From: a virus
IMG/VR virus record: IMGVR_UViG_3300025646_005482
Location: 96,331 to 160,330 of that record
Direction: 5' to 3' (one strand)
Length of the DNA stretch: 64,000 nt
In this document: positions 1-64,000 of the stretch, piece by piece
Layout of the letters: every line of letters starts with the position of its first letter
Position numbering within the stretch: position 1 is the stretch's first letter
Made by a program: the position numbers and the translations under genes
The notes under the pieces: generated by a model
Seen by the model: only the letters and a program-made list of their open reading frames with translations
Told to the model about the DNA's origin: nothing
The model's database searches: none

Positions 1-81
1 GATTCTATAGCAACCTATGATATCAAGAACTACGGTTTGTGGGTAAATCAAAATACTTTCTATAGTGCTAACGTAGCGTAG
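1..81 (+). CDS. C-terminal end of an upstream baseplate gene (partial)
   Basis: Frame 1 is open from the window edge to a TAG at 79-81 and encodes 26 residues ending NTFYSANVA. The gene begins outside the window. The gene before gp8 in T4-like phages is a baseplate wedge gene (gp7 in T4, often gp6 in marine relatives), so this is probably its C-terminus. That identity rests on position only; the residues themselves are not diagnostic. Confidence 0.5.
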   Translation, partial: DSIATYDIKNYGLWVNQNTFYSANVA

Positions 82-89
82 AGAAAAAC

Positions 90-2333
90 ATGGCCAAGAA
101 ATTAGTACCTTCAGATTTTAAGACACACATTATCAATCAGATCATTGAATCAGTGACTGAACCAGCTAACACTGCATATTACGCTTTCGTTGGCGATCAT
201 GAAACCGTTGCATCATCTGAAGAAGAAATAGTGCAGCCTACTGAAACGTTTAGAAATACAAACACAAATGTTTTCCGCAATATGATTTTTGGCAAAAGAG
301 TTACTGCGCAAGATATTTCTTTTGTGATTAATAGAAACAATTGGATTTCTGGCACTGTATATGAAATGTATGACGATCAAAAGATTGACATACAAGATAC
401 TAATTTTTATGTTCTCGTAGATGAAAATTCATTTAAACATGTATATAAGTGTCTATTTAATAACAACGGTGCGCCAAGTACTGATAGACCTCTATTTAAG
501 AATGCGAAATACGAAGAAGATTTATTTTCGCCTGGTGATGATTATTATGAAACCTCTGATGGTTATCAGTGGAAATATATGTACAGTGTTTCTTCGTCGG
601 TATTTGATAAATTCGCGTCAGAAAAATATATTCCAGTAGTTGCAAATACTGTCGTAGCTAGTAATGCGCAAGAAGGATCGATCGATGTCATCAAAGTAAC
701 TGACGCAGGTAAAAACTATGAGAATCATCTCACTGGTAGATTTGTAAGAGCAGATATCGGTCGTATCACTAGAGCATTGATCCAAAGTGATACTGTAGAA
801 GCTTCTCCCGCGGATTCTACTGGAGCTAGTCATTTTGATATTATTAAAGCAGCTCAATGTTATAGAATTAAACCTACAGTAGATGATAGAGACATGACCA
901 CAAACTTCTATGCAAATACTATTTTGTATTTGACTACTGGTACGGGTGCGGGTCAATATCAGTTCGTTGAAAAGTCTGCTTACGTATCTGAAGTAGGTGG
1001 TGTTGTATTACAATTAGAAAATCAGTTCTCTGTTTTACCAGATGAAACTACTAATTACGAAATTACTCCAGCTGTTATTGTCACCGGCGATGGAGGTCAA
1101 ACAGTAAATGCAGTTGCTCGAGCAATTATTAATGCTAATGCATCGGACAGTGTACATAAAGTAGAGATGTTGAATACAGGAGCAGATTATTCGTTCGCGT
1201 CAGCTGAAGTTTTATCTGGCAACCCAAGATCAGTAAATGGTCAAAGTGTTGTTGTACAACCAGCAAGTGTCAGACCTATTCTTTCTCCACCTGGCGGTCA
1301 CGGAGCAAATACTATTGTAGAATTTGGAGCAAAAAGACTGTCATTCTATATGAAGTTTACTGGTAGCGAGTCTAACCTAGTTGAACCAACAAATACTTTC
1401 GCACAGTTTGGATTAATTAGAGATCCCAAATTTGCTAACGTAGCAATATATACTACCGACACGTCTGGTGAATTTTTGCCTAATGAAACTATAACTCAAT
1501 TTACTAAATTGCCTATCGGTGCAACTGGAAAATTTGTTTCTAATACATCTTTGGGAGCATCTATTCAAGACGTAACCTCAGGCGCAGATGAAAAATATGA
1601 TCAGCACTTTGTTGTAGGTGATTATATTTTCTTAAAAACCGAACCCTTGACTGGTGTTTCTCAATATTTTCTTACCACAGTCGGTGTAGGCAGTACTTCT
1701 AATACTATATCGCTTGCTGCTTCTCCTCCATGGATAACCTCTACAAGCATGTCTACAACAGCATATTATGTACATGTTCAAGGTTCAGCAAAAGTTAAAG
1801 CTACTACTTTACCTTTGCCGGCCGGTGCTACTAGTGGTTTATTATTAAATAACGTTACACCTGAATTCAAAAAAGATCATCAAATTTATGGTAGCTTGAG
1901 TAGAAATATTGCTACAATTCAAGGGATTGATATAAATACTAGAATCGGAGAAGCCGAATCAGATTTTCAGTTTGCCGATTTTAATCAGATGTTGAAGATT
2001 AGTGCTCCAGTTTTGTCAGGAACATTTGTTGAAGATGAAGAAGTTACACAAGGTGCACCAATCACGGCACGTGGTCAACTACATTCTATTGCAACAGCTG
2101 GTGGCGGTTCTACAATCAGCATGACTAATATAACAGGCCAATTTTCTACAGTAGGTACGATAACTGGCTCAACCAGTGGAGCTCAACTCTCTCAAACCGG
2201 ATCAAATGCTATGGATCTTGTATATGGAGATCTTGACCCAAATACTGGTACAATACTTTATCTACAAAACGATATTCCTGTAGATAGGGATGATGATCAA
2301 ACAGAAGAAATAAGAGTAATCTTGGAGTTCTAA
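90..2333 (+). CDS. 8: Baseplate wedge protein gp8-like
   Basis: 747 residues, against 334 in T4 gp8. The N-terminal 200 residues carry the gp8 pattern: an early segment on flexible structural contacts, VYKCLFNNNG near residue 117, then GDDYYETSDGYQWKYMYSV, matching the T4 GDGYVWEYLYE block. The last residues, QTEEIRVILEF, parallel the T4 ending QTEEINILFTF. gp8 forms part of each of the six wedges of the contractile-tail baseplate. The extra 400 residues lie between these conserved ends and include Gly/Thr-rich beta segments of unknown role. The start follows GAGAAAA. The gene after it begins 3 nt past its stop, so the two are probably co-translated. Confidence 0.8.
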   Translation: MAKKLVPSDFKTHIINQIIESVTEPANTAYYAFVGDHETVASSEEEIVQPTETFRNTNTNVFRNMIFGKRVTAQDISFVINRNNWISGTVYEMYDDQKIDIQDTNFYVLVDENSFKHVYKCLFNNNGAPSTDRPLFKNAKYEEDLFSPGDDYYETSDGYQWKYMYSVSSSVFDKFASEKYIPVVANTVVASNAQEGSIDVIKVTDAGKNYENHLTGRFVRADIGRITRALIQSDTVEASPADSTGASHFDIIKAAQCYRIKPTVDDRDMTTNFYANTILYLTTGTGAGQYQFVEKSAYVSEVGGVVLQLENQFSVLPDETTNYEITPAVIVTGDGGQTVNAVARAIINANASDSVHKVEMLNTGADYSFASAEVLSGNPRSVNGQSVVVQPASVRPILSPPGGHGANTIVEFGAKRLSFYMKFTGSESNLVEPTNTFAQFGLIRDPKFANVAIYTTDTSGEFLPNETITQFTKLPIGATGKFVSNTSLGASIQDVTSGADEKYDQHFVVGDYIFLKTEPLTGVSQYFLTTVGVGSTSNTISLAASPPWITSTSMSTTAYYVHVQGSAKVKATTLPLPAGATSGLLLNNVTPEFKKDHQIYGSLSRNIATIQGIDINTRIGEAESDFQFADFNQMLKISAPVLSGTFVEDEEVTQGAPITARGQLHSIATAGGGSTISMTNITGQFSTVGTITGSTSGAQLSQTGSNAMDLVYGDLDPNTGTILYLQNDIPVDRDDDQTEEIRVILEF

Positions 2334-2336
2334 GTA

Positions 2337-5300
2337 ATGCCTTTAAACACTAATTTATCATCGGCTCCTTACTTTGACGATTTCGATAGAGACGATAACT
2401 ACTATCGAATTTTGTTCAAACCAGCTACTGCTGTTCAAGTAAGAGAAGTCAACCAGCTTCAGACGCTGTTACAGGATCAAATCGAACAATTCGGTGATCA
2501 TATCCTAAGAGCTGGTACAATCTTAGAAGGATGTACGTTCACTTATTTGAACTCAATGGCATTTGTGAAGATTACTGACAATGCTCTCGATGGAAAAGCT
2601 ATCGACCTAAATGCAATCAACGGTCTGAGCGCCAACGGACAAACATCGGGTAAAATTGGCAGAATTACTCACGTCGAAGATGGATTTGAAAATGATGCTG
2701 CAGGAAATCTAAAAACTCTTTATATCGATTACGACGATGATGACAATAATACAGCTGACAAAGACGAGTTTCAAGCTGGCGAAGAGATTAGAATTTTTGC
2801 ACGTGATGATAGACTGTACGATATCAAGATTGCTAATAATGCTACTGGCGCTCTTGTATTTTCAAATAATGACGTAGTAGTAATTACATCTGCAATCGAA
2901 ATTGCTGGTACGTTTACTGGCTCATCTGCAGATTTCTCAAATACATTCTCTCAAGGAGATACAATTACTGGTACTACAGCCGCTGGTAAAGTTATCGACA
3001 TGGAAGTTTGGTTTGCAGCTAATCCTGCTACAGATTCTACTCAAGATGAAACTCTCATTCTAAGAGTAAAACCAAAAGCCACTAAAATGTCTGGTGCCGC
3101 TATCGATACTGACTCTTGGTCAGTATCTGTCGGCGATGTATTGACTCATACCGAAGGCGGTCAAGAATTCAAGATCGTAAAAATGGTCGGTGAAGGAGCA
3201 AGCGCGCAGATTACGACAACTTCTCAGGGTCAAATGATCGACGCTACTGTTACACGTGGTGGTACAGGATATAGTACTCTGCCGCATATCAGTGTTTATT
3301 CTCAAGGAGCATCTTCAGCACAGTTAAATATCTTGACGATGGAAGCAGAAACATGGGCGATTAGACTTCAAGCAGCCCAAGTTACTGACACTGTAGGTAC
3401 GGGTTTTGGTGTTGAAGTTAGTGATGGCAAGATCTATCAAAAAGGTCTTTTCCTCAACGCCTCTAAACAATTTATCATGGTTGATAAGTATTCGAATACA
3501 CCTTCAGACGTATCAATTGGTTTTGACAGCACAGAAAGTATTGTCAACGTATTTACAGATTCTTCTTTATATGATAATGCGTCAGGCTTCTTGAATGAAG
3601 CAGCACCTGGTGCAGACAGATTAAAAGTTAGTCCTAGTCTTGTTGTGAAGACTGTAGCAGAAGAAAGAGCTGCAGGTAACTTCTTCCCGCTTGTGCGCTT
3701 CTCAGAAGGCAAGCCGTATCAACAGAATAAGTTGACTCAGTACAATAAGCTCGGCGATTTGATCGCACAGCGTACATATGAGGAGTCAGGTAACTATGTA
3801 CTCGATGAATTTAAGGCAGTATCACGCTCGACATTGGACTTTTCTGAATCTAACACGACGTTTAGTTATGTAATCGATCCAGGTCATGCGTATGTTCATG
3901 GTTATAGGGTCAAGACCGAAACAAATTTTGTTAAAGATGTTTCAAAAGGTTTAGTAACCCAGACTGAAACTGGTCTGGGGAGAGATCTTGTATATTCTAA
4001 TTATTTCGAAGTACATGATCTTGCTGGTTCATTTAACTTTAATACTGGCGAAGAGATTAGTTTACGAGATACAGCTGTAAATTACATTACAGACTATGAT
4101 CACGACACAAGTGATGTAACGAGTGCACTTGGCGGAACAGAAATTGGTACAGCTAAGATTCGAAGCATCGATTATGGTATAGGTATCAAAGGTACTAAGA
4201 CTGCTGTATATAAAATTCATGTTTTCGATGTAAGAATGAATCGCGGCAAATCTGTTCGCGATGTAAAATCTATCTATGCAAGTAATGGTGGTGGCGCAGC
4301 ACAAGATGGTATCGCTGACGTTTCTTTGATTTTTGATAACGCTAAAGTATTTCGTGGCTTAGTCAGCACAGGCATTCAAAGTGCTAATGGAACATACGAT
4401 CCTGTTGCTCGTGAAGAAATCGGCCGATTGATTAATCCTGAAGATGACGGTCTCGTACTTCCTTTAAGTGTTGCAGCAAAACAAATCACAAATTACGCAT
4501 ATATTTATCGTACAACACTAGATGGTGCGGCGGTTGCTGCGAATGGTATGATTACTGTACCATGTGAAGGATCTGCTGGTCCGACGGCTAATACTATCTT
4601 CCCATATATCGGTAATCTGACCGACGCTGAAGAAAATGAAATTATCGTAATTCCAAAACAAGATATTGTATCGACTACTACTGTAGGTGGTAGTGGATTT
4701 GATTATGCAAACGTTGCAATCACAGTAACAACGCCAGCAGGTACAGAAGCTAATCACTATGTTTTGACTTCTGGTGGAAGCGAATCGTTCTTGACCGACT
4801 TCAGAGTTGGTGATTGGATTTATGAAGATACATCAGCTGGTACACCAGTAGCACAGATTACAAGTATTGCTGGTCAGAATCAAATGACAGTGCGCACTAG
4901 ATCAGGTGCTTTCGGTGCTGCCCCTGGTTCAGGCAACTATGGCATCTATCGATACTATCCAAAAGATATGCCATTGCCTACCGGTACACGTACAGGCACG
5001 ACTGCGGCTGATGCATATGCATCTGTATCTGCAGATCGTCGTACGATGTATGTGCACACCGGCACAGCGATGTCTACTGCTCATCAATTTGTTGTGTACT
5101 TTAACCAATTGCACAATAATACTAAAGTTAGTCTGACCACGCGTCGTAAGCGCTATGTCAAACTCACCACGGCTGGTCAATGGCCTGTTACCGGTAAGTG
5201 TGTTGGTATTTCGGGTGCTATCCGATTGCATGCTGTTTATAATGGTACTAATGTAGACGGTTCTGGCAATCCTACTGACCCTGATATTACCAGTCAATTC

Positions 5301-8300
5301 GAATTAGATACACATGAAAATGGAAATTACTTTGGTCTTGGTCACCTACTCAAGAGAAATCTTGATAACTCGGTTACACTTTCGCCAACAATCCTAGTCG
5401 AGCTTGATTATATTACAGACGGTTGTGTGCATGGTCTGAAGACAGTCGATTCTTACAATCTAAACGACAGCTTAGAGTTGGCCGATCTGCGTAATAGTTC
5501 TTCTATGCACACATTAGAAATTCCTGAATTTAGAGATAAGAATGATAATTATTATGACTTAAGAGAGTGTGCTGACTTTAGACCATTTGCCGATTTGACA
5601 GCTGCAGATTCGACGACTGTAAGTGGTGCAACTACAGATCCTGCGAGTACAATTTCTTTTGCTAACTATTCTTCTTTCAAATATCCAAAGCCTGAAGGTG
5701 ATTTTACCTACGACATCGAATACTATTTAGGTCGTACAGACGAAATTTCTATAAAAGACGACGGTACATTTGAATTTGAATTAGGTGCTACTGACACTGA
5801 TACAAACAAAGCAAATAAATTGTTGTTGTTCAGATCTGAAGTGCCTCCATATCCTTCTCTTCCGGAAGCCGTATCTTCTGAAATTAAAGATATTTACGAA
5901 AGAAATCTTGTATGTAATGGCACACTCAATCTAAGGATCGCTGAATTTACTACTGTTATTAGTGAAGTAGATCCTCAAGTCAAAACTTATACTATGGCAG
6001 AATTGGCTAGTCTCGAGCGTCGTGTTGAAGCTCTTGAATATATGGCCAATGTTTCAGAACTTGAAAACAGCACGATGGCAAAATCTATTCCGAGTTCTAC
6101 TGACTCTACAGTAGAAAGATTTAAGTTTGGATTCTTTGTCGATAATTTTGAAGATAATTCATTAGCAGATATTGGCGCTGATTATTATGATGCATCTATA
6201 TACGAATACGTATTGCATCCTGATAGAACATCGTTAAATATCGATTATGAAATTTCAACAGCATCTAGTAAGTATAGAGAAGGTGATATTATCACTTTCC
6301 CGCATACACGTAAACTATTATTGTCACAAGAAACGGCAACATACGCTCCGTTCGTAGAAGTGCCTGAAGTACAGATTGTAGAAAACTGCGATTTCGAAAC
6401 TAATAGAAATATGAAAAATGCTGGTGACAGCACGACAGTTTATAGTAAACTACAAAAAGTATGGGAAGAATTTACGTTTGTAGGTGCAAATGAAGACGAT
6501 GGTACTCAGCGATATATCGAACTGAAGTTCTTTAACCCGAATAGAGGCATCATTTACGAAATCATTCAAAGCACTAAGCCTCCTACTCAAAATACTAGTG
6601 AAACTGGTACAACAGTTCATGCACCTACTTCAACAGCAGTGACTGCATTGAGCGCGACTGATGATGCAATTCCGCTTTATCAAAAGTTGTATCCAGTTAA
6701 AAATGCTAGAAATGCAATTTTGCCGTTTGCTACAAATCCATGGTTCCAGACACTGTCCGGTCCACAAAATGTTAGTATTACAGTAACAGGATCTCCGATA
6801 AATTATAAATCTTATCAGGGTGCAGGCAAAATTAAGATTCCATACGATTATACAAAAGGTCGATACATCACCGTACGAGTTCATAAGGGACCAGGCGGCA
6901 ATGTATTCAACTTCGAACTGTGTTATCCTGCGGTTTCTGACGTAGATGCTATCTATGATGCTGGAGCACAGAATGTCAGGACGAGGCCAGCACCTTGTCC
7001 CAAAGGCCAATTCAAGTATGAGCGATGTGTAGGCTCTAACTTGTATGTTTATGGTTGTGATGGTAACTACGGCACTCAAGTGAATAGAATTATTCGTAAT
7101 TCACCTAAGTGTTATATTCCTGTGCCGCCAAAACCGCCAGAGCCTATCAAGAGCTGTCCAAAAGCTGGAACATTTTATCGTTCTACATGCTCAGGTTCAA
7201 CTCAGAAAACTTACACTTATACAGGCGCAAGAGGTGCAGGACCAGGTGGTTGTGTAGTTCGAGTTTCTGATACGGTAATTTGTTCTAGTTCTTGTGGTTG
7301 TAGGCCTAAGCCTCCACCCGTTATTGTCAAGTGTCCTGTAAGGCCACCACCAATTGTACCGCCCGATGACGGCTGTACTGCGACTACTAAGCGTGATTGT
7401 GATATTAAAGTGTCGACTCCGCCACCAGCACCACCTGCTCCACCGCCAGCCCCGCCGAGGCCGCCGGCGCCGCCGGTGACACCACCAGCCCCGCCGAAGC
7501 CGCCAAAGAAAATTTTGACCAGCCCGCCGATTCCAAAGTGGTTGGGACCCAAGATATGTTTCGTTGCTGGTACATTGGTCGATATGGCAGATGGAAGTCA
7601 GAAGCTAATTCAAGATATGCAAGTTGGAGATCTTGTAATGGCAAAAGACGGGCAGCATGACACCGTATCATTTGTACACGATTTAGATGTAGCGTCGCAT
7701 GTACTAGTGAAATACAACAATAGAATTACTTCTACGTCTGGTCATGCTTTCTTGACAACCGATGGATGGAAATCTCTAGATCCTGAAATATCGCGAGAAG
7801 TTTATGACGATATCGATGTAGGTGAGATACAGATAGGTGATCATTTTGTCAAGAGCGATGGCACCACGGAAGAAATAACTTCTATGGATCATTGGGTAGA
7901 AGAGTGTAAAGTCTATAACTTTGTTACTGAAGATACTCATACATATGTTGTAGATGGAGTTGTGACGCATAATAAGCGACCGCCAGTGCGGATTAGTCCG
8001 GCGGGTGGTGGTAAAAAGACGACGGTTACGAAGCCGCCGGTTGTTCCGCCGCCTCCACCTCCTCCTCCGCCGCCTCCGCCCCCGCCGCCGAAGCCGCCGA
8101 AGAAGCCAACATTTGGTGGTGGTTGTGTACACGTAGACAGTTATCTGCCTATGGTTACGGAGCATCAACGACAAGCGTGGCAGATGTTGCCTGGTTCAGC
8201 TATATTATTGAGTTCGGAAGATCTCGAGAATACGGTTGGAACTATCGAGAAAGTACATACTCGACCAGAACCATGTGTCAGACTTGTCACGGAGTCAGGT

Positions 8301-8585
8301 ATCAGTCTCGTATGTTCGCATTCAGCGCCAATTATGACAGAAAGCAAAGATTATCTCGATGCTCCTGAAACATTGGGTGCTAGAGTAGCGGTCATGTCAA
8401 ACGATGAGGCACGCTTCGAAGAAGTTACAGAAGTTGTTGATATGGGTATTCTTGAAGTTAGACCTATCTCCGCCGGAAATCAAAATTTCTGGGCTGGTGA
8501 AAAGGATGGAGAATACATCTTACACCATAACATTTGGTTGAGACATAAAGTTAACTCATCGTTCCCGACGTTAAAGAAGAGGTAA
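2337..8585 (+). CDS. Giant DUF4815-type virion protein with two C-terminal Hint domains
   Basis: 2082 residues. The N-terminus (YFDDFDRDDNYYRILFKP, then QLQTLLQDQIEQFGDHI) is the DUF4815 signature of baseplate-associated structural proteins in marine T4-like phages. A GTGYSTLP turn near residue 309 is a small beta motif also seen in gp15 here. Residues about 1553-1690 are Cys-rich. Residues about 1697-1740 are Pro-rich. A Hint domain spans 1741-1879, starting CFVAGT and ending VVTHN followed by Lys. A linker contains 15 consecutive prolines (1904-1918). A second Hint-like domain spans 1930-2065, starting CVHVDS, with VCSHSAP inside and ending LHHN followed by Ile, then 17 residues. Neither Hint is followed by Cys, Ser or Thr, so self-cleavage or cross-linking is more likely than splicing. 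Catalysis is inferred, not shown. Confidence 0.8.
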   Translation: MPLNTNLSSAPYFDDFDRDDNYYRILFKPATAVQVREVNQLQTLLQDQIEQFGDHILRAGTILEGCTFTYLNSMAFVKITDNALDGKAIDLNAINGLSANGQTSGKIGRITHVEDGFENDAAGNLKTLYIDYDDDDNNTADKDEFQAGEEIRIFARDDRLYDIKIANNATGALVFSNNDVVVITSAIEIAGTFTGSSADFSNTFSQGDTITGTTAAGKVIDMEVWFAANPATDSTQDETLILRVKPKATKMSGAAIDTDSWSVSVGDVLTHTEGGQEFKIVKMVGEGASAQITTTSQGQMIDATVTRGGTGYSTLPHISVYSQGASSAQLNILTMEAETWAIRLQAAQVTDTVGTGFGVEVSDGKIYQKGLFLNASKQFIMVDKYSNTPSDVSIGFDSTESIVNVFTDSSLYDNASGFLNEAAPGADRLKVSPSLVVKTVAEERAAGNFFPLVRFSEGKPYQQNKLTQYNKLGDLIAQRTYEESGNYVLDEFKAVSRSTLDFSESNTTFSYVIDPGHAYVHGYRVKTETNFVKDVSKGLVTQTETGLGRDLVYSNYFEVHDLAGSFNFNTGEEISLRDTAVNYITDYDHDTSDVTSALGGTEIGTAKIRSIDYGIGIKGTKTAVYKIHVFDVRMNRGKSVRDVKSIYASNGGGAAQDGIADVSLIFDNAKVFRGLVSTGIQSANGTYDPVAREEIGRLINPEDDGLVLPLSVAAKQITNYAYIYRTTLDGAAVAANGMITVPCEGSAGPTANTIFPYIGNLTDAEENEIIVIPKQDIVSTTTVGGSGFDYANVAITVTTPAGTEANHYVLTSGGSESFLTDFRVGDWIYEDTSAGTPVAQITSIAGQNQMTVRTRSGAFGAAPGSGNYGIYRYYPKDMPLPTGTRTGTTAADAYASVSADRRTMYVHTGTAMSTAHQFVVYFNQLHNNTKVSLTTRRKRYVKLTTAGQWPVTGKCVGISGAIRLHAVYNGTNVDGSGNPTDPDITSQFELDTHENGNYFGLGHLLKRNLDNSVTLSPTILVELDYITDGCVHGLKTVDSYNLNDSLELADLRNSSSMHTLEIPEFRDKNDNYYDLRECADFRPFADLTAADSTTVSGATTDPASTISFANYSSFKYPKPEGDFTYDIEYYLGRTDEISIKDDGTFEFELGATDTDTNKANKLLLFRSEVPPYPSLPEAVSSEIKDIYERNLVCNGTLNLRIAEFTTVISEVDPQVKTYTMAELASLERRVEALEYMANVSELENSTMAKSIPSSTDSTVERFKFGFFVDNFEDNSLADIGADYYDASIYEYVLHPDRTSLNIDYEISTASSKYREGDIITFPHTRKLLLSQETATYAPFVEVPEVQIVENCDFETNRNMKNAGDSTTVYSKLQKVWEEFTFVGANEDDGTQRYIELKFFNPNRGIIYEIIQSTKPPTQNTSETGTTVHAPTSTAVTALSATDDAIPLYQKLYPVKNARNAILPFATNPWFQTLSGPQNVSITVTGSPINYKSYQGAGKIKIPYDYTKGRYITVRVHKGPGGNVFNFELCYPAVSDVDAIYDAGAQNVRTRPAPCPKGQFKYERCVGSNLYVYGCDGNYGTQVNRIIRNSPKCYIPVPPKPPEPIKSCPKAGTFYRSTCSGSTQKTYTYTGARGAGPGGCVVRVSDTVICSSSCGCRPKPPPVIVKCPVRPPPIVPPDDGCTATTKRDCDIKVSTPPPAPPAPPPAPPRPPAPPVTPPAPPKPPKKILTSPPIPKWLGPKICFVAGTLVDMADGSQKLIQDMQVGDLVMAKDGQHDTVSFVHDLDVASHVLVKYNNRITSTSGHAFLTTDGWKSLDPEISREVYDDIDVGEIQIGDHFVKSDGTTEEITSMDHWVEECKVYNFVTEDTHTYVVDGVVTHNKRPPVRISPAGGGKKTTVTKPPVVPPPPPPPPPPPPPPPKPPKKPTFGGGCVHVDSYLPMVTEHQRQAWQMLPGSAILLSSEDLENTVGTIEKVHTRPEPCVRLVTESGISLVCSHSAPIMTESKDYLDAPETLGARVAVMSNDEARFEEVTEVVDMGILEVRPISAGNQNFWAGEKDGEYILHHNIWLRHKVNSSFPTLKKR
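7557..7973 (+). other. Hint (intein-like) domain 1 within the 2082-residue protein
   Basis: Codes for residues 1741-1879. The block A start CFVAGTLVDM has the nucleophilic Cys and is followed by a typical GDLVMAKDG turn. A TSGHAFLTTDGW segment matches the TxxHxF block B. The domain ends YVVDGVVTHN, block G with His-Asn. The next residue is Lys rather than Cys, Ser or Thr, as in bacterial intein-like (BIL) domains, which cleave rather than splice. No endonuclease insertion is present, as 139 residues is the size of a minimal Hint. Confidence 0.8.
8046..8090 (+). repeat. 15-proline tract linking the two Hint domains
   Basis: Fifteen consecutive proline codons (residues 1904-1918), written with mixed CCN codons. 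The tract is far richer in G and C than the surrounding AT-rich genes. It would form a stiff polyproline-II rod between the Hint domains. A second proline-rich stretch at about 7425-7556 precedes Hint 1. Confidence 0.9.
8124..8531 (+). other. Hint-like domain 2 within the 2082-residue protein
   Basis: Codes for residues 1930-2065. It begins CVHVDSYLPM, has an SLVCSHSAPIM segment in the block B place, and ends FWAGEKDGEYILHHN. The FxAG...HN ending is familiar from Hint domains of phage tail proteins. The residue after Asn2065 is Ile. It is divergent in sequence from Hint 1, so the pair does not look like a recent duplication. Confidence 0.7.
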
Positions 8586-8591
8586 GATTAA

Positions 8592-9224
8592 ATGGCAGCA
8601 CATGAAAGAGCCAATGAATCGTTTGGATATCGAGAGCACTTATATTATAATGGAGTAATTAAGAGCACTCGATATCCTATTAATGATTCATTATCTAGTG
8701 GAGCAAAGACCATACTGACGGATAATTTTCCTGCTTACGCTAGCTGGATTGCTAAATATAATCATAATGTCATTGGCAGTAATGTAGCTTGGCGTGAACC
8801 ATACGGCAGCGGCACAATGGTTACTTTGTATGTCACTGAGCAACCTATTGATTCATTGAAAACTGAATGGTCAGTCGACACGAATTTGGATTGTTGCACT
8901 TGGTTCGGATTTAAATTTATGTTGACTGATAATTCAGTTCAGCTAAAAGTTCCATTTTATGATCCTGACGGTTATTACACACAACCATCATTTCCAGTAA
9001 CACCAGCACACTTTGCTAATGTGTATAGTACAAGCGGTTTATGGGGAAAAAGGGAAGCATTTTTCTGGGAAGGTGGTTATCAGACAATTACTAATTATTG
9101 TAATACACATGGTCTATCAAAACCATGGGGAAGTAACACGAGTTTAAGATTTAGACAGTGGTCTGTAGTTTATGATTCAGAAACACTTGTGCCAGAAATG
9201 GTAAAAATGTATGTCTACGAATAA
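8592..9224 (+). CDS. Unrecognised protein in the baseplate/fibre block, 210 residues
   Basis: I do not recognise this family. It is rich in aromatic residues (many Trp, Tyr and Phe) with a DCCTWFGFKF segment near residue 100 and no signal peptide or membrane segment, so it looks like a compact beta-rich globular protein. It starts 6 nt after the double-Hint gene and lies among virion structural genes, so a minor structural or receptor-contact role is possible. That is inferred from position only. Confidence 0.7.
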   Translation: MAAHERANESFGYREHLYYNGVIKSTRYPINDSLSSGAKTILTDNFPAYASWIAKYNHNVIGSNVAWREPYGSGTMVTLYVTEQPIDSLKTEWSVDTNLDCCTWFGFKFMLTDNSVQLKVPFYDPDGYYTQPSFPVTPAHFANVYSTSGLWGKREAFFWEGGYQTITNYCNTHGLSKPWGSNTSLRFRQWSVVYDSETLVPEMVKMYVYE

Positions 9225-9345
9225 AGAAATTAAATTTTTACATGATGTAAAAAAGATTAATGAAAAATTCTGGGCAGCGGTAGAAAGAGAAAAAAAGATA
9301 CGTCAATATAACGTTGATAAGAAGATAGGTAAAGTCAATGGCTAG
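9211..9345 (+). CDS. Small basic protein, 44 residues
   Basis: An ATG at 9211 opens a 44-codon frame closing with TAG at 9343-9345. It overlaps the end of the 210-residue gene by 14 nt and the start of the 955-residue gene by 8 nt (ATGGCTAG), the kind of chain overlap seen across this genome. The product is Lys-rich and helical (KEIKFLHDVKKINEKFW) and would otherwise leave an uncharacteristic 113-nt gap. No clear Shine-Dalgarno precedes it, so translation would depend on coupling. No function recognised. Confidence 0.55.
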   Translation: MSTNKEIKFLHDVKKINEKFWAAVEREKKIRQYNVDKKIGKVNG

Positions 9346-12205
9346 GAAAAATCTTGGACGAAGTATAAACACCCTTAGGAAAAAAGGTCAAAGCATATTT
9401 AGACTGCCTCGTAATATTCCTAATTTTGCTGGTGGTAATTCACTTAATCCTCTTAAAGTTAGACCTATGGTGATCAAAGCGCGTGGTCTTAAGCCTAATA
9501 CAAAGTATAAGGTAATGCTTGATAATCAAGCTGGTAGCGCGTTCGAGGATATTACTGACACATCAAAACCAGTGGGTAAAACTCGTAAAAATAATACTAT
9601 TACTCGTATTGCTCCAGCTTTTGGCGGAGGTAAACCTGCGCGTCAATTTATCAAGACTGACTCGAAAGGAAATCTTGAAGTAAGGTGCAAGCCTTTTGGT
9701 ACCGAAGAAAATACTAAACCGGCAGTTGTTGTTCCTTCTCCTGGTGTAATAGTTTGTAAACCGCCTACACATGGTAAATTGTGGAAATACTGGCATGGAC
9801 GTGTTCGCGCTAACGATTTCGGCAGAGATAGAATCAAGCTGATTCAATACAGCGCAATTCAGAATCCTGACGCCTCTGATCGTGTAAAAACACTTAAAAA
9901 AGAAATTTCTACTGAGACTGTTAGACCTGGTAAACCTACGAGTCGGCCTAAAAAAGCACCAGAGTATTATTTGCCGCCTGCTGTTATCTGCGATGTTCCG
10001 CCAAAACCCGAAGGCGAGATCATTAAGAAAGTTCAAGAAAAGGTAATCACTGATTATTATCAAACTTTTTATATCGATGCTGACGTCGTAGACGGTTCTG
10101 ATACTGTTGATTTGTTGGATGTTTCTTTGTATATCCGCTCAAAACCACAATTTAAAGCAAATGCATCAGGAGCAGAAGGTCCTGGCATCAATATTTGTTT
10201 GATAGATTGTGAAGTAGATGGTACTCCTATCATTGATTCTAAATATGCAGACTCAGTTGTTGACCTCGATTATCATGCTATCAAAGCATCACCTCTTGCA
10301 ACTTCTGAAACTGTATTTAAATTCCCTAGTCCGGTCACCGTAAGAACTAATGCTCATTATGCGATCGCAGTGTTCCTTGAAGATCAGGGCTACATACTTT
10401 GGGACAATCGTAAAGGCGATCTGACCATTGTAGATGGTCAGAAAACTGAAGAGCGCTCACAAGGTTCATCTAAAGGTCATAAAGGCGACGTCTATTTTTA
10501 TAACGATGAAGCAGTTCAAGGCAAAAAAGGCAAACCACAATGGGTACCTAAGAATGATCTTGACTTAAAGTTTGATGTACATATTGCAGAATATTCAGTT
10601 AGTGATGTAACAGTAAAACTTGTAAACAAGCCATATGAATTCTTTAACCTGTCTTCTGTTTCCGGAACAGACTGGGATCCAGGCGAATTAGTTTATAAGC
10701 AACAAGCATCTAATCGTCCAGGTACCGTATCTGTTGTTGCAGGTGCACAAAAAATTACTGGTGACGCTAGTACAGACTTTACTGATTTGACTGATGGTCA
10801 AAAAATTGTATTGATCGATTCTACTGATAACAGTATCAGAGACATTTTTACTGTCGATCGATCAGTTTCTGGTACAGCAAACACTTTGTATGTAGATGAA
10901 ATTGCCGAGATTGACATTACTGGAAATTATCAAGTTACTGTTGTGGCTGAAGTAGAATATTTTGATTACTACTTTAATTCCATTCGACTAGAGAATTCCA
11001 GCGTAAACTATACTCAATATACAAATGCAAATTCAGCCCTATCAAATACTCTGATTTTTGCAGTTGGAGACACTATCAGAGGTGTAGATTCTGGTATGAC
11101 TGCAGTCATCGACTCTTATAATCCTTTGCCTGTATCTACATTCCGCGCTGATATGAATGCTACTGTACCTCCACAATTTAAGACAGTTACACATTACAAC
11201 TTTAGCTATGAAGATTCTACTACACCTGGCGTTTATTACCTTGCTGATACTGATAAGCAATTTTTCTTGAATGCACCAAACCACATCAAAGGTTATGCTG
11301 GTACATTGCTTAGCGCTTCTCAAGAAGTTGATCAAACTCATTCTGGTATGATTGATAATCAAAGCAGATCATCTGAAATTGAGATTACGTATCAATATAC
11401 TGGTGCTAATACAAGATGTTATGCTTGTCCTACCATTTCTCTTGACGAACTAGAAATGACTACTCACAGATGGGTAATTAACAACGATGGTACGAACGAG
11501 CACCTGAACGAGGGTAACGCGAAGACAAGACACATTTCATCTGTCCTAGATTTAGGTCCTGGTAGTGATGCAGAAGATGTTCGTCTTATCATGAATGCAT
11601 ACAAGCCGAGAGGCACTTCTATTCATGCATATGCTAGGATACAAAATAGAGACGATACAGAAAACTTCGATAATATCAACTGGACTAAGTTGAAGCTGGT
11701 CGGTGGTGGTGATTCGTTTAGTGATCCAACCGAACAGTTTGATTATGTTGAACTTGAATTTGGACTAGATGATTATACAACTGGCACAAATATCTCAGGG
11801 GCGTTTACTACTGTATCAGGTTCAGCTGTTATTACAGGGTCAGTCGGTACCGATGTTTCTAGTGTAAATGTTGATGATACAATCAGAATTTATAGTCCTC
11901 TATTCGAAGATAATTATCAAATATTTAATGTTGAATCTAAAGATGTCGGAGCTAGAACTATCACATTATCAGAAGCAATAGCTAATAATAATATTGTTGG
12001 TGAGGGTTTCAAAGTCGATATCATGACTGCGCCTACCGCTGCATTTAAGAATCCTGATAATTATGGCATCGCTAGATATTATAATTCAACAGGTGAGAAG
12101 TTCGACACCTATAGCAGATTGCAGGTTAAACTAGTGTTGCTAGCACAAAATAGGTACTTAGTACCAAAAGTTGATGACTATCGAGTAATTGGAGTTACTG
12201 CTTAA
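9338..12205 (+). CDS. Large virion structural protein, baseplate/fibre-associated
   Basis: 955 residues with a basic N-terminal segment (MARKNLGRSINTLRKKG), a Pro-containing region to about residue 240, then beta-rich domains. The C-terminal third includes SSEIEITYQYTGAN, HAYARIQNRDDTENFDN and YSRLQVKLVLLAQNRYLVP. These segments are familiar from large structural proteins of marine T4-like phages that lie next to the DUF4815 protein, but I cannot assign a T4 gene number with confidence. It follows the small 44-residue frame with an 8-nt overlap and shares 1 nt (TAATG) with the next gene. Confidence 0.7.
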   Translation: MARKNLGRSINTLRKKGQSIFRLPRNIPNFAGGNSLNPLKVRPMVIKARGLKPNTKYKVMLDNQAGSAFEDITDTSKPVGKTRKNNTITRIAPAFGGGKPARQFIKTDSKGNLEVRCKPFGTEENTKPAVVVPSPGVIVCKPPTHGKLWKYWHGRVRANDFGRDRIKLIQYSAIQNPDASDRVKTLKKEISTETVRPGKPTSRPKKAPEYYLPPAVICDVPPKPEGEIIKKVQEKVITDYYQTFYIDADVVDGSDTVDLLDVSLYIRSKPQFKANASGAEGPGINICLIDCEVDGTPIIDSKYADSVVDLDYHAIKASPLATSETVFKFPSPVTVRTNAHYAIAVFLEDQGYILWDNRKGDLTIVDGQKTEERSQGSSKGHKGDVYFYNDEAVQGKKGKPQWVPKNDLDLKFDVHIAEYSVSDVTVKLVNKPYEFFNLSSVSGTDWDPGELVYKQQASNRPGTVSVVAGAQKITGDASTDFTDLTDGQKIVLIDSTDNSIRDIFTVDRSVSGTANTLYVDEIAEIDITGNYQVTVVAEVEYFDYYFNSIRLENSSVNYTQYTNANSALSNTLIFAVGDTIRGVDSGMTAVIDSYNPLPVSTFRADMNATVPPQFKTVTHYNFSYEDSTTPGVYYLADTDKQFFLNAPNHIKGYAGTLLSASQEVDQTHSGMIDNQSRSSEIEITYQYTGANTRCYACPTISLDELEMTTHRWVINNDGTNEHLNEGNAKTRHISSVLDLGPGSDAEDVRLIMNAYKPRGTSIHAYARIQNRDDTENFDNINWTKLKLVGGGDSFSDPTEQFDYVELEFGLDDYTTGTNISGAFTTVSGSAVITGSVGTDVSSVNVDDTIRIYSPLFEDNYQIFNVESKDVGARTITLSEAIANNNIVGEGFKVDIMTAPTAAFKNPDNYGIARYYNSTGEKFDTYSRLQVKLVLLAQNRYLVPKVDDYRVIGVTA

Positions 12206-12405
12206 TGAGAGAACCTGGTTTTACAAAACAGACCGAAGGCGTCTTTATAAATAACAATGAAAAGGAACTCGCCATGTACCGCTCTCATCGAGCTCGAGCT
12301 TATAGGGAGCGGGAACATTCTGAAAGAATAGACAAATTAGAACAAGAATTACAACAAATAAAACAATTACTGCAAAAACATATTGTTGCGCAGCGCAAAG
12401 ATTAG
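12205..12405 (+). CDS. Small coiled-coil structural-region protein, 66 residues
   Basis: The N-terminus GFTKQTEGVFINNNEKELAMYR follows a pattern I associate with short T4-like phage proteins placed beside tail genes (G-F-T-K...I-N-x-x...Y). The second half (DKLEQELQQIKQLLQK) is a leucine-heptad coiled coil. It starts on the stop of the preceding gene (TAATG) and ends 9 nt before the next. A perfect late promoter lies inside it at 12246, and an internal ATG at 12274 follows AAGGA, so a shorter 43-residue product could also be made. Confidence 0.7.
   Translation: MREPGFTKQTEGVFINNNEKELAMYRSHRARAYREREHSERIDKLEQELQQIKQLLQKHIVAQRKD
12246..12253 (+). promoter_or_regulatory. Late promoter TATAAATA inside the 66-residue gene
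   Basis: Perfect match to the T4 gp55-dependent late promoter, 162 nt upstream of the 1120-residue fibre gene. It overlaps codons for F-I-N-N, so it may be chance. An AAGGA and an internal ATG at 12274 follow it. Confidence 0.45.
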
Positions 12406-12414
12406 GATAGATAA

Positions 12415-15400
12415 ATGGCATTGTTAACAGGATTTGACGAATTAGATCCGGGTGCGGATACTTTTTCTGATTGGTTAAACAAGACCAACGAACTTGTCTT
12501 GTACCTCAGAGGAAGTACTGACGCAGGTCAAACTTCTATCATGACCGCCAACTCTCAGCTTGGTGGTTCTCTCACTTATGGTAATGCTACACTTTGGGGT
12601 CAAATGGCTGCCAACTCTATGGTAGTATTCAATAATGGTGATGACGATGATTTTTCTGCGAACGGTGAATATGGCGGTCTGAGAGGTGGTACTTGGGTTG
12701 CAGCTGCAAATGCTATTCTAACCGATACACTTTACGTAGTATCTAATACCACATTTACTGACGATACTATCAAAGTTAACGTCAACTCTGTATACGGTCT
12801 AGTAGTTGAAAACACAATCGATGCAAATGGCGATGTATTGTTTATCGGAGCAGGCGGTTCGAATACCGATCCTGAATTACAATGGGAAGCAAACAATGCT
12901 ACTCTTAATTGGAATGATAATATCAAGGCCACTTTTGGTACTGGAGATGACCTTGAGGTCTATTATACAGGAACTCGAGGAAATGTAAACACCGATATTC
13001 TAGATATTCGTGGTTCTACTAATACAAACATCTTCACAGATGACTTTGAGATGCGCTCTCAGGCCAACAATGAGTTGATGTTAACAGCAAATGTCGCGAA
13101 CGGCGTCGAGCTTTATTGGGATGGCATCAAGAAAGTATCATCAAATACACATGGTGTTGAAGTATACGGTCAAGTTATTGCTGATAATGGATTTGTTACT
13201 TACAACAACCAACCTATCGAGATGGGTGGCGCGAACTACGCAGCAGCCCATAACTTCACCATCGTCACTGATGGCACAGATACAACTATAACAGAAACCT
13301 CTAACGATTTATCAGTTCGCGTTGAGGATAACTTCCGCGTTACTGATGATACAGGTGCTACTAGCCTCATCGTTGCTAATACATCTGGTGAAGTTACACT
13401 GTATCACAACAATAATCAAAAGATGCAGACAAATGCTTACGGTGTAGAAATCACTGGAGAAGCAAATACTGATACGCTGCGTGTTGGTTCCGATGCAAAC
13501 TTTGATAATAATACTCTGAATTCCAATAGTGTCCATTGGGATGCCACTCTTGAAGTGTGGAATTATCGTGATGATGTTAAGGCTACATTCGGTGATTCGG
13601 ACGATTGGACTTTGTACTATGATGCAGCTGGCAGAGCATATTCAAATGTAGATAATATGGATATTCGGGCTAGAACCGATATGAATATTATTACAGACGT
13701 CTTTGAATTAAAATCAGAAACTGGTCCAGAATTGTATATCTCTGCTGGTGTTGCAGATAATAGCACCGTAAGATTGTATTACGAAGGAAATGAAAGACTT
13801 CAGACAAATACATACGGTGTTGAAGTTACCGGACAATTAGTTGCAAATGGTGGTATCGTTGCATATAATAATCAAAAGTTGGAGATGGGCGGTACAAACT
13901 ACGCTGCAGCTCACAATTTCGAAATTTATACAGATGGTACCGATAGCCATATTACAGAAACTGGTGGCGGCGATCTTATTGTACAAGCCAATAATATACA
14001 AATCGAAGATACAAGTGGCCAAGCGTACTTCTGTGGTACTTCGGGATTGGGAGCTTCTGTCCATTATAACGGTGCTATCAAACTAATTACCACAAATATT
14101 GGTATTGATATTACAGGCCAAGCAAACACGACTACACTACGAGTGCAAGGAAACGCCGCGTTTGAAAATGATGGCGGTGTTGAGTCGATGCATTGGCATT
14201 CTAATGACGCTGTGCACGGTACACATTTACACTTCGAAGATGATGTTCAAATTAAAATGGGTGCCGCTCATGATTTTGTCATATATCACGAGCCCGGTGG
14301 CAATAGCTATATTAAAGAACTGGGTAACGGCGATTTAGTATTACAAGCGAATAACATGCAACTTGAAGATACTTCAGGTCAAGCATACTTCTGCGGTACT
14401 GCTGGATCTGGAGCATCGATGCATTTTAATGGTGCTCAAAAACTTATCACTACAAATATTGGTCTTGATATTACTGGCGAAGCCAATACTGATACCTTGC
14501 GTGTACAATCGACTACTTTACTAGAAGATGATGTTTATTTCGATGGTACAACAGCTGATCAATTGCATTGGGATTCATCGCAAAATGAATTACACTATAA
14601 AGACAATGTTTCAGCAGTCTTTGGCAACACAGATGATCTTAAAATTTACCACGATGGCACTGATGGTCGAATTGTAGAATCTACCTCTGGTAATTTACAT
14701 GTAACTGCAAACAATCTTATTCTAGAAGATACCGACGGTAATCAGTATGTCTGCGGCCTTGCAGGTTTAGGAACGTCTATTCACTACGCTGGCGCTACTA
14801 AGATTATCACTACGAATATTGGTATCGATATTACAGGTGAAGCTAATACTGATACGCTACGAGTGAAGTCTACAACAGATCTTGAAGACGATATCAGAAT
14901 ACAAGGTTCAACTAACTCTGACACAGTGACATGGGATAAATCAGCTAATACACTTAACTTAGACGACTACAACTATCTGACATTCGGTACTGGTGGTGAT
15001 TTTACTATTCATCACGACGGCAGCAACACATATATGACCGAAATTGGTGTTGGTCACCTTCATGTACAAGCCAATAATGTACAAATTGAAGACACAGATG
15101 GAGATGCATATTTCTGTGGATTAGCCGGAGCAGGAGCTTCTATACACTTTAACGGTGCACAAAAACTTATTACCACTGCAACTGGTGTCGATGTAACTGG
15201 AAAAGTAGTCACAGATTCATTGCAAGTTGATGGTCATGTAGATCTTGGAGCTTCTGCAGCAGATACCATCAGCGTACTTGGTGAATTTGACACGGCATTG
15301 ATTCCTGCAGTCGCTACAGCGAATGTTGGTTCTGTAGCTGATCCATGGGATTGGGGATACTTTAACGATATCGTTGTTGCTAATACAGCGACTATCTTAA

Positions 15401-15777
15401 ATCTTGAAGTAACTACACTCGAAGCCAACGGTGTAGCATTTACTGGTACTGGTGATGATGTCACGACTACTTCTACGACTATTATTGATTCGTTTGAATA
15501 TACTCAAACACAAGGATTTAAGTTCTTTGTACACGGTGAAAATATCAATGATGCCTCTTCTGGTTATGCGGTTGAAATCAATGTAATTGTAACAGATAAT
15601 AAAGACATCTACTATACACGATATGGCGAAGTTGAAAATAATATGTCAGATGTCGTGATTGTTCCTGCGCTGGCAGCTAACACAACTCACGTAATTCTGA
15701 ATGCAACGTGTGGTTCTGCGAGTGGTACAGATATACATAGATTCAAAGTTCTGAAGATAGAGACGAGAGCATCTTAA
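12415..15777 (+). CDS. Tail fibre protein with about 120-residue tandem modules
   Basis: 1120 residues. The middle and C-terminal parts are built from repeated modules of about 120 residues. Each contains a KATFGTGDDL-like strand, a YHDG turn, a QANN(V/I)QIEDT segment, AYFCG, SIHFNGAQKLITT, and a closing GEANTDTLRV linker. Module linkers recur at about 13460, 14118, 14478, 14838 and 15201, the last four about 360 nt apart. This architecture is typical of trimeric beta-structured fibres of marine T4-like phages that contact the host surface. The C-terminal 150 residues are unique and may form the distal tip. It starts 9 nt after the coiled-coil gene, preceded by AGGATAG. Conserved Cys in each AYFCG is unusual for a cytoplasmically folded fibre. 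Confidence 0.8.
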   Translation: MALLTGFDELDPGADTFSDWLNKTNELVLYLRGSTDAGQTSIMTANSQLGGSLTYGNATLWGQMAANSMVVFNNGDDDDFSANGEYGGLRGGTWVAAANAILTDTLYVVSNTTFTDDTIKVNVNSVYGLVVENTIDANGDVLFIGAGGSNTDPELQWEANNATLNWNDNIKATFGTGDDLEVYYTGTRGNVNTDILDIRGSTNTNIFTDDFEMRSQANNELMLTANVANGVELYWDGIKKVSSNTHGVEVYGQVIADNGFVTYNNQPIEMGGANYAAAHNFTIVTDGTDTTITETSNDLSVRVEDNFRVTDDTGATSLIVANTSGEVTLYHNNNQKMQTNAYGVEITGEANTDTLRVGSDANFDNNTLNSNSVHWDATLEVWNYRDDVKATFGDSDDWTLYYDAAGRAYSNVDNMDIRARTDMNIITDVFELKSETGPELYISAGVADNSTVRLYYEGNERLQTNTYGVEVTGQLVANGGIVAYNNQKLEMGGTNYAAAHNFEIYTDGTDSHITETGGGDLIVQANNIQIEDTSGQAYFCGTSGLGASVHYNGAIKLITTNIGIDITGQANTTTLRVQGNAAFENDGGVESMHWHSNDAVHGTHLHFEDDVQIKMGAAHDFVIYHEPGGNSYIKELGNGDLVLQANNMQLEDTSGQAYFCGTAGSGASMHFNGAQKLITTNIGLDITGEANTDTLRVQSTTLLEDDVYFDGTTADQLHWDSSQNELHYKDNVSAVFGNTDDLKIYHDGTDGRIVESTSGNLHVTANNLILEDTDGNQYVCGLAGLGTSIHYAGATKIITTNIGIDITGEANTDTLRVKSTTDLEDDIRIQGSTNSDTVTWDKSANTLNLDDYNYLTFGTGGDFTIHHDGSNTYMTEIGVGHLHVQANNVQIEDTDGDAYFCGLAGAGASIHFNGAQKLITTATGVDVTGKVVTDSLQVDGHVDLGASAADTISVLGEFDTALIPAVATANVGSVADPWDWGYFNDIVVANTATILNLEVTTLEANGVAFTGTGDDVTTTSTTIIDSFEYTQTQGFKFFVHGENINDASSGYAVEINVIVTDNKDIYYTRYGEVENNMSDVVIVPALAANTTHVILNATCGSASGTDIHRFKVLKIETRAS
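13441..15230 (+). repeat. Tandem about 360-bp fibre modules
   Basis: Protein-level repeats closing with an (A)NTDTLRV-type linker. The last four linkers are spaced 360, 360 and 363 nt. Codon use differs between copies, so nucleotide identity is lower than protein identity. Confidence 0.75.
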
Positions 15778-16193
15778 TGGCAAATGCAATATATGATAAA
15801 TACAAGGAAGCATTATTAAATGGTTCAGCAAATACGTCTCTAACTACTGAAACTGTTAAAGTTTCTTTGATCGAGTCTAATACTTCTGTTGAGCCATTTA
15901 CTTCTACAGATGAATTTTATAGTGATGTGACAAGTGTAGTTGCGACAGCTACACTGACTAATGTGACTGTAGCAGATGGTGTACTCGATGCTGATGATTT
16001 AGTATTTGAGTCTGTTACAGATACTACAGTAGACGGAGATGCTAACGCTTTGTTATTTTGGATAGACACTGGAAATACATCTACTAGCAGACTAGTTGCT
16101 TGGATGGACACTGACATAAACGGTTTACCAATTACTCCTGATGGCGCAAACGTAAATGTTACATGGAGCTCATCAGGAATATTCAAATTATAA
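15777..16193 (+). CDS. Small virion-region protein, 138 residues
   Basis: The N-terminal MANAIYDKYKEALLNG followed by a VKVSLIESN strand and an FYSDVT segment resembles a widespread family of short phage structural proteins (IYNxYRxxLLxG...VKAALVDxxxY). The function of that family is not established. It starts on the stop of the fibre gene (1 nt shared) and is followed by another fibre gene, so it may be a fibre-associated or decoration protein. No signal or membrane segment. Confidence 0.7.
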   Translation: MANAIYDKYKEALLNGSANTSLTTETVKVSLIESNTSVEPFTSTDEFYSDVTSVVATATLTNVTVADGVLDADDLVFESVTDTTVDGDANALLFWIDTGNTSTSRLVAWMDTDINGLPITPDGANVNVTWSSSGIFKL

Positions 16194-16205
16194 GAAGAGA
16201 AAGAG

Positions 16206-17228
16206 ATGGCCGTATCATCACAAAAATTTGACACACTCGATGGATTAGTTGTCACGGGCCCGATGGAAATTGGCGGCAATGTGGCTGTCGACACGAACGT
16301 CCTTTTTGTAGACACTGTAAACAATCGTGTAGGTATCAATAAAACTCCAACTGTTGCGTTAGATGTTAGTGGTGCTGTAGCTATTACGAGCGGAAATATT
16401 ACTGGCCTAACTAATCTTGGAGCTGGTAATCTAAGTCTAAACACTGATACTATTACTGGTACAGCAGGTATAACACTAGACGCAGTGGGAGATATTTCTC
16501 TAGATGCTGATGGTGCCGACATTCTGTTAAAGGACGCTGGTACACAATACGGCGCTCTCACTAATTCTTCTGGCAATCTTGTAGTAAAGTCAGGTACTAC
16601 TACCGCGATGACACTTACATCGGCAGGTGGAGTTGTATTTTCTGATAACTTAGGTATATCAAACGGCAAACGTATCGATTTCGGTACGGTCATGGACATG
16701 ACTGCAGACTCACAGGGTGTTTTATTAAATGCAAACACATATCATCAAGGGTCTATCGTCAGTTATTTTGGCGGAGTAAAAGATACAAATACGTATCTAC
16801 AATTTAATGGTGCTGATTCTTTCCAAATAACAACTGGCGGAACAGTTAGAATGACCGTTAATAATAGCGGTGTGACTATTCCAGGGGCCTTGTTATTCGA
16901 TAGTGTTGCATCAGATCAACCATATTATGAAACAATCAATGCTCCTGCTGGACTAACATTTAATTTGAATAATGGATCAGCGTTTACTAAATCTGGTGGA
17001 GGAAGCGGAGGAACTGTAGTGTTTACCATGCCTTCAAGTCCCGGTACAAATAGTTTTGCATGGACAATTAAATTTATAAACTCTGGCGCATTGACTTGGC
17101 CAGCTAGTGTCAAGTGGTCTGAAGGAGTTCAACCGCCAGAATCTTCTGGAACTGATATATATAGTTTTGTAACGTACGACGGTGGAACCAACATCTATGG
17201 CTCACTCGCAGTTAGAAACGCGTCGTAA
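16206..17228 (+). CDS. Tail fibre protein with shared C-terminal cap
   Basis: 340 residues. N-terminal GLVVTGPMEIGGNV, VDTVNNRVGINKTP and LDVSGAVAIT are the usual phage fibre beta-strand repeats. The C-terminal about 95 residues form a cap ending in NWSEGVxPPxSSGTDIYSF-like and YGSLAVRNAS-like segments. That cap recurs in the fibres at 25844 and 27491, which suggests a common receptor-binding or trimer-closing tip. The start is preceded by AGAAGAGAAAGAG. Confidence 0.8.
   Translation: MAVSSQKFDTLDGLVVTGPMEIGGNVAVDTNVLFVDTVNNRVGINKTPTVALDVSGAVAITSGNITGLTNLGAGNLSLNTDTITGTAGITLDAVGDISLDADGADILLKDAGTQYGALTNSSGNLVVKSGTTTAMTLTSAGGVVFSDNLGISNGKRIDFGTVMDMTADSQGVLLNANTYHQGSIVSYFGGVKDTNTYLQFNGADSFQITTGGTVRMTVNNSGVTIPGALLFDSVASDQPYYETINAPAGLTFNLNNGSAFTKSGGGSGGTVVFTMPSSPGTNSFAWTIKFINSGALTWPASVKWSEGVQPPESSGTDIYSFVTYDGGTNIYGSLAVRNAS
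16933..17225 (+). repeat. Fibre C-terminal cap, copy 1
   Basis: Encodes the cap shared with 26881-27181 and 28739-29056. It contains a LNNGSAF strand, PGTNSFAWT, VKWSEGVQPP and SGTDIYSF, and ends YGSLAVRNAS. Confidence 0.75.
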
Positions 17229-17238
17229 GGGGTAAGAT

Positions 17239-19116
17239 ATGGCTGGTGCTGGTGGTAAAGGGTTTTTAGATAGAACTTGGGCTGCAACATATGATCAGAC
17301 CTCAGCGGGTACTGCTCCTGGTTCTGACCTCAATGTAACATACGGCAAACAAATAATAGAAGTATCAGCAAGAGGTGGAACGGCTAGCGCTCCTATCTTG
17401 CAACCTGCTTATTCCGTCACAACCAATTATCCTGCTCGCGATTACACACAAAGCGCTTATCAGGTCACAACATTTTATGCAGATGAGATAACTAATTATC
17501 CTTCTCGTATCTTTACTCAGCCTGCATATTCAGTAATTACAAACTATCCGTCACGTAATGTTGCTGATCAACCAGCGTATGCAGTAATTACTAATTATCC
17601 TAGTCGTTCTACTAATCAACCTGCATATTCAGTAATTACAAACTATCCGTCTCGTGGTAACCCTGCGCAGCCTGCGTATAGTGTGACTACAAACTATCCG
17701 AGTCGAGCCGTACCTGATCAGCCAGCATATTCAGTAACGACTAACTATCCGAGTCGAGCCGTACCTGATCAGCCAGCATATTCAGTAACGACTAACTATC
17801 CAGCTCGTGCGACACCTGATCAACCAGCGTATGGTGTCACAACTAACTATCCTGCACGGCTATATCAACAGGCTTCTTATTCAAGTATTGTATATTATCC
17901 TGCTAGAACTAATTATCAGAGTTATCCTGCACGAACGACTAACTATCCGTCGCGCAACACACCATCACAGCCCGCATATACTACAAACTATCCTGCGCGA
18001 ACGACTAACTATCCAGCTCGAGCTGTACCGAATCAGCCCTCTTATACTGCAAGTTTTCCAGCGCGTTTCGTGCCTAATCAGCCTGCATACTCGCAAAATT
18101 TCCAAAACTTTAACATCTATATGGCATACTTGTGGGGGGTTATATATTATCCATCGCGTACGGTACCAAACCAGCCTGCGTATGTTGCTAGTTATCCAGC
18201 ACGTAACGTACCATCACAGCCCGGATATAGTGTAACTCAACCAGCATATAGTGTTTCTCATCCGGCCCGTGCTAATCCTGCACAGCCAGCATATAGTGTT
18301 ACTCAACCCGGTTATCAGGGTTCTGCGTATCAACCAGGATATTCTAATGTTACTAATTATCCTGCTAGAAATTATTATCAGAATGCATACTCTGTAACGA
18401 CAGCTTATCCGTCACGTGCTAATCCTGCGCAACCAGCATATAGTGTTACAACTAACTATCCGGCCCGTGCTAATCCTGCGCAACCAGCATATAGTGTGAC
18501 TACAAACTATCCATCACGAGCTAATCCTGCACAGCCAGCATATAGTGTAACTACAAACTATCCATCTCGTGCGACACCTGATCAACCAGCGTATAGTGTC
18601 ACGACTAACTATCCCTCTCGTAATTATTCAGAGGCAGCGTATAGTGTCACGACTAACTATCCATCGCGAGCTGTACCAAACCAACCTGCGTACTCTGTAG
18701 TGACAAATTATCCGTCACGTGCTACTACACAGCCTACATATTCTGTTACTCAACCAGCATATCAGGTTGTAACATATTATCCATCGCGAGTATATCAACA
18801 AGCAGCGTACAGTGTGATCACAAACTATCCATCTCGAGTAACAGCTGGTACCAGTGGTACAGCTACTACTTTGCAAATGACTGGCAAAGATGGTACTACA
18901 TATTTGTTGACAGCTCCAGGCACTGCGACGAATGTAGCTAACTACGCTGCTCCTCCCGTGGCTACTGCAGTATATGCAACTCTTTACGCGCCTGTGGTAA
19001 AAGAGCTAGCTAATGATCCTAATGAGGCAGATGTCACATTGGGTACAAGTCCTGCTGGTCAAACTAATCCGACATATCGGCCATTTGTCAATGTGAAGTA
19101 TGACGGCAACCCATAA
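17239..19116 (+). CDS. Tyr/Pro-rich repeat protein, probable fibre or adhesin
   Basis: 625 residues. After an N-terminal segment of about 54 residues there are about 28 copies of a [Y/F/H]-P-[S/A]-R motif. They lie in a degenerate unit whose commonest form is QPAYSVTTNYPSRAVPD (17 residues, 51 bp). Two neighbouring units near 17700-17811 are identical at the DNA level. A hydrophobic, aromatic insert (IYMAYLWGVIYY) breaks the array near residue 300. The last about 95 residues are non-repetitive. The protein has no signal peptide. I do not recognise the family. It sits among fibre genes, after GGGGTAAG, and directly before a late promoter driving a prolyl-hydroxylase-like gene. The many Pro, Tyr and Asn side chains make it an obvious candidate substrate, but that is inference. 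Confidence 0.75.
   Translation: MAGAGGKGFLDRTWAATYDQTSAGTAPGSDLNVTYGKQIIEVSARGGTASAPILQPAYSVTTNYPARDYTQSAYQVTTFYADEITNYPSRIFTQPAYSVITNYPSRNVADQPAYAVITNYPSRSTNQPAYSVITNYPSRGNPAQPAYSVTTNYPSRAVPDQPAYSVTTNYPSRAVPDQPAYSVTTNYPARATPDQPAYGVTTNYPARLYQQASYSSIVYYPARTNYQSYPARTTNYPSRNTPSQPAYTTNYPARTTNYPARAVPNQPSYTASFPARFVPNQPAYSQNFQNFNIYMAYLWGVIYYPSRTVPNQPAYVASYPARNVPSQPGYSVTQPAYSVSHPARANPAQPAYSVTQPGYQGSAYQPGYSNVTNYPARNYYQNAYSVTTAYPSRANPAQPAYSVTTNYPARANPAQPAYSVTTNYPSRANPAQPAYSVTTNYPSRATPDQPAYSVTTNYPSRNYSEAAYSVTTNYPSRAVPNQPAYSVVTNYPSRATTQPTYSVTQPAYQVVTYYPSRVYQQAAYSVITNYPSRVTAGTSGTATTLQMTGKDGTTYLLTAPGTATNVANYAAPPVATAVYATLYAPVVKELANDPNEADVTLGTSPAGQTNPTYRPFVNVKYDGNP
17401..18840 (+). repeat. Degenerate 51-bp (17-residue) tandem repeat array
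   Basis: About 28 YP(S/A)R motifs across 1.44 kb. The unit is most often 51 bp, with shorter truncated units in the middle (TTNYPAR only). Local exact 51-bp duplication near 17700-17811 points to recent slippage or recombination. Confidence 0.85.
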
Positions 19117-19121
19117 CGTCA

Positions 19122-19129
19122 TATAAATA
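19122..19129 (+). promoter_or_regulatory. Late promoter TATAAATA before the oxygenase/lysis unit
   Basis: Perfect T4-type late promoter in the 43-nt gap, 38 nt upstream of the first oxygenase start codon. It would place the oxygenases, DUF6065-like genes and lysis genes in one late unit. Confidence 0.8.
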
Positions 19130-19159
19130 AAAATGTGACTATATTATTTAAGGTGATCT

Positions 19160-19786
19160 ATGTTTCAATTACCATACTCTCTTGTTCCTCCATACGAACT
19201 TCCCCATTTTGGTGTCATGGAAAAAGTGTTCGACGAAGAAGAAGTCGAACGCATTCGTTTCTATGAAAAAATTCTAGATTTTCAAGATGCTACGATTGTT
19301 GGGCAACAACAAGGCGATGAAGCTTCGCAAGAACAAACAGCCAGAATTGCAAAAAATGCAAGTATTCCACATGACGAAAATACTGTTTGGTTGTGGAATA
19401 AGATAGCGCATTTATCAGCAAAAGCAAATTATGATTTATTTTTATACGACATTTCTTTTCTCGAAGATTTAAGTTATACTGTCTACATAGGTACAGATAA
19501 CGGACACTATACAAAACACATAGATACTTCTTTATTTGGTTATCGCAGATACGATAGAAAAATATCTGGTATTTTAGTGTTGTCTGATCCAGATGAATAT
19601 GAAGGAGGCACTCTGAGTATTGATGTATACGGTGGCGCGCCTGAAGACAGATGGACGAGAATAGAAAAACCGAATAAAGGTGATTTAATTTTCTTTGATT
19701 CTAATTTCATTCACACGGTAGAACCAGTGACTAGTGGTAAACGTCAAGTGTTAGTATTTTGGGTACACGGTAAACAAAAACTATGA
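19160..19786 (+). CDS. 2OG-Fe(II) oxygenase, prolyl-4-hydroxylase-like
   Basis: 208 residues. The iron-binding triad is visible: His120 and Asp122 in HYTKHIDTS, and His185 in DSNFIHTVEPV. Arg195 lies ten residues later and fits the 2OG-binding basic residue. GILVLSDPDEYEGGTLSI and KGDLIFFDSNFIH match the jelly-roll strands of prolyl-4-hydroxylase-type enzymes. Family members hydroxylate protein side chains (Pro, also Asn or Asp) using O2 and 2OG. It has its own late promoter and RBS (AAGGTGATCT), and follows directly after the Tyr/Pro repeat gene. The next gene overlaps it by 4 nt. Enzyme class is confident; the substrate is inferred. Confidence 0.85.
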   Translation: MFQLPYSLVPPYELPHFGVMEKVFDEEEVERIRFYEKILDFQDATIVGQQQGDEASQEQTARIAKNASIPHDENTVWLWNKIAHLSAKANYDLFLYDISFLEDLSYTVYIGTDNGHYTKHIDTSLFGYRRYDRKISGILVLSDPDEYEGGTLSIDVYGGAPEDRWTRIEKPNKGDLIFFDSNFIHTVEPVTSGKRQVLVFWVHGKQKL

Positions 19787-20496
19787 AAAGATTTTTTGGT
19801 AATGATATCATTGAGTTTTATACTTCTGATGATTTATATGGAAGTATACCCGAACCTGTAGAAGCAGCTAAATGTGTACCAGATTGGTTTAAAAAACTAA
19901 AACCATTCGTTGGAAGATCACGCGAAGGATTTCCTGAACCTACTGCAAAAAGATGCTTGCCTTTATTAGATGCGATGACTCACGGCTATATCATCCCATT
20001 ACAAGGTGATATTCATGTCATTTCTAATCATGATCTCAGTGTTATCAAGGCTAATGAACGAAACAGAGATGCTCTCTTCTTGATGGATGGACATCCTAGT
20101 TTTCAAGTAGATTCTGCTGCATGGCCAGTTCAAAAACAACATCCACTCAAATTTATCAATAAGTGGAGAATTAAAACGCGACCAGGTTGGTCGGTCCTTT
20201 TTACTGCGCCTTTAAATCATATTGGAATGCCATTTACAATTTTAAGTGGTGTTGTTGATAGTGATAAATATCATCGCGAGGTAAATTTTCCTGCAATATG
20301 GCATGTGCCTAATTATGATGGTACTTTAAAAGCTGGCATGCCATTAGCTCAAGTAATTCCATTTAAAAGAGAAAAGTTTCCTAAGGCAAAGCCGAGAGTA
20401 CAAAATAAAAAAGAAAGACAACATGAAGAAAAATTACGAGTTGCTATGGATAGCAGACATGGAGCTTATACTGAAGAGCTGAGAGAAAAGAGATAA
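19783..20496 (+). CDS. DUF6065-like protein, copy 1
   Basis: 237 residues. IPEPVEAAKCVPDWFKKL near the N-terminus, a FINKWRIKTRPGWSVLFTAPLNH core, a GVVDSDKYHREVNFPAIW segment and AGMPLAQVIPFKRE near the end match the family I know as DUF6065. That family is common in marine T4-like phages and has no established function. The C-terminal 40 residues are highly charged and helical. It overlaps the preceding oxygenase gene by 4 nt (ATGA), so the two are probably made together. Confidence 0.65.
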   Translation: MKRFFGNDIIEFYTSDDLYGSIPEPVEAAKCVPDWFKKLKPFVGRSREGFPEPTAKRCLPLLDAMTHGYIIPLQGDIHVISNHDLSVIKANERNRDALFLMDGHPSFQVDSAAWPVQKQHPLKFINKWRIKTRPGWSVLFTAPLNHIGMPFTILSGVVDSDKYHREVNFPAIWHVPNYDGTLKAGMPLAQVIPFKREKFPKAKPRVQNKKERQHEEKLRVAMDSRHGAYTEELREKR

Positions 20497-20504
20497 ATAG
20501 TAAT

Positions 20505-20762
20505 ATGAAGATATGGGATAAAATAGTTGCAAAGATCGATGCGTGGCTTCACGACGAATTCGAAGTCACCATTTATTTTGCAGGTGAAGTAATCGAAAAA
20601 CCAGACGGCAGCAAAGTCACTACAGGCAATCCGAAAACATATGTATGTAGTAAGTTGATTAAGGTTACTGAGACACATTTTAAATTTATAACAACCGATA
20701 AAAGATTAGTGGAGATTAAAACGGTAGCACCTGTGAGCTATGACGTCGTCAAAATCAAATAG
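20505..20762 (+). CDS. Unrecognised small protein, 85 residues
   Basis: A beta-rich small protein with an N-terminal amphipathic helix (KIWDKIVAKIDAWLHDEF), then strands including VTIYFAGEVIEKPDG and a closing VEIKTVAPVSYDVVKI. It has no membrane segment and no recognised family. It sits between a DUF6065-like gene and the EF-hand membrane gene, with 8-nt spacings on each side. A GATAAATA at 20492 lies too close to its start codon to be its promoter. Confidence 0.65.
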   Translation: MKIWDKIVAKIDAWLHDEFEVTIYFAGEVIEKPDGSKVTTGNPKTYVCSKLIKVTETHFKFITTDKRLVEIKTVAPVSYDVVKIK

Positions 20763-20770
20763 GAGCTAAC

Positions 20771-21100
20771 ATGGCCGAAGAAGAAAAAGAAGTAAAAGGC
20801 TTTCATCCAGCAGATACTAATGGTGACGGTAAAGTCAGTGAAGAAGAGCATGCAATGTATATGGAGTTTAAGAGAAAGGAACTAGAAGATGCCGATGCAA
20901 TGCGAGACGCACAACGAAATATGGCGTGGTTCTCTCTTGCTGGTATGCTTTTGTATCCCGCCATGGTTGTTGCTACTGATCTTGCTGGGTTAGAAAAAGC
21001 ATCGAACATTTTAGGTGATATGGCGCCGACCTATTTTGTTGCAGTCGCTGGTTTAGTTGCAGCGTTCTTTGGCGCACAAGCATGGAGCAAAGGTAAGTAA
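20771..21100 (+). CDS. EF-hand membrane protein, candidate holin
   Basis: 109 residues. Asp15 to Glu26 (DTNGDGKVSEEE) is a complete 12-residue EF-hand calcium loop. Two hydrophobic segments at about 52-70 and 85-105 are separated by a short loop, and the C-terminus is basic (AWSKGK). A soluble charged N-terminus and two membrane helices directly before an Rz/Rz1-type spanin pair suggest a holin or holin regulator. Proteins with this EF-hand plus two-helix layout occur in marine T4-like phages. Calcium sensing and holin activity are inferred. RBS AGGAGCTAAC. Confidence 0.65.
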   Translation: MAEEEKEVKGFHPADTNGDGKVSEEEHAMYMEFKRKELEDADAMRDAQRNMAWFSLAGMLLYPAMVVATDLAGLEKASNILGDMAPTYFVAVAGLVAAFFGAQAWSKGK

Positions 21101-21101
21101 T

Positions 21102-21497
21102 ATGCCGTATTTGATTTTATTATTGTTGCTTGGATCGATGGGCGGAGGCGCTTGGTATTATTATACCGATACACAAGAGCGCCTTGCAGTCCTTCGTGAT
21201 AACAATGCAAAGCTAATGATGGTGGCTGAGACTAATCAAGAAACCATCAACAGTCTGCAACGTGACTATGAACTCGCACAAGAGAACATGCTCGCACTTG
21301 CAGAGAGGGCGAAAGCAGCAGAAGTGTATCAAGACGAATTGGCTGCAAAGCTACGTCGTCATGACCTCACACGACTGACCCTACAAAAACCTGGACTAAT
21401 TGAAAAGAGAGTAAACAATGCTACGGACAAGATTTTCTCAGAGCTTGAAGTCGATTCTGGCGCTGAGCCTGTTGTTCCCGCTGATCAGCCTGAATAG
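21102..21497 (+). CDS. Inner-membrane spanin (Rz-like)
   Basis: 131 residues from the ATG at 21102, preceded by AAAGGTAAG. An upstream in-frame ATG at 21057 lies inside the previous gene and is less likely. The N-terminus is a membrane anchor (PYLILLLLLGSMGGGAWYYY). It is followed by a long charged helix with heptads (about residues 30-95) and an Ala/Pro-rich tail. An N-in, single-pass anchor with a periplasmic coiled coil, and a lipoprotein gene embedded in its 3' end, is the layout of i-spanins. These join the outer membrane lipoprotein to fuse membranes at lysis. Confidence 0.8.
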   Translation: MPYLILLLLLGSMGGGAWYYYTDTQERLAVLRDNNAKLMMVAETNQETINSLQRDYELAQENMLALAERAKAAEVYQDELAAKLRRHDLTRLTLQKPGLIEKRVNNATDKIFSELEVDSGAEPVVPADQPE

Positions 21498-21879
21498 TGG
21501 TTGTGCAAGCGTAGAACCAACTGTCGTAGTCAAGACCGACTACGTCGTCAAGGATATTCCTATCCAACCCCGCCCTAAACCTATGAATCTGCATAGGGTA
21601 AAGTTTTATGCTGTGACTCCTGAAAACATGGATGAGTTCCTCGTTCGGTTTGAAGAAGAGAGTGGTACTACTGTGTTCTTTGCATTGAGTGTTCCCGATT
21701 ATGAGAACATGAGCCTGAACGTAGCAGAACTGCGTCGATATATAAACCAGCAGAAAGCTCTAATTGTATATTATGAGGAATCTATCGAGACGATGATCAG
21801 AGAAACCCCAGAAGATACAGAAGAGGTAGTGCAAGAAGGAACAGATTCTCTGTTTGACCTTTTACCAAAATTTGATTGA
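21418..21879 (+). CDS. Outer-membrane spanin lipoprotein (Rz1-like)
   Basis: 153 residues. The first 80 nt overlap the i-spanin gene in another frame, the classical Rz/Rz1 nesting. A signal peptide (RTRFSQ then SILALSLLFPLISL) leads to SGC with Cys29 as the lipidation site. The residue at -3 is Asn rather than Leu, so the lipobox is imperfect. Mature residues include a Pro segment (IPIQPRPKP) as in many o-spanins, then a longer helical region than usual. Together with the i-spanin it would span the periplasm. Its presence indicates a Gram-negative host. Confidence 0.8.
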   Translation: MLRTRFSQSLKSILALSLLFPLISLNSGCASVEPTVVVKTDYVVKDIPIQPRPKPMNLHRVKFYAVTPENMDEFLVRFEEESGTTVFFALSVPDYENMSLNVAELRRYINQQKALIVYYEESIETMIRETPEDTEEVVQEGTDSLFDLLPKFD

Positions 21880-21890
21880 GTAATAACTTT

Positions 21891-22643
21891 ATGGGAATAA
21901 GATTCTCTGATATGTCAGGCCAGTTGTATACTGTTCATCCAATAGTCCCTGCAAGGTCTGTCGAGCCAGTACATAGAAAAATTCAAATGGAAAAATACAA
22001 CAGCGAGATGTTTGCGCTGTGTCCTGGTATCATGGACTTTAAAAATACTGGTTGGATTATGCCAGCGTGGGATGATATTAGAGTATACTGTTCTGAGAAA
22101 GCATCGATGGCGTATGCTGGCGGTCAAAAAAGACCACACAACTGGAAGCTTCCGCAGCCAGTAAAAAAAGTAGAATACTATGATGGCAGAGCTCACGCCG
22201 GTCCGATGGATAAGAGAATGGTCGATGGTGTTCCTGCAAATCACGGTTGTCCTATAAAAACAGGAACACAACCACTGCACTTTCAGTCCCCTTGGGCATG
22301 TGAAATGTTTGGTGATGATGTTGTTTCATTGATGTTATTGCCTCCATATTATCATAGTGATATAGTTGATCATGTGCAAGTTTATCCTGGCATTGTCGAT
22401 TATAATAATAAATTTGATACAATGAGTGTTGTACTAGCACCTCGTACACAGGGAACATTTACTATTAAAGCTGGAGAACCTTTAGTACATATTATTCCTA
22501 TTGAAAAGAAAACATACAATGCAGAATACGGTCCAGCAAAAATGAATCGCATGAAAGGACTGGTAGCTACGTGTAATCATTTTTATAGAAAATATATGAT
22601 GAGGAAAAGTCGTTATAATTTGGAATTGAATGAAGATGTTTGA
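21891..22643 (+). CDS. DUF6065-like protein, copy 2 (divergent)
   Basis: About 250 residues from the ATG at 21891. The frame is open from a TTG at 21876, which would add five residues and overlap the spanin stop; neither start has a strong RBS. It shares the layout of the 237-residue protein: an early CPGIMDFKNTGWIMPAWDD core, a GTQPLHFQSPWACEMF segment, a YPGIVDYNN segment and a C-terminal IKAGEPLVHIIPIEKK. The similarity is remote. Function is unknown, but both copies sit beside 2OG oxygenases. Confidence 0.55.
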   Translation: MGIRFSDMSGQLYTVHPIVPARSVEPVHRKIQMEKYNSEMFALCPGIMDFKNTGWIMPAWDDIRVYCSEKASMAYAGGQKRPHNWKLPQPVKKVEYYDGRAHAGPMDKRMVDGVPANHGCPIKTGTQPLHFQSPWACEMFGDDVVSLMLLPPYYHSDIVDHVQVYPGIVDYNNKFDTMSVVLAPRTQGTFTIKAGEPLVHIIPIEKKTYNAEYGPAKMNRMKGLVATCNHFYRKYMMRKSRYNLELNEDV

Positions 22644-23433
22644 TAAAGAAAAACTGCGAGAATTAAAAGAAACTCTAAGACATGACGACAGACCAATTTT
22701 CCTAGAGAATGTATTAGATTCTCCTGAAGATTGGGCGAGTTGGAAGGATATAACTTATTGTTGTGAGAATCCGAGCATATACGATGTACGCTACTTTAAT
22801 AAAGTAGAATCTAAATATGATGGTGTGACCGTAGTAAAGCTCATGACTAATTCAGAGAATGAAGTTCATGCTATTGAACGCAGAGGAAGTTTAACTCGTA
22901 AAAATAAGAGATTAAATCCAGTTAAAGTTGTTGATGCTAAAAAGCTTTTAGACAAAAATCATTCTATCATAATTACTAATTTTGAATATAAAAATGAAAA
23001 TTGTAAGAGCATGATTGATTTTCTATGTCATCTATTTTATTACAATGTTGAAAATCATGGTGTATGGCCTGCAAAAATTGGTCCCAATTCTGGTCATGCC
23101 CATTGTTATGCAGGCAAAAAAGAAAGTAATTCTTTTTCTCCGCATGTAGATGGACCAGCGAATTTTATTTTTCAAATTGAAGGTCAACAAAAATTTACGG
23201 TGTACGAAAATAGAAAGTGTGCTTTAACAGAAATTGCCATGCCCGCAGATGCTACACTCGAATATAGAAAAGAAGTTTATGACAATCTGAGAGTATATGA
23301 AGAAAGAATAATGAATCCTGGTGATATGGTATATGTGCCATCTAGAACATATCATTATGTAGAACCAGTATCTGATCGTATTTCAATGAGTTTTCCTTTG
23401 ATCCTAAAGGGACCTACCTCGGTAATGTTGTAA
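22630..23433 (+). CDS. JmjC/cupin-type Fe(II)-2OG oxygenase
   Basis: 267 residues. FSPHVDGPANFIFQIEG supplies His172 and Asp174, PSRTYHYVEPVSDR supplies the distal His242, and Lys188 in QQKFTVY is placed as the 2OG-binding lysine. PGDMVYVPSRTYH is the typical strand of the JmjC ribosomal-oxygenase (ROXA/MINA53-type) class. Those enzymes hydroxylate protein Arg or His residues; the substrate here is unknown. It starts 14 nt inside the DUF6065-like gene. An alternative ATG at 22636 removes two residues. The next gene shares 1 nt (TAATG). Confidence 0.75.
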   Translation: MKMFDKEKLRELKETLRHDDRPIFLENVLDSPEDWASWKDITYCCENPSIYDVRYFNKVESKYDGVTVVKLMTNSENEVHAIERRGSLTRKNKRLNPVKVVDAKKLLDKNHSIIITNFEYKNENCKSMIDFLCHLFYYNVENHGVWPAKIGPNSGHAHCYAGKKESNSFSPHVDGPANFIFQIEGQQKFTVYENRKCALTEIAMPADATLEYRKEVYDNLRVYEERIMNPGDMVYVPSRTYHYVEPVSDRISMSFPLILKGPTSVML

Positions 23434-24104
23434 TGGAAATCAATATTAAACGACATGAATTGTGGACAGAAAGTATGTTCGAAATTCATTTGCCAGACAT
23501 AGACAATGAATCTATCATAAAGTTTTATGATGAAATAGAAAAAGTTGATCCTGGCCAAAAAAGATCCAACATTGGTGGTTGGCAAAGAGAAGTAAATCCC
23601 GGGGAATGTCAAGCATACGATGAATTGATGTATATGATGGCATACGCTGTCACAGATATTTTTAGAAATGTATTTAAATTGCCAATAGATTTAGCTATAG
23701 CAAATTCTTGGCTAAATTCTAATATATTAGGCGAGAATAATGCATTTCATACACATCCCGGCTGTGTTTATTCTGGTGTCTATTATATCAATGCTTCAAA
23801 AGATAAAGAAAATGGGTCTATTACATTTGTAAACCCTCAGCATCATGTGATCGAAGATTGGATTTCAAATTTGCCATTACGAAGTAACGGCGACATTGAT
23901 CATAAACAATGTGAAGTGTTGCATGAAGATAAACAGTTTGCTTCTACACAACATTTTGAACCCAAATCAAACTATGCTTATGTTTTTCCGCCGTGGACGG
24001 GACATGAAGTAAGAAAAAATCCACATTCCTTTAATCGTCTAGTTGCTGGAATCAATTTTAGACCAGCAAATCAGCCATTGCCTGAATTAAAAGATAGAGT
24101 TTAG
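23433..24104 (+). CDS. 2OG-Fe(II) oxygenase, TIGR02466-like
   Basis: 223 residues. ENNAFHTHPGCVYSGVYYIN gives His106 and His108 (HxH instead of HxD), His191 lies in PPWTGHEVRKN, and Arg202 (SFNRLVAGIN) fits the 2OG-binding position. The H-x-H-PG-x-x-SGVYYI block is characteristic of the family I know as TIGR02466, frequent in marine T4-like phages and of unproven substrate. It is the last gene of the unit begun by the late promoter at 19122, followed by a new late promoter at 24116. Confidence 0.8.
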   Translation: MEINIKRHELWTESMFEIHLPDIDNESIIKFYDEIEKVDPGQKRSNIGGWQREVNPGECQAYDELMYMMAYAVTDIFRNVFKLPIDLAIANSWLNSNILGENNAFHTHPGCVYSGVYYINASKDKENGSITFVNPQHHVIEDWISNLPLRSNGDIDHKQCEVLHEDKQFASTQHFEPKSNYAYVFPPWTGHEVRKNPHSFNRLVAGINFRPANQPLPELKDRV

Positions 24105-24115
24105 TCCGTCAATCT

Positions 24116-24123
24116 TATAAATA
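24116..24123 (+). promoter_or_regulatory. Late promoter TATAAATA before the second fibre block
   Basis: Perfect match in the 52-nt gap, 41 nt upstream of the ATG at 24157. It is followed by a further AT-rich stretch ACATAAATAAATG. Confidence 0.8.
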
Positions 24124-24156
24124 CATAAATAAATGTAACTCAAACAGGATCTTTTT

Positions 24157-24516
24157 ATGGCCACTGCCCGCTCTGAAGACCTGACGGTTGTACAAGGTAC
24201 AGACGCGCTCTTCAAAATTAATATAAAGGATACTTCGGGCAACGCCTTTGACGTTAGCTCAAAATCATTCTCTGCTTCCCTTAAAAAATCCTACAGCGCT
24301 GATGATGCTACTGCTATCAATTTTACTACTGCAATCAGTAATGCTGTTGGAGGTGTTATTTCTATCTCATTGTCTGACACCCAAACACTTGCTTTGGATG
24401 TCAACACTCGTTATGTTTACGATGTAATGATGTACAATACAGCAGGGTCAACTGAAATTACAAACATTTTAAAAGGCAAAGTGTTCGTAGAAGCAAGTGT
24501 AACGAGGGTGTCGTAA
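24157..24516 (+). CDS. Small Ig/beta-sandwich-like structural protein, 119 residues
   Basis: The sequence alternates short strands: DLTVVQGTDALFKINIKD, FSASLKKSYSA, VISISLSDTQTLAL and YVYDVMMY. This pattern resembles the BppU N-terminal/Ig-like domain found at the base of phage receptor-binding assemblies, where it anchors fibres. It begins the second fibre block just after a late promoter and ends next to a fibre N-terminal-like gene with 1 nt shared. The family call is by pattern only. Confidence 0.65.
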   Translation: MATARSEDLTVVQGTDALFKINIKDTSGNAFDVSSKSFSASLKKSYSADDATAINFTTAISNAVGGVISISLSDTQTLALDVNTRYVYDVMMYNTAGSTEITNILKGKVFVEASVTRVS

Positions 24517-24773
24517 TGTCAACTATTATTGTACGTACCGTAACAGATGCTAACGCGAATACAAAAAACGATACACTTACTCATACCGAACTCGATAATA
24601 ATTTTATCAATCTAAATAATGATAAGTATGAGCAAGGTGATGATATTGTTGCAAATACGGTTAGTATTACTGGTGGAACTTCTTCACAATTTCTCATGGC
24701 AGATGGCTCTACATCTACCCAAACAGGTGCAACTGTCGACGATGCGACTGCACTCGCAATAGCACTAGGATAA
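24516..24773 (+). CDS. Short fibre-N-terminus-like protein, 85 residues
   Basis: The segment NDTLTHTELDNNFINLNNDK is the usual phage fibre N-terminal motif (TLTWAELDNNF-type) that anchors fibres to the baseplate. GGTSSQFLMADGST is a standard fibre repeat. Here it stands alone as an 85-residue gene, with no shaft or tip, so it may be an adaptor or the remnant of a split fibre. It overlaps the preceding gene by 1 nt and the next starts 5 nt later. Confidence 0.65.
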   Translation: MSTIIVRTVTDANANTKNDTLTHTELDNNFINLNNDKYEQGDDIVANTVSITGGTSSQFLMADGSTSTQTGATVDDATALAIALG

Positions 24774-24777
24774 ACAA

Positions 24778-25110
24778 ATGGCAAATACATTTAAGAATGC
24801 TGCACTCGCTGACGTAAATAATGCTGCGTACGACACTCTTTATACATGTCCCAGCGCAACTACAGCAATCGTCCTCGGCGTGGCTATTACAAACAAATTA
24901 GCTCAAGCTGTAAGTATTACAGTTCAATTCGCTGATACATCGGCGAGTACGACACATCAATTACTCGAACAAGTTGAAATTCCGGGTAGAACCACTCTCG
25001 AAGTATTAGCTGGTCAAAAGTATGTGCTAGAAGCATCTGATATATTTAAATGCAAAGCAGGAACAGCTTCAGCTATTGATGTTACTATGGGCCTGATGGA
25101 GATCACCTAA
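24778..25110 (+). CDS. Small virion-region protein, 110 residues
   Basis: MANTFKNAALADV, VLGVAITNKLAQAVSITVQF and a Leu/Val-rich end form a compact beta protein. The pattern is familiar from small virion proteins in marine phages of unknown role. No signal or membrane segment. It shares 1 nt (TAATG) with the following fibre gene, so it is probably co-translated with fibres. Confidence 0.65.
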   Translation: MANTFKNAALADVNNAAYDTLYTCPSATTAIVLGVAITNKLAQAVSITVQFADTSASTTHQLLEQVEIPGRTTLEVLAGQKYVLEASDIFKCKAGTASAIDVTMGLMEIT

Positions 25111-25844
25111 TGGCTCTTACCAAAATTGGTATCCTTAGAAATTTTCTATCCACTGGTATCGATGATAATGCAACCAGTACTGCACTTACGATCGATGCCA
25201 ATGAAAATGCCACGTTCGCGAATGGTGTTACTGCGTCGTCTTTTTCTGGTGATGGTTCTGCACTCACAGGTATCGTATCTCTACCTGATGCTATCGAAGT
25301 TGAATCAGGCGCTGCTGCCAATTCATTCATCATACAAGCAGATGGCGATGTAGTTTTAACTTCGAATCTATCTGCTGTATATGTAACGGCCAATTTGAAT
25401 GCCACTACTGTATCAGTTAATGATTTAACCGTCAGTAACACATATACTCATGGAACCGGCAACTACGTTCAAAATCGTTATGTGTTGCATGGAACGACGA
25501 CCAATAATACCGAAACAGAAATTTTTACTATTAATTCAAATGGTAGAGTCCCTGTTGATACTAATACAACTGTATTTTATGAGGCATCGTTTGCAGCACG
25601 ACGAACAGATGCTACTGGTGAATCTGCTGCTTGGCACCTTAAAGGTGTAGCTGACAATTTTAGCGGTACGGTCGCTGATGTAGGCAACGTTTATGAGATC
25701 GCCGTTGCGCAAGATGATATAAATCTTGCGGTAGATATACGAGCAGATAATACTAATGATGCTATAGGAGTGTTTGTCACTGGCGCGACTAGTAAAAATT
25801 ATAGTTGGTCGGTTGTTCTAACAACGGTTGAGGTATCACAATAA
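25110..25844 (+). CDS. Tail fibre protein, 244 residues
   Basis: The N-terminal part carries fibre strand motifs (ASSFSGDGSALTGIV, an IQADGDVVLTSNL segment and VYVTANLNATTVSVND). The C-terminal part (TNNTETEIFTINSNGRVPVDTNT, then YEASFAARR and a SWSVVLTTVEV ending) is a beta-sandwich-like tip of a kind seen in small phage fibres. It lacks the cap shared by three other fibres of this genome. The next gene begins 1 nt before its stop ends. Confidence 0.75.
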   Translation: MALTKIGILRNFLSTGIDDNATSTALTIDANENATFANGVTASSFSGDGSALTGIVSLPDAIEVESGAAANSFIIQADGDVVLTSNLSAVYVTANLNATTVSVNDLTVSNTYTHGTGNYVQNRYVLHGTTTNNTETEIFTINSNGRVPVDTNTTVFYEASFAARRTDATGESAAWHLKGVADNFSGTVADVGNVYEIAVAQDDINLAVDIRADNTNDAIGVFVTGATSKNYSWSVVLTTVEVSQ

Positions 25845-27184
25845 TGGCAAGGCGCAGACGAAGTTTCTTCTTTGATAACATCAACAAAAAATTGTTGACG
25901 GATACAACAAAGAATACAAAAGATGTCAAAGATGACGTAGATGCTGCTGTAGTCGCTAATAACCATATTATGACTAAAGAAGAAATTCAGGATGAAATCT
26001 CTTCAACTTTGACAACTGATGGTTATGCTACACAGACTTATGTAAATTCTACAGTATCTACTTCGAATACTGCGTTAAAATCATACGTTGATACTAACTT
26101 CTCTACTACTACGGCGATGAATACCGCCATCGCATCATCAAATACTGCGATGAAGACATACGTCGATAATGAAGTTGCAAGTGTAGATCTATCATCATAT
26201 TCTACAACTATTCAGATGAACACAGCCATCGCATCATCAAATACTGCGATGAAAACGTATGTTGATAATGAAGTCGCGGGCATTGTCGATTCTGCGCCTG
26301 GAACATTAAATACTCTTAACGAGCTCGCTGCTGCGCTGGGTGATGATGCTAACTTCTCTACTACTACAGCAACATCGTTGGGTAATAGACTAAGAATAGA
26401 TACTGCTGCGCAAGGTTTGACGGGTACACAACAAACAAATGCGTTGACTAATCTTGGTATTACTGCATCTCTTACTGAGCTCAATAAGCTCGACGGTGTT
26501 ACTGCATCTACTACAGAACTGAATTATTTAGATGGTGTAACAAGTAATATTCAAACACAGTTAGACGGTAAACAAGCTTCAGGTAGTTATTTAACAGGTA
26601 ACCAAACAATTACATTGTCGGGAGATGTCAGTGGTTCAGGAACTACGAGCATTGTTGTTACAGTCGCAGACGATTCTCACAATCATATTATTTCAAATGT
26701 AGATGGCTTGCAGGCAGCACTTGATGCAAGAGTTACATCTCTTGCAGATCTCAGCATAACTGCAACAGCGACAGAACTCAATTATGTCGATGGTGTAACG
26801 TCTAATATTCAAACACAGTTAAACGCTAAGGCAAATTTAAGTGGAGCAACGTTTACAGGCGGAGTGGTTGCCTTACACTATATAGAGACTAAAGTAACCG
26901 CTGCATCAGGAACTGGTACAAAGACATTTAATTTAAATAGTGGTTCATCATTCGAATATACTGGCACAGGCGCTGGATTTACTGCAGCATTTAGTAATGT
27001 ACCCGGAACAAATACAATTTCTTGGACATTAAAAACAACTAATAGCGGCACTATTACTTGGCCAGCAGGAGTGAATTGGTCAGAAGGTGTAACACCACCT
27101 CCTTCAAGTGGCACCGATATCTATAGTTTCATAAGTATAGCCGGAACAATTTATGGCTCGCTAGCCATGAGAAACGCGAGTTAA
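25844..27184 (+). CDS. Tail fibre protein with shared C-terminal cap
   Basis: 446 residues. A basic N-terminus (ARRRRSFFFDNINKK) is followed by two copies of ASSNTAMKTYVDNEVA. Then come repeated TELNYLDGVTSNIQTQL segments (also TELNKLDGV, TELNYVDGV), a very common phage fibre repeat, and a collagen-unrelated GDVSGSGTTS strand. The last 100 residues are the cap seen in the fibres at 16206 and 27491. It is followed by a 40-nt gap with a weak late promoter. Confidence 0.85.
   Translation: MARRRRSFFFDNINKKLLTDTTKNTKDVKDDVDAAVVANNHIMTKEEIQDEISSTLTTDGYATQTYVNSTVSTSNTALKSYVDTNFSTTTAMNTAIASSNTAMKTYVDNEVASVDLSSYSTTIQMNTAIASSNTAMKTYVDNEVAGIVDSAPGTLNTLNELAAALGDDANFSTTTATSLGNRLRIDTAAQGLTGTQQTNALTNLGITASLTELNKLDGVTASTTELNYLDGVTSNIQTQLDGKQASGSYLTGNQTITLSGDVSGSGTTSIVVTVADDSHNHIISNVDGLQAALDARVTSLADLSITATATELNYVDGVTSNIQTQLNAKANLSGATFTGGVVALHYIETKVTAASGTGTKTFNLNSGSSFEYTGTGAGFTAAFSNVPGTNTISWTLKTTNSGTITWPAGVNWSEGVTPPPSSGTDIYSFISIAGTIYGSLAMRNAS
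26881..27181 (+). repeat. Fibre C-terminal cap, copy 2
   Basis: Encodes SGTGTKTFNLNSGSSFEYTG, the PGTNTISWT strand, VNWSEGVTPP and SGTDIYSF, ending YGSLAMRNAS. It is closest to copy 3. Confidence 0.8.
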
Positions 27185-27188
27185 TAAA

Positions 27189-27196
27189 CATAAATA
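27189..27196 (+). promoter_or_regulatory. Late promoter variant CATAAATA
   Basis: One mismatch to TATAAATA, 36 nt upstream of the ATG at 27225. That is the spacing of the perfect late promoters here. A good RBS (ACGGAGAA) follows. Confidence 0.55.
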
Positions 27197-27224
27197 CATA
27201 TAGAAATTTTTACGGAGAATAACA

Positions 27225-27491
27225 ATGGCTGATTATTGGGTATATTGTAAAACTGGCAATACAACCAGATACGATAGAATAGCATTCAACATGGGTCATG
27301 AGATGACACCAGATCAAAAAGCTGACATAGAGGCTTCGACTGGTTTAACTCTTGACGATCCAATATTTTTTCAAGTAGCAGATGATTTTGATTTAGCTAG
27401 TATAGAATTTGATGCTGACGGTAATTTGTATGCCGTATCAGCGGCTGAAGCTGCAGAAAGGGATTTGAACGGTTGGCCGGAGCCTGAATAA
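27225..27491 (+). CDS. Unrecognised acidic protein, 88 residues
   Basis: Acidic and short, with aromatic N-terminus (DYWVYCKTG), an MGHEMTPDQKADIEAST helix, and a beta hairpin (IEFDADGNLYAVSA) before an acidic helix and a WPEPE end. No family recognised. It has an RBS (ACGGAGAA) and a one-mismatch late promoter, and overlaps the next fibre gene by 1 nt. It might be a fibre chaperone or adaptor by position, but nothing in the sequence shows this. Confidence 0.65.
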   Translation: MADYWVYCKTGNTTRYDRIAFNMGHEMTPDQKADIEASTGLTLDDPIFFQVADDFDLASIEFDADGNLYAVSAAEAAERDLNGWPEPE

Positions 27492-29059
27492 TGCCATTTC
27501 TTGGTAGGGCGCCAGTAAGAGCTATCACTGATCTTAGTATCGATGGTTCAACAATACAAAACGCAACGATCGCAAACTCAACGATCACCGCGGGTACAAT
27601 CACGTCTGCAACAATTGATACTGCGACCTTATCAAATACTGCCGTTTCATTAGAAAACGGAACGATTACTAATTGCGATATTTCAGGTGGTACCATCAAT
27701 GCTACTGCTATATCGTCTGGAACAATTACTGATACAGATATTCAAGCTGGCACAGTAAATGCTACCGCTGTAACTTCTACTAGTTTCACTGATATTACTA
27801 TTTCTGGTGGCACAATATCTACCGCATCAATTACATCGGGCACTATCGCTGATGCAGCTATCAGTAATACAAGTATAGAAACTGGTACTATCAACGCTGC
27901 TAGCATTTCAGCTGGTTCGATTAGCGGAACAGATATAGAAGGTGGTACTATCAATGCCACTGCTATTTCAGCTGGTTCTATTAGCGGAGCAGATATCGAA
28001 GGTGGTACAGTAAATGCGACAGCAGTAACTTCAACTAGTTTCTCTGATATTACTATTTCAAGTAGTACTATTAGTTCTACGGCGATCAGTACTGGTTCGA
28101 TATCTGCTGCTAGTATTTCTGCCGGCACGATCGCTGATGCTAGCATAAGCAATACTACTATCACCACTGGTTCTATTACCAGTACGTCTATTACCAGTGC
28201 GGATATCGAAACTAGCACAATAAATGCATCATCGATCTCTGCTGGTACTATTGCTGGTGCTGATATTGATAGCGGTACTATCTCGTCGACGACTATTGAT
28301 ACAGCTACTATATCAAATACTTCTTTGAATCTTACTGGTGGCACTCTTACTGGTGTCGATATCGAAGCTGGTACCATCAATGCAACAACAATTACAGATG
28401 CTTCAATTTCTAATACAACTATAGAGACAGGCACGATCAATGCTGCTAGTATTTCGGCTGGTTCGATATCTGGCGCCGATATTTCTGGTGGTACTATCAC
28501 GTCATCTACAATTGAAAGTGGTACTGTGAACGCGGCTGCAGTGACGTCGACAACATTTACGGATATCGATATCACCGGTGGTACTATCAGCACAGCATCA
28601 ATCAGCGCTGGAACGATTGAAGATGCTAGCATAAGCAATACTACTATCACCACTGGTTCTATTACAAGTACATCCATCAGCTCTGGTACGATTACAAATG
28701 CTGACATTAGTGGTGGTTCTATCACTCACTCTTCGTTCATCGAAAAGAAAGTTGCGGCGACTTCAGGAACCGGCACGAAGACATACAGTCTCAACGATGG
28801 TTCTTCGTTCGAGCACACAGGATCAGGAGCATTTACTGCAAACTTTACGAATGTGCCCGGAACACATACCACTTCTTGGACATTGGAAGTCAACAATGGT
28901 GGAACAGCACACACGATTACATGGCAAGTTGCTGGAGCTGATGCGGTCAATTGGTCAGAAGGTATCATACCTCCACCATCTACAGGCACAGACATCTATA
29001 GCTTTATCTCTGTAGCAGGTACAGTTTATGGATCACTCGCAATAAGGAACGGTAGCTAA
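27491..29059 (+). CDS. Pentapeptide-like beta-helix tail fibre
   Basis: 522 residues. From about residue 14 to 410 the sequence follows a five-residue period with Ile (sometimes Val, Leu or Phe) at the central position: GTIAD AAISN TSIET GTINA ASISA. That is the spacing of pentapeptide-repeat right-handed quadrilateral beta-helices, with Ile in place of the usual Leu and almost only Ser, Thr, Ala, Gly, Asp around it. About 75-80 pentads would make about 19 coils. The C-terminal about 105 residues are the cap shared with two other fibres. So this looks like a rod of different build carrying the same tip. It starts 1 nt before the previous stop ends. Confidence 0.8.
   Translation: MPFLGRAPVRAITDLSIDGSTIQNATIANSTITAGTITSATIDTATLSNTAVSLENGTITNCDISGGTINATAISSGTITDTDIQAGTVNATAVTSTSFTDITISGGTISTASITSGTIADAAISNTSIETGTINAASISAGSISGTDIEGGTINATAISAGSISGADIEGGTVNATAVTSTSFSDITISSSTISSTAISTGSISAASISAGTIADASISNTTITTGSITSTSITSADIETSTINASSISAGTIAGADIDSGTISSTTIDTATISNTSLNLTGGTLTGVDIEAGTINATTITDASISNTTIETGTINAASISAGSISGADISGGTITSSTIESGTVNAAAVTSTTFTDIDITGGTISTASISAGTIEDASISNTTITTGSITSTSISSGTITNADISGGSITHSSFIEKKVAATSGTGTKTYSLNDGSSFEHTGSGAFTANFTNVPGTHTTSWTLEVNNGGTAHTITWQVAGADAVNWSEGIIPPPSTGTDIYSFISVAGTVYGSLAIRNGS
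27530..28738 (+). repeat. Pentapeptide-periodic coding repeat
   Basis: 15-nt periodic coding array (five-residue period with Ile at the centre). Larger blocks such as INATAISAGSISGADIEGGT recur several times, indicating segmental duplication. Confidence 0.8.
28739..29056 (+). repeat. Fibre C-terminal cap, copy 3
   Basis: Encodes SGTGTKTYSLNDGSSFEHTG, PGTHTTSWT, VNWSEGIIPP and TGTDIYSF, ending YGSLAIRNGS. It has a short insertion (TAHTITWQVAGAD) relative to copies 1 and 2. Confidence 0.8.
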
Positions 29060-31839
29060 TGCCATTTATAGGTAAGGAAAATTTAGCTGGTCAATATGCA
29101 CTATTAGATAGTATCACTACTGATGGTAGTGTTTCATATAGCCTGCTGCGCGACGGAGTAGCGTTCGTACCATACTCTGAGCGAAATATGATCGTGTCTG
29201 TAAACGGTGTCACACAGGCCCCAGTCGCTGCGTATACGATTAGTGGATCAACAATTACATTTGCCGAAGCATTGACATCGAGCGATGTAATTGATTATAT
29301 TCTTATTTTAGGTGATGTATTTGATATTGGTCGACCTTCAGATGACTCAGTTGATACAGCATCAATAAAAGATGGTGCCGTTACGAATGCAAAAATAGAT
29401 ACAATGGCGGCAACAAAACTCACCGGTACTATAGCAAATGCAAGATTGCCAGATGATATTACAATCGGTGGTAATTTAGTTGTCAGTGGTAACCTACAAA
29501 TTGATGGAACAACCACTACAATTAATTCTACTACTCTTACTGTTGACGACAAAAATATTGTTCTTGCTAGTGGAGCTGAAAATGCGGCAGCTGCCGATGG
29601 TGCAGGTATTACTGTTGATGGTGCAAGTGCAACTCTAACTTATAATTCTAGTCCTGATGCATGGTCGTTTAATAAAAATGTGGGTATTGGTACTACGAGT
29701 CCTGATGGAAAGCTCAATGTATTTTCTGCAAGCGCAGGAAGCGTTAGTGCGGATGCCGACGCGGATGAACTTGTTTTAGAAAACAGTGGTAATGTAGGCC
29801 TTAGTTTGTTAACTGCTGGTACGGGCGAGAGTGGCATTTATTTTGGTAATCCAGGCACTAATGGGCAAAAGGATTTTTACTTAAAGTTTTACCACGAATT
29901 ACATGCAACAACAGCAAACCGTAGAGCCTTTACGTTTAATACGGCTTCTACAGAGCGCATGCGTATCGATGCGTCGGGTAATGTTGGAATTGGCACAAAC
30001 AATCCTGCTTATAATTTAGATGTAAGCAAAGGCTCTGCGGGTACAGCCGCTAGGTTTACAGCAAGCACTGATAACGGCCGAGGATTGTCATTTACTTCTT
30101 CTGATAATGGCATTTATCTTGGTGCTATTTGGACACGAGACGTAGCTTCTGCAGCCGGTGTTCATGCTTGGTCTATAAATTCATCTGAAAAAATGCGTAT
30201 TAATAGCGCTGGTGAGTTAAACATCAACGGAACTGGCGCTAATCTTTTAACGGGTAGTGGCAGAGGTGTTCTTTCTATAGATGGTACATCAGACAGCGGT
30301 ATGGAGTTTAAAGCCGCAGGTACAACTTATGGTTATCTTTACACGTCCTCTGGCGAGTATAGACTAGCCGCTTACACAGCAATTCCTCTTACGTTTTTTA
30401 CAAGCAACGCAGAGCGCATGCGTGTCGATAGCTCTGGTCGCTTGCTAGTTGGTAAAACATCGTCAAGCATTACAACTGCTGGAAGTGAAGTGACAAGCGG
30501 ATCAATACTACAATCTGCGTCTAGCACTTCAACAAACCTTGCTACTAACAATGGGGCAGTAATAAACCTGTGTAATATATCAGCTACAGACGGCAACTTT
30601 TCAAACATAGGTGGGTACAACAGTAATGGCTTAGTTGTATCTCAAATGAACTTTATCAATCTAAGTCACTCAAGCAGAACAGGGGCTATTACTTTCTCTA
30701 CGCATAGCGGCTCTGCTCTAAATGAAGCCATGCGTATCGATAGCTCTGGTAACGTAGGTTTTGGACTTACGGCTCCTGGCGCAAGATTAGACATACAAAC
30801 TCCTAGTTATGCCACTAGCACAACTGATGGTATGATTAAGTTTAATGATTCTGTAAATGGACAACACACTGCTATTCAGTCGTATCATGTTGGAGGTCAA
30901 GGCGCTGATATTCATATAGGTACTAATGGCTATGTTAATACTTCGGGCAGTTTTTCTCGATGGTCTGCAAGCTATGCAGGTGCCATTGCTTCTTTCTATA
31001 GACAAGGCGTTATTGCTTTTAATACAAATAGTAGTTCTGGTGCTGTTGCAGAAAGAATGCGTATCGATCCGTCGGGTAATGTCGGTATTGGTACTTCTCC
31101 AACTTATAGATTGGATGTGTCGGGCGCAATTAGGGCGACAAATACCAGCGGTTCAACCATTATTGCTAACAGAACTTCCAATCCAGGTTCATTAGAACTT
31201 CAATATGATGGAACCCAAACTGCGCAGTTTTCAGCGTTATCTGGCGGTGGAGTTGCCACCTATGTAGGTTCTACTCCAACAGAAGCCATGCGTATTGATA
31301 GCTCTGGTAACTTGCTGGTTGCTACTACTGATAATGCTAGCGCAACTGGTACAGTTTCTGGTATTAGGCTTCTTGCCAACGGCATATTTACTGCGGCAAC
31401 GTCATCTGACTCCATGTACATATCTAGAAGAACAACTACTGGTGCTATCATTCAATTTAGGTACAACACAACTAATGTTGGAACTATTAGCACAAACGGC
31501 TCAACAACATCTTACAACACCTCATCAGACTACCGCCTCAAAGAAAACGTAGTAAGTCTAGACAACGCTACAGACCGTCTTAGGCAAATCCCTGTCCATC
31601 GCTTTAATTTTATTGCAGACCCTGACACAACTGTAGACGGATTTGTTGCGCACGAAGTTGCTGATGTAGTCCCTGAAGCTATTGTCGGAACTAAGGACGA
31701 AGTAGACGACGAAGGCAACCCCGTTTATCAAGGTATAGATCAGAGCAAGCTAGTGCCTCTACTGACTGCGGCACTGCAAGAAGCCCTTACTAAGATTGAA
31801 TCACTAGAGACTAGACTCGCTGCACTGGAGGCTAACTAA
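29059..31839 (+). CDS. Tail fibre with C-terminal S74 self-cleaving chaperone
   Basis: 926 residues. N-terminal ADSITTDGSVSYSLL-like and SVNGVTQAPVAAYTISGSTITF segments are the baseplate-proximal fibre domain of many marine phages. Next come GNLQIDGTTTTINSTTLTVDD and repeated ERMRIDSSGNVGIGT modules of the shaft. The C-terminal about 105 residues are a Peptidase_S74 intramolecular chaperone: SDYRLKENV with Ser823 and Lys828 placed as the known catalytic Ser/Lys dyad. It is followed by HRFNF, GFVAHEVADVVPEAI, a LVPLLTAALQEAL helix and a terminal coiled coil. In this family the chaperone trimerises the fibre and then cuts itself off before the Ser. The mature fibre would be about 822 residues. 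Confidence 0.85.
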   Translation: MPFIGKENLAGQYALLDSITTDGSVSYSLLRDGVAFVPYSERNMIVSVNGVTQAPVAAYTISGSTITFAEALTSSDVIDYILILGDVFDIGRPSDDSVDTASIKDGAVTNAKIDTMAATKLTGTIANARLPDDITIGGNLVVSGNLQIDGTTTTINSTTLTVDDKNIVLASGAENAAAADGAGITVDGASATLTYNSSPDAWSFNKNVGIGTTSPDGKLNVFSASAGSVSADADADELVLENSGNVGLSLLTAGTGESGIYFGNPGTNGQKDFYLKFYHELHATTANRRAFTFNTASTERMRIDASGNVGIGTNNPAYNLDVSKGSAGTAARFTASTDNGRGLSFTSSDNGIYLGAIWTRDVASAAGVHAWSINSSEKMRINSAGELNINGTGANLLTGSGRGVLSIDGTSDSGMEFKAAGTTYGYLYTSSGEYRLAAYTAIPLTFFTSNAERMRVDSSGRLLVGKTSSSITTAGSEVTSGSILQSASSTSTNLATNNGAVINLCNISATDGNFSNIGGYNSNGLVVSQMNFINLSHSSRTGAITFSTHSGSALNEAMRIDSSGNVGFGLTAPGARLDIQTPSYATSTTDGMIKFNDSVNGQHTAIQSYHVGGQGADIHIGTNGYVNTSGSFSRWSASYAGAIASFYRQGVIAFNTNSSSGAVAERMRIDPSGNVGIGTSPTYRLDVSGAIRATNTSGSTIIANRTSNPGSLELQYDGTQTAQFSALSGGGVATYVGSTPTEAMRIDSSGNLLVATTDNASATGTVSGIRLLANGIFTAATSSDSMYISRRTTTGAIIQFRYNTTNVGTISTNGSTTSYNTSSDYRLKENVVSLDNATDRLRQIPVHRFNFIADPDTTVDGFVAHEVADVVPEAIVGTKDEVDDEGNPVYQGIDQSKLVPLLTAALQEALTKIESLETRLAALEAN

Positions 31840-31857
31840 TGTCAAGCGCTGTAAATA

Positions 31858-31865
31858 CATAAATA
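31858..31865 (+). promoter_or_regulatory. Late promoter variant CATAAATA
   Basis: One-mismatch late promoter, 22 nt before the perfect copy at 31880. The pair may give two start points or be a single functional site. Confidence 0.35.
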
Positions 31866-31879
31866 AAAAAACTAGTTTG

Positions 31880-31887
31880 TATAAATA
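31880..31887 (+). promoter_or_regulatory. Late promoter TATAAATA
   Basis: Perfect match in the gap after the S74 fibre gene. It lies 21 nt before the 53-codon frame at 31901 and 136 nt before the ATG at 32016. Confidence 0.7.
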
Positions 31888-31900
31888 ATATGGTAACAAG

Positions 31901-32062
31901 ATGAAACAAACAGGCTTATCTGGAACAATAGAGATTAAAAAGGCCGACGGGTCTGTAATCAAACTAAATTTGAAATCAATAGATAATTCTAAAGAAACCT
32001 TAGGAGAAAACAAAAATGGCGACACTCGAACACCCGACAAACATTCGGAACCTGATCGCTGA
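31901..32062 (+). CDS. Possible small protein, 53 residues
   Basis: An ATG at 31901 opens a 53-codon frame (MKQTGLSGTIEIKKADGSVI...) ending at 32062, overlapping the next gene by 47 nt in another frame. The first 37 residues have a plausible strand pattern (GTIEIKKADGSVIKLNL). The part beyond, in the overlap, is Asp/Lys/Pro-rich and may be noise. There is no good Shine-Dalgarno. Alternatively the stretch is a 5' leader of the 133-residue gene. Confidence 0.35.
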   Translation: MKQTGLSGTIEIKKADGSVIKLNLKSIDNSKETLGENKNGDTRTPDKHSEPDR

Positions 32063-32417
32063 CACCGTCGTAGATCAAATCGATGCAGGCAGCAGTAACG
32101 GCAAGCTGTACTTCTATGATACTAATGGCGGTGCTAGTGCAGGTGGTACGGTTCTAGCAACTCTTCCTCTGAGCGATCCTGCCTTTGGACCTGCTGCTTC
32201 AGGAACTGCAACGGCTAACACTATTACTTCTAACACGAATACTGGTGCTGGCACCGTACGTTGGTTTGAAGTTGTAGATTCAAACGATAACGTGATCTTT
32301 GAAGGTGATGTAAGTTCAGACGACGACGCTAACGGATCTATTCAGTTGTCATCTACCAATCTGGGTACTGGTGATACTGTCTCCGTAAGCGCGCTCTCTT
32401 ATACAGCTCCGGCTTAA
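32016..32417 (+). CDS. Small virion-type protein, 133 residues
   Basis: The pattern NLIADTVVDQIDAGSSNGKLYFYD, then TVLATLPLSDPAFG, then WFEVVDSNDNVIFEGDV and a TVSVSALSYTAP end is typical of a common family of short phage virion-associated proteins (VDxIDxGSxNGxLxIYxG type). Their exact role is unknown, possibly decoration. Strong RBS (TTAGGAGAAAAC). It is followed by a strong terminator, so it ends the fibre transcription unit. Confidence 0.7.
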   Translation: MATLEHPTNIRNLIADTVVDQIDAGSSNGKLYFYDTNGGASAGGTVLATLPLSDPAFGPAASGTATANTITSNTNTGAGTVRWFEVVDSNDNVIFEGDVSSDDDANGSIQLSSTNLGTGDTVSVSALSYTAPA

Positions 32418-32432
32418 TATTTAATGAAAATG

Positions 32433-32457
32433 GGTAACGTTGTCTTTGACCGTTACC
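32433..32457 (+). terminator. Hairpin after the 133-residue gene (weak)
   Basis: Perfect 7-bp stem GGTAACG/CGTTACC with an 11-nt loop, 15 nt after the stop codon. There is no T-tract, so it may stabilise the transcript end or act with the terminator at 32486. Confidence 0.4.
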
Positions 32458-32485
32458 TCACTTTCGGCCAAAGACTAATCACATC

Positions 32486-32512
32486 AAAAGACCGGCTCGA
32501 CCGGTCTTTTTC
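32486..32512 (+). terminator. Intrinsic terminator
   Basis: 10-bp stem AAAAGACCGG/CCGGTCTTTT with loop CTCGA, running into a T-tract. It lies only 15 nt upstream of the start codon at 32527, with no TATAAATA between. Confidence 0.85.
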
Positions 32513-32526
32513 ATGCGTGGTGAAAT

Positions 32527-35500
32527 ATGGCTGATAGATTTTACGTAGTAGACGGATATGTCGAGCTCGGTTACGTAGAACGAGAGATCGACGTATCAGC
32601 AGCATTAGCTGCAGAAGCTTCTACACTCAGTGGTACAGCTGAGCGTAATATAGTTTCTACTTCTGGTTCACTTGTATCTAGTGGTTCTTCATTGGGTACT
32701 GGTGAACGCACGATCACTACGACAACCGCTCCTCTAGCATCTCAAAATTCCTCTGTTAGTGGTACTGCTGAAAGAGCAGTCACTGCATCAGGAACATTAG
32801 TATCTGAAAATGTAGCTGTCAGTGGTACAGTTGGAAGAGAAGTTGTAACTGTATCTGCCGCACTCACATCTACAAACTCTACAACAGGTACAGCCGAACG
32901 AGAAATTACGGGAACTGGTACTCTCACCGCCACTAATAGTGTTGTTGGAACAGGTGAGCGTGAGCTCACTGGTTCTGGTACACTGCCACAAAATAATGTT
33001 AGTGTAAGTGGTACAGCTAAACGTACTATTGTATCGACTTCAGCATCACTTACTAGTACAAACTCGTCTACTGGTACTGCTAAACGTGAAGTTACTACAG
33101 TCAATGGTAGTCTGACTACAACCGCATCAGTATCTGGTAGCGGCGAAAGACAAATTACAGGTAGCGGTACTTTAGTTTCCGACAACTCTGCACTTGGCAC
33201 CGGTGAACGTGAGATTACAACAACTACAGCTACACTGACAACATCAGCGAGTGTTAGTGGTACTGGTGAAAGAGAAGTTACTGGTACGGGTACTCTTACT
33301 AGCAATAACTCATCTGTAGGTACTGGCGAAAGAGAAATTACCTCGGTCAGCGCTTCGTTCAGTACGTCAGCATCTGTTAGCGGTATTGGTGAAAGAGAAG
33401 TTACAGGCTCAGGCACACTCACTGCAACTAACTCAAGTACGGGTGTTGGTGAGAGAGAAATAACTGGTTCTGGTACATTACCGCAAAATAATGTGAGTGT
33501 GAGTGGTACAGCAGAACGAACCGTAGTATCGACTTCAGCATCACTTATCAGCACAAACTCATCTGCTGGTACGGCTGAGCGTGAAGTTACTACGGTCAGC
33601 GGTAGTCTGACTACAACTGCCTCAGTGTCTGGAACTGGTGAGAGAGAAGTTACCGGTAGTGGTACTTTAGTTTCTAACAACTCAGCACTTGGTACCGGCG
33701 AGCGCGAAATTACTACGACTACAGCGTTGCTAACAACATCGGCTAGTGTCAGTGGTACTGGTGAAAGAGAAGTCACCGGTTCAGGTACTCTTACTACTAC
33801 TAATTCTATATCTGGTACAGCTGAGCGTGAGGTTACTGGTTCAGGTACTCTTGTAACTACTAACTCAAGTTTGGGCACAGGCGAGCGTGAGATTACAACA
33901 GCTAGTGCATCTCTTACAACAACAGCTTCCGTATCTGGTACTGGTCTCACCGCTAGAACCGCGTCTGGTATTCTTGTATCAAGTGATTCAACAGTTGTAG
34001 GTACTGCAGAACGAGAAATCACTACTGTATCTGCTGCGCTTACATCTACTAATTCATCTACAGGTACCGCTGAGCGTGAAGTTACTACAGTTAGTGCTAC
34101 TCTAACTACGTCTGCATCTATCAGCGGTACAGGTTTACGAACTGTTGTTTCAACATCAGGCGCACTGACATCAAACAACTCTGCACTGGGTACGGGTGAA
34201 CGAGAAATCACCACGACTACAGCGTTGCTAACAACATCGGCTAGTGTTAGTGGTACGGCAGAACGAGAAATTACAGGTACCGGCACACTTACGTCGACGA
34301 ACTCTTCGACGGGTGTTGCAGAACGTGAAGTTACTACTGTTAGTGCTACGCTAACAACTTCTGCATCTGCGAGTGGTACAGGTTTACGAACTGTTGTTTC
34401 GACATCTGCTGCTCTAACATCGAACAACTCTGCGTTGGGTACGGGTGAGCGTGAAATCACTGGCACTGGCACATTACCACAAAATACCGTAAGCGTTAGC
34501 GGTACGGGTGAACGTCAAGTCACTGGTACAGGTACGCTCACTAGTACTAACTCTAGTACAGGTGTTGGCGAAAGAGAAGTTACAACAGTAAATGCAGCTC
34601 TAACTACTTCAGCATCAGTAAGTGGTACTGCAGAGCGCACAGTTGTTTCGACGTCTGCTTCGCTAACATCTAATAATTCAGCACTTGGTACTGGTGAAAG
34701 AGAAATTACCACAACTACAGCGGCATTCACTACGAGTGCATCTGTTTCTGGTACAGGTGAAAGAGAAATTGTAACAGTCGATGCAACTCTTACAACTGAA
34801 GCAAGTGTAAGCGGCACAGGTGTAAGAGAGGTTACAGGCTCAGGTACATTAACATCTACTAATTCAAGTGTAGGTGTAGGTGAACGCGAAATAACATCTG
34901 TATCGGCTACACTACAAAGTGCAATCGCGAGTGTAAGTGGTACAGTAGAACGTGAAGTAACTGGTTCTGGTTCACTTAATTCTACTAATTCAAGTGTCGG
35001 TACTGGTGAACGTGAAATCACATTTGTCAGCGGAGTAACGTCAACTAATTCTTCTGCTTCAGGTACGGGTATTAGAACAGTTACTGGTGCTGGTGTTCTT
35101 ACTACTAGCTCATCAGTCGCGGGTACATTTGAAAGAGAGGTTACCGGTGCTGGTACTCTTGTATCTGGTTCTTCGGCGCTCGGAACTGGTGAGCGTGAGA
35201 TCACGACGACAACAGCACAACTGACTACAACAAATAGTGTATCAGGAACTGGTGAGAGAAGTGTAGTATTTGTCAGTGGTGTAACAGTCGATAACGGCAG
35301 TGTCAGTGGCTCTGGTATCAGAACTGTAGTTGCTAGCGGCGCGCTAAATGCTACTAACTCTTCGACTGGTACAGGTGAAAGAGAAATCACTACAACTGAT
35401 GCAACTCTTGTCACTTCTGCATCTGTTTCCGGTGTAGCTGAACGCGAGGTTACTGGTTCTGGTACATCGATTGCCAACAACGCTTCCGTTTCTGGTACAG

Positions 35501-37245
35501 TTGAGCGATCGGTAGTACTTGTCTCTGGTGTTGCTGCAATCAATTCTAGCTCTGTCAGCGGTACAGTTGAACGCACAGTCGTAACAGTTGATGCATCACT
35601 ACAATCACAGGCTTCAGTCAGCGCAACTGGTGAGCGTGAGGTCGTTGGTACTGGTTCTGCTATATCTGGTTCTTCTGCTCTTGGTACTGGTGAGAGAGAA
35701 ATCACTACTACAACAGCAATTCTTGCATCACAAGTTGCTAGTGTTTCTGGTACAGTTGAAAGAGAAATCAAGTTTGTATCTGGTGTTACATCAGATAATA
35801 GTAGCATTAGCGGCTCTGGTGTCAGAACAGTTACAACTGTCGATGCTAGCATAGTTGCTGGTTCGTCGGTACTTGGTACGGGCGAACGTACTATTACAAC
35901 TACATCTGCGGCTCTAGTTACTTCTGCTACACTGGCTGGTACTGCTGAGCGAGAGATTACAGGCGTCGGTACATTTACTTCAGATATTTCTGTTGTTTCA
36001 GGTACGGTCGAAAGAGAGATTACTGGTACAGGTACACTTGTATCTCAAAACTCAAGCACAGGTGTTGGTGAAAGATCAGTCGTATATGTTAGTGGTATTA
36101 CTACACCTCAGGTTTCACAAGCGAGTGGATCAGGTTTACGTACTGTTGTATCTACAAGCGGCAACTTAGTATCTGACAACTCTGCGCTCGGCACTGGTGA
36201 AAGAGAAATCACGGCAGTATCAGCTGATCTTGTCAGTGTTAATTCAAGTGTTAGTGGTACGACTGAGCGTGTTATTACGGGTGTCGGTACATTACAATCC
36301 GCAGGTTCTACGCTTGGTACTGGTGAGAGAGAAATCACATCTACCTTTGCTGCTCTTACTACCTCGGCATCTGTATCTGCTACGGCCGAAAGAGAAGTTA
36401 AATCTACGCAAGGTAGCCTAGTAACAACAGTATCCGCTGTACAAGCTATAATGGGTCGCGGAGTATCTGGCGCTGGTATCCTCGTATGCAATAACTCTGC
36501 TCTTGGTACAGGTGAACGCGAGATCACTTATAAGAGTGGTGTATCTGCAACTAACTCAGAAGTTTCTGGAACTGGCCTACGAACAGTTGTTCAAACTAGT
36601 GGCGTGCTAGAAGCTACAAATTCTACGATTAACTCTACAGTAGAGCGATCAGTAGTACTTGTATCTGGTGTTACTACAGTCAATTCTAGCTCTGTCAGCG
36701 GTACAGCGACGCGTGTTATAACTGGTTCAGGTAATCTTGTATCTGATAACTCATCTACAGGTGTAGGTGAACGAACAGTTGTAACTGTTGACGGTGACGT
36801 TCAAGGAACAAGTGTTGTTGCTGGTTCTGGTATCAGGTCGATAACACAAACGAATAACGGTGCTCTTGTATCAAATCACTCGGCGCTAGGCACAGGCGTA
36901 CGTATAATCACATCTAAGTTTACTGCGTTGCCACGATCTGCACCAGGAAATGTAAGTGGTATCGCTGAACGACAAATTAAGAAGGTTACTAATATTGTTT
37001 CTGGTAATTCTTCTGCTCTTGGTTCAGGTACACGTACTGTTAATGTCATAAGAGCCGAAATTACTGCACAGCCTGTTTCCATAGCTGTAACTGCTACATA
37101 TAGAAGCTTCCTCAAAACTGCGCAGGCATCGCTAGATATTAGAGTACCGCCTGAGCAGATATTAGTTGCCACAATTAAAGGTACCAAAGAAATAAGTATT
37201 CGTTTGCCTGATCCCAATAAGGCTATCGCAGCGATTGGCAGATAA
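32527..37245 (+). CDS. Giant Ser/Thr-rich tandem-repeat protein, 1572 residues
   Basis: After about 35 unique residues the protein is almost entirely degenerate repeats of 20-21 residues, such as GTGEREVTGTGTLTSNNSSV and GTGEREITTTTATLTTSASV: a Gly-turn, an E-R charged pair, then two beta strands. Roughly 70 units run to about residue 1505. A short non-repetitive tail ends with SIRLPDPNKAIAAIGR. No family recognised. Such a rod could be a long fibre, a whisker or a tail-length structure; its place between the fibre block and gp13 fits a virion part. The RBS is GGTGA. It begins just after a terminator with no late promoter visible, so its expression is puzzling. Confidence 0.7.
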   Translation: MADRFYVVDGYVELGYVEREIDVSAALAAEASTLSGTAERNIVSTSGSLVSSGSSLGTGERTITTTTAPLASQNSSVSGTAERAVTASGTLVSENVAVSGTVGREVVTVSAALTSTNSTTGTAEREITGTGTLTATNSVVGTGERELTGSGTLPQNNVSVSGTAKRTIVSTSASLTSTNSSTGTAKREVTTVNGSLTTTASVSGSGERQITGSGTLVSDNSALGTGEREITTTTATLTTSASVSGTGEREVTGTGTLTSNNSSVGTGEREITSVSASFSTSASVSGIGEREVTGSGTLTATNSSTGVGEREITGSGTLPQNNVSVSGTAERTVVSTSASLISTNSSAGTAEREVTTVSGSLTTTASVSGTGEREVTGSGTLVSNNSALGTGEREITTTTALLTTSASVSGTGEREVTGSGTLTTTNSISGTAEREVTGSGTLVTTNSSLGTGEREITTASASLTTTASVSGTGLTARTASGILVSSDSTVVGTAEREITTVSAALTSTNSSTGTAEREVTTVSATLTTSASISGTGLRTVVSTSGALTSNNSALGTGEREITTTTALLTTSASVSGTAEREITGTGTLTSTNSSTGVAEREVTTVSATLTTSASASGTGLRTVVSTSAALTSNNSALGTGEREITGTGTLPQNTVSVSGTGERQVTGTGTLTSTNSSTGVGEREVTTVNAALTTSASVSGTAERTVVSTSASLTSNNSALGTGEREITTTTAAFTTSASVSGTGEREIVTVDATLTTEASVSGTGVREVTGSGTLTSTNSSVGVGEREITSVSATLQSAIASVSGTVEREVTGSGSLNSTNSSVGTGEREITFVSGVTSTNSSASGTGIRTVTGAGVLTTSSSVAGTFEREVTGAGTLVSGSSALGTGEREITTTTAQLTTTNSVSGTGERSVVFVSGVTVDNGSVSGSGIRTVVASGALNATNSSTGTGEREITTTDATLVTSASVSGVAEREVTGSGTSIANNASVSGTVERSVVLVSGVAAINSSSVSGTVERTVVTVDASLQSQASVSATGEREVVGTGSAISGSSALGTGEREITTTTAILASQVASVSGTVEREIKFVSGVTSDNSSISGSGVRTVTTVDASIVAGSSVLGTGERTITTTSAALVTSATLAGTAEREITGVGTFTSDISVVSGTVEREITGTGTLVSQNSSTGVGERSVVYVSGITTPQVSQASGSGLRTVVSTSGNLVSDNSALGTGEREITAVSADLVSVNSSVSGTTERVITGVGTLQSAGSTLGTGEREITSTFAALTTSASVSATAEREVKSTQGSLVTTVSAVQAIMGRGVSGAGILVCNNSALGTGEREITYKSGVSATNSEVSGTGLRTVVQTSGVLEATNSTINSTVERSVVLVSGVTTVNSSSVSGTATRVITGSGNLVSDNSSTGVGERTVVTVDGDVQGTSVVAGSGIRSITQTNNGALVSNHSALGTGVRIITSKFTALPRSAPGNVSGIAERQIKKVTNIVSGNSSALGSGTRTVNVIRAEITAQPVSIAVTATYRSFLKTAQASLDIRVPPEQILVATIKGTKEISIRLPDPNKAIAAIGR
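32629..37041 (+). repeat. About 70 degenerate 60-63-bp coding repeats
   Basis: Protein repeats are conserved (G-x-G-E-R-E-[IV]-[TV]) while synonymous codons vary from unit to unit (for example AGAGAA, CGTGAA, CGCGAA and CGAGAA at R-E). The array is therefore much less repetitive at the DNA level than at the protein level. Confidence 0.85.
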
Positions 37246-37281
37246 TATGCACAGCTGTGACAAAACTAGGGATGCAAGTTA

Positions 37282-37289
37282 GATAAATA
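37282..37289 (+). promoter_or_regulatory. Late promoter variant GATAAATA before gp13
   Basis: One mismatch to TATAAATA, 33 nt upstream of the gp13 ATG, followed by the RBS GACGGAGAAA. It is preceded by a 10-nt palindrome CACAGCTGTG at 37250-37259. Confidence 0.6.
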
Positions 37290-37314
37290 AAAAATAATAA
37301 GACGGAGAAACAAG

Positions 37315-38058
37315 ATGGCAGTTCCAACAACGAGAGATGCATTTAAGGAGTATTGCCTCCGATCTCTTGGTAAGCCTGTAATAGAGATAAATGTAGATGA
37401 TGATCAGGTCGATGATCGTATTGACCAGGCTTTGCGTTTTTATTGGGATTATCACTTCGATGGCAGCGAGAAGATTTACTACAAACATCTAATTACAGCT
37501 GACACCAAAACTAATAAGTATATCGATTTACCTCAAAATATTATCGGTGCTGTTAAATTGTTTCCTATCGGTGATCCGAATACTTCTTCTGGAGACATCT
37601 TCAATATCAGGTATCAGATAGCATTGAACGATCTCTATACCTTGACCAATGTAGCATTGCTAGATTACTACATGACGATGGAGCATCTAGCGCTTGTACA
37701 AGAACTTCTAGTAGGCAAACCACAAATACGATACAATAGACATCGAAATAGATTGCATATCGACGAAACGGCAGGCGATCTAGAAGTTGGTCAGTATTTA
37801 CTCGTTGAAGCATATGAGCTAGTCGATCCCACTACATATTCAGATGTATGGGCAGACAGATGGTTACAATACTACGCTGCTCAACTTATCAAACGCCAAT
37901 GGGGTACAAACCTCACAAAATTTGAAGGGTTGCAATTGCCAGGAGGGGTTACATTTAACGGTAGACAAATATATGATGACGCACAAGCTGAAATTACAAA
38001 ATTAGAAGAAGAAATGATCAGTAACTACAGTCTACCAGTAATGGATATGATAGGGTAG
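37315..38058 (+). CDS. 13: Neck protein gp13
   Basis: 247 residues. VDDRIDQALRFYWDYHFDGS, YIDLPQNIIGAVKLF, and a C-terminal VWADRWLQYYAAQLIKRQWG with FNGRQIYDDAQAEI match T4 gp13. In T4, gp13 and gp14 form the collar that closes the filled head and receives the tail. Position (followed by gp14, gp15, terminase) confirms it. T4 gp13 is 309 residues, so this is a compact version as in marine relatives. Strong RBS GACGGAGAAAC. Confidence 0.9.
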   Translation: MAVPTTRDAFKEYCLRSLGKPVIEINVDDDQVDDRIDQALRFYWDYHFDGSEKIYYKHLITADTKTNKYIDLPQNIIGAVKLFPIGDPNTSSGDIFNIRYQIALNDLYTLTNVALLDYYMTMEHLALVQELLVGKPQIRYNRHRNRLHIDETAGDLEVGQYLLVEAYELVDPTTYSDVWADRWLQYYAAQLIKRQWGTNLTKFEGLQLPGGVTFNGRQIYDDAQAEITKLEEEMISNYSLPVMDMIG

Positions 38059-38128
38059 AGATATCACTAGTATTTGCAGAAGTAGCACTAGCTAATTATA
38101 CAGTAAAAATAGGAAATGTAAACCCGTA

Positions 38129-38863
38129 ATGGCCACAAACCCGTATTTCGACAATTTTACCAACAGTCCTGAACAGACTCTGATAGAAGATTTAATCATC
38201 GAATCTATCAAGATCTATGGTCATGATGTGTTCTATTGTCCACGTACAGTCGTATCTCGCGATAATGTTTTCAATTCAGATGCACTATCTGAGTATAATT
38301 CGTCCTATCAAATCGAGATGTATATTAAGAATGTTGAAGGATTCGAAGGAGAAGGCGATTTCCTTTCTAGGTTTAATATTCAAATTCGCGATGAGATTAC
38401 ATTTACTGTAGCAAACCGCCGATATAATGAAGCAGTAGGCGACTATTCATCGTCAATACGACCTGAAGAAGGTGATATCATTTATTTCCCGCTAACAGAG
38501 AAAATATATGTAATCAAGTTTGCAGAACACGAAGCTCCTGTCTTCTATCAGATGGGTGCACTGCAGTGTTATGATCTTCGTTGTGAGCAGTGGGAATATA
38601 GCGGAGAAAAATTGAATACTGGTGTGCCAACTATCGATAATTACGAAACTCTATATACTCTTTCCGTCAACACAACTGATGATGGTGTCACATATGATGC
38701 GAACAACAATATAGTAATGGATGCGAATACAGGCCGACCATTGGGTATGACTAGTGATGAATACTCAGGTGATGAATATGATGATTCTAGAACCTTTCAA
38801 ACTGTCTCAGAGTTCATCGACTTCTCAGAACAAGATCCATTTAGCGAAGGTGGTAGATACTAA
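38129..38863 (+). CDS. 14: Neck protein gp14
   Basis: 244 residues, near the T4 length of 256. LIEDLIIESIKIYGHDVFYCP, EMYIKNVEGFEGEGDFLSRF, EGDIIYFPLTEKIYVIKF and YDLRCEQWEYSGEKL are characteristic gp14 blocks. It acts with gp13 at the head-tail junction. The 70-nt gap before it holds no late promoter or clear terminator, only a short inverted CTAGT/ACTAG pair, so it is probably read from the gp13 promoter. Its stop overlaps the gp15 start by 1 nt. Confidence 0.9.
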   Translation: MATNPYFDNFTNSPEQTLIEDLIIESIKIYGHDVFYCPRTVVSRDNVFNSDALSEYNSSYQIEMYIKNVEGFEGEGDFLSRFNIQIRDEITFTVANRRYNEAVGDYSSSIRPEEGDIIYFPLTEKIYVIKFAEHEAPVFYQMGALQCYDLRCEQWEYSGEKLNTGVPTIDNYETLYTLSVNTTDDGVTYDANNNIVMDANTGRPLGMTSDEYSGDEYDDSRTFQTVSEFIDFSEQDPFSEGGRY

Positions 38864-39978
38864 TGTTTGGAAGAACTTTTTATCACGATACTCTGCGCAA
38901 GTATGTAATCTTGTTTGGTACTCTGTTCAACGATATTCAAATTAACAGAGAAGATGCTAACGGTAATGTCAAACAGGTTATTAAGGTACCACTATCATAT
39001 GGTCCACGAGAAAAATTCCTGGCCCGCATCGATGGTATCGATGGTGGACGAGATCCACAAGAATTTCCATTTTCGATCGTATTGCCTCGGATGGGTTTCG
39101 AGGTAACAGGCTTTAATTATGCATCAGAAAGAAAACTACCTACGATTGGCAGACATACGACAGTAGAATTAAATGATGAGCATGGTAAAAGAAAAATGTA
39201 TCGTTATAATTCTGTACCATACGATATTAATTTTTCATTATCGATTTATGTAAAGAATACTACTGATGGCACTCGAATTGTAGAGCAGATCTTGCCATAC
39301 TTCACACCTGAATGGACTACTACGGTTCAACTTACCGAGGATCCTGATATTACCTTAGACATTCCTCTCGTTTTGACAAGTACAAATCAGGACGATGTGT
39401 ATGAAGGTAATTATGAAGAAAGGCGCGCCTTGATTTGGACTTTAGACTTTACAATGAAAGGTGTATTCTTTGGTCCAACCTATAGAGAAAAGGTTATTAA
39501 GCTTGCTAATACACAAATATATGATGCAACACTATATGATAGTATTACAGCTGCTCCTACAGGTACAGCACCAACATTAAAAGTAGCAACACGTTTGCTT
39601 AATCAGCCGGGACTTTTAGCTGGAAACACAGCTACTAAATATTCTAATCTAAACGTAGTGCAGGCAACAGCAGTGGCAAGTATAACAGATGGAAAAGTAA
39701 CAACAATCACTCTCGTTGAAAAGGGTGTAGGTTATCAAAACGCGACAGTTACTATTACTGGCGGTGGCGGTTCAAATGCCACAGCAACTGCATTAGTCGA
39801 CAGCGATATTGATTCTATAGAAAGCATTACTATAACAAGTGGCGGTACAGGATACACTAGTACACCTACTATTACTATATCAGCTCCTGATCTTGAATCT
39901 CTCGCGTTGTCGCAGATCAATGCTGGCGCGAATACTGGAGATGTAGATGTAGTAAAAGGCCCATGGCCTGATGAATGA
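38863..39978 (+). CDS. 15: Tail completion/sheath terminator protein gp15
   Basis: 371 residues, against 272 in T4. FYHDTLRKYVILFGTLFNDIQI, VPLSYGPREKFLAR, IVLPRMGFEVTGFNY, and RIVEQILPYFTPEWTTTVQL with RRALIWTLDFTMKG align with T4 gp15, which caps the tail tube and sheath. The extra C-terminal about 100 residues carry two copies of a GxGYxxxxVTI beta motif (KGVGYQNATVTIT and GTGYTSTPTITIS), a small repeat domain that also occurs in the DUF4815 protein. Its stop overlaps the potential upstream ATG of gp16. Confidence 0.9.
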   Translation: MFGRTFYHDTLRKYVILFGTLFNDIQINREDANGNVKQVIKVPLSYGPREKFLARIDGIDGGRDPQEFPFSIVLPRMGFEVTGFNYASERKLPTIGRHTTVELNDEHGKRKMYRYNSVPYDINFSLSIYVKNTTDGTRIVEQILPYFTPEWTTTVQLTEDPDITLDIPLVLTSTNQDDVYEGNYEERRALIWTLDFTMKGVFFGPTYREKVIKLANTQIYDATLYDSITAAPTGTAPTLKVATRLLNQPGLLAGNTATKYSNLNVVQATAVASITDGKVTTITLVEKGVGYQNATVTITGGGGSNATATALVDSDIDSIESITITSGGTGYTSTPTITISAPDLESLALSQINAGANTGDVDVVKGPWPDE

Positions 39979-39992
39979 TGAAGGATAAAGAA

Positions 39993-40403
39993 ATGAAAAA
40001 TTTAAACGATGTTTTAGATGTGAAAGAAACTCACATCATTGAGATTGGTAATGAAGAAAAATTACCCACTACTTATCGTCCATCACTTGAAGATGACAAA
40101 GAACTAGACACCGATACCAAATATGTACGTCAGAATTTCTATGATTTGATTGAGAAAGGTCACGGTGCTATCGATGAACTACTCGCAGTAGCAGACCAGT
40201 CACAGCATCCACGAGCATATGAAGTACTTGCTACGATGATTAAAACAATGGGTGATATGAACAACGATTTGTTGGGTATGCACGAACGCAAACAAAAACT
40301 ATCTGGTAAAACACCAGAAGAGAAGAAGGAAACAGTCAACAACAATCTTTTTGTGGGCTCTACGAGTGAGCTACTGAAGTTGATGAATAAAGATGACAGT
40401 TGA
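39993..40403 (+). CDS. 16: Terminase small subunit gp16
   Basis: 136 residues from the ATG at 39993, which has AAGGA seven nt upstream. In-frame ATGs at 39975 and 39978 overlap the gp15 stop and lack an RBS. PSLEDDKELDTDTKYVRQNFYDLIEKG, then HPRAYEVLATMIKTM and NNNLFVGSTSELLKLM, follow T4 gp16. The small subunit forms the ring that recognises packaging DNA and stimulates gp17. It overlaps gp17 by 11 nt. Confidence 0.9.
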   Translation: MKNLNDVLDVKETHIIEIGNEEKLPTTYRPSLEDDKELDTDTKYVRQNFYDLIEKGHGAIDELLAVADQSQHPRAYEVLATMIKTMGDMNNDLLGMHERKQKLSGKTPEEKKETVNNNLFVGSTSELLKLMNKDDS

Positions 40404-42045
40404 TATTAAGGATATTGAGGAATACCGTTCATATCTCGGTAATATAAACCTCAAGCGTAAAGGCGTTACTATAGAATGGACCGAAGACATGGTCAAGGAG
40501 TTCATGAAGTGCGCCAAAGATCCCATCTATTTTGCTGAGCGGTATATTCAGATTGTCCATGTAGATCACGGACTCATACCAATCAAGCTCTACGAATATC
40601 AAAAGGACATCATTGAAAAAACCACAAAGAACAGAAGAACATGCGTGGTTACAAGCCGGCAGGCGGGTAAGACAACGACTGCTGTTTGCCTTATACTCCA
40701 TTATATTCTTTTTAACGATCATAAGCTTGTCGCTCTTCTCGCAAACAAAGGAGATGCTGCGAGAGAAATATTGGATCGTATCAAGACGGCTTATGAAGCT
40801 CTGCCGAAATGGTTGCAGCAAGGTGTCATCGAATGGAACAAAGGATCGGTAGAATTTGAGAATGGTTCTAAGATTCTTGCAGCAGCCACATCATCATCAG
40901 CAATTCGAGGTAAATCAGTATCTTTTCTTTATATAGACGAAACAGCATTCGTAGAGAACTGGGACGAATTCTTCGCTTCGGTATTTCCTACAATTTCTTC
41001 TGGTACAACAACCAAAATTCTTTTGACATCGACACCGAACGGTCTGAATCACTTCTACAAGACGTGCGAAGGAGCGAAAGCGGGCAAGAACGGGTATCAG
41101 TTCGTACAAGTACTATGGACTGACGTACCAGGTCGAGATGATAAATGGCGAGAAGAAACACTCGCCGCGATGGACTTTGACACAGAGAAATTTGCGCAGG
41201 AAATGGAATGTGAATTTCTCGGTTCGTCAGGTACATTGATCGCAGGCTGGAAACTCAAGCAACTCGTATATAAAGAGTCTATAAAAGAAGTAGGCGGTAT
41301 TATAGTATATGAAGAGCCAAAATTAGAAGGCAATTATGTCATAGTCGTCGACGTGAGTAGAGGCAAAGGCCTTGACTACTCGGCTTTCCAAGTCATCGAC
41401 ATCACACAAATGCCTTATGTTCAGGTTGGTGCATATCGTAATAATATGATCACACCTGTAGATTACGCTGCTGCTGTACACGCAGCTGCAAAGTATTTTA
41501 ACGATGCTAATATACTCGTTGAAGTCAATGATATCGGAGAACAAGTTTCCGGTATTATTTTTGAAGAATACGAATACGAAAATATGTTACTGACAGAAAA
41601 CAATGGACGAGAAGGTAAGCGTCTATTGTCTGGTGTAGCAGGATTCAACGGCAGAGCAGATAAAGGTATACGTACTACTAAATCTGTCAAGTCTATCGGT
41701 TGTTCTATGATCAAACTGCTCGTAGAACAGAATCAATTGATCATCAATGATTTTGAAACTATTCGCGAGTTCTCTACTTTTAGTCAGAAGGGAACTTCAT
41801 ATGAAGCAGAACCAGGCAATCATGACGATTTAGTCATGTGCCTTGTACTTTTCGGTTGGTTATCCAATCAGAAATTTTTTAAAGAGCTCACTGATATAAA
41901 TACTGTCATAAACCTCAAAGAGATGAACGAGGAAAAAGTTTTTAGCGAATTGGTACCCTTCGGTATGATAGATGACGGTCAGAAAGATTTCGAGGACCCA
42001 CACCCGGTGTCAACTCGAGGCAATGACATTAATTGGTTACTTTGA
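40393..42045 (+). CDS. 17: Terminase large subunit gp17
   Basis: 550 residues. Walker A is SRQAGKTT (88-95) and Walker B with the catalytic Glu is FLYIDE (178-183). A coupling motif LLTSTPNG follows. The C-terminal nuclease begins VVDVSRGKGLDYSAF, with Asp320 in the place of T4 Asp401 and Asp328 in that of Asp409. gp17 is the ATP-driven packaging motor and headful nuclease. It is expressed with gp13-gp16. A TATAAATA at 41895 inside its 3' end codes for D-I-N-T and may be chance. Confidence 0.95.
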   Translation: MTVDIKDIEEYRSYLGNINLKRKGVTIEWTEDMVKEFMKCAKDPIYFAERYIQIVHVDHGLIPIKLYEYQKDIIEKTTKNRRTCVVTSRQAGKTTTAVCLILHYILFNDHKLVALLANKGDAAREILDRIKTAYEALPKWLQQGVIEWNKGSVEFENGSKILAAATSSSAIRGKSVSFLYIDETAFVENWDEFFASVFPTISSGTTTKILLTSTPNGLNHFYKTCEGAKAGKNGYQFVQVLWTDVPGRDDKWREETLAAMDFDTEKFAQEMECEFLGSSGTLIAGWKLKQLVYKESIKEVGGIIVYEEPKLEGNYVIVVDVSRGKGLDYSAFQVIDITQMPYVQVGAYRNNMITPVDYAAAVHAAAKYFNDANILVEVNDIGEQVSGIIFEEYEYENMLLTENNGREGKRLLSGVAGFNGRADKGIRTTKSVKSIGCSMIKLLVEQNQLIINDFETIREFSTFSQKGTSYEAEPGNHDDLVMCLVLFGWLSNQKFFKELTDINTVINLKEMNEEKVFSELVPFGMIDDGQKDFEDPHPVSTRGNDINWLL

Positions 42046-42057
42046 AATATCGATTAT

Positions 42058-42065
42058 TATAAATA
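42058..42065 (+). promoter_or_regulatory. Late promoter TATAAATA before gp18
   Basis: Perfect match in the 65-nt gap after gp17, 53 nt upstream of the sheath gene, followed by RBS GGGAGAA. Confidence 0.85.
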
Positions 42066-42110
42066 AAAGTACGATCTACATAATTAAAATAATTTAGGGA
42101 GAACAAAAAT

Positions 42111-44690
42111 ATGCCTTTTCAATTAAGCCCAGGCGTTAATGTTACAGAGATCGATCTGACCACTGTAATCCCTGCCGTTGCCACTACCGACGCAGCTATT
42201 GGCGGCGTCTTTAAGTGGGGACCGGTAGACAAGCCTACACTCGTAATTAGCGAATCAGAACTTGCTAATGTTTATGGTAGACCTGACAGCGATAACGCTG
42301 AAACTTGGTTTACTGCTGCCTCGTTCCTCGCTTACTCTAATAGACTTCACGTATCGCGAGCACATCACTCTACTGGTAATGCCGCTCGTTTTGCAGCCTA
42401 TGCAGTTAATGGTGCTAACTATCTAATCTATGATGGTGCTGCCAGCGCACTCACATCTACTTCAACAGGTGACGAAATTTCAGAAGTTATTGCTGGTGTC
42501 GCCGCTGGATCATTGATCACCGACATCGACGACGGTTTAATCTCTGTTACGGTTACTGATACTAGCGGATCTGATTTTGATGACACCACTGGCCTCTTTA
42601 CTGTAGCAAACCCAATGAACCTTGTAGAAGGTGAAGAAGTTAGTCTAGACACCGCAGCTAATCCCCCAGAAGATGCTGGTGGTGTTAGTCTTTCAAACAC
42701 CGGTACTTACTATGTAACTAGTGTGTCCGTAGGTGTTTCTACGACTACGTTTGGTCTGACTGCAAGTCAGGGCGGTACTATCATTTCAAATTACTCAGAC
42801 AAAGGTAGCGGCGCATTAGTAGTTAATCGCGTAGCTAACTCTCAGACGCGTATTTCAATTAGCAAGAATTTTACTGGTCTATCTGGTTCGTATAACTTTG
42901 AATCGTTTGATCCTAAATATTCTTTCAATGCAGTTGCAAACAATAATACACTGCAAACTGACGCGTTGCTAGCACAACACATCGTCAAGAACGAAGATCA
43001 CTATGATAGTGGATCTCAATCATTTGATGCATCTGTACAATTTGTAGCGAAGTATCCTGGCAAATTGGGTAATTCACTGAAAGTATCCGTATGCGAAAGT
43101 TCTACGGCTTATCAGCAAAATGTTAGCACTGTTAACGTCTATTTGGATCTTGATGTTGGTTCAAATACTGCTACACTCGCGGGCCAAGCAAATACCGACG
43201 TTGGTACATTCGTTGGAGCACTGAGTGTTGGTGATTTGCTGAAGTTCGGAACTCAAGAAAATGGTATTCAATATCTTGAAGTCTCTTCACTGCCTGCGAC
43301 AGCTGGTGTAACTGCAAATTCTGGTTACTCAATTGGGTTCCTCGAGAATCTTTCCATCTCCGAAGCAGTTGATATTAACGGAACTGGATCATTACAACGA
43401 AATTGGGGTTATTGGGGATTGGTTGAAGCCGCTCCTGGTACCTCTAACTACGTAGCTAAACACGGTAATACTGCAGCGACAGACGAACTTCATATCGTTG
43501 TCATTGACGAAGATGGTGATATTTCAGGTGTACCAGGAACAATCCTTGAAGTTTGGGACGGTTTGTCACGTGCTACTGATGCTAAGAGCGACGACGGTGC
43601 ATCTATCTATTATAAAGATGTCATCAATCAATCCTCTAATTGGTTGTGGTGGGCAAATGATAGTTCTACTGCGCCCTCAGCTACTGCACAACTGGTCGCA
43701 TCGTCTTCAGCACCTCCGTCGACAATGAGTTTTGGATTCGGTCGTGATATCGCTGCAGAAGGTTCTCAATCAATCCTCGGCGATTGTATGAGAGCATATG
43801 ACAAGTTCAAGTCAGCTGAAGATTATGATATCTCATTGGTTCTGACTGGTAAGTCATTCGGTGGTTCATCATCTTATCTTGGTCGAACCGTAACTGGATT
43901 CCAGTTTGCAAACTATCTGATCGATAACATCGCAGAACGACGTAAGGATTGTGTAGTATTTGTATCACCTGAAAAGGCTGATGTAGTAGCGAATGTTACT
44001 GACATCACGCAAGATTGTATTGACTTCAGGTCACAAATGCGTTCTACTTCTTATGCTGTACTTGATAGTGGTTACAAGTACATGTATGACAAGTATAACG
44101 ACGTGTATCGATGGATTCCCATCAACGGTGATACTGCTGGTCTTTGTGCTTACACTGACGACTCACGCGATCCATGGTGGTCACCTGCTGGTTTCAATCG
44201 CGGTAACTTGAAGAATGTTGTGAAGCTAGCTTGGAACCCAAAGAAAGCTGAACGTGATCTTCTGTACAAGAACGGCATCAACCCAATAGTTAACTTCCCT
44301 GGACAAGGTATAGTAATGTTCGGTGATAAGACGCTGCTTGCTAAGCCTTCAGCGTTCGATCGCATCAACGTACGTCGACTCTTCATTGTCCTCGAGAAAG
44401 CGATTGCTACCGCTGCTAAGTTTACTCTCTTCGAATTCAACGATGAATTCACGCGAGCAAGCTTCGTCAACCTCGTTACTCCTTTCTTGAGGGACGTACA
44501 AGGTCGTCGCGGTGTTACCGACTTCATTGTAATCTGTGATGAGACGAACAACACTGGTGAAGTAATCGATCGTAACGAGTTTGTTGGTGATATCTACATC
44601 AAACCAGCTCGAAGCATCAACTTCATCCAGCTCAACTTCGTCGCTGTACGAACTGGCGTAGAATTCTCCGAAGTTATTGGACAATTCTGA
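42111..44690 (+). CDS. 18: Tail sheath protein gp18
   Basis: 859 residues, longer than T4 gp18 (659). SPGVNVTEIDLTTVIPAVAT, GGVFKWGPVDKPTLV and FLAYSNRLHVSRA are the conserved N-terminal sheath blocks. The C-terminal part, RDPWWSPAGFNRG, NPIVNFPGQGIVMFGDKT, RINVRRLFIVLEKAI and NRNEFVGDIYIKP-like segments, forms the conserved sheath core. The variable, surface-exposed middle accounts for the extra length. It is the contractile outer sheath and should be among the most abundant proteins. Codon use is more biased (more C-ending codons) in the C-terminal core than in the middle. Confidence 0.95.
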   Translation: MPFQLSPGVNVTEIDLTTVIPAVATTDAAIGGVFKWGPVDKPTLVISESELANVYGRPDSDNAETWFTAASFLAYSNRLHVSRAHHSTGNAARFAAYAVNGANYLIYDGAASALTSTSTGDEISEVIAGVAAGSLITDIDDGLISVTVTDTSGSDFDDTTGLFTVANPMNLVEGEEVSLDTAANPPEDAGGVSLSNTGTYYVTSVSVGVSTTTFGLTASQGGTIISNYSDKGSGALVVNRVANSQTRISISKNFTGLSGSYNFESFDPKYSFNAVANNNTLQTDALLAQHIVKNEDHYDSGSQSFDASVQFVAKYPGKLGNSLKVSVCESSTAYQQNVSTVNVYLDLDVGSNTATLAGQANTDVGTFVGALSVGDLLKFGTQENGIQYLEVSSLPATAGVTANSGYSIGFLENLSISEAVDINGTGSLQRNWGYWGLVEAAPGTSNYVAKHGNTAATDELHIVVIDEDGDISGVPGTILEVWDGLSRATDAKSDDGASIYYKDVINQSSNWLWWANDSSTAPSATAQLVASSSAPPSTMSFGFGRDIAAEGSQSILGDCMRAYDKFKSAEDYDISLVLTGKSFGGSSSYLGRTVTGFQFANYLIDNIAERRKDCVVFVSPEKADVVANVTDITQDCIDFRSQMRSTSYAVLDSGYKYMYDKYNDVYRWIPINGDTAGLCAYTDDSRDPWWSPAGFNRGNLKNVVKLAWNPKKAERDLLYKNGINPIVNFPGQGIVMFGDKTLLAKPSAFDRINVRRLFIVLEKAIATAAKFTLFEFNDEFTRASFVNLVTPFLRDVQGRRGVTDFIVICDETNNTGEVIDRNEFVGDIYIKPARSINFIQLNFVAVRTGVEFSEVIGQF

Positions 44691-44705
44691 TAAATAAGAT
44701 AAATA
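44689..44705 (+). promoter_or_regulatory. Tandem GATAAATA late promoter variants before gp19
   Basis: Two copies of GATAAATA, at 44689-44696 and 44698-44705, one mismatch each. The second is 32 nt upstream of the gp19 ATG, the spacing seen at other late promoters. The first overlaps the gp18 stop codon. Confidence 0.55.
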
Positions 44706-44729
44706 AGAAAAAATACAGGAGAATAAAAC

Positions 44730-45236
44730 ATGCCATTTAGTGTACAGAACTTCAAGTCAGCGGCTCTCAGTCAGGGTGGGTATCGTCCCGCCCTGTTTGA
44801 AGTACAGGTCACGACTTTGGGTGAAGAGTTCAATCTGCTTTGTATGTCATCGCAAGTACCGGCATTTACTACTGGCGTAATCGAAGTTCCTTACTTCGGT
44901 CGTAAAGTAAAAATTGCTGGTGATCGAACATTCGCAGAATGGACTACCACTGTAATGATCGAAGAAGACTTTAGTCAACGTGCAGTACTCGAAGAGTGGG
45001 CGCGTAAGGTAAATGACGGTCCTTCTAACATTCGATCTTACGGTTCACCTGAAGACTATAAAGAAGATGCTACTATCAAGCTTTATGGTAAGACTGGCTC
45101 TAAGCTTCGTGAGTATCAACTCGTAGGTTGCTGGCCTTCAGATATCGGTACTATTGAATTGGATTGGAACACTACTGATACGATCGGTACTTACACGGTT
45201 ACTTGGTCATTCGATTACTTCAACCCCGGTTCCTAA
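44730..45236 (+). CDS. 19: Tail tube protein gp19
   Basis: 168 residues (T4: 163). RPALFEVQVTTLGEEFNLLCM, CMSSQVPAFTTGVIEVPYFGRK, AEWTTTVMIEEDFSQRAVLE and a closing TIGTYTVTWSFDYF are the tube-protein signature. It polymerises into the inner tube under gp18. RBS CAGGAGAATAAA. A hairpin containing the next late promoter follows 25 nt after the stop. Confidence 0.95.
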   Translation: MPFSVQNFKSAALSQGGYRPALFEVQVTTLGEEFNLLCMSSQVPAFTTGVIEVPYFGRKVKIAGDRTFAEWTTTVMIEEDFSQRAVLEEWARKVNDGPSNIRSYGSPEDYKEDATIKLYGKTGSKLREYQLVGCWPSDIGTIELDWNTTDTIGTYTVTWSFDYFNPGS

Positions 45237-45261
45237 TCCGGTCCACTTGACTAGTCAATAG

Positions 45262-45289
45262 AGGGGATATAAATAAACTTATATCCCCT
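45262..45289 (+). terminator. Hairpin enclosing a late promoter between gp19 and gp20
   Basis: A perfect 11-bp inverted repeat AGGGGATATAA/TTATATCCCCT with a 6-nt loop, followed by TTATTTC. As RNA it would terminate or protect gp19 transcripts. As DNA its left arm and loop contain TATAAATA (45268-45275), the gp20 late promoter. Confidence 0.65.
45268..45275 (+). promoter_or_regulatory. Late promoter TATAAATA before gp20
   Basis: Perfect match, 43 nt upstream of the portal gene, embedded in the inverted repeat 45262-45289. Confidence 0.85.
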
Positions 45290-45310
45290 TTATTTCATCG
45301 GAGATAATGA

Positions 45311-46948
45311 ATGGACCTTTTTGGATTTGAAATAAACAGGAAAAAAGAGCAAAAAGAAGCTGAGAAGCTTGTCTCTTTCGTTCCCCCTTCTAATGAAGAC
45401 GGCGCGTTAACCGTTGCCGCAGGTGGTGTCTATGGCACCTACGTCGACCTCGATGGTTCAGTCAGAACCGAAGCAGAACTTGTCAATAAGTATCGAGCCA
45501 TCTCGTTCGATCCTACTATTGACATGGCTATTCAAGAGATTTGTAACGAAGCAATCGTAGAAGATAGTGATGAAGATACTATATCGATCGTGCTCGATGA
45601 TGTAGAACAGCCAGATAATATTAAGAAAACTATACAAGAAGAATTTGAAAACGTCCTACAACTTCTAGAATTTAATCGTCTAAGTTACGAATTATTCCGA
45701 CGATGGTATGTAGATGGACGTCTATATTACCATGTTCTCGTTGACGAGAAAAAACCTCAGAAAGGTATTTTAGAAGTACGATATGTAGACCCACGCAATA
45801 TTAAGAAAGTACGTGAAGTCAAGAAAGAGAAAGATCCCAAGACTGGTGTGACTATCGAGAAGGTAATCAACGAGTATTATATGTACTCACCTGCAGGTTT
45901 CTTGAAGCGGTCTGGTTCCATTACTGGTTCTACAATGAACTCCTACGGTTCTTCTGGTTCACCTTCAGCTGAAGGTGTAAAGATTGCACGAGACGCAGTA
46001 GTCTATTGCACATCAGGAAATCAAAGTCTCGACAACAAACTCATTCTTTCGTGGTTGCACAAAGCTATTCGACCGCTCAATCAGTTGCGCTCGATGGAAG
46101 ATTCATTGGTCATCTATCGAATCTCACGTGCACCTGAAAGACGAATCTTTTATGTAGATGTTGGTGGTCTGCCTAAAGCTAAAGCAGAACAATACCTCGC
46201 CGACATCATGACCAAATTTAAGAATAAGGTCGTCTATGATTCATCGACCGGTGAAATCAGAGATGATCGTAAGTTTATGACAATGCTCGAAGACTTCTGG
46301 CTTCCTCGTCGAGAAGGTGGACGTGGTACAGAAATCACTACACTCCCTGGTGGCCAAAATCTAGGAGAAATCGAAGATGTTGTTTATTTCCAAAATAATC
46401 TATATCGTGCTCTCAATGTACCCATCACTCGACTACAGCCTGAGACGTCATTCACTCTTGGCCGTGCTACTGAGATTTCTCGGGACGAGGTAAAGTTCGG
46501 TAAATTTATCTTTAGACTGCGTAATAAGTTTTCCGAATTGTTTATGAAACTCCTCGAACGTCAATTGATTCTCAAGGGTGTATGTACAACAGAAGATTGG
46601 AAAGAATGGCGCGAACAGATTAAATTTGATTTTGCAGTTGATAACTACTTCGAAGAACTAAAGACAATGGAAATGAACCGAGATCGTATCGGTTTATTGA
46701 GAGAGATGGAAGAATATGTTGGTAAATATTACTCGCACGATTATGTTCGAAGATATGTCCTGCAACATACTGAAGAAGAAATCAAAGACATCGACAAAGA
46801 AATTGCCGATGAAAAGAAAGATGAAAGATATGTAGATCCAGAAGAATTAATGCAAGACGAAGAACCTGAGGAGGCTCCAGAGGCTCCACCACCTGCGCCT
46901 ACATATAAGCTAGTACCTGACGATCAAAAGAAAGATGACGCAGCTTGA
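45311..46948 (+). CDS. 20: Portal protein gp20
   Basis: 545 residues (T4: 524). YRAISFDPTIDMAIQEICNEAIV, FNRLSYELFRRWYVDGRLYYHV, RYVDPRNIKKVREV, SILSWLHKAIRPLNQLR-like and EDSLVIYRISRAPERRIFYVDVG are strong gp20 blocks. LPGGQNLGEIEDVVYFQNNLY and RDEVKFGKFIFRLR follow. The dodecameric portal nucleates prohead assembly, docks terminase and later the neck. The C-terminal 60 residues are acidic and Pro-rich. It has its own late promoter. Confidence 0.95.
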   Translation: MDLFGFEINRKKEQKEAEKLVSFVPPSNEDGALTVAAGGVYGTYVDLDGSVRTEAELVNKYRAISFDPTIDMAIQEICNEAIVEDSDEDTISIVLDDVEQPDNIKKTIQEEFENVLQLLEFNRLSYELFRRWYVDGRLYYHVLVDEKKPQKGILEVRYVDPRNIKKVREVKKEKDPKTGVTIEKVINEYYMYSPAGFLKRSGSITGSTMNSYGSSGSPSAEGVKIARDAVVYCTSGNQSLDNKLILSWLHKAIRPLNQLRSMEDSLVIYRISRAPERRIFYVDVGGLPKAKAEQYLADIMTKFKNKVVYDSSTGEIRDDRKFMTMLEDFWLPRREGGRGTEITTLPGGQNLGEIEDVVYFQNNLYRALNVPITRLQPETSFTLGRATEISRDEVKFGKFIFRLRNKFSELFMKLLERQLILKGVCTTEDWKEWREQIKFDFAVDNYFEELKTMEMNRDRIGLLREMEEYVGKYYSHDYVRRYVLQHTEEEIKDIDKEIADEKKDERYVDPEELMQDEEPEEAPEAPPPAPTYKLVPDDQKKDDAA

Positions 46949-46960
46949 GACCGCTTTCAA

Positions 46961-46968
46961 TATAAATA
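46961..46968 (+). promoter_or_regulatory. Late promoter TATAAATA before the gp67-like gene
   Basis: Perfect match in the 47-nt gap, 35 nt upstream of the ATG at 46996. RBS TTGGAGAC follows. Confidence 0.85.
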
Positions 46969-46995
46969 AAGGTAGAAATTACTTGGAGACATATT

Positions 46996-47238
46996 ATGAC
47001 TGATATAACTGACTTTATTGGTGCCGCAGTAGCGGACAAGCCCGTAGCAGCTCTTAAAGCTTTTTCGGCGGCCATGGAACCTAAGATTACTGATGCCTTA
47101 GATACACGTTACGATGAGGTATCACGAGCAGTCTTTAATCGAGTAGACGCAGAAGACGAAGCTGAAATGCGTGAACTCGAAGATGAGGCCGTAGAACAAG
47201 AATTAGAAACCGAAATGGAAGAACCTCAAGATGTCTGA
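46996..47238 (+). CDS. 67: Prohead core protein gp67-like
   Basis: 80 residues (T4 gp67: 80). The N-terminal half is a helix typical of gp67 (AVADKPVAALKAFSAAMEPKI), and the C-terminal half is very acidic (DEAEMRELEDEAVEQELETEMEE). The position between portal and protease matches T4. gp67 is part of the internal prohead core and is degraded by gp21 during maturation. Low sequence complexity makes the assignment depend partly on position. Overlaps the next gene by 8 nt. Confidence 0.8.
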   Translation: MTDITDFIGAAVADKPVAALKAFSAAMEPKITDALDTRYDEVSRAVFNRVDAEDEAEMRELEDEAVEQELETEMEEPQDV

Positions 47239-47944
47239 ACTATTAAGTAACATTTTAGAAAAATATAAGAAGGCTGGTGCCCTTGATATTGATCGTTCTG
47301 GCGCAGACGGCAAAGAAGAAGATTTTATCGGTAAACATATTGATAATGTCGAAGTCGTTGATGGTCCTGGCATGAAAGAGATCGATGCTGCCGTTGCCGC
47401 TGTTTCACATGCAAAACGAGCTCCTCATCACGGCCATGAAGTCGATAGCGATGATGACGTATATGAGTCTTTCGATATGACATACGCTGACGATATCGAA
47501 GAGCTGTATGGTATGGAATGGGACGATGAAGATCTTATGATCGAAGAAGAAGTTCTGCAAGAAGACGCAGCATTCTTCATGAGACTTATCGACGAAGTAG
47601 TCGAAGAGTTCTATAATGAAGAAGCTGACGAAGAAGAAAAAGCAATGCTCGACGAGATGCTGGCTACCGACGAAGGTTATATCGAGTTCGTTGACCTAAT
47701 TTTTGAAGGCAAACTCGGTGATGCTGATGAAGGTGGTGATGAAGAAGTTATCGTTGCAAATCCTAAGCTCAAAGGTAAGAAAGCTAAGGGAGATGGCAAG
47801 ACGAAAGGCAAAGAAGACCAGATGGTCAAAGAAGATGTCGAGCGGCATGCAGATGTAAAAATGGTTAAGATGAAGACGCCTGACGGCAAAGTAGTATTTC
47901 GTAAGTCGAGAGCTGAAACTGAAGTGAGCAAAAGGAGTAACTAA
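47231..47944 (+). CDS. Acidic prohead core-type protein, gp68 position
   Basis: 237 residues, very acidic in the middle (WDDEDLMIEEEVLQEDA, then EEFYNEEADEEEKAMLDEML) with a basic Lys/Gly stretch (KLKGKKAKGDGKTKGKE) near the C-terminus. In T4 this place holds gp68 (141 residues), another core protein. The sequence gives no firm homology, but composition and place fit an internal scaffold component. A closing segment MKTPDGKVVFRKSRAETEV resembles a short conserved C-terminal motif of marine T4-like core proteins. Its stop overlaps the next start (TAATG). Confidence 0.65.
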   Translation: MSELLSNILEKYKKAGALDIDRSGADGKEEDFIGKHIDNVEVVDGPGMKEIDAAVAAVSHAKRAPHHGHEVDSDDDVYESFDMTYADDIEELYGMEWDDEDLMIEEEVLQEDAAFFMRLIDEVVEEFYNEEADEEEKAMLDEMLATDEGYIEFVDLIFEGKLGDADEGGDEEVIVANPKLKGKKAKGDGKTKGKEDQMVKEDVERHADVKMVKMKTPDGKVVFRKSRAETEVSKRSN

Positions 47945-48183
47945 TGATTGTTAAACCTAAAGCTGCTGAAATAAATCTTAGTACTGCGAATACTGTCAAC
48001 GATGCTACATGTGTTAGAATCTACAATCAAAACGCTGGAGATGTTGTGATTACTAATACCGTTACATCAGGATCATTTACTCTCCCTGGCGGCGCAATTA
48101 CTTTTGTACAAAAAGCTGCAAGCGATACATTGACTGCAGGTTCTGCAGTAAAGGCAGTTAGCGTAGCATTTAATATCTCCTAA
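47944..48183 (+). CDS. Small beta virion protein, 79 residues
   Basis: VKPKAAEINLSTANTVNDATCVRIYNQ, then a GSFTLPGGAITFVQKAASDTL segment and a VSVAFNI end. This all-beta pattern recurs in short virion-associated proteins of marine phages, whose role is not established. It is inserted between the core genes and the gp21 protease gene, where T4 has no equivalent, so a minor head protein is plausible. RBS AAAAGGAGTAAC. Confidence 0.7.
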   Translation: MIVKPKAAEINLSTANTVNDATCVRIYNQNAGDVVITNTVTSGSFTLPGGAITFVQKAASDTLTAGSAVKAVSVAFNIS

Positions 48184-48192
48184 GGTAACGAC

Positions 48193-48858
48193 ATGAAACT
48201 AATAAAAGAAATTAATGAAACAGTCAAAGTCCTAACTGAAGAGACAGAAGACGGAAAGAAAAGCCTCTATATCGAAGGTATCTTTCTACAAGGAAACATT
48301 CAAAACCGTAACGGCCGCCGTTATAACACTGACATCCTCGAGAACGAAGTCAATCGCTATGTAGCTGAGTCAGTATCAAAAGGTCGTGCATACGGTGAGC
48401 TCGGTCATCCCGATGGTCCTGCTATCAACCTCGATCGAGTATCTCATATTATTACTAGTCTAGTCCGTGAAGGTGATAACTTCATTGGCAAGGCAAAGAT
48501 TTCTTCTACACCTATGGGAAAAATCGTAGAAGGTCTGCTTTCAGACGGCGCACAACTCGGCGTATCATCTCGAGGTATGGGTTCTCTGAAAGAAGGCAAA
48601 GACGGTGTGATGGAAGTTCAAGAAGATTTTTATCTCGCGACTGCCGCTGACATCGTAGCCGATCCATCTGCGCCTGATGCTTTTGTAAATGGCATCATGG
48701 AAGGTGTTGAATGGGTTTGGCAGCATGGTAAAGCAGTAGCCATGAGAGTAGAAGATCTTGAGCGAGAAGCTCAAAAAGCTGTTCGTAAGAAGAAACTAAA
48801 CGAACAGGCAAAGCTGCACATGTTTGAAAAATTTCTCAATGAGATTTCAAAAGTTTAA
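48193..48858 (+). CDS. 21: Prohead protease gp21
   Basis: 221 residues (T4: 212). YIEGIFLQGNIQNRNGRRY, AYGELGHPDG with His72, AQLGVSSRGMGSL with Ser125/126 and a DIVADPSAPDAFV segment with Asp157 match the gp21 serine protease with a His-Ser-Asp triad. It cleaves core proteins and the gp23 N-terminus after [L/I]-x-Glu sites, turning the prohead into the expandable head. RBS AAGGTAACGAC. It ends just before a late promoter. Confidence 0.9.
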   Translation: MKLIKEINETVKVLTEETEDGKKSLYIEGIFLQGNIQNRNGRRYNTDILENEVNRYVAESVSKGRAYGELGHPDGPAINLDRVSHIITSLVREGDNFIGKAKISSTPMGKIVEGLLSDGAQLGVSSRGMGSLKEGKDGVMEVQEDFYLATAADIVADPSAPDAFVNGIMEGVEWVWQHGKAVAMRVEDLEREAQKAVRKKKLNEQAKLHMFEKFLNEISKV

Positions 48859-48862
48859 ATTA

Positions 48863-48870
48863 TATAAATA
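48863..48870 (+). promoter_or_regulatory. Late promoter TATAAATA before gp22
   Basis: Perfect match in the 51-nt gap, 47 nt upstream of the ATG at 48910. RBS TAGGAGATA follows. Confidence 0.85.
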
Positions 48871-48909
48871 CTAAACACTAGTATCAAAATAATCTAGGAG
48901 ATATATCTA

Positions 48910-49971
48910 ATGTCTGAAGTTAATCAAATCGAAGTTGAAGAGGCAGTAGATGTAGTTGAGCAAGAGGAATCTCTTGAAGAAGCTTCATCCGCAGCAGCTG
49001 AAACTTTAAAGCCTTCAGCAACTAAAACTCAGATGCTTGGCGATCTGATGTCTAAAGTTGCTGGCATGACAAAGCAGGACCTTTCTGCTTTCCTCGACAA
49101 GACTCTTGCCCAAGTTGGCAAAGAGGCAGATTCAGTTCCCGATACGTCTGGTAAGAACAAAGCAAGTGTTGCAACTTCTGGCGCTGGTGTACCTTCGCCC
49201 CGTGTTGCTGTTCCTGCTAAGGCGATGAAGGAAGATATGGACGAGCTTCTTGCTGATCAAGAAGATTTGTCTGAAGACTTCAAAGCAAAAGCTTCTACTC
49301 TTTTCGAAGCAGCAGTTCAGAATCGTGTGATTCTTGAAGTTGCTCGTCTTGAAGAAGAGTTTGAAACTCAGCTTGAAGAAAAAATTACAGAGTCAGTTGA
49401 TGAACTGCATCAGCAAGTAGAACAGTATATGGACTACGTTGTTGAGCAGTGGATGCAAGAAAACGAAGTTGCTATCGAGAATAACTTCCGTGTTCAAGCA
49501 ACCGAGTCATTCATCGACGGCCTCAAGAATCTTTTTGCAGAGAGCTACGTTGAAGTTCCCGAAGAAAAGATCGATCTCGTTGCTGAGCTTCAAGCATCAG
49601 TATCAGAGCTCGAAGAATCATTGGAATCAGTGCAGGCCGAAAACCTGAAACTGAATGCATTGATTAGTGAAGCATCTGTAGAAGCCGCCTTCGACGAAGT
49701 GTCAGAAGATATGGTTGATACGCAAGTTGAAAAGCTTCGCTCATTGGCTGAAGGCATTGAATATGCTGATGCCGAAGAGTATGCAGAAAAACTGAAGATC
49801 ATTAAGGAACAGTATTTCACTGAGTCTACTAAAGAAAACGAAGGATCTACTGGTCTAATTGATGAAGAAGTTTCTGTTGGTTCTAATGATGAGTCTGAAG
49901 AGGGACAGCAACTTATTCCCGAAGAGATGAAGCATTATTTCCAAGCAATTTCTAGAACTCATAGAAGTTAA
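48910..49971 (+). CDS. 22: Prohead scaffold protein gp22
   Basis: 353 residues (T4: 269). Highly acidic and helical. VILEVARLEEEFETQLEEKI, DELHQQVEQYMDYVVEQWMQENEVAIE and RVQATESFIDGLKNLFAESYVEVPEEK are clear gp22 blocks. A coiled coil follows (ELQASVSELEESLESVQAENLKL). The scaffold forms the prohead core around which gp23 assembles and is degraded by gp21. An N-terminal acidic region (EEAVDVVEQEESLEEA) is longer than in T4. Confidence 0.9.
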   Translation: MSEVNQIEVEEAVDVVEQEESLEEASSAAAETLKPSATKTQMLGDLMSKVAGMTKQDLSAFLDKTLAQVGKEADSVPDTSGKNKASVATSGAGVPSPRVAVPAKAMKEDMDELLADQEDLSEDFKAKASTLFEAAVQNRVILEVARLEEEFETQLEEKITESVDELHQQVEQYMDYVVEQWMQENEVAIENNFRVQATESFIDGLKNLFAESYVEVPEEKIDLVAELQASVSELEESLESVQAENLKLNALISEASVEAAFDEVSEDMVDTQVEKLRSLAEGIEYADAEEYAEKLKIIKEQYFTESTKENEGSTGLIDEEVSVGSNDESEEGQQLIPEEMKHYFQAISRTHRS

Positions 49972-49977
49972 CTTTTT

Positions 49978-49985
49978 TATAAATA
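49978..49985 (+). promoter_or_regulatory. Late promoter TATAAATA before gp23
   Basis: Perfect match, preceded by a T-run (TTTTTTATAAATA), 49 nt upstream of the major capsid ATG. RBS CAGGAGTACTAC. Confidence 0.9.
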
Positions 49986-50026
49986 CACCAAGTAAATCCA
50001 AAATAATAAACAGGAGTACTACTAAC

Positions 50027-51328
50027 ATGAATTTAAATGAACAAATTCGAAACAAGTGGGCACCAGTGATCTCTCACCCTGATCTTCCTGAAATCACTGA
50101 TTCCCACAAGAAAATGGTTACCGCTATGGTCCTCGAGAACACCGAGCGTGCTCTTCGAGAGGCTGCTTCACAAGGCGCTACCCAGCAACTTCTTTCTGAA
50201 ACACCTTCTAACACCATCGGTGATAACTTCGGCGGCCAGTTCGCTGGTTTCGATCCGATCCTCATCAGCCTTGTTCGTCGTACTCTGCCGAACCTGATGG
50301 CTTATGATGTATGTGGCGTTCAGCCTATGACTGGACCGACTGGTTTGATCTTCGCTCTTAGCGCTCAGTACGCTCCGGATGGTGCTAACACCACTCCTCG
50401 TACCGAAGCTATGTACGACGAAGCCGACACCGACTTCTCTGGTACTGGCACCCATTCTGGTAACTCTCAGACTGGTGGCAAAGGTACTGGTATGACTACT
50501 GCCGCTGCTGAATCACTCGGCGTGTCTGGTGGTACTGCATTCGGTGAGATGGCGATGAAGATCGACAAAGTTACTGTAACTGCTAAGTCACGTGCGTTGA
50601 AGGCGGATTACTCGCTTGAACTCGCTCAAGACCTGAAAGCAGTACACGGTCTTGACGCCGAAGCTGAACTCAGCAACATCCTCGCTGCTGAGATCTTGGC
50701 TGAAATCAACCGCGAAGTAATTCGTACGATCAACCTTGCAGCTGTAGCTGGTTCACAAGGCACTGTATCTTCTAACGGTACTTTCGACCTTGACGTTGAC
50801 GCTTCAGGTCGTTGGTCAGTTGAGAAGTTCAAGGGCCTGATGTTCCACATCGAGCGTGAAGCTAACAAAGTAGCCAAGGACACTCGACGTGGTAAGGCTA
50901 ACCTGATCATCTGTTCTTCTGACGTAGCTTCTGCTCTTCAGATGGCTGGTGTTCTGGATTACACGCCTGCTCTGAACAGCAACTCTTTGGCTGTTGACGA
51001 TACTGGCAACACCTTCGCTGGTGTACTGAACGGTCGGTTCCGTGTATACATCGACCCCTATGCAACTACTAACTACATGAACATCGGCTACAAGGGTGCA
51101 GGCGCATTTGACGCTGGCATCTTCTACTGCCCCTATGTTCCTCTGCAGATGGTACGTGCGGTCGATCAGGATACCTTCCAGCCGAAGATTGGTTTCAAGA
51201 CTCGTTACGGTCTGGTCGAGAACCCCTTCGCTCACTCAGTACAAGGTACGCCTGCTGTATCCGACGGTGCAATCACCAACGGTACCAACGCATACTATCG
51301 TATGTCTACGGTCAGCAACCTGTTGTAA
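50027..51328 (+). CDS. 23: Major capsid protein gp23
   Basis: 433 residues (T4: 521; marine relatives are shorter). DPILISLVRRTLPNLMAYDVCGVQPMTGPTGLIFAL is the hallmark gp23 block, and KVTVTAKSRALKADYSLELAQDLKAVHGLDAE and the GRFRVYIDPYA region confirm it. QLLSE ending at Glu58 is an [L]-x-Glu site, the predicted gp21 cleavage point that would leave about 375 residues. The gene uses more C- and G-ending codons than its neighbours, as expected for the most abundant protein. It is followed by a strong terminator. Confidence 0.97.
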   Translation: MNLNEQIRNKWAPVISHPDLPEITDSHKKMVTAMVLENTERALREAASQGATQQLLSETPSNTIGDNFGGQFAGFDPILISLVRRTLPNLMAYDVCGVQPMTGPTGLIFALSAQYAPDGANTTPRTEAMYDEADTDFSGTGTHSGNSQTGGKGTGMTTAAAESLGVSGGTAFGEMAMKIDKVTVTAKSRALKADYSLELAQDLKAVHGLDAEAELSNILAAEILAEINREVIRTINLAAVAGSQGTVSSNGTFDLDVDASGRWSVEKFKGLMFHIEREANKVAKDTRRGKANLIICSSDVASALQMAGVLDYTPALNSNSLAVDDTGNTFAGVLNGRFRVYIDPYATTNYMNIGYKGAGAFDAGIFYCPYVPLQMVRAVDQDTFQPKIGFKTRYGLVENPFAHSVQGTPAVSDGAITNGTNAYYRMSTVSNLL

Positions 51329-51356
51329 TAAAAAGAATCCCAAAAGGGACACTTTT

Positions 51357-51382
51357 AAAGGGAGCTTCGGCTCCCTTTTTTT
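51357..51382 (+). terminator. Intrinsic terminator after gp23
   Basis: 9-bp stem AAAGGGAGC/GCTCCCTTT with the stable TTCG tetraloop and a T-tract, 29 nt after the gp23 stop. The T-tract runs into the late promoter at 51384. Confidence 0.95.
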
Positions 51383-51383
51383 G

Positions 51384-51391
51384 TATAAATA
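51384..51391 (+). promoter_or_regulatory. Late promoter TATAAATA for the 30-residue gene
   Basis: Perfect match one base after the gp23 terminator T-tract, 43 nt upstream of the ATG at 51427. Confidence 0.85.
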
Positions 51392-51426
51392 ATAAGCTCA
51401 TAAGAGCGTAACAAAGGAGGGAAACT

Positions 51427-51519
51427 ATGGACCTTAACCTACCACTTGTCGGTAAAATCCACTGGCCGTCGCTACTCCTCGGAGGTGGAGTGGTCTTAGT
51501 ACTCGCTATTTTGTTGTAA
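51427..51519 (+). CDS. 30-residue membrane microprotein
   Basis: An ATG at 51427 has one of the best ribosome binding sites in the window (AAAGGAGGG, 5 nt before the start) and opens a 30-codon frame ending in TAA at 51517-51519. The product starts polar (DLNLPLVGKIHWP) and then has one hydrophobic helix (SLLLGGGVVLVLAILL) to its end. It has its own late promoter (51384) and its own terminator (51535), so it is a separate transcription unit between gp23 and a gp19-like gene. No family recognised. It may act in membrane targeting, lysis timing or head maturation; none of these is shown. Confidence 0.75.
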   Translation: MDLNLPLVGKIHWPSLLLGGGVVLVLAILL

Positions 51520-51534
51520 TCTGATCATGAGCGA

Positions 51535-51557
51535 CGGGGACTTCGGTCCCCGTTTTT
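51535..51557 (+). terminator. Intrinsic terminator after the microprotein gene
   Basis: 7-bp stem CGGGGAC/GTCCCCG with a TTCG loop and TTTTT, 15 nt after the stop. The last T is also the first base of the next late promoter. Confidence 0.9.
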
Positions 51558-51564
51558 ATAAATA
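51557..51564 (+). promoter_or_regulatory. Late promoter TATAAATA fused to a terminator T-tract
   Basis: Perfect match sharing its first T with the terminator, 33 nt upstream of the ATG at 51590. A TATAAT at 51578-51583, seventeen nt after TTTATA at 51555, also resembles a sigma70 promoter but would start transcription at the start codon. Confidence 0.8.
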
Positions 51565-51589
51565 ATAGAAAACATGGTATAATATTTTT

Positions 51590-52096
51590 ATGGCAATGAA
51601 CAAGAATATGCTATCGCCAGTCGGCTTTAGTTTCCATATCAAAAAATTACCAGAGCTGAACTTCTTTGTTCAGAGTGTAACTATGCCTGGCGTGAATCTG
51701 CCTGTGTTTGAGCAACCTACCCCGCTTAAATCTATTCCTCGTATAGGTGATCACCTTCAATATGGAGAATTGACAGTCAACTTCAAAATTAATGAAGATT
51801 TAGGAAACTATATCGAGATATATGATTGGCTCGTGGGTATTAGTTTCCCTGATTCTTATACTCAATATAAAGAAATAGCTGCTGAAAGCAAACAATTAAC
51901 AGGTGATGGTATTGAATCTGATGGTTATATGATGATCTTGTCATCTGCTATGAACCCTGTAGTTCGTATTGATTTCGAAGATATGTTTCCTATTGGCCTC
52001 AGTGATATCACTATGGATTCACGTGATACGGGCATTGAATATCTCGATGCTACTGCTACGTTTAAATTCCTCAAATATAGATTTACATCGCTCTAG
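51590..52096 (+). CDS. gp19-family tail tube-like protein
   Basis: 168 residues, the same length as gp19 here. FHIKKLPELNFFVQSVTMPGVNLP, then IPRIGDHLQYGELTVNFKINEDL and a final ATATFKFLKYRFTSL follow the tube-protein fold pattern (initial strand, MPG loop, GEL-TVNFK-EDL strand, closing strand). Proteins of this type at this location in T4-like phages may form the tube-baseplate junction or a minor tube ring. I cannot separate gp54-type initiator from a second gp19. There is no clear ribosome binding site. Confidence 0.75.
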   Translation: MAMNKNMLSPVGFSFHIKKLPELNFFVQSVTMPGVNLPVFEQPTPLKSIPRIGDHLQYGELTVNFKINEDLGNYIEIYDWLVGISFPDSYTQYKEIAAESKQLTGDGIESDGYMMILSSAMNPVVRIDFEDMFPIGLSDITMDSRDTGIEYLDATATFKFLKYRFTSL

Positions 52097-52110
52097 TTTT
52101 GTAGTATAAT
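52082..52110 (+). promoter_or_regulatory. Sigma70-like promoter upstream of uvsY
   Basis: TTTACA (52082-52087), a 17-nt spacer, then TATAAT (52105-52110): one mismatch from the consensus. The -35 lies inside the end of the gp19-like gene. The predicted start is about 52117, 15 nt before uvsY. It would let the recombination genes be expressed early by host polymerase, apart from the late genes before them. Confidence 0.7.
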
Positions 52111-52131
52111 TATTCTTTTGCGGGTATAGTT

Positions 52132-52566
52132 ATGACTCTTGATGAAATCTTTGAATTATGGGGCGAGGATACTCAGATCGACAGAACTGAGTTAGGCAAC
52201 GCCGCACTTGAACTAGCTAAACTACATCACAAGTACTATCGTATCTTTTCTCAAGAAAGATTGATTCATAAGAAGCTCGAAGCAGACATGAAACAGTTGA
52301 AGCTTGATAAGCTTGAGTTCTACGTAGACGGACCTACAGAAGAACAAATAGAGAAAGGTTGGAAGTTACCGCCAAAGGGACGTATCCTCAAATCAGACGC
52401 TGGTCAATATGTCGATGCAGACTCTGACGTCATTGCGCTTAACCTCAAACTTGCGTATCAGCAAGAAAAGCTAGAGCTATTAGCAGACATCATCAAAACA
52501 ATTTCTAATCGTGGATTCCATATCAAATCTGCGATTGATTGGGAAAGGTTCAAAGTCGGCGCATGA
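52132..52566 (+). CDS. uvsY: UvsY recombination mediator
   Basis: 144 residues (T4: 137). Helical, with an N-terminal IDRTELGNAALELAKLHHKYYRIF, a central LKSDAGQYVDADSDVIALNLKL segment and the ending IKTISNRGFHIKSAIDWERFKVG, which parallels the T4 ending. UvsY loads the UvsX recombinase on gp32-coated single strands. It is preceded by a sigma70-like promoter. The epimerase gene begins inside its stop codon (ATGA). Confidence 0.85.
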   Translation: MTLDEIFELWGEDTQIDRTELGNAALELAKLHHKYYRIFSQERLIHKKLEADMKQLKLDKLEFYVDGPTEEQIEKGWKLPPKGRILKSDAGQYVDADSDVIALNLKLAYQQEKLELLADIIKTISNRGFHIKSAIDWERFKVGA

Positions 52567-53432
52567 AGATAGTAGTGACAGGGGCCTGTGGTTACATAGG
52601 TTCACATCTTGTAGTAAGACTCGCCGAGCTCGGTTATGAAGTCATATCAACTACAAATAATATTACAGAAAATCATGAACTGGTTAAAAAGCATTCTTAT
52701 GTTTTAAGATTTACCGCAAACCAACGTCATGATATGTATCTTGAACAGTCTGATACGTTGATACATCTCGGCGGATATATTTCTGTAGAAGAATCAATGA
52801 CAGATCCACTCAAATATTATCATGGAAATACTTCCGAGACGATTAGATTATTGAAAGATTATAAATGGAAGAATGTTATCTTTGCTTCTACAGCAGCATG
52901 CTTTGACCCTGTATCTCATTATGCCAAATCAAAGCTAGCATGTGAATGGGCAATCAGAGCAATTGCACCAAACTACACTATCTTTCGTTTCTTTAATGTA
53001 GCAGGTATCAATGAAGGACATCACTATGTCAATCCGACTACTCATATCATCAGTAAGCTAGCTGAATGCGCTGTCAATAAAACAAAGTTTATCATGAACG
53101 GCCATGATTTTGATACACCTGATGGTACATGTGTAAGAGATTATATCGATGTCAATGATCTAGTAGAAGCAATTGTGAAGGCAATAAATAAACCTGCCAA
53201 TACTGAATACGAATGTTTGGGCTGTGGTTTAGGTTATTCAAACAAAGCAGTGTTGCATACGATGGAATCAGTGATAGGAAAACACGTCGACTATGATTAT
53301 GGCCCGCGAAGAGATGGTGATCCTGCTCGCCTTGTTGTACCCGAAGTTTCTTCTTATTTAAATCCAACTAAAACACTAGCTGACATGTGTAAGTCGACGT
53401 ATGGATATTTTAAGAATCTCAAAGATCAATGA
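52563..53432 (+). CDS. galE: UDP-glucose 4-epimerase-like (GalE-type) SDR enzyme
   Basis: 289 residues from the ATG at 52563, which overlaps the uvsY stop by 4 nt; an upstream in-frame ATG at 52539 lies within uvsY. VTGACGYIGSH is the NAD-binding glycine motif. FASTAACF supplies the catalytic Ser/Thr region, and Tyr120 and Lys124 (HYAKSK) are the YxxxK pair. DGTCVRDYIDVNDLVEA is the GalE-specific substrate block. It lies between uvsY and uvsW, which are neighbours in T4, so it is an insertion. It could interconvert UDP-glucose and UDP-galactose for glycosylation of phage DNA or a cell surface, but this is inferred. It overlaps uvsW by 32 nt. Confidence 0.8.
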   Translation: MKIVVTGACGYIGSHLVVRLAELGYEVISTTNNITENHELVKKHSYVLRFTANQRHDMYLEQSDTLIHLGGYISVEESMTDPLKYYHGNTSETIRLLKDYKWKNVIFASTAACFDPVSHYAKSKLACEWAIRAIAPNYTIFRFFNVAGINEGHHYVNPTTHIISKLAECAVNKTKFIMNGHDFDTPDGTCVRDYIDVNDLVEAIVKAINKPANTEYECLGCGLGYSNKAVLHTMESVIGKHVDYDYGPRRDGDPARLVVPEVSSYLNPTKTLADMCKSTYGYFKNLKDQ

Positions 53433-54849
53433 GGTTTATAACAAGGTAGCCACTGATGATCGTGGCATTGCCGAAGAACTGTCTGCGTACTTTACGTTTA
53501 AGGTTCCTGGTTTCCAGTTTATGCCAGCCTATCGTAATAAATTTTGGGATGGTCAGATACGACTCTATAATACATCGACTCAGATGTTATACTCTGGTCT
53601 CAATAACTACGTGCAGATATTTGCTAAAGAGCGCGGCTATGACGTTGAGTATGAGTACGATAACTCAGCGGAAAATTTTTCGGTAGTCGAAGCGAAGAAG
53701 TTTATCGAGAAAGAAAAGTTTACCATGGCTCCTCGTGATTACCAGATCGAAGCATTCGTGGATGCAGTACGATATAAGCGTGGACTCTTCATCTCACCCA
53801 CAGCGTCTGGTAAGTCCTTCATCATCTATATGATCATGCGTAAGCTACTACGTCCTACGTTGATCGTTGTGCCCACGACTACGCTGGTACATCAGATGTA
53901 CTCAGATTTTCAAGAGTACGGATTCAATAGCGACAAATACTGTCATAAGATATTCAGTGGTAAAGATAAGAACACAGACAAGCCAGTCGTCATCACCACA
54001 TGGCAGTCCATATACAAACTACGGAAAGATTGGTTCAAGAAGTTTGATGTGGTGATTGGTGACGAAGCACACCTCTTCAAAGCCAAATCACTGACATCTA
54101 TCTTAGAAAAGATGGAAGATACAGAGTATCGCTTTGGTTTTACAGGTACATTGGACGGTACACAAACACATAAGCTTGTGCTCGAAGGTTTATTCGGTCC
54201 TGCGCAGAAGGTCATATCAACGAAGGAGTTGATGGACAGTGGTACATTGGCAGACTTTAAGATCAAGATACTTGCATTGAAATACCATGATGAGATTCGT
54301 AAGATCGTATCGAAGATGGACTATCAAGCCGAGATGGACTTTCTCGTGTCACACGAAGGTCGTAACAAGTTTATCAAGAACCTTGCACTTTCGTTAAATG
54401 GTAACACTCTTTTACTGTTTCAATATGTTGACAAACATGGTAGAATACTGGAAGAGATGATAAAGAAAGAGGCAGGTGATCGTAAGGTATTCTTTATACA
54501 TGGTGGTGTTAAAGGCGAGGAACGTGATGACATACGAGGTATTGTAGAGAAAGAAAACGATGCAATCATTGTGGCCTCATACGGTACGTTTTCAACAGGG
54601 GTAAATATAAAAAACTTGCATTCAATTATTTTTGCAAGTCCTTCTAAGTCGAAGATACGTAATCTACAATCAATCGGAAGAGGATTGAGAAAGTCGGATA
54701 CAAAGGACTCGGCGACACTATACGATATCGCTGATGATTTATCATGGAAGTCAACATCAAACTTTACATTGAAACATTTGATGGAGAGAGTGAAAATATA
54801 CGATGAAGAAAAGTTTGACTACAAACTATACAGCATAGGAATGAACTAA
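53401..54849 (+). CDS. uvsW: UvsW helicase
   Basis: 482 residues. The N-terminus (IAEELSAYFTFKVPGFQFMPAYRNKFWDGQIRLY) matches UvsW's distinctive domain. Superfamily 2 motifs follow: Walker A SPTASGKS at 132-139, DEAH at 221-224, GFTGTLDG (motif III), and the C-terminal SIGRGLRKSD (motif VI). UvsW unwinds branched DNA and R-loops, resolves recombination and turns off origin replication late in T4. It begins within galE. It is followed by a 1-nt overlap gene (TAATG). Confidence 0.9.
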   Translation: MDILRISKINEVYNKVATDDRGIAEELSAYFTFKVPGFQFMPAYRNKFWDGQIRLYNTSTQMLYSGLNNYVQIFAKERGYDVEYEYDNSAENFSVVEAKKFIEKEKFTMAPRDYQIEAFVDAVRYKRGLFISPTASGKSFIIYMIMRKLLRPTLIVVPTTTLVHQMYSDFQEYGFNSDKYCHKIFSGKDKNTDKPVVITTWQSIYKLRKDWFKKFDVVIGDEAHLFKAKSLTSILEKMEDTEYRFGFTGTLDGTQTHKLVLEGLFGPAQKVISTKELMDSGTLADFKIKILALKYHDEIRKIVSKMDYQAEMDFLVSHEGRNKFIKNLALSLNGNTLLLFQYVDKHGRILEEMIKKEAGDRKVFFIHGGVKGEERDDIRGIVEKENDAIIVASYGTFSTGVNIKNLHSIIFASPSKSKIRNLQSIGRGLRKSDTKDSATLYDIADDLSWKSTSNFTLKHLMERVKIYDEEKFDYKLYSIGMN

Positions 54850-55250
54850 TGCACGTAGTCATAAAGCTTAAAACCGGTGAAGAAATATTTGGTAAGATGA
54901 TGATTAAGAATGAACATAGCATTGAGTTAGATGATGCTATGGAAATGCGCTATCATATCAGTGAAGAGAACGGAGCACCTGTTATGTTCTTTACCAAATA
55001 TTGTATATTCACAAAATCATTTCAGGTCGCGATACCAAATGATTGTATCATGCATGTTTTTAAAGATCCAGTTGACTCTCTTATAGATTTTTATGAGAAA
55101 GAACTCTTTTCATGCAAATTATCGTATAATAATAATGAAGAAAAACCAGCACCGCGCCGGAAAAAATTAGGTAAGTCCAATTGGGACAAACACGAGGAAA
55201 TATTTCGTGCCATGTTGGAAAAATTAAGTGATGATCATGAGGTACACTGA
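54849..55250 (+). CDS. Unrecognised protein between uvsW and gene 55, 133 residues
   Basis: The N-terminal half (HVVIKLKTGEEIFGKMMIKNEHSIELDDAMEMRY) has the strand pattern of a small Sm-like barrel. The C-terminal half is charged (KPAPRRKKLGKSNWDKHEE) and probably disordered or helical. Such proteins occur next to gp55 in marine T4-like phages. By location it may affect late transcription or RNA, but nothing direct shows this. It shares 1 nt with uvsW and 1 nt with gene 55. Confidence 0.7.
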   Translation: MHVVIKLKTGEEIFGKMMIKNEHSIELDDAMEMRYHISEENGAPVMFFTKYCIFTKSFQVAIPNDCIMHVFKDPVDSLIDFYEKELFSCKLSYNNNEEKPAPRRKKLGKSNWDKHEEIFRAMLEKLSDDHEVH

Positions 55251-55768
55251 TGGCAAACTATATCAACAACAAAGAGTTCTTTGCTCTTCTACAACAATTC
55301 AAATTAGATTGCAACGAGGCAGAAAAGAACGGTAAACCAGCACCGCGAGTACCAGAAGATATTGGTAAATGCTTTATGATGATCGCCACCAAGTTGGCAA
55401 CAAAAGCAAACTTCTCTGGGTACACATACAAAGACGAGATGATCTGCGATGCCCTTGAAAATTGTGTGGTAGCAGTACACAGCTTTAATCCAGAAAAATC
55501 TAAGAATCCATTTGCATACTTTACACAGATCATTTGGTATGCATTCCTACGACGTATCGAAAAAGAAAAGAAGCAGACATACGTCAAATACAAATCACTC
55601 GAACAATTAGTAGTCGACGCAGAGTTACTAGAAGATGAAGGTATCGATGCGTATAAGAACTATGATATTGTGAACGAAAAGATGAAACCTATCATCGATA
55701 AATTTGAAAACAAAACGAAGAAGAAAAAGACAAAGGGGCCAATTGGCTTGGAGAAATTTACTGAATGA
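55250..55768 (+). CDS. 55: Late-transcription sigma factor gp55
   Basis: 172 residues (T4: 185). YINNKEFFALLQQFKLDC, IGKCFMMIATKLATKANFSGYTYKDEMICDALENCV and NPEKSKNPFAYFTQIIWYAFLRRIEKEKK match T4 gp55, which lets host RNA polymerase recognise TATAAATA. The window carries at least ten such intergenic motifs, so factor and target sites are present together. The C-terminal Gly-Leu-Glu-Lys-Phe-Thr-Glu end fits the short conserved tail that contacts the sliding clamp in T4. Its stop overlaps gene 47 by 4 nt. Confidence 0.95.
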   Translation: MANYINNKEFFALLQQFKLDCNEAEKNGKPAPRVPEDIGKCFMMIATKLATKANFSGYTYKDEMICDALENCVVAVHSFNPEKSKNPFAYFTQIIWYAFLRRIEKEKKQTYVKYKSLEQLVVDAELLEDEGIDAYKNYDIVNEKMKPIIDKFENKTKKKKTKGPIGLEKFTE

Positions 55769-56814
55769 AATTAGCTCTAATCACCGATCAACACTTCGGA
55801 GTACGTAATGACAGCATCCAATTCCACGAATACTACAAAAGATTCTACGAAGAATTCTTCTTTCCCACTCTTCGAGAAATGGGCATCAGAGATATCGTCG
55901 AGCTCGGGGATATTTTCGATAGGCGGAAGTATGTTAATTTTGACACCTTGTCTCGCTGCCGTGATTACTTTTTTGATCCTATCGCGCGTGACGGGTTGAG
56001 TCTACATTGTATCGTAGGCAACCACGACATCTACTTTAAGAATACTAACAGAGTCAATGCACCCGAACTTTTGCTCGGTGAATTTGATATGCATGTGTAT
56101 TCCGAACCAACAGAAGTAGATTTCCATGATACAACCATTCTCATGATGCCATGGATCAATAGTCAAAACTATGATGTCGCGATGTATGCAATTGATAAAT
56201 CCAAATCAGATATCTGTCTCGGTCATCTCGAGTTTCAAGGATTTGAGATGTATCGTGGTGCAGTGATCGATCATGGTATATCACACAAGGCATTTCAGAA
56301 GTTCGACATGGTATGCTCTGGCCACTTTCATCATAAGTCTTCTAAAGATAATATCCATTATCTCGGTGCACCATATGAGATGACATGGTCAGACTATGAT
56401 GATCCCCGTGGTTTCCATATTCTTGACACCGAAACAAAAGAGTTAACTTTTTATCAAAATCCATTTATAATGTTCCATAAGGTATTTTATGACGATAAGA
56501 TCGGTGAACATGTGCTCTTACAAAAGTTCGACCATCTAAAAGACACACACGTAAAGGTAGTTGTCAAGAACAAGGACAACCCATACTTGTTTGATCTATA
56601 CATCGACATGTTGAACGCTGCTAATCCTGCACACATGCAAGTAGTCGAAGACAACTTTTACCTCGATCTCGAAGATGATGAGAATATTGTAGATGAAGCT
56701 GAAGATACCATTACTATCATTCGGAAGTATATAGATAATCTACAGCTAAATGATAATAAACCTATGAATGATCTGTTCTATGATCTATACCATGAAGCAT
56801 TGAGTAACGAATGA
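55765..56814 (+). CDS. 47: Recombination nuclease subunit gp47 (Mre11-like)
   Basis: 349 residues (T4: 339). All calcineurin-type phosphodiesterase motifs are present: DQHFGVRND, GDIFDRRKYVN, GNHD, GHLEF and GHFHH. With gp46 it forms the nuclease that resects DNA ends and degrades host DNA. It begins 4 nt inside gene 55 and ends 4 nt inside gene 46, so all three are co-translated. Confidence 0.95.
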   Translation: MKLALITDQHFGVRNDSIQFHEYYKRFYEEFFFPTLREMGIRDIVELGDIFDRRKYVNFDTLSRCRDYFFDPIARDGLSLHCIVGNHDIYFKNTNRVNAPELLLGEFDMHVYSEPTEVDFHDTTILMMPWINSQNYDVAMYAIDKSKSDICLGHLEFQGFEMYRGAVIDHGISHKAFQKFDMVCSGHFHHKSSKDNIHYLGAPYEMTWSDYDDPRGFHILDTETKELTFYQNPFIMFHKVFYDDKIGEHVLLQKFDHLKDTHVKVVVKNKDNPYLFDLYIDMLNAANPAHMQVVEDNFYLDLEDDENIVDEAEDTITIIRKYIDNLQLNDNKPMNDLFYDLYHEALSNE

Positions 56815-58511
56815 TTTATTTTAAAGTTGTACGTTGGCAAAATTTCTTGTCAACGGGTAATCAGTGGACCGAGATCCAACTGAACAAAGCCCAATCCACC
56901 CTCATTGTTGGCGAGAACGGAGCTGGTAAATCTACCATGCTCGACGCTATCTCGTTTGGTCTATATGGTAAACCATATCGCAACATCAACAAGCCACAAC
57001 TCGTCAACAGCATCACATCGAAGCGTTGTGTTGTCGAGGTAGAGTTCTCTTCGAAAGGCAAAGAATATCTCATTCGTCGTGGTATCAAGCCAAACGTATT
57101 CGAGATCTTCTGTGATGGTAAGATGGTTGATCAGAATGCATCTGTGAGAGAGTATCAAGAATACCTCGAGAAGAACGTACTCAAACTCAATCACAAGTCA
57201 TTCACACAGATCGTAGTGATTGGCTCTGCTAACTTCATTCCATTCATGCAGATGAAAGTATGGGAAAGACGCGAAGTTATCGAAGATCTGCTCGACATTG
57301 AAATCTTTACGAAGATGAATAATATCTTAAAGGAAAGAATGACGAAGAATAAAGAAAATGTCGTCGATGCAAAATACAAAATTGACATGCTCGAACAAAA
57401 GATTTTATTGACAAAGAAACACATGAACGAAATCATGTCGATGCAAAAGACAGATCGCGATGCTAAAATCGCTAAGATCAAAGAATTGAACAGTCAATTA
57501 GCAGATCTACAATTTACATACGAGGGTAGAATAAACACTGCAAAACATTTAAACGAATCAATCATTGATAAAGAGAAAGTCAAAGGCAAGAATGATAAGC
57601 TGAAACAATTAAAGAGTCAACTCGATTTTAAAGTTTCAAATATTCAAACGTCTATAGATTTCTTCAAAGATCATGACACGTGCCCGACATGTAAACAAGA
57701 TATCGATGAAGTTTTCAAAGAAGAACACATCTGTGAACAACAAGAAAAACAAATTGAAATCAAAGCTGGCATCGATGAGTTGATGAACCATTTTGGTCAA
57801 GTAGGACAGAGACTAGAAGAAATATCTGCGATACAACAAACCATCAATGATGTGAATCAAACTATCATCAAACTAAACAGCGAGATGACAACAACTCGCA
57901 ATCATATCAAAGAGATTGAAGCTACACTGAAAGATGTTCCAACATTACAAGAAGCCGAGGATCTTGACGACTTGAATGGCGAGCTGATGAAAATGAAATC
58001 ATTGCATGAATCGCTGCTCATACAAAAAGAAAGATTCGAGATTGCATCATCACTACTCAAAGATGGTGGTATCAAGTCGAAGATCATCAAGCAGTACGTA
58101 CCTATCATCAACAAGCTGATGAACAAGTATCTCGCTGCGATGGAGTTCTTCGTACAGTTCGAACTCGATGAACAATTTAACGAAAAGATCAAGTCGAGGT
58201 TCAGGGATGAATTTACATACGACTCGTTCTCTGAAGGTGAAAAGATGCGTATTGATCTTTCACTGCTTTTCACGTGGCGTGCTGTCGCCAAACTAAGAAA
58301 CTCTGCAACGACTAACCTTTTGATCATGGATGAAGTATTTGACTCCTCCCTCGATACAACAGGTACCGATGAGTTCTTGAAATTGATTACACATTTGACA
58401 CAAGACACGAACGTCTTTGTCATCTCACACAAAGGTGACCAACTCTTCGATAAGTTCCACAGTAACATTCGATTCGAGAAGGTGAAAAACTTTTCGCAGA
58501 TCGCTGCGTAG
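56811..58511 (+). CDS. 46: Recombination endonuclease subunit gp46 (Rad50-like)
   Basis: 566 residues (T4: 560). Walker A GENGAGKST is at 34-42. Two long coiled-coil arms flank a zinc hook CPTCKQD with Cys291 and Cys294. The ABC signature SEGEKMRIDLS and Walker B LLIMDEVFD follow. It drives gp47 nuclease. Its stop is 8 nt before the next gene and is followed by a strong ribosome binding site (TAGGAGG). Confidence 0.95.
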   Translation: MIYFKVVRWQNFLSTGNQWTEIQLNKAQSTLIVGENGAGKSTMLDAISFGLYGKPYRNINKPQLVNSITSKRCVVEVEFSSKGKEYLIRRGIKPNVFEIFCDGKMVDQNASVREYQEYLEKNVLKLNHKSFTQIVVIGSANFIPFMQMKVWERREVIEDLLDIEIFTKMNNILKERMTKNKENVVDAKYKIDMLEQKILLTKKHMNEIMSMQKTDRDAKIAKIKELNSQLADLQFTYEGRINTAKHLNESIIDKEKVKGKNDKLKQLKSQLDFKVSNIQTSIDFFKDHDTCPTCKQDIDEVFKEEHICEQQEKQIEIKAGIDELMNHFGQVGQRLEEISAIQQTINDVNQTIIKLNSEMTTTRNHIKEIEATLKDVPTLQEAEDLDDLNGELMKMKSLHESLLIQKERFEIASSLLKDGGIKSKIIKQYVPIINKLMNKYLAAMEFFVQFELDEQFNEKIKSRFRDEFTYDSFSEGEKMRIDLSLLFTWRAVAKLRNSATTNLLIMDEVFDSSLDTTGTDEFLKLITHLTQDTNVFVISHKGDQLFDKFHSNIRFEKVKNFSQIAA

Positions 58512-58519
58512 GAGGAAAT

Positions 58520-58732
58520 ATGGCATACAAAGTTTTAGTACAAGTATCAGAAGAAGGGGACTGGGATCCAGTACTCGATATGAAATTAAGTCGTACACGT
58601 TCTGTACCACGATTGTTTATCGATGAGGAAGCTGCGCAGTACTACATCGATCAACAACCGAAAGTAGAAGAAGGCAGTTACAAGCGTCGGTTTAAAATCG
58701 AAGAGGCGCCAGAGTTAGAAGATGTCAGATAA
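58520..58732 (+). CDS. Unrecognised small protein after gene 46, 70 residues
   Basis: AYKVLVQVSEEGDWDPVLD then TRSVPRLFIDEEAAQYYIDQQ and a YKRRFKIEEAPE strand form a small alpha-beta protein. The repeating pattern of a strand, a helix and a strand suggests a compact fold, but I recognise no family. Strong RBS TAGGAGGAAAT. It overlaps the peptide deformylase gene by 11 nt. Confidence 0.7.
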   Translation: MAYKVLVQVSEEGDWDPVLDMKLSRTRSVPRLFIDEEAAQYYIDQQPKVEEGSYKRRFKIEEAPELEDVR

Positions 58733-59243
58733 ACTACACATCGTGCCGCCGAGCCATCCGGCATTCAACAAAAAACTAGATGAATTTGTTTTTGATGGCA
58801 GTGTAGATACTAAAGAGCTAGCCGATCAAATGATAGAAATCATGATAAAAGCTGGCGCTGCAGGTCTTGCTGCCAATCAACTTGGTTTGGAACATCGTGT
58901 CTTTGTATTGAATACAGCACCCGAAACATTAGTGTGTTTTAATCCCAAAATTGTACACATGGGAGAAGAATATGCTGTGATCGAAGAAGGATGTTTGACT
59001 TTTCCTGGTTTCTATGTTAAAATCAGACGGCCGGATTTTATTCGAGTTAGATTTCAAGATGTGAATGGTGAAATACAAACTGAAAACCTTAATAAAATTC
59101 CTGGACGTGCATTTCAACATGAGCTTGATCACTTAGACGGAATAGACTATATGCAACGAGCTAAGAGAATTCATATAGATCAAGCCAGAAAAAAGCAAAA
59201 ATTAATTGAACGAAAGCTAAGAAGACTCAGACTTGCTGGATAA
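58722..59243 (+). CDS. def: Peptide deformylase
   Basis: 173 residues. All three deformylase motifs are present: GLAANQLG (48-55), EGCLTFPG with Cys91 as a metal ligand, and QHELDHLDG with His133, Glu134 and His137. It removes the N-formyl group from new proteins. Phage-encoded deformylases are common in marine phages and are thought to maintain processing during infection. The C-terminal helix is highly basic (RKKQKLIERKLRRLR), longer than in minimal phage deformylases. It overlaps the next gene by 11 nt. Confidence 0.9.
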   Translation: MSDKLHIVPPSHPAFNKKLDEFVFDGSVDTKELADQMIEIMIKAGAAGLAANQLGLEHRVFVLNTAPETLVCFNPKIVHMGEEYAVIEEGCLTFPGFYVKIRRPDFIRVRFQDVNGEIQTENLNKIPGRAFQHELDHLDGIDYMQRAKRIHIDQARKKQKLIERKLRRLRLAG

Positions 59244-59439
59244 TTTGTCAGAAAAGTTTGGTTTTACAAAAAAGCCAAAGAAAAAACCCACTATCAAAGA
59301 TTATCACATTCCACATTGTGTCGATGGTCAGTGGTATTATGGTTATGAGAAAGTTTACATGACGCGGTATCCAGCATGTACATTTCCTTTATATAATGGT
59401 AGGATGGATACATCTAACACGGAGAATTATCATGAGTAA
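59233..59439 (+). CDS. Unrecognised small basic protein, 68 residues
   Basis: An N-terminal helix (LDNLSEKFGFTKKPKKKP) is followed by an aromatic region with two Cys (HIPHCVDGQWYYGYEKVYMTRYPACTF). No family recognised. It lies between deformylase and a MazG-like gene, overlapping both (11 and 8 nt). The tight overlaps support translation. Confidence 0.65.
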   Translation: MLDNLSEKFGFTKKPKKKPTIKDYHIPHCVDGQWYYGYEKVYMTRYPACTFPLYNGRMDTSNTENYHE

Positions 59440-59857
59440 GAATTGGGTTAAAGACATCAACAAGATGCACGAGAAGTATGGCGTTCACGAGTGGGTAAAG
59501 AACAATCAACACCAACTCAAGCAGTTTCTCGATTTTCGTCTGCGCTTCCTCTACGAAGAAGCTAACGAGACATCGCTCGCTGTTGATGCACGTGATGCTG
59601 AAGAAATCGTTGATGGTCTGATCGACATCTGTGTCGTTGCCATCGGTACACTCGATGCTTTTGGTGTCGATGCGAACAAAGCATGGGATCGTGTCTACAA
59701 GGCAAACATGCGCAAAGAGGTCGGTACTAAAGACAGTCGACCTAATCCCCTCGGGCTACCTGATCTGGTGAAGCCCAAAGGCTGGCGAAATCCTAGCCAT
59801 AAGAATAATCATGGTCTCCTGGCCGCCATGCCGTACTCTGATCCCAATGAGTTCTAA
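59432..59857 (+). CDS. MazG-like NTP pyrophosphohydrolase family protein
   Basis: 141 residues from the ATG at 59432, which has GGAGA upstream; a longer frame begins at 59396 without an RBS. The helix pattern FRLRFLYEEANETSLAV then AEEIVDGLIDICVVAIGTLDAFGVD has the E-E-x-x-E and E-x-x-D metal-binding layout of all-alpha MazG-type enzymes. WDRVYKANMRKEVGTKDSRPN is the familiar MazG-family lid. Such enzymes hydrolyse dNTPs or alarmones and keep the nucleotide pool clean. Precise substrate unknown. Confidence 0.75.
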   Translation: MSKNWVKDINKMHEKYGVHEWVKNNQHQLKQFLDFRLRFLYEEANETSLAVDARDAEEIVDGLIDICVVAIGTLDAFGVDANKAWDRVYKANMRKEVGTKDSRPNPLGLPDLVKPKGWRNPSHKNNHGLLAAMPYSDPNEF

Positions 59858-59883
59858 AAACTGTAAATATTATACAAAAATAG

Positions 59884-59954
59884 TCTAAGAAAATCTCTAA
59901 CAAAATCAATAACTTAGGTACGTCCCAAAAGTCTAACAAAATCAAAGACTTAGG
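59884..59954 (+). repeat. Direct repeats TCTAA-N-AAAATC upstream of the small-gene operon
   Basis: TCTAAGAAAATC (59884) and TCTAACAAAATC (59896 and 59932) are spaced 12 and 36 nt, multiples of 12. The last two extend as 23-nt repeats with two mismatches and end ACTTAGG. They lie in a 163-nt non-coding gap before a TATAAT, so an operator role is possible. Confidence 0.6.
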
Positions 59955-59978
59955 GATGTACTTTCCCGGTGCCTGCTG

Positions 59979-59984
59979 TATAAT
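59979..59984 (+). promoter_or_regulatory. Possible early/middle promoter -10, TATAAT
   Basis: Consensus -10 with no good -35 at 16-18 nt. A predicted start near 59991 gives a 30-nt leader to the ATG at 60021. The direct repeats lie just upstream and may bind an activator. Confidence 0.5.
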
Positions 59985-60020
59985 GGTTCTTGTCAAATGG
60001 AAAAACACAGGAAAAAAGCT

Positions 60021-60323
60021 ATGGCAACTTTCACCGTTCATCAAGTACAAAACAAGCATGACTGTCCTGCTCGTATTCGTTTCGATGATAACTATCAAGC
60101 TGGTGACTTCGATCACTACACTCCAGTCTTTCGTGTAGACGCTGACGACTTGAATCACGTCTTCGCACTGACTAACCATTGGGGTGATCCTGATCGTGTA
60201 CTTCGAATCGATCGTGGTCATTCTACTAGCGTAGGTGATATTATCGAAACCCATGGTGGTGAGTATGGTCACGCTTTTTGGATGGTTTCTTTCGGTGGTT
60301 TTGACAAGTTGGAGGTACTTTAA
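60021..60323 (+). CDS. Unrecognised small protein, 100 residues
   Basis: Starting at the ATG 60021 (CAGGAAAAAAGCT before it); an in-frame ATG at 59997 lacks an RBS. The product is rich in His and Asp (RFDDNYQAGDFDHYTPVFRVD) with a beta strand GEYGHAFWMVSFGGFDKLEVL at the end. No family recognised. It is the first gene after a promoter-like region and repeats, so it heads an operon of small proteins. Last 1 nt overlaps the next gene. Confidence 0.65.
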   Translation: MATFTVHQVQNKHDCPARIRFDDNYQAGDFDHYTPVFRVDADDLNHVFALTNHWGDPDRVLRIDRGHSTSVGDIIETHGGEYGHAFWMVSFGGFDKLEVL

Positions 60324-60550
60324 TGTCTGAGAAGCAAGAAGCTTTTGAAGAAATGTGCATGCTCAAAGCTATGATTGAGGAGCATGCTGATGAGCTACGT
60401 TCTTTGATGCGCTCAGAATTTCCTGATCAATTTGAGCAAGGCAAAGCATACGGTGTATTCGACTGCACTGGTAGTTCGAATCCCTATGATGTGAGCATCG
60501 AGTCTTTGCTCGAGTCAATTGCTGAAGATGAAGGATTGGAGTTTGTATAA
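60323..60550 (+). CDS. Unrecognised small acidic protein, 75 residues
   Basis: Acidic, mainly helical (KQEAFEEMCMLKAMIEEHADELRSL) with a short SSNPYDVSIESLLESIAEDEG tail. No recognised family, no membrane segment. It is preceded by TTGGAGGTAC and overlaps its neighbours by 1 nt on each side, so it is translated with them. Confidence 0.65.
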   Translation: MSEKQEAFEEMCMLKAMIEEHADELRSLMRSEFPDQFEQGKAYGVFDCTGSSNPYDVSIESLLESIAEDEGLEFV

Positions 60551-60870
60551 TGGAAATTCGTGATCGCAAAAGTAAAAACTACGTGTGTTCTTTAGATCCC
60601 CTGTCATGTGTTGACATGGAAATTCTAAATAGTATCAAGCGTAGCGTCAAAGTGTTAAATAATAGTGCTCGATGGGAATGGATCGAAGGACCTGACGGTC
60701 GACCAGGTTTTCGTGCTGTTAAGCGTGGAAAGCGTGTGACTATCAAAGGTCGTGAACCTATCGAAAAAGTGAATGGTAAAGGATATAATTGGTCAGGCGA
60801 TATCGTAGGAGGTCTCGCCAACGCGAAGCGTATTGACGTCTATATCCATGATAATGGGAGATGGAAGTAA
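60550..60870 (+). CDS. Unrecognised small basic protein, 106 residues
   Basis: Mostly basic with a Gly-rich middle (EGPDGRPGFRAVKRGKRVTIKG) and a final RIDVYIHDNGRWK strand. An RNA- or DNA-binding role is conceivable from the charge but I recognise no domain. It shares 1 nt with genes on both sides. Confidence 0.65.
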   Translation: MEIRDRKSKNYVCSLDPLSCVDMEILNSIKRSVKVLNNSARWEWIEGPDGRPGFRAVKRGKRVTIKGREPIEKVNGKGYNWSGDIVGGLANAKRIDVYIHDNGRWK

Positions 60871-61046
60871 TGTATGAAGTAAAGTGGTATGCTCGTGGTA
60901 GCATGGGCGAGTGGGTACTCGGTCAACTAGAGCAGTTGGAAGGACCGTTTGCTCTGTCTGAGAAAGAAGTGGTGCGACGACTCAGTCGCTACCTAAGTGA
61001 AGAAGAAGCCCGTAAAGAAGTCGAACTCTACTTAGAGGAAGGTTAG
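60870..61046 (+). CDS. Unrecognised small protein, 58 residues
   Basis: From the ATG at 60870, which shares its first base with the preceding stop and follows GGGAGATGG; an ATG at 60861 sits too close to that GGGAG. YEVKWYARGSMGEWVLGQLEQLEGPFALSEKEVVRRLSRYLS forms a beta strand pair and a helix. No family recognised. Confidence 0.65.
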   Translation: MYEVKWYARGSMGEWVLGQLEQLEGPFALSEKEVVRRLSRYLSEEEARKEVELYLEEG

Positions 61047-61663
61047 TGAAAAGTAACTACTACGCGTTACCTAACCAGCTACGAGCCCAGTGCAAAGGGC
61101 TCGGTATGGACGAGCTTGAAATTTTCAAGTACGAAACCTACTGGCTCAAAAAGAATCGTGTGTTTCGTACAGGCAAACAAGCCTCGATAGACAGCGAGAA
61201 GCAAAAAGTCTACGAATCTGAATGGAAGTTTCAGAAGAAAGTAGACATCAAGAAGTTCAAAGACATCAGAGAAGCTGAGAAGCGCATGAAGCAGATCACT
61301 AGCAGCAAGCTATGGTCTGACTTAGAGGGCAGAAGAACTACTCTGTATCACTCTGGTCGTATGAAGCGATATGCTGGTATGGCGTACTGGACTGGCAAGA
61401 TCAAACTCGCCAATTCTGGTCTCGATGAGTATACTCTGCTTCACGAACTAGCACATCAGACACCGAATGCGATGCATCACGGTGTACAATTCCGCATAAA
61501 TTTGGTAAAATTAGTATCTAGATTTATGGGTACGGCAACTGCCAAAGAATTGAAAGCACAGTTCAAAGAACGAAAGCTGAAGATGTCTATGCCTCAGCCT
61601 CGTTCACCAGAATCTTGGTTCAAATCTTACAAGCGAATGGAAGAAATGCGAGAGAAGCTATGA
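61046..61663 (+). CDS. SprT-like zinc metalloprotease
   Basis: 205 residues, starting GTG at 61046 after AGAGGAAGG. A LLHELAHQTPNAMHHGVQF segment supplies HExxH (His133, Glu134, His137) and a further His pair as possible third ligand, the layout of SprT/Spartan-like peptidases. The first half is helical and basic. Spartan proteins remove DNA-protein cross-links in cells; the phage role is unknown. It overlaps the next gene by 4 nt (ATGA). Confidence 0.75.
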   Translation: MKSNYYALPNQLRAQCKGLGMDELEIFKYETYWLKKNRVFRTGKQASIDSEKQKVYESEWKFQKKVDIKKFKDIREAEKRMKQITSSKLWSDLEGRRTTLYHSGRMKRYAGMAYWTGKIKLANSGLDEYTLLHELAHQTPNAMHHGVQFRINLVKLVSRFMGTATAKELKAQFKERKLKMSMPQPRSPESWFKSYKRMEEMREKL

Positions 61664-61914
61664 AAGACGAACAGCTAGCTATTATCAAAAGCATGGAAAC
61701 AATGGATCTACATGAAGCGAGAGCAGCAGCGTTTGATATAGTTTCTACTTTTCCATCTAAGACACTCAATCAAAAACTTCGCAATCAAAAATTAGAAGAA
61801 GACATTTCTGTAACTAAAGAATCGGCCGACGTATATGGTATTATGTGGCGGTGTTATCTAGCATCTGAGGGATTGCGCGTCGATGGATCAGAGTGGAATA
61901 AACATTATGGCTGA
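61660..61914 (+). CDS. Unrecognised small helical protein, 84 residues
   Basis: From the ATG at 61660, overlapping the preceding stop by 4 nt; a longer frame starts at 61615 inside the metalloprotease gene. Helical (AIIKSMETMDLHEARAAAFDIVSTF then NQKLRNQKLEEDI) with a WRCYLASEGLRVDGSEWNKHYG end. No family recognised. The next gene begins 8 nt before its stop ends. Confidence 0.65.
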   Translation: MKDEQLAIIKSMETMDLHEARAAAFDIVSTFPSKTLNQKLRNQKLEEDISVTKESADVYGIMWRCYLASEGLRVDGSEWNKHYG

Positions 61915-62428
61915 TATTGTTAAAGAATGCAGCTACATGCTTGGCAAATACAAAGCAAAAGTTTGGCCAGAATTTATTGTAAGACGAGATAAACGTGTTA
62001 CTGAAGATTTGATAAGCGATAAGAAAAAAGGAATCAAATCTACTAAGGGTCAACATATCTTTCGAAAAGATGCAGAATTCCCAGAATATCATCAGCCGAT
62101 GATTGATAAAAATCAAATTCATGCACCAGAAAGTGAGAAAAGATGGGATACAAACCATACAACGCTGGGTCACTTGGATTATAAACAAGATGCTAAAGCC
62201 GGTGTACATGTAAGTCCATGGATTCAAGAACGTATAGAAGAAGGACATATTGATTATTTGGTAATTTGGAAATGGTTGCCGTTCGGACTTCATCATGTAC
62301 TTACTGAAGATTATGTGGTAGAATATGAAATTATTGCCATCGTAAATGCTAAAGAAGCATTAGAGCTACTTAAGAAGAGTGAAAATAATAGATTCAATTG
62401 GAGAGAAGTAAATGAAAGAATCTCTTAA
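61907..62428 (+). CDS. Unrecognised protein, 173 residues
   Basis: From the ATG at 61907, preceded by GGAATAAACATT; a longer frame begins at 61883. KAKVWPEFIVRRDKRVTEDLI then a His-rich middle (EYHQPMIDKNQIHAP, RWDTNHTTLGHLDYKQDA) and a strand VVEYEIIAIVNAKEALELLKK. No known family is recognised. It overlaps the DUF1599-like gene by 17 nt, so it is probably co-translated with it and gp42. Confidence 0.65.
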   Translation: MADIVKECSYMLGKYKAKVWPEFIVRRDKRVTEDLISDKKKGIKSTKGQHIFRKDAEFPEYHQPMIDKNQIHAPESEKRWDTNHTTLGHLDYKQDAKAGVHVSPWIQERIEEGHIDYLVIWKWLPFGLHHVLTEDYVVEYEIIAIVNAKEALELLKKSENNRFNWREVNERIS

Positions 62429-62786
62429 AGTCCTGCAAGAATGTGCAGAAGTACAAGTCAAAAAGTCTAACGACTATCAGAACGAGTACTCACGTATTCG
62501 CCAAGCAGATTACTATCCTCGTGGCGTGGCCACTATCGTCGACCTCATCTACGCTAAAGTCCTTCGTATGCAATCAGTCATCGAAGCTAGCGAGCATGAT
62601 CCTGAATATGAGCCTAACTTCGAATCACTCGAAGACTCTGCTAAAGACTTGATCAACTATGCATCATTCGTAGTTGCTTACTCTCGTGGTAAGATGGATG
62701 GTCAACAACCTGGTCATGACTTCCTCAATCGAAAAACTATAATTCCTAACAAACATCCGGAGACACCGCTTGTTAAAAGTAAATGA
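62412..62786 (+). CDS. DUF1599/Nmad1-like protein
   Basis: 124 residues. LKVLQECAEVQVKKSNDYQN, then QADYYPRGVATIVDLIYAKVLRMQSVIEAS and LEDSAKDLINYASFVVAY, match the small all-helical family known as DUF1599 or nucleotide modification associated domain 1. This family is often encoded near thymidylate synthase or base-modification genes. Here it overlaps gene 42 by 17 nt, which supports a link to deoxynucleotide metabolism. The exact reaction is not known. Confidence 0.75.
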   Translation: MKESLKVLQECAEVQVKKSNDYQNEYSRIRQADYYPRGVATIVDLIYAKVLRMQSVIEASEHDPEYEPNFESLEDSAKDLINYASFVVAYSRGKMDGQQPGHDFLNRKTIIPNKHPETPLVKSK

Positions 62787-63465
62787 TATTCGCGAGCATT
62801 TTCTCGACGAACTGAAAGCAGAACGATTCACAACTGATCGACTTGGTGGTAAGACCATCGAGTTGATCGGTGCCTCGTTCCTGGCCGATGAGCCTGCTAT
62901 CTTTGGTGAACCAAATCAAGAGTATATTCAAGCCGAGATCGATTGGTATTTTAAAGGATCGAACAACATCAATGACATCTATGCTGGTGTATACGATGAG
63001 AACGGTGATCCTAAAGAACCACCAAAGGCATGGCAATATGCCGCTAACTATCATGGAGAAATCAATTCGAACTATGGACGTATTATCTTTTCCGAGCAAT
63101 ACTACAAGCAATATGAACGATGTTTGGCCGAACTCTTGGCAAATCGAGATACCCGCCGAGCATGTATGGTCTACAACCGACCAAGCATCTGGACCGAGTA
63201 CAATGAAAATGGTAAAAGTGATTTCATATGTACGAACGCCGTCACCTACTATATCCGAGGGGATAAGCTCCACTGCTGTGTACAGATGCGTTCCAATGAC
63301 GTCATCTTCGGTTACAGAAATGACTACGCATGGCAAAAGCACGTCTTAGATAAAATGGTTGATGATCTCAATCATAAAAACTTTGATCATGTAGAACCAG
63401 GTGACATCTATTGGCAATGCCAGAATTTACACGTTTACGAAAAACACTTTGATTTGGTGAATTGA
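62770..63465 (+). CDS. 42: dCMP hydroxymethylase gp42
   Basis: 231 residues (T4: 246). The sequence follows T4 gp42 throughout: KTIELIGASFLADEPAIFG, GEINSNYGRIIFSEQYYKQYERCLAEL, SDFICTNAVTYYIRGD with catalytic Cys154, MRSNDVIFGYRNDYAWQKHVLDKMVDDLN and LHVYEKHFDLV. Asp185 in YRND replaces the Asn that binds dUMP in thymidylate synthase and marks specificity for dCMP, as Asp179 does in T4. The enzyme makes hydroxymethyl-dCMP using methylene-tetrahydrofolate, so the DNA probably carries hydroxymethylcytosine. The C-terminus is about 15 residues shorter than T4. Confidence 0.9.
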   Translation: MLKVNDIREHFLDELKAERFTTDRLGGKTIELIGASFLADEPAIFGEPNQEYIQAEIDWYFKGSNNINDIYAGVYDENGDPKEPPKAWQYAANYHGEINSNYGRIIFSEQYYKQYERCLAELLANRDTRRACMVYNRPSIWTEYNENGKSDFICTNAVTYYIRGDKLHCCVQMRSNDVIFGYRNDYAWQKHVLDKMVDDLNHKNFDHVEPGDIYWQCQNLHVYEKHFDLVN

Positions 63466-63632
63466 TGGAGTTTAGTGAAGAAATACTTCGTAAGGCCGAA
63501 TGGTTGATTGACCATGGATATATGGAAGGCGATATTCTAGAAGTTGCGCGTGTTATAAATAAACAGGTAAAGGGAGCGGCAACTCCCTCCACCCTAAACA
63601 CCGAAACTACTGGAGATAGTAACGATGTCTAA
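63465..63632 (+). CDS. Small protein after gene 42, 55 residues
   Basis: An ATG overlapping the gene 42 stop by 1 nt opens 55 codons. The first half is a good helix (EEILRKAEWLIDHGYMEGDILEVARVINKQ), and the second half is low complexity (TPSTLNTETTGDSNDV). It covers a late promoter (63554) and a hairpin (63571-63588), so the second half may be regulatory DNA that happens to be open. It overlaps the next gene by 8 nt. Confidence 0.45.
   Translation: MEFSEEILRKAEWLIDHGYMEGDILEVARVINKQVKGAATPSTLNTETTGDSNDV
63554..63561 (+). promoter_or_regulatory. Late promoter TATAAATA before the NUMOD3-type gene
   Basis: Perfect match, 71 nt upstream of the ATG at 63625. It is followed by hairpin AGGGAG-CGGCAA-CTCCCT at 63571-63588, with no T-tract, in the predicted leader. 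Confidence 0.6.
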
Positions 63633-64000
63633 GTCTATTTATTGGGACACCTCAGCTCTAAACAAACATCTAAATATCATGGACACGGGTCCAATGGTAC
63701 TCGAGATGGTTCTTCCACAAAAAACCTCTGTCAAAATTCCTATACCTGAATGGCATAAAAAATGTATTTCCCGGGCGATGAAAGGCCGCACTAGTCCTAC
63801 AAAAGGCATGAAGTTAGGTCGACCATCGGACGAAACAATTGAAAAAATTAGAAAAGCAAATATAGGCAAGAAAAAAGATAATACTGCTGGTTTGATGGGT
63901 CAAGCGTATAAAGGTAAGCCCTCACCGGCCTCAAAACAATATTATTGTATTGGCTGTCATGAACGTGTTTCTCCGTCTAGAATTTATAGACATAAAAAAT
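63625..64000 (+). CDS. NUMOD3-containing protein, probable homing endonuclease (partial)
   Basis: The frame from ATG 63625 (RBS GGAGA) is open for 125 codons to the window end, so the gene is cut. A KLGRPSDETIEKIRKANIGKK segment is the NUMOD3 motif (G-x-P-S-x-E-T-x-x-K-I-x-x-A-N-x-G) that binds DNA in HNH and GIY-YIG homing endonucleases, and TSPTKGMK and GKPSPASK look like further copies. A CIGCHERVSPSRIYRH segment is a possible zinc-binding knuckle. No catalytic domain is in view; it may lie beyond 64000. A mobile gene right after gene 42 would be typical of T4-like genomes. Confidence 0.65.
   Translation, partial: MSKSIYWDTSALNKHLNIMDTGPMVLEMVLPQKTSVKIPIPEWHKKCISRAMKGRTSPTKGMKLGRPSDETIEKIRKANIGKKKDNTAGLMGQAYKGKPSPASKQYYCIGCHERVSPSRIYRHKK

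What the first reader, a model, noticed from the sequence alone, without database searches (positions are those of the whole stretch)
51357..51564. Isolated 30-residue membrane gene in its own late transcription unit
Between gp23 and the gp19-like gene there is a TTCG terminator, a late promoter, a strong AAAGGAGGG ribosome binding site, a 30-codon membrane gene, a second TTCG terminator, then another late promoter. Dedicated control on both sides for a microprotein implies a high, separate expression need. It is too short for most gene callers and may be undescribed.
Basis: partly seen in the sequence, partly recalled or inferred. Interest (0 to 1): 0.65.

Follow-up and report, generated by a model that had tools for sequence, protein, structure and literature searches.

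The report
Optional 30-residue phage membrane gene
A T4-like virus of bacteria carries, between its capsid and tail-tube genes, a real but undescribed 30-residue membrane protein gene packaged with its own on and off switches, and close relatives gain or lose this package as a unit, so it is an optional extra rather than a core part of the virus.

Summary
At 51357-51564 there are a TTCG terminator, a T4-type late promoter, a small leader hairpin, a strong ribosome binding site, a 30-codon ORF with one membrane helix, a second TTCG terminator and a second late promoter. These are the only two TTCG terminators in 64 kb. The ORF is genuine: nine IMG/VR contigs encode it intact at the same place. 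They form two lineages, 73% identical in protein between them, with dN/dS 0.06-0.25 in comparisons with the window. It has no match in Pfam, PHROGs, NCBIfam, PDB sequences or INPHARED phages. The first terminator and the second promoter are not dedicated to it: relatives lacking the gene keep the gp23 terminator, late promoter and tail-tube gene. The insert is a promoter-gene-terminator module. Three relatives with 93-94% identical gp23 have an empty site, joined in two of them within an 11-base repeat that contains the late promoter. One relative carries a 67-base deletion that removes the membrane segment. The second lineage lacks the upstream late promoter, so separate control is not essential. 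Best reading: a dispensable late accessory gene in a known kind of cargo slot, probably encoding an inner-membrane peptide that modifies the infected cell envelope. That function is inferred, not shown.

The parts
50027..51328 (+). gp23 major capsid protein; left boundary of the cargo slot
   Evidence: 62% protein identity to gp23 of Stenotrophomonas phage DLP6, about 60% to Sinorhizobium phiM12 and Pelagibacter HTVC008M
51357..51378 (+). TTCG-tetraloop intrinsic terminator of gp23; also kept in relatives lacking the microgene
51384..51394 (+). Late promoter TATAAATA (51384-51391) inside the first copy of an 11-bp direct repeat TATAAATAATA
51396..51407 (+). Small leader hairpin GCTC-ATAA-GAGC; GCCC-GCAT-GGGC at the same place in the second lineage, one compensatory pair
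51413..51421 (+). Strong Shine-Dalgarno AAAGGAGGG
   Evidence: AAAGGAGGG or AAAGGAGAG in L083/L092/L093/L094/L101, ACGAGGAGAA in L104-L108
51427..51519 (+). 30-codon microgene, MDLNLPLVGKIHWPSLLLGGGVVLVLAILL; hydrophobic helix about residues 14-30, predicted N-in
51534..51553 (+). Second TTCG terminator, belongs to the inserted module
   Evidence: absent from empty-site relatives
51557..51567 (+). Late promoter TATAAATA (51557-51564) of the tail-tube gene inside the second copy of the 11-bp repeat TATAAATAATA
51590..52096 (+). Tail tube / gp3-like protein; right boundary of the cargo slot
   Evidence: phrog_45 tail tube E=2.7e-31; similar genes in 710 phage records, annotated as gp3, tail completion or tail tube in the listed rows

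Best explanation
It is a genuine protein-coding microgene carried as an optional late-expressed cassette (late promoter, leader hairpin, ribosome binding site, ORF, terminator) in the cargo slot between gp23 and the tail-tube gene of a T4-superfamily phage. Shown from sequence: coding, conservation in two lineages, modular gain or loss, and late-promoter/terminator architecture. Inferred: late in infection, gp55-type late transcription makes a short mRNA, and the peptide inserts as a single N-in/C-out helix in the host inner membrane. There it most likely adjusts the infected cell envelope (exclusion of superinfecting phage, lysis timing, or binding to a host membrane complex) rather than serving in the virion. 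The cassette is probably lost, and perhaps gained, by recombination between the two 11-bp late-promoter repeats.
For: Nine IMG/VR contigs encode the full-length protein at the same position. Between the two lineages 32 of 90 bases differ but only 8 of 30 residues; random placement of the same changes never did as well in 20000 trials and gave a stop in 62%. Within the window's lineage, most changes are at third codon positions. Three relatives with 93-94% identical gp23 lack the cassette; in L001 and L002 the join falls in the repeat TATAAATAATA. L005 is a copy of the L093 type with a 67-bp deletion from codon 20 through the terminator, while the next 600 bases are identical. L101 stacks a second module (promoter, 111-aa predicted secreted protein, terminator) behind the first. 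Of 135 distinct gp23-tube junctions examined, 49 have longer gaps (over 170 nt), many with cargo of varied content. AlphaFold gives one helix, residues 4-29, mean pLDDT 82.
Against: No expression or localisation data. The second lineage lacks TATAAATA upstream of the ORF, so late expression from its own promoter is not general. The family is small and patchy. The hydrophobic segment is short (about 17 residues). Nothing in the sequence distinguishes the proposed membrane functions.
Confidence: 0.55

Rival explanations
1. Virion or assembly role: the peptide is a minor head or tail-tube component, or an assembly aid, which would explain its place between capsid and tail-tube genes.
For: Position between two structural genes and late promoter.
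Against: Absent or truncated in close relatives with 93-97% identical gp23; the slot holds unrelated cargo in other phages; strongly hydrophobic peptide in a phage class whose virions have no membrane (general knowledge).
Confidence: 0.1
2. Lysis or holin-like accessory: a small pinhole-forming or antiholin-like peptide that tunes lysis time. (A special case of the membrane role in the best explanation, stated separately because it can be tested separately.)
For: Single short hydrophobic helix with a GGG motif, late timing, strong ribosome binding site.
Against: No sequence match to any holin family; the gene is dispensable, so it cannot be the only holin; its neighbours are not lysis genes (the whole genome was not annotated for lysis genes).
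Confidence: 0.2
3. The conserved element is RNA or a translated leader: the module is a regulatory stem-loop and promoter composite, and the ORF is only a spacer or leader peptide controlling the tail-tube gene.
For: Terminator and promoter composites recur after gp23 in many phages; small leader hairpin with one compensatory pair.
Against: Synonymous-biased change across the whole ORF; a strong terminator and separate promoter lie between the ORF and the tube gene; weak Rfam matches over the region are all far below the families' own cut-offs.
Confidence: 0.08
4. Selfish or neutral cargo: a transient passenger with no benefit to the phage, held briefly before deletion.
For: Patchy presence, recent deletion in L005, presence and absence interleaved on trees.
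Against: Purifying selection across about 30% gp23 divergence.
Confidence: 0.1

Closest known systems
PeSL cassettes of T4-like phages (Arbiol et al. 2010; Comeau et al. 2014; cited in PMC4503421)
   Same: Stem-loop terminator fused to a promoter flanks a small non-core gene; related phages differ by insertion or deletion at these composites
   Different: Here the promoter is the late TATAAATA type and the site lies inside the core head/tail gene block, not in an early hyperplastic region. The primary papers were not held in the library; the comparison rests on the citing paper and my own knowledge
Morons of lambdoid phages (own knowledge)
   Same: Autonomous promoter-gene-terminator unit inserted between two otherwise adjacent structural genes
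   Different: Lytic T4-type phage and late phage promoter rather than expression from a prophage
Single-pass bacterial microproteins such as the 27-residue YohP (PMC7549839)
   Same: Size class and essentially one transmembrane helix
   Different: Phage-encoded; no sequence relationship known (not compared directly here)

Membership tests
PeSL-type mobile regulatory cassette | Composite of stem-loop terminator and promoter bounding a variable gene | tested here: met
   Terminator and TATAAATA on both sides of the ORF; L101 has a third terminator with TACATAAATA
PeSL-type mobile regulatory cassette | Promoter is an early sigma70-type promoter | tested here: not met
   The bounding promoters are TATAAATA late promoters; so this is PeSL-like in working, not a PeSL
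PeSL-type mobile regulatory cassette | Indels between relatives with joins at the composite | tested here: met
   Empty sites in L001 and L002 join within TATAAATAATA; L003 joins at the diverged motif CATAAATAA; L005 is a different, illegitimate deletion
Moron | Own promoter and terminator, inserted between genes adjacent in relatives | tested here: met
   Window, L093, L094, L101 against L001-L003
Moron | Expressed from the prophage during lysogeny | not testable with these tools
   Prophage state was not examined; T4-type phages are generally lytic (general knowledge)
Holin or lysis protein | Sequence match to a holin family | tested here: not met
   No match in Pfam, PHROGs or NCBIfam
Holin or lysis protein | Membrane permeabilisation at a set time | not testable with these tools
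   Needs expression experiments

The most novel reading that the evidence does not exclude
Late promoter and terminator composites work as joints that let T4-superfamily phages swap single microgenes into the otherwise rigid head/tail gene block, a late counterpart of PeSLs, and this family of about 30-residue helices is a new envelope-acting effector spread that way.
Probability: 0.25. Interest if true: 0.6.

Novelty: new variant of a known kind. Interest (0 to 1): 0.4.

Why it matters
It shows a real gene that common phage protein libraries and named phage records miss, in one of the best-conserved regions of the T4 superfamily, and it gives a clear example, with filled, empty, stacked and half-deleted sites, of a single-gene late cassette being gained or lost. 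That makes it testable whether late promoter and terminator composites drive small-gene turnover in core phage regions.

Tried and rejected
tblastn of both forms of the 30-mer against INPHARED gave nothing at E=10; the segment is short and low-complexity, so this is weak evidence of absence, but distant blastn of the whole module matched named phages only over the terminator segments in the listed rows. A photosynthesis small-subunit idea was dropped: the 160-kb record has no psbA or chlorophyll-binding family, and gp23 is closest to phages of Proteobacteria, so a cyanobacterial host is not supported. The single genome-contig hit is a chance match inside an unrelated frame. A PDB profile hit at E=8.5 (PRD1 P16 helix) is not significant. 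Rfam hits over the region are sub-threshold. The idea that the TATAAATA pair at 41895/42058 marks another microgene failed: the first copy lies inside the preceding long coding frame. KIHW-type pattern hits elsewhere (L084-L091, L095-L100, L102) have ORFs that do not match the family.

Full report
Observation. The region was read base by base. The terminator 51357-51378, late promoter 51384-51391, AAAGGAGGG 51413-51421, ORF 51427-51519, second terminator 51534-51553 and second late promoter 51557-51564 are all present. Both hairpins fold far better than shuffles (z -4.5 and -4.1). A scan for TTCG-loop terminators finds exactly these two in the 64-kb window on either strand and none in 200 simulated sequences. 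TATAAATA is found 14 times, all on the + strand, against 4.9 expected. Many copies stand before late genes (portal gp20, a prohead protein, gp22, gp23, the microgene, the tail tube), so in this phage it behaves as the T4-type late promoter; the same motif is reported for cyanomyoviruses in PMC2984593.

Context. The order is gp23, microgene, tail-tube-family protein (PHROG 45; similar genes in 710 phage records, named gp3, tail completion or tail tube in the listed rows), UvsY, a nucleotide-sugar epimerase, a UvsW-type helicase. The window is part of a 160,330-base virus record. Its gp23 is closest, at 59-62%, to Stenotrophomonas phage DLP6, Sinorhizobium phages and Pelagibacter phages, and the record has no psbA or chlorophyll-binding gene; the host is unknown.

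Is the ORF a gene? DNA-pattern scans of IMG/VR found nine further contigs with a full-length copy, all in the same place. L092 has gp23 and tail-tube proteins identical to the window's and may be the same virus. L093, L094 and L101 differ from the window by one or two residues. L104-L108 form a second lineage, MDLNLPLIGKLHLPSAALGGGLVLVLLWLL, 73% identical, in phages whose gp23 is about 70% identical. Changes are mostly synonymous: dN/dS 0.06-0.16 within the first lineage against the window and 0.24 between lineages, and random placement of the 32 changes never gave so few residue changes without a stop in 20000 trials. Twenty-one of 30 residues are invariant. No match exists in Pfam, PHROGs, NCBIfam or PDB sequences at a significant level. 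The structure prediction is a single helix. The membrane nature rests on the hydrophobic run P14-L30; orientation N-in is inferred from K10 and H12.

What belongs to what. L001, L002 and L003, whose gp23 is 93-94% identical to the window's, have gp23, one terminator, one late promoter and the tube gene, without the microgene. So the first terminator is gp23's and the last promoter is the tube gene's. The inserted unit is promoter, leader hairpin, ORF and second terminator. In the window the two promoter copies share exactly TATAAATAATA, and the empty sites of L001 and L002 read as the left side of copy one joined to the right side of copy two. This is what deletion or insertion by recombination between the repeats would give; the mechanism is inferred.

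Loss and stacking. L005 matches L093 almost base for base (its next 600 bases are identical) but lacks 67 bp from codon 20 through the terminator, leaving a 23-residue frame without the membrane part. Presence and absence are interleaved on gp23 and tail-tube trees: L094 and L001 are sisters on the tube tree (support 98/97) although L001 lacks the gene. L101 carries a second promoter-gene-terminator unit, a 111-residue protein with a signal-like N-terminus, behind the first. Among 135 distinct gp23-tube junctions collected, 86 have gaps of 170 nt or less and so no room for cargo, and 49 have longer gaps, many with inserted genes. The cargo includes a weak GIY-YIG match, a NUMOD3 motif protein and a cyanophage outer-membrane beta-barrel, and a different 61-residue protein with one hydrophobic segment in L130. 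The sample was gathered by similarity to this phage and is not a census.

The L104-L108 lineage has no TATAAATA between the gp23 terminator and the ORF, so there the gene must depend on read-through or another promoter. A dedicated late promoter is therefore a property of the window's lineage, not of the gene family. A strong ribosome binding site is kept in both lineages and is better evidence for substantial translation.

Mechanism. Most likely a late accessory peptide in the host inner membrane. Its dispensability argues against a virion or essential lysis role. Among membrane roles, exclusion of superinfecting phage, tuning of lysis and binding to a host membrane complex cannot be separated from sequence; I put about 0.35 on exclusion or host-complex modulation, 0.2 on lysis tuning, and leave the rest open. 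The module works like a moron and like a PeSL, but a defining PeSL feature, the early promoter, was tested and not met, so I do not file it as one. The primary PeSL papers were not held; I rely on the citing paper PMC4503421 and general knowledge.

Noticed in passing
window 51557-51590: The tail-tube gene has no visible Shine-Dalgarno, and a TATAAT (51578-51583, TTTATA-17-TATAAT with TG) sits just before its ATG; a TATAAT-like box is kept in L001-L003, L005 and L101. A sigma70 transcript from it would begin at or very near the start codon, possibly leaderless.
   Followed up: partly
L130:1993-2175: A relative with 85% gp23 identity to L108 carries at the same site an unrelated 61-residue protein with one hydrophobic segment, preceded by TTGACA-17-TACAAT and by TATAAATA; no tblastn hit in named phages.
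   Followed up: partly
L101:4052-4387 (- strand): A 111-residue cysteine-containing protein with a signal-like N-terminus in a second late cassette right after the microgene; no confident family match.
   Followed up: partly
L037:3139-3732, L170:2212-2808, L172:3927-4589: Homing-endonuclease-like ORFs (weak GIY-YIG match in L037, NUMOD3 motif in L170, GIY-YIG-like by eye in L172) occupy the gp23-tube slot in other phages, comparable to segD after gene 23 in T4 (own knowledge).
   Followed up: partly
window 52539-53432: A nucleotide-sugar epimerase gene (PHROG 540) sits between uvsY and uvsW and is absent there in L094, L101 and L108.
   Followed up: no
window 1-64000: No tRNA genes in the 64 kb by ARAGORN.
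   Followed up: no
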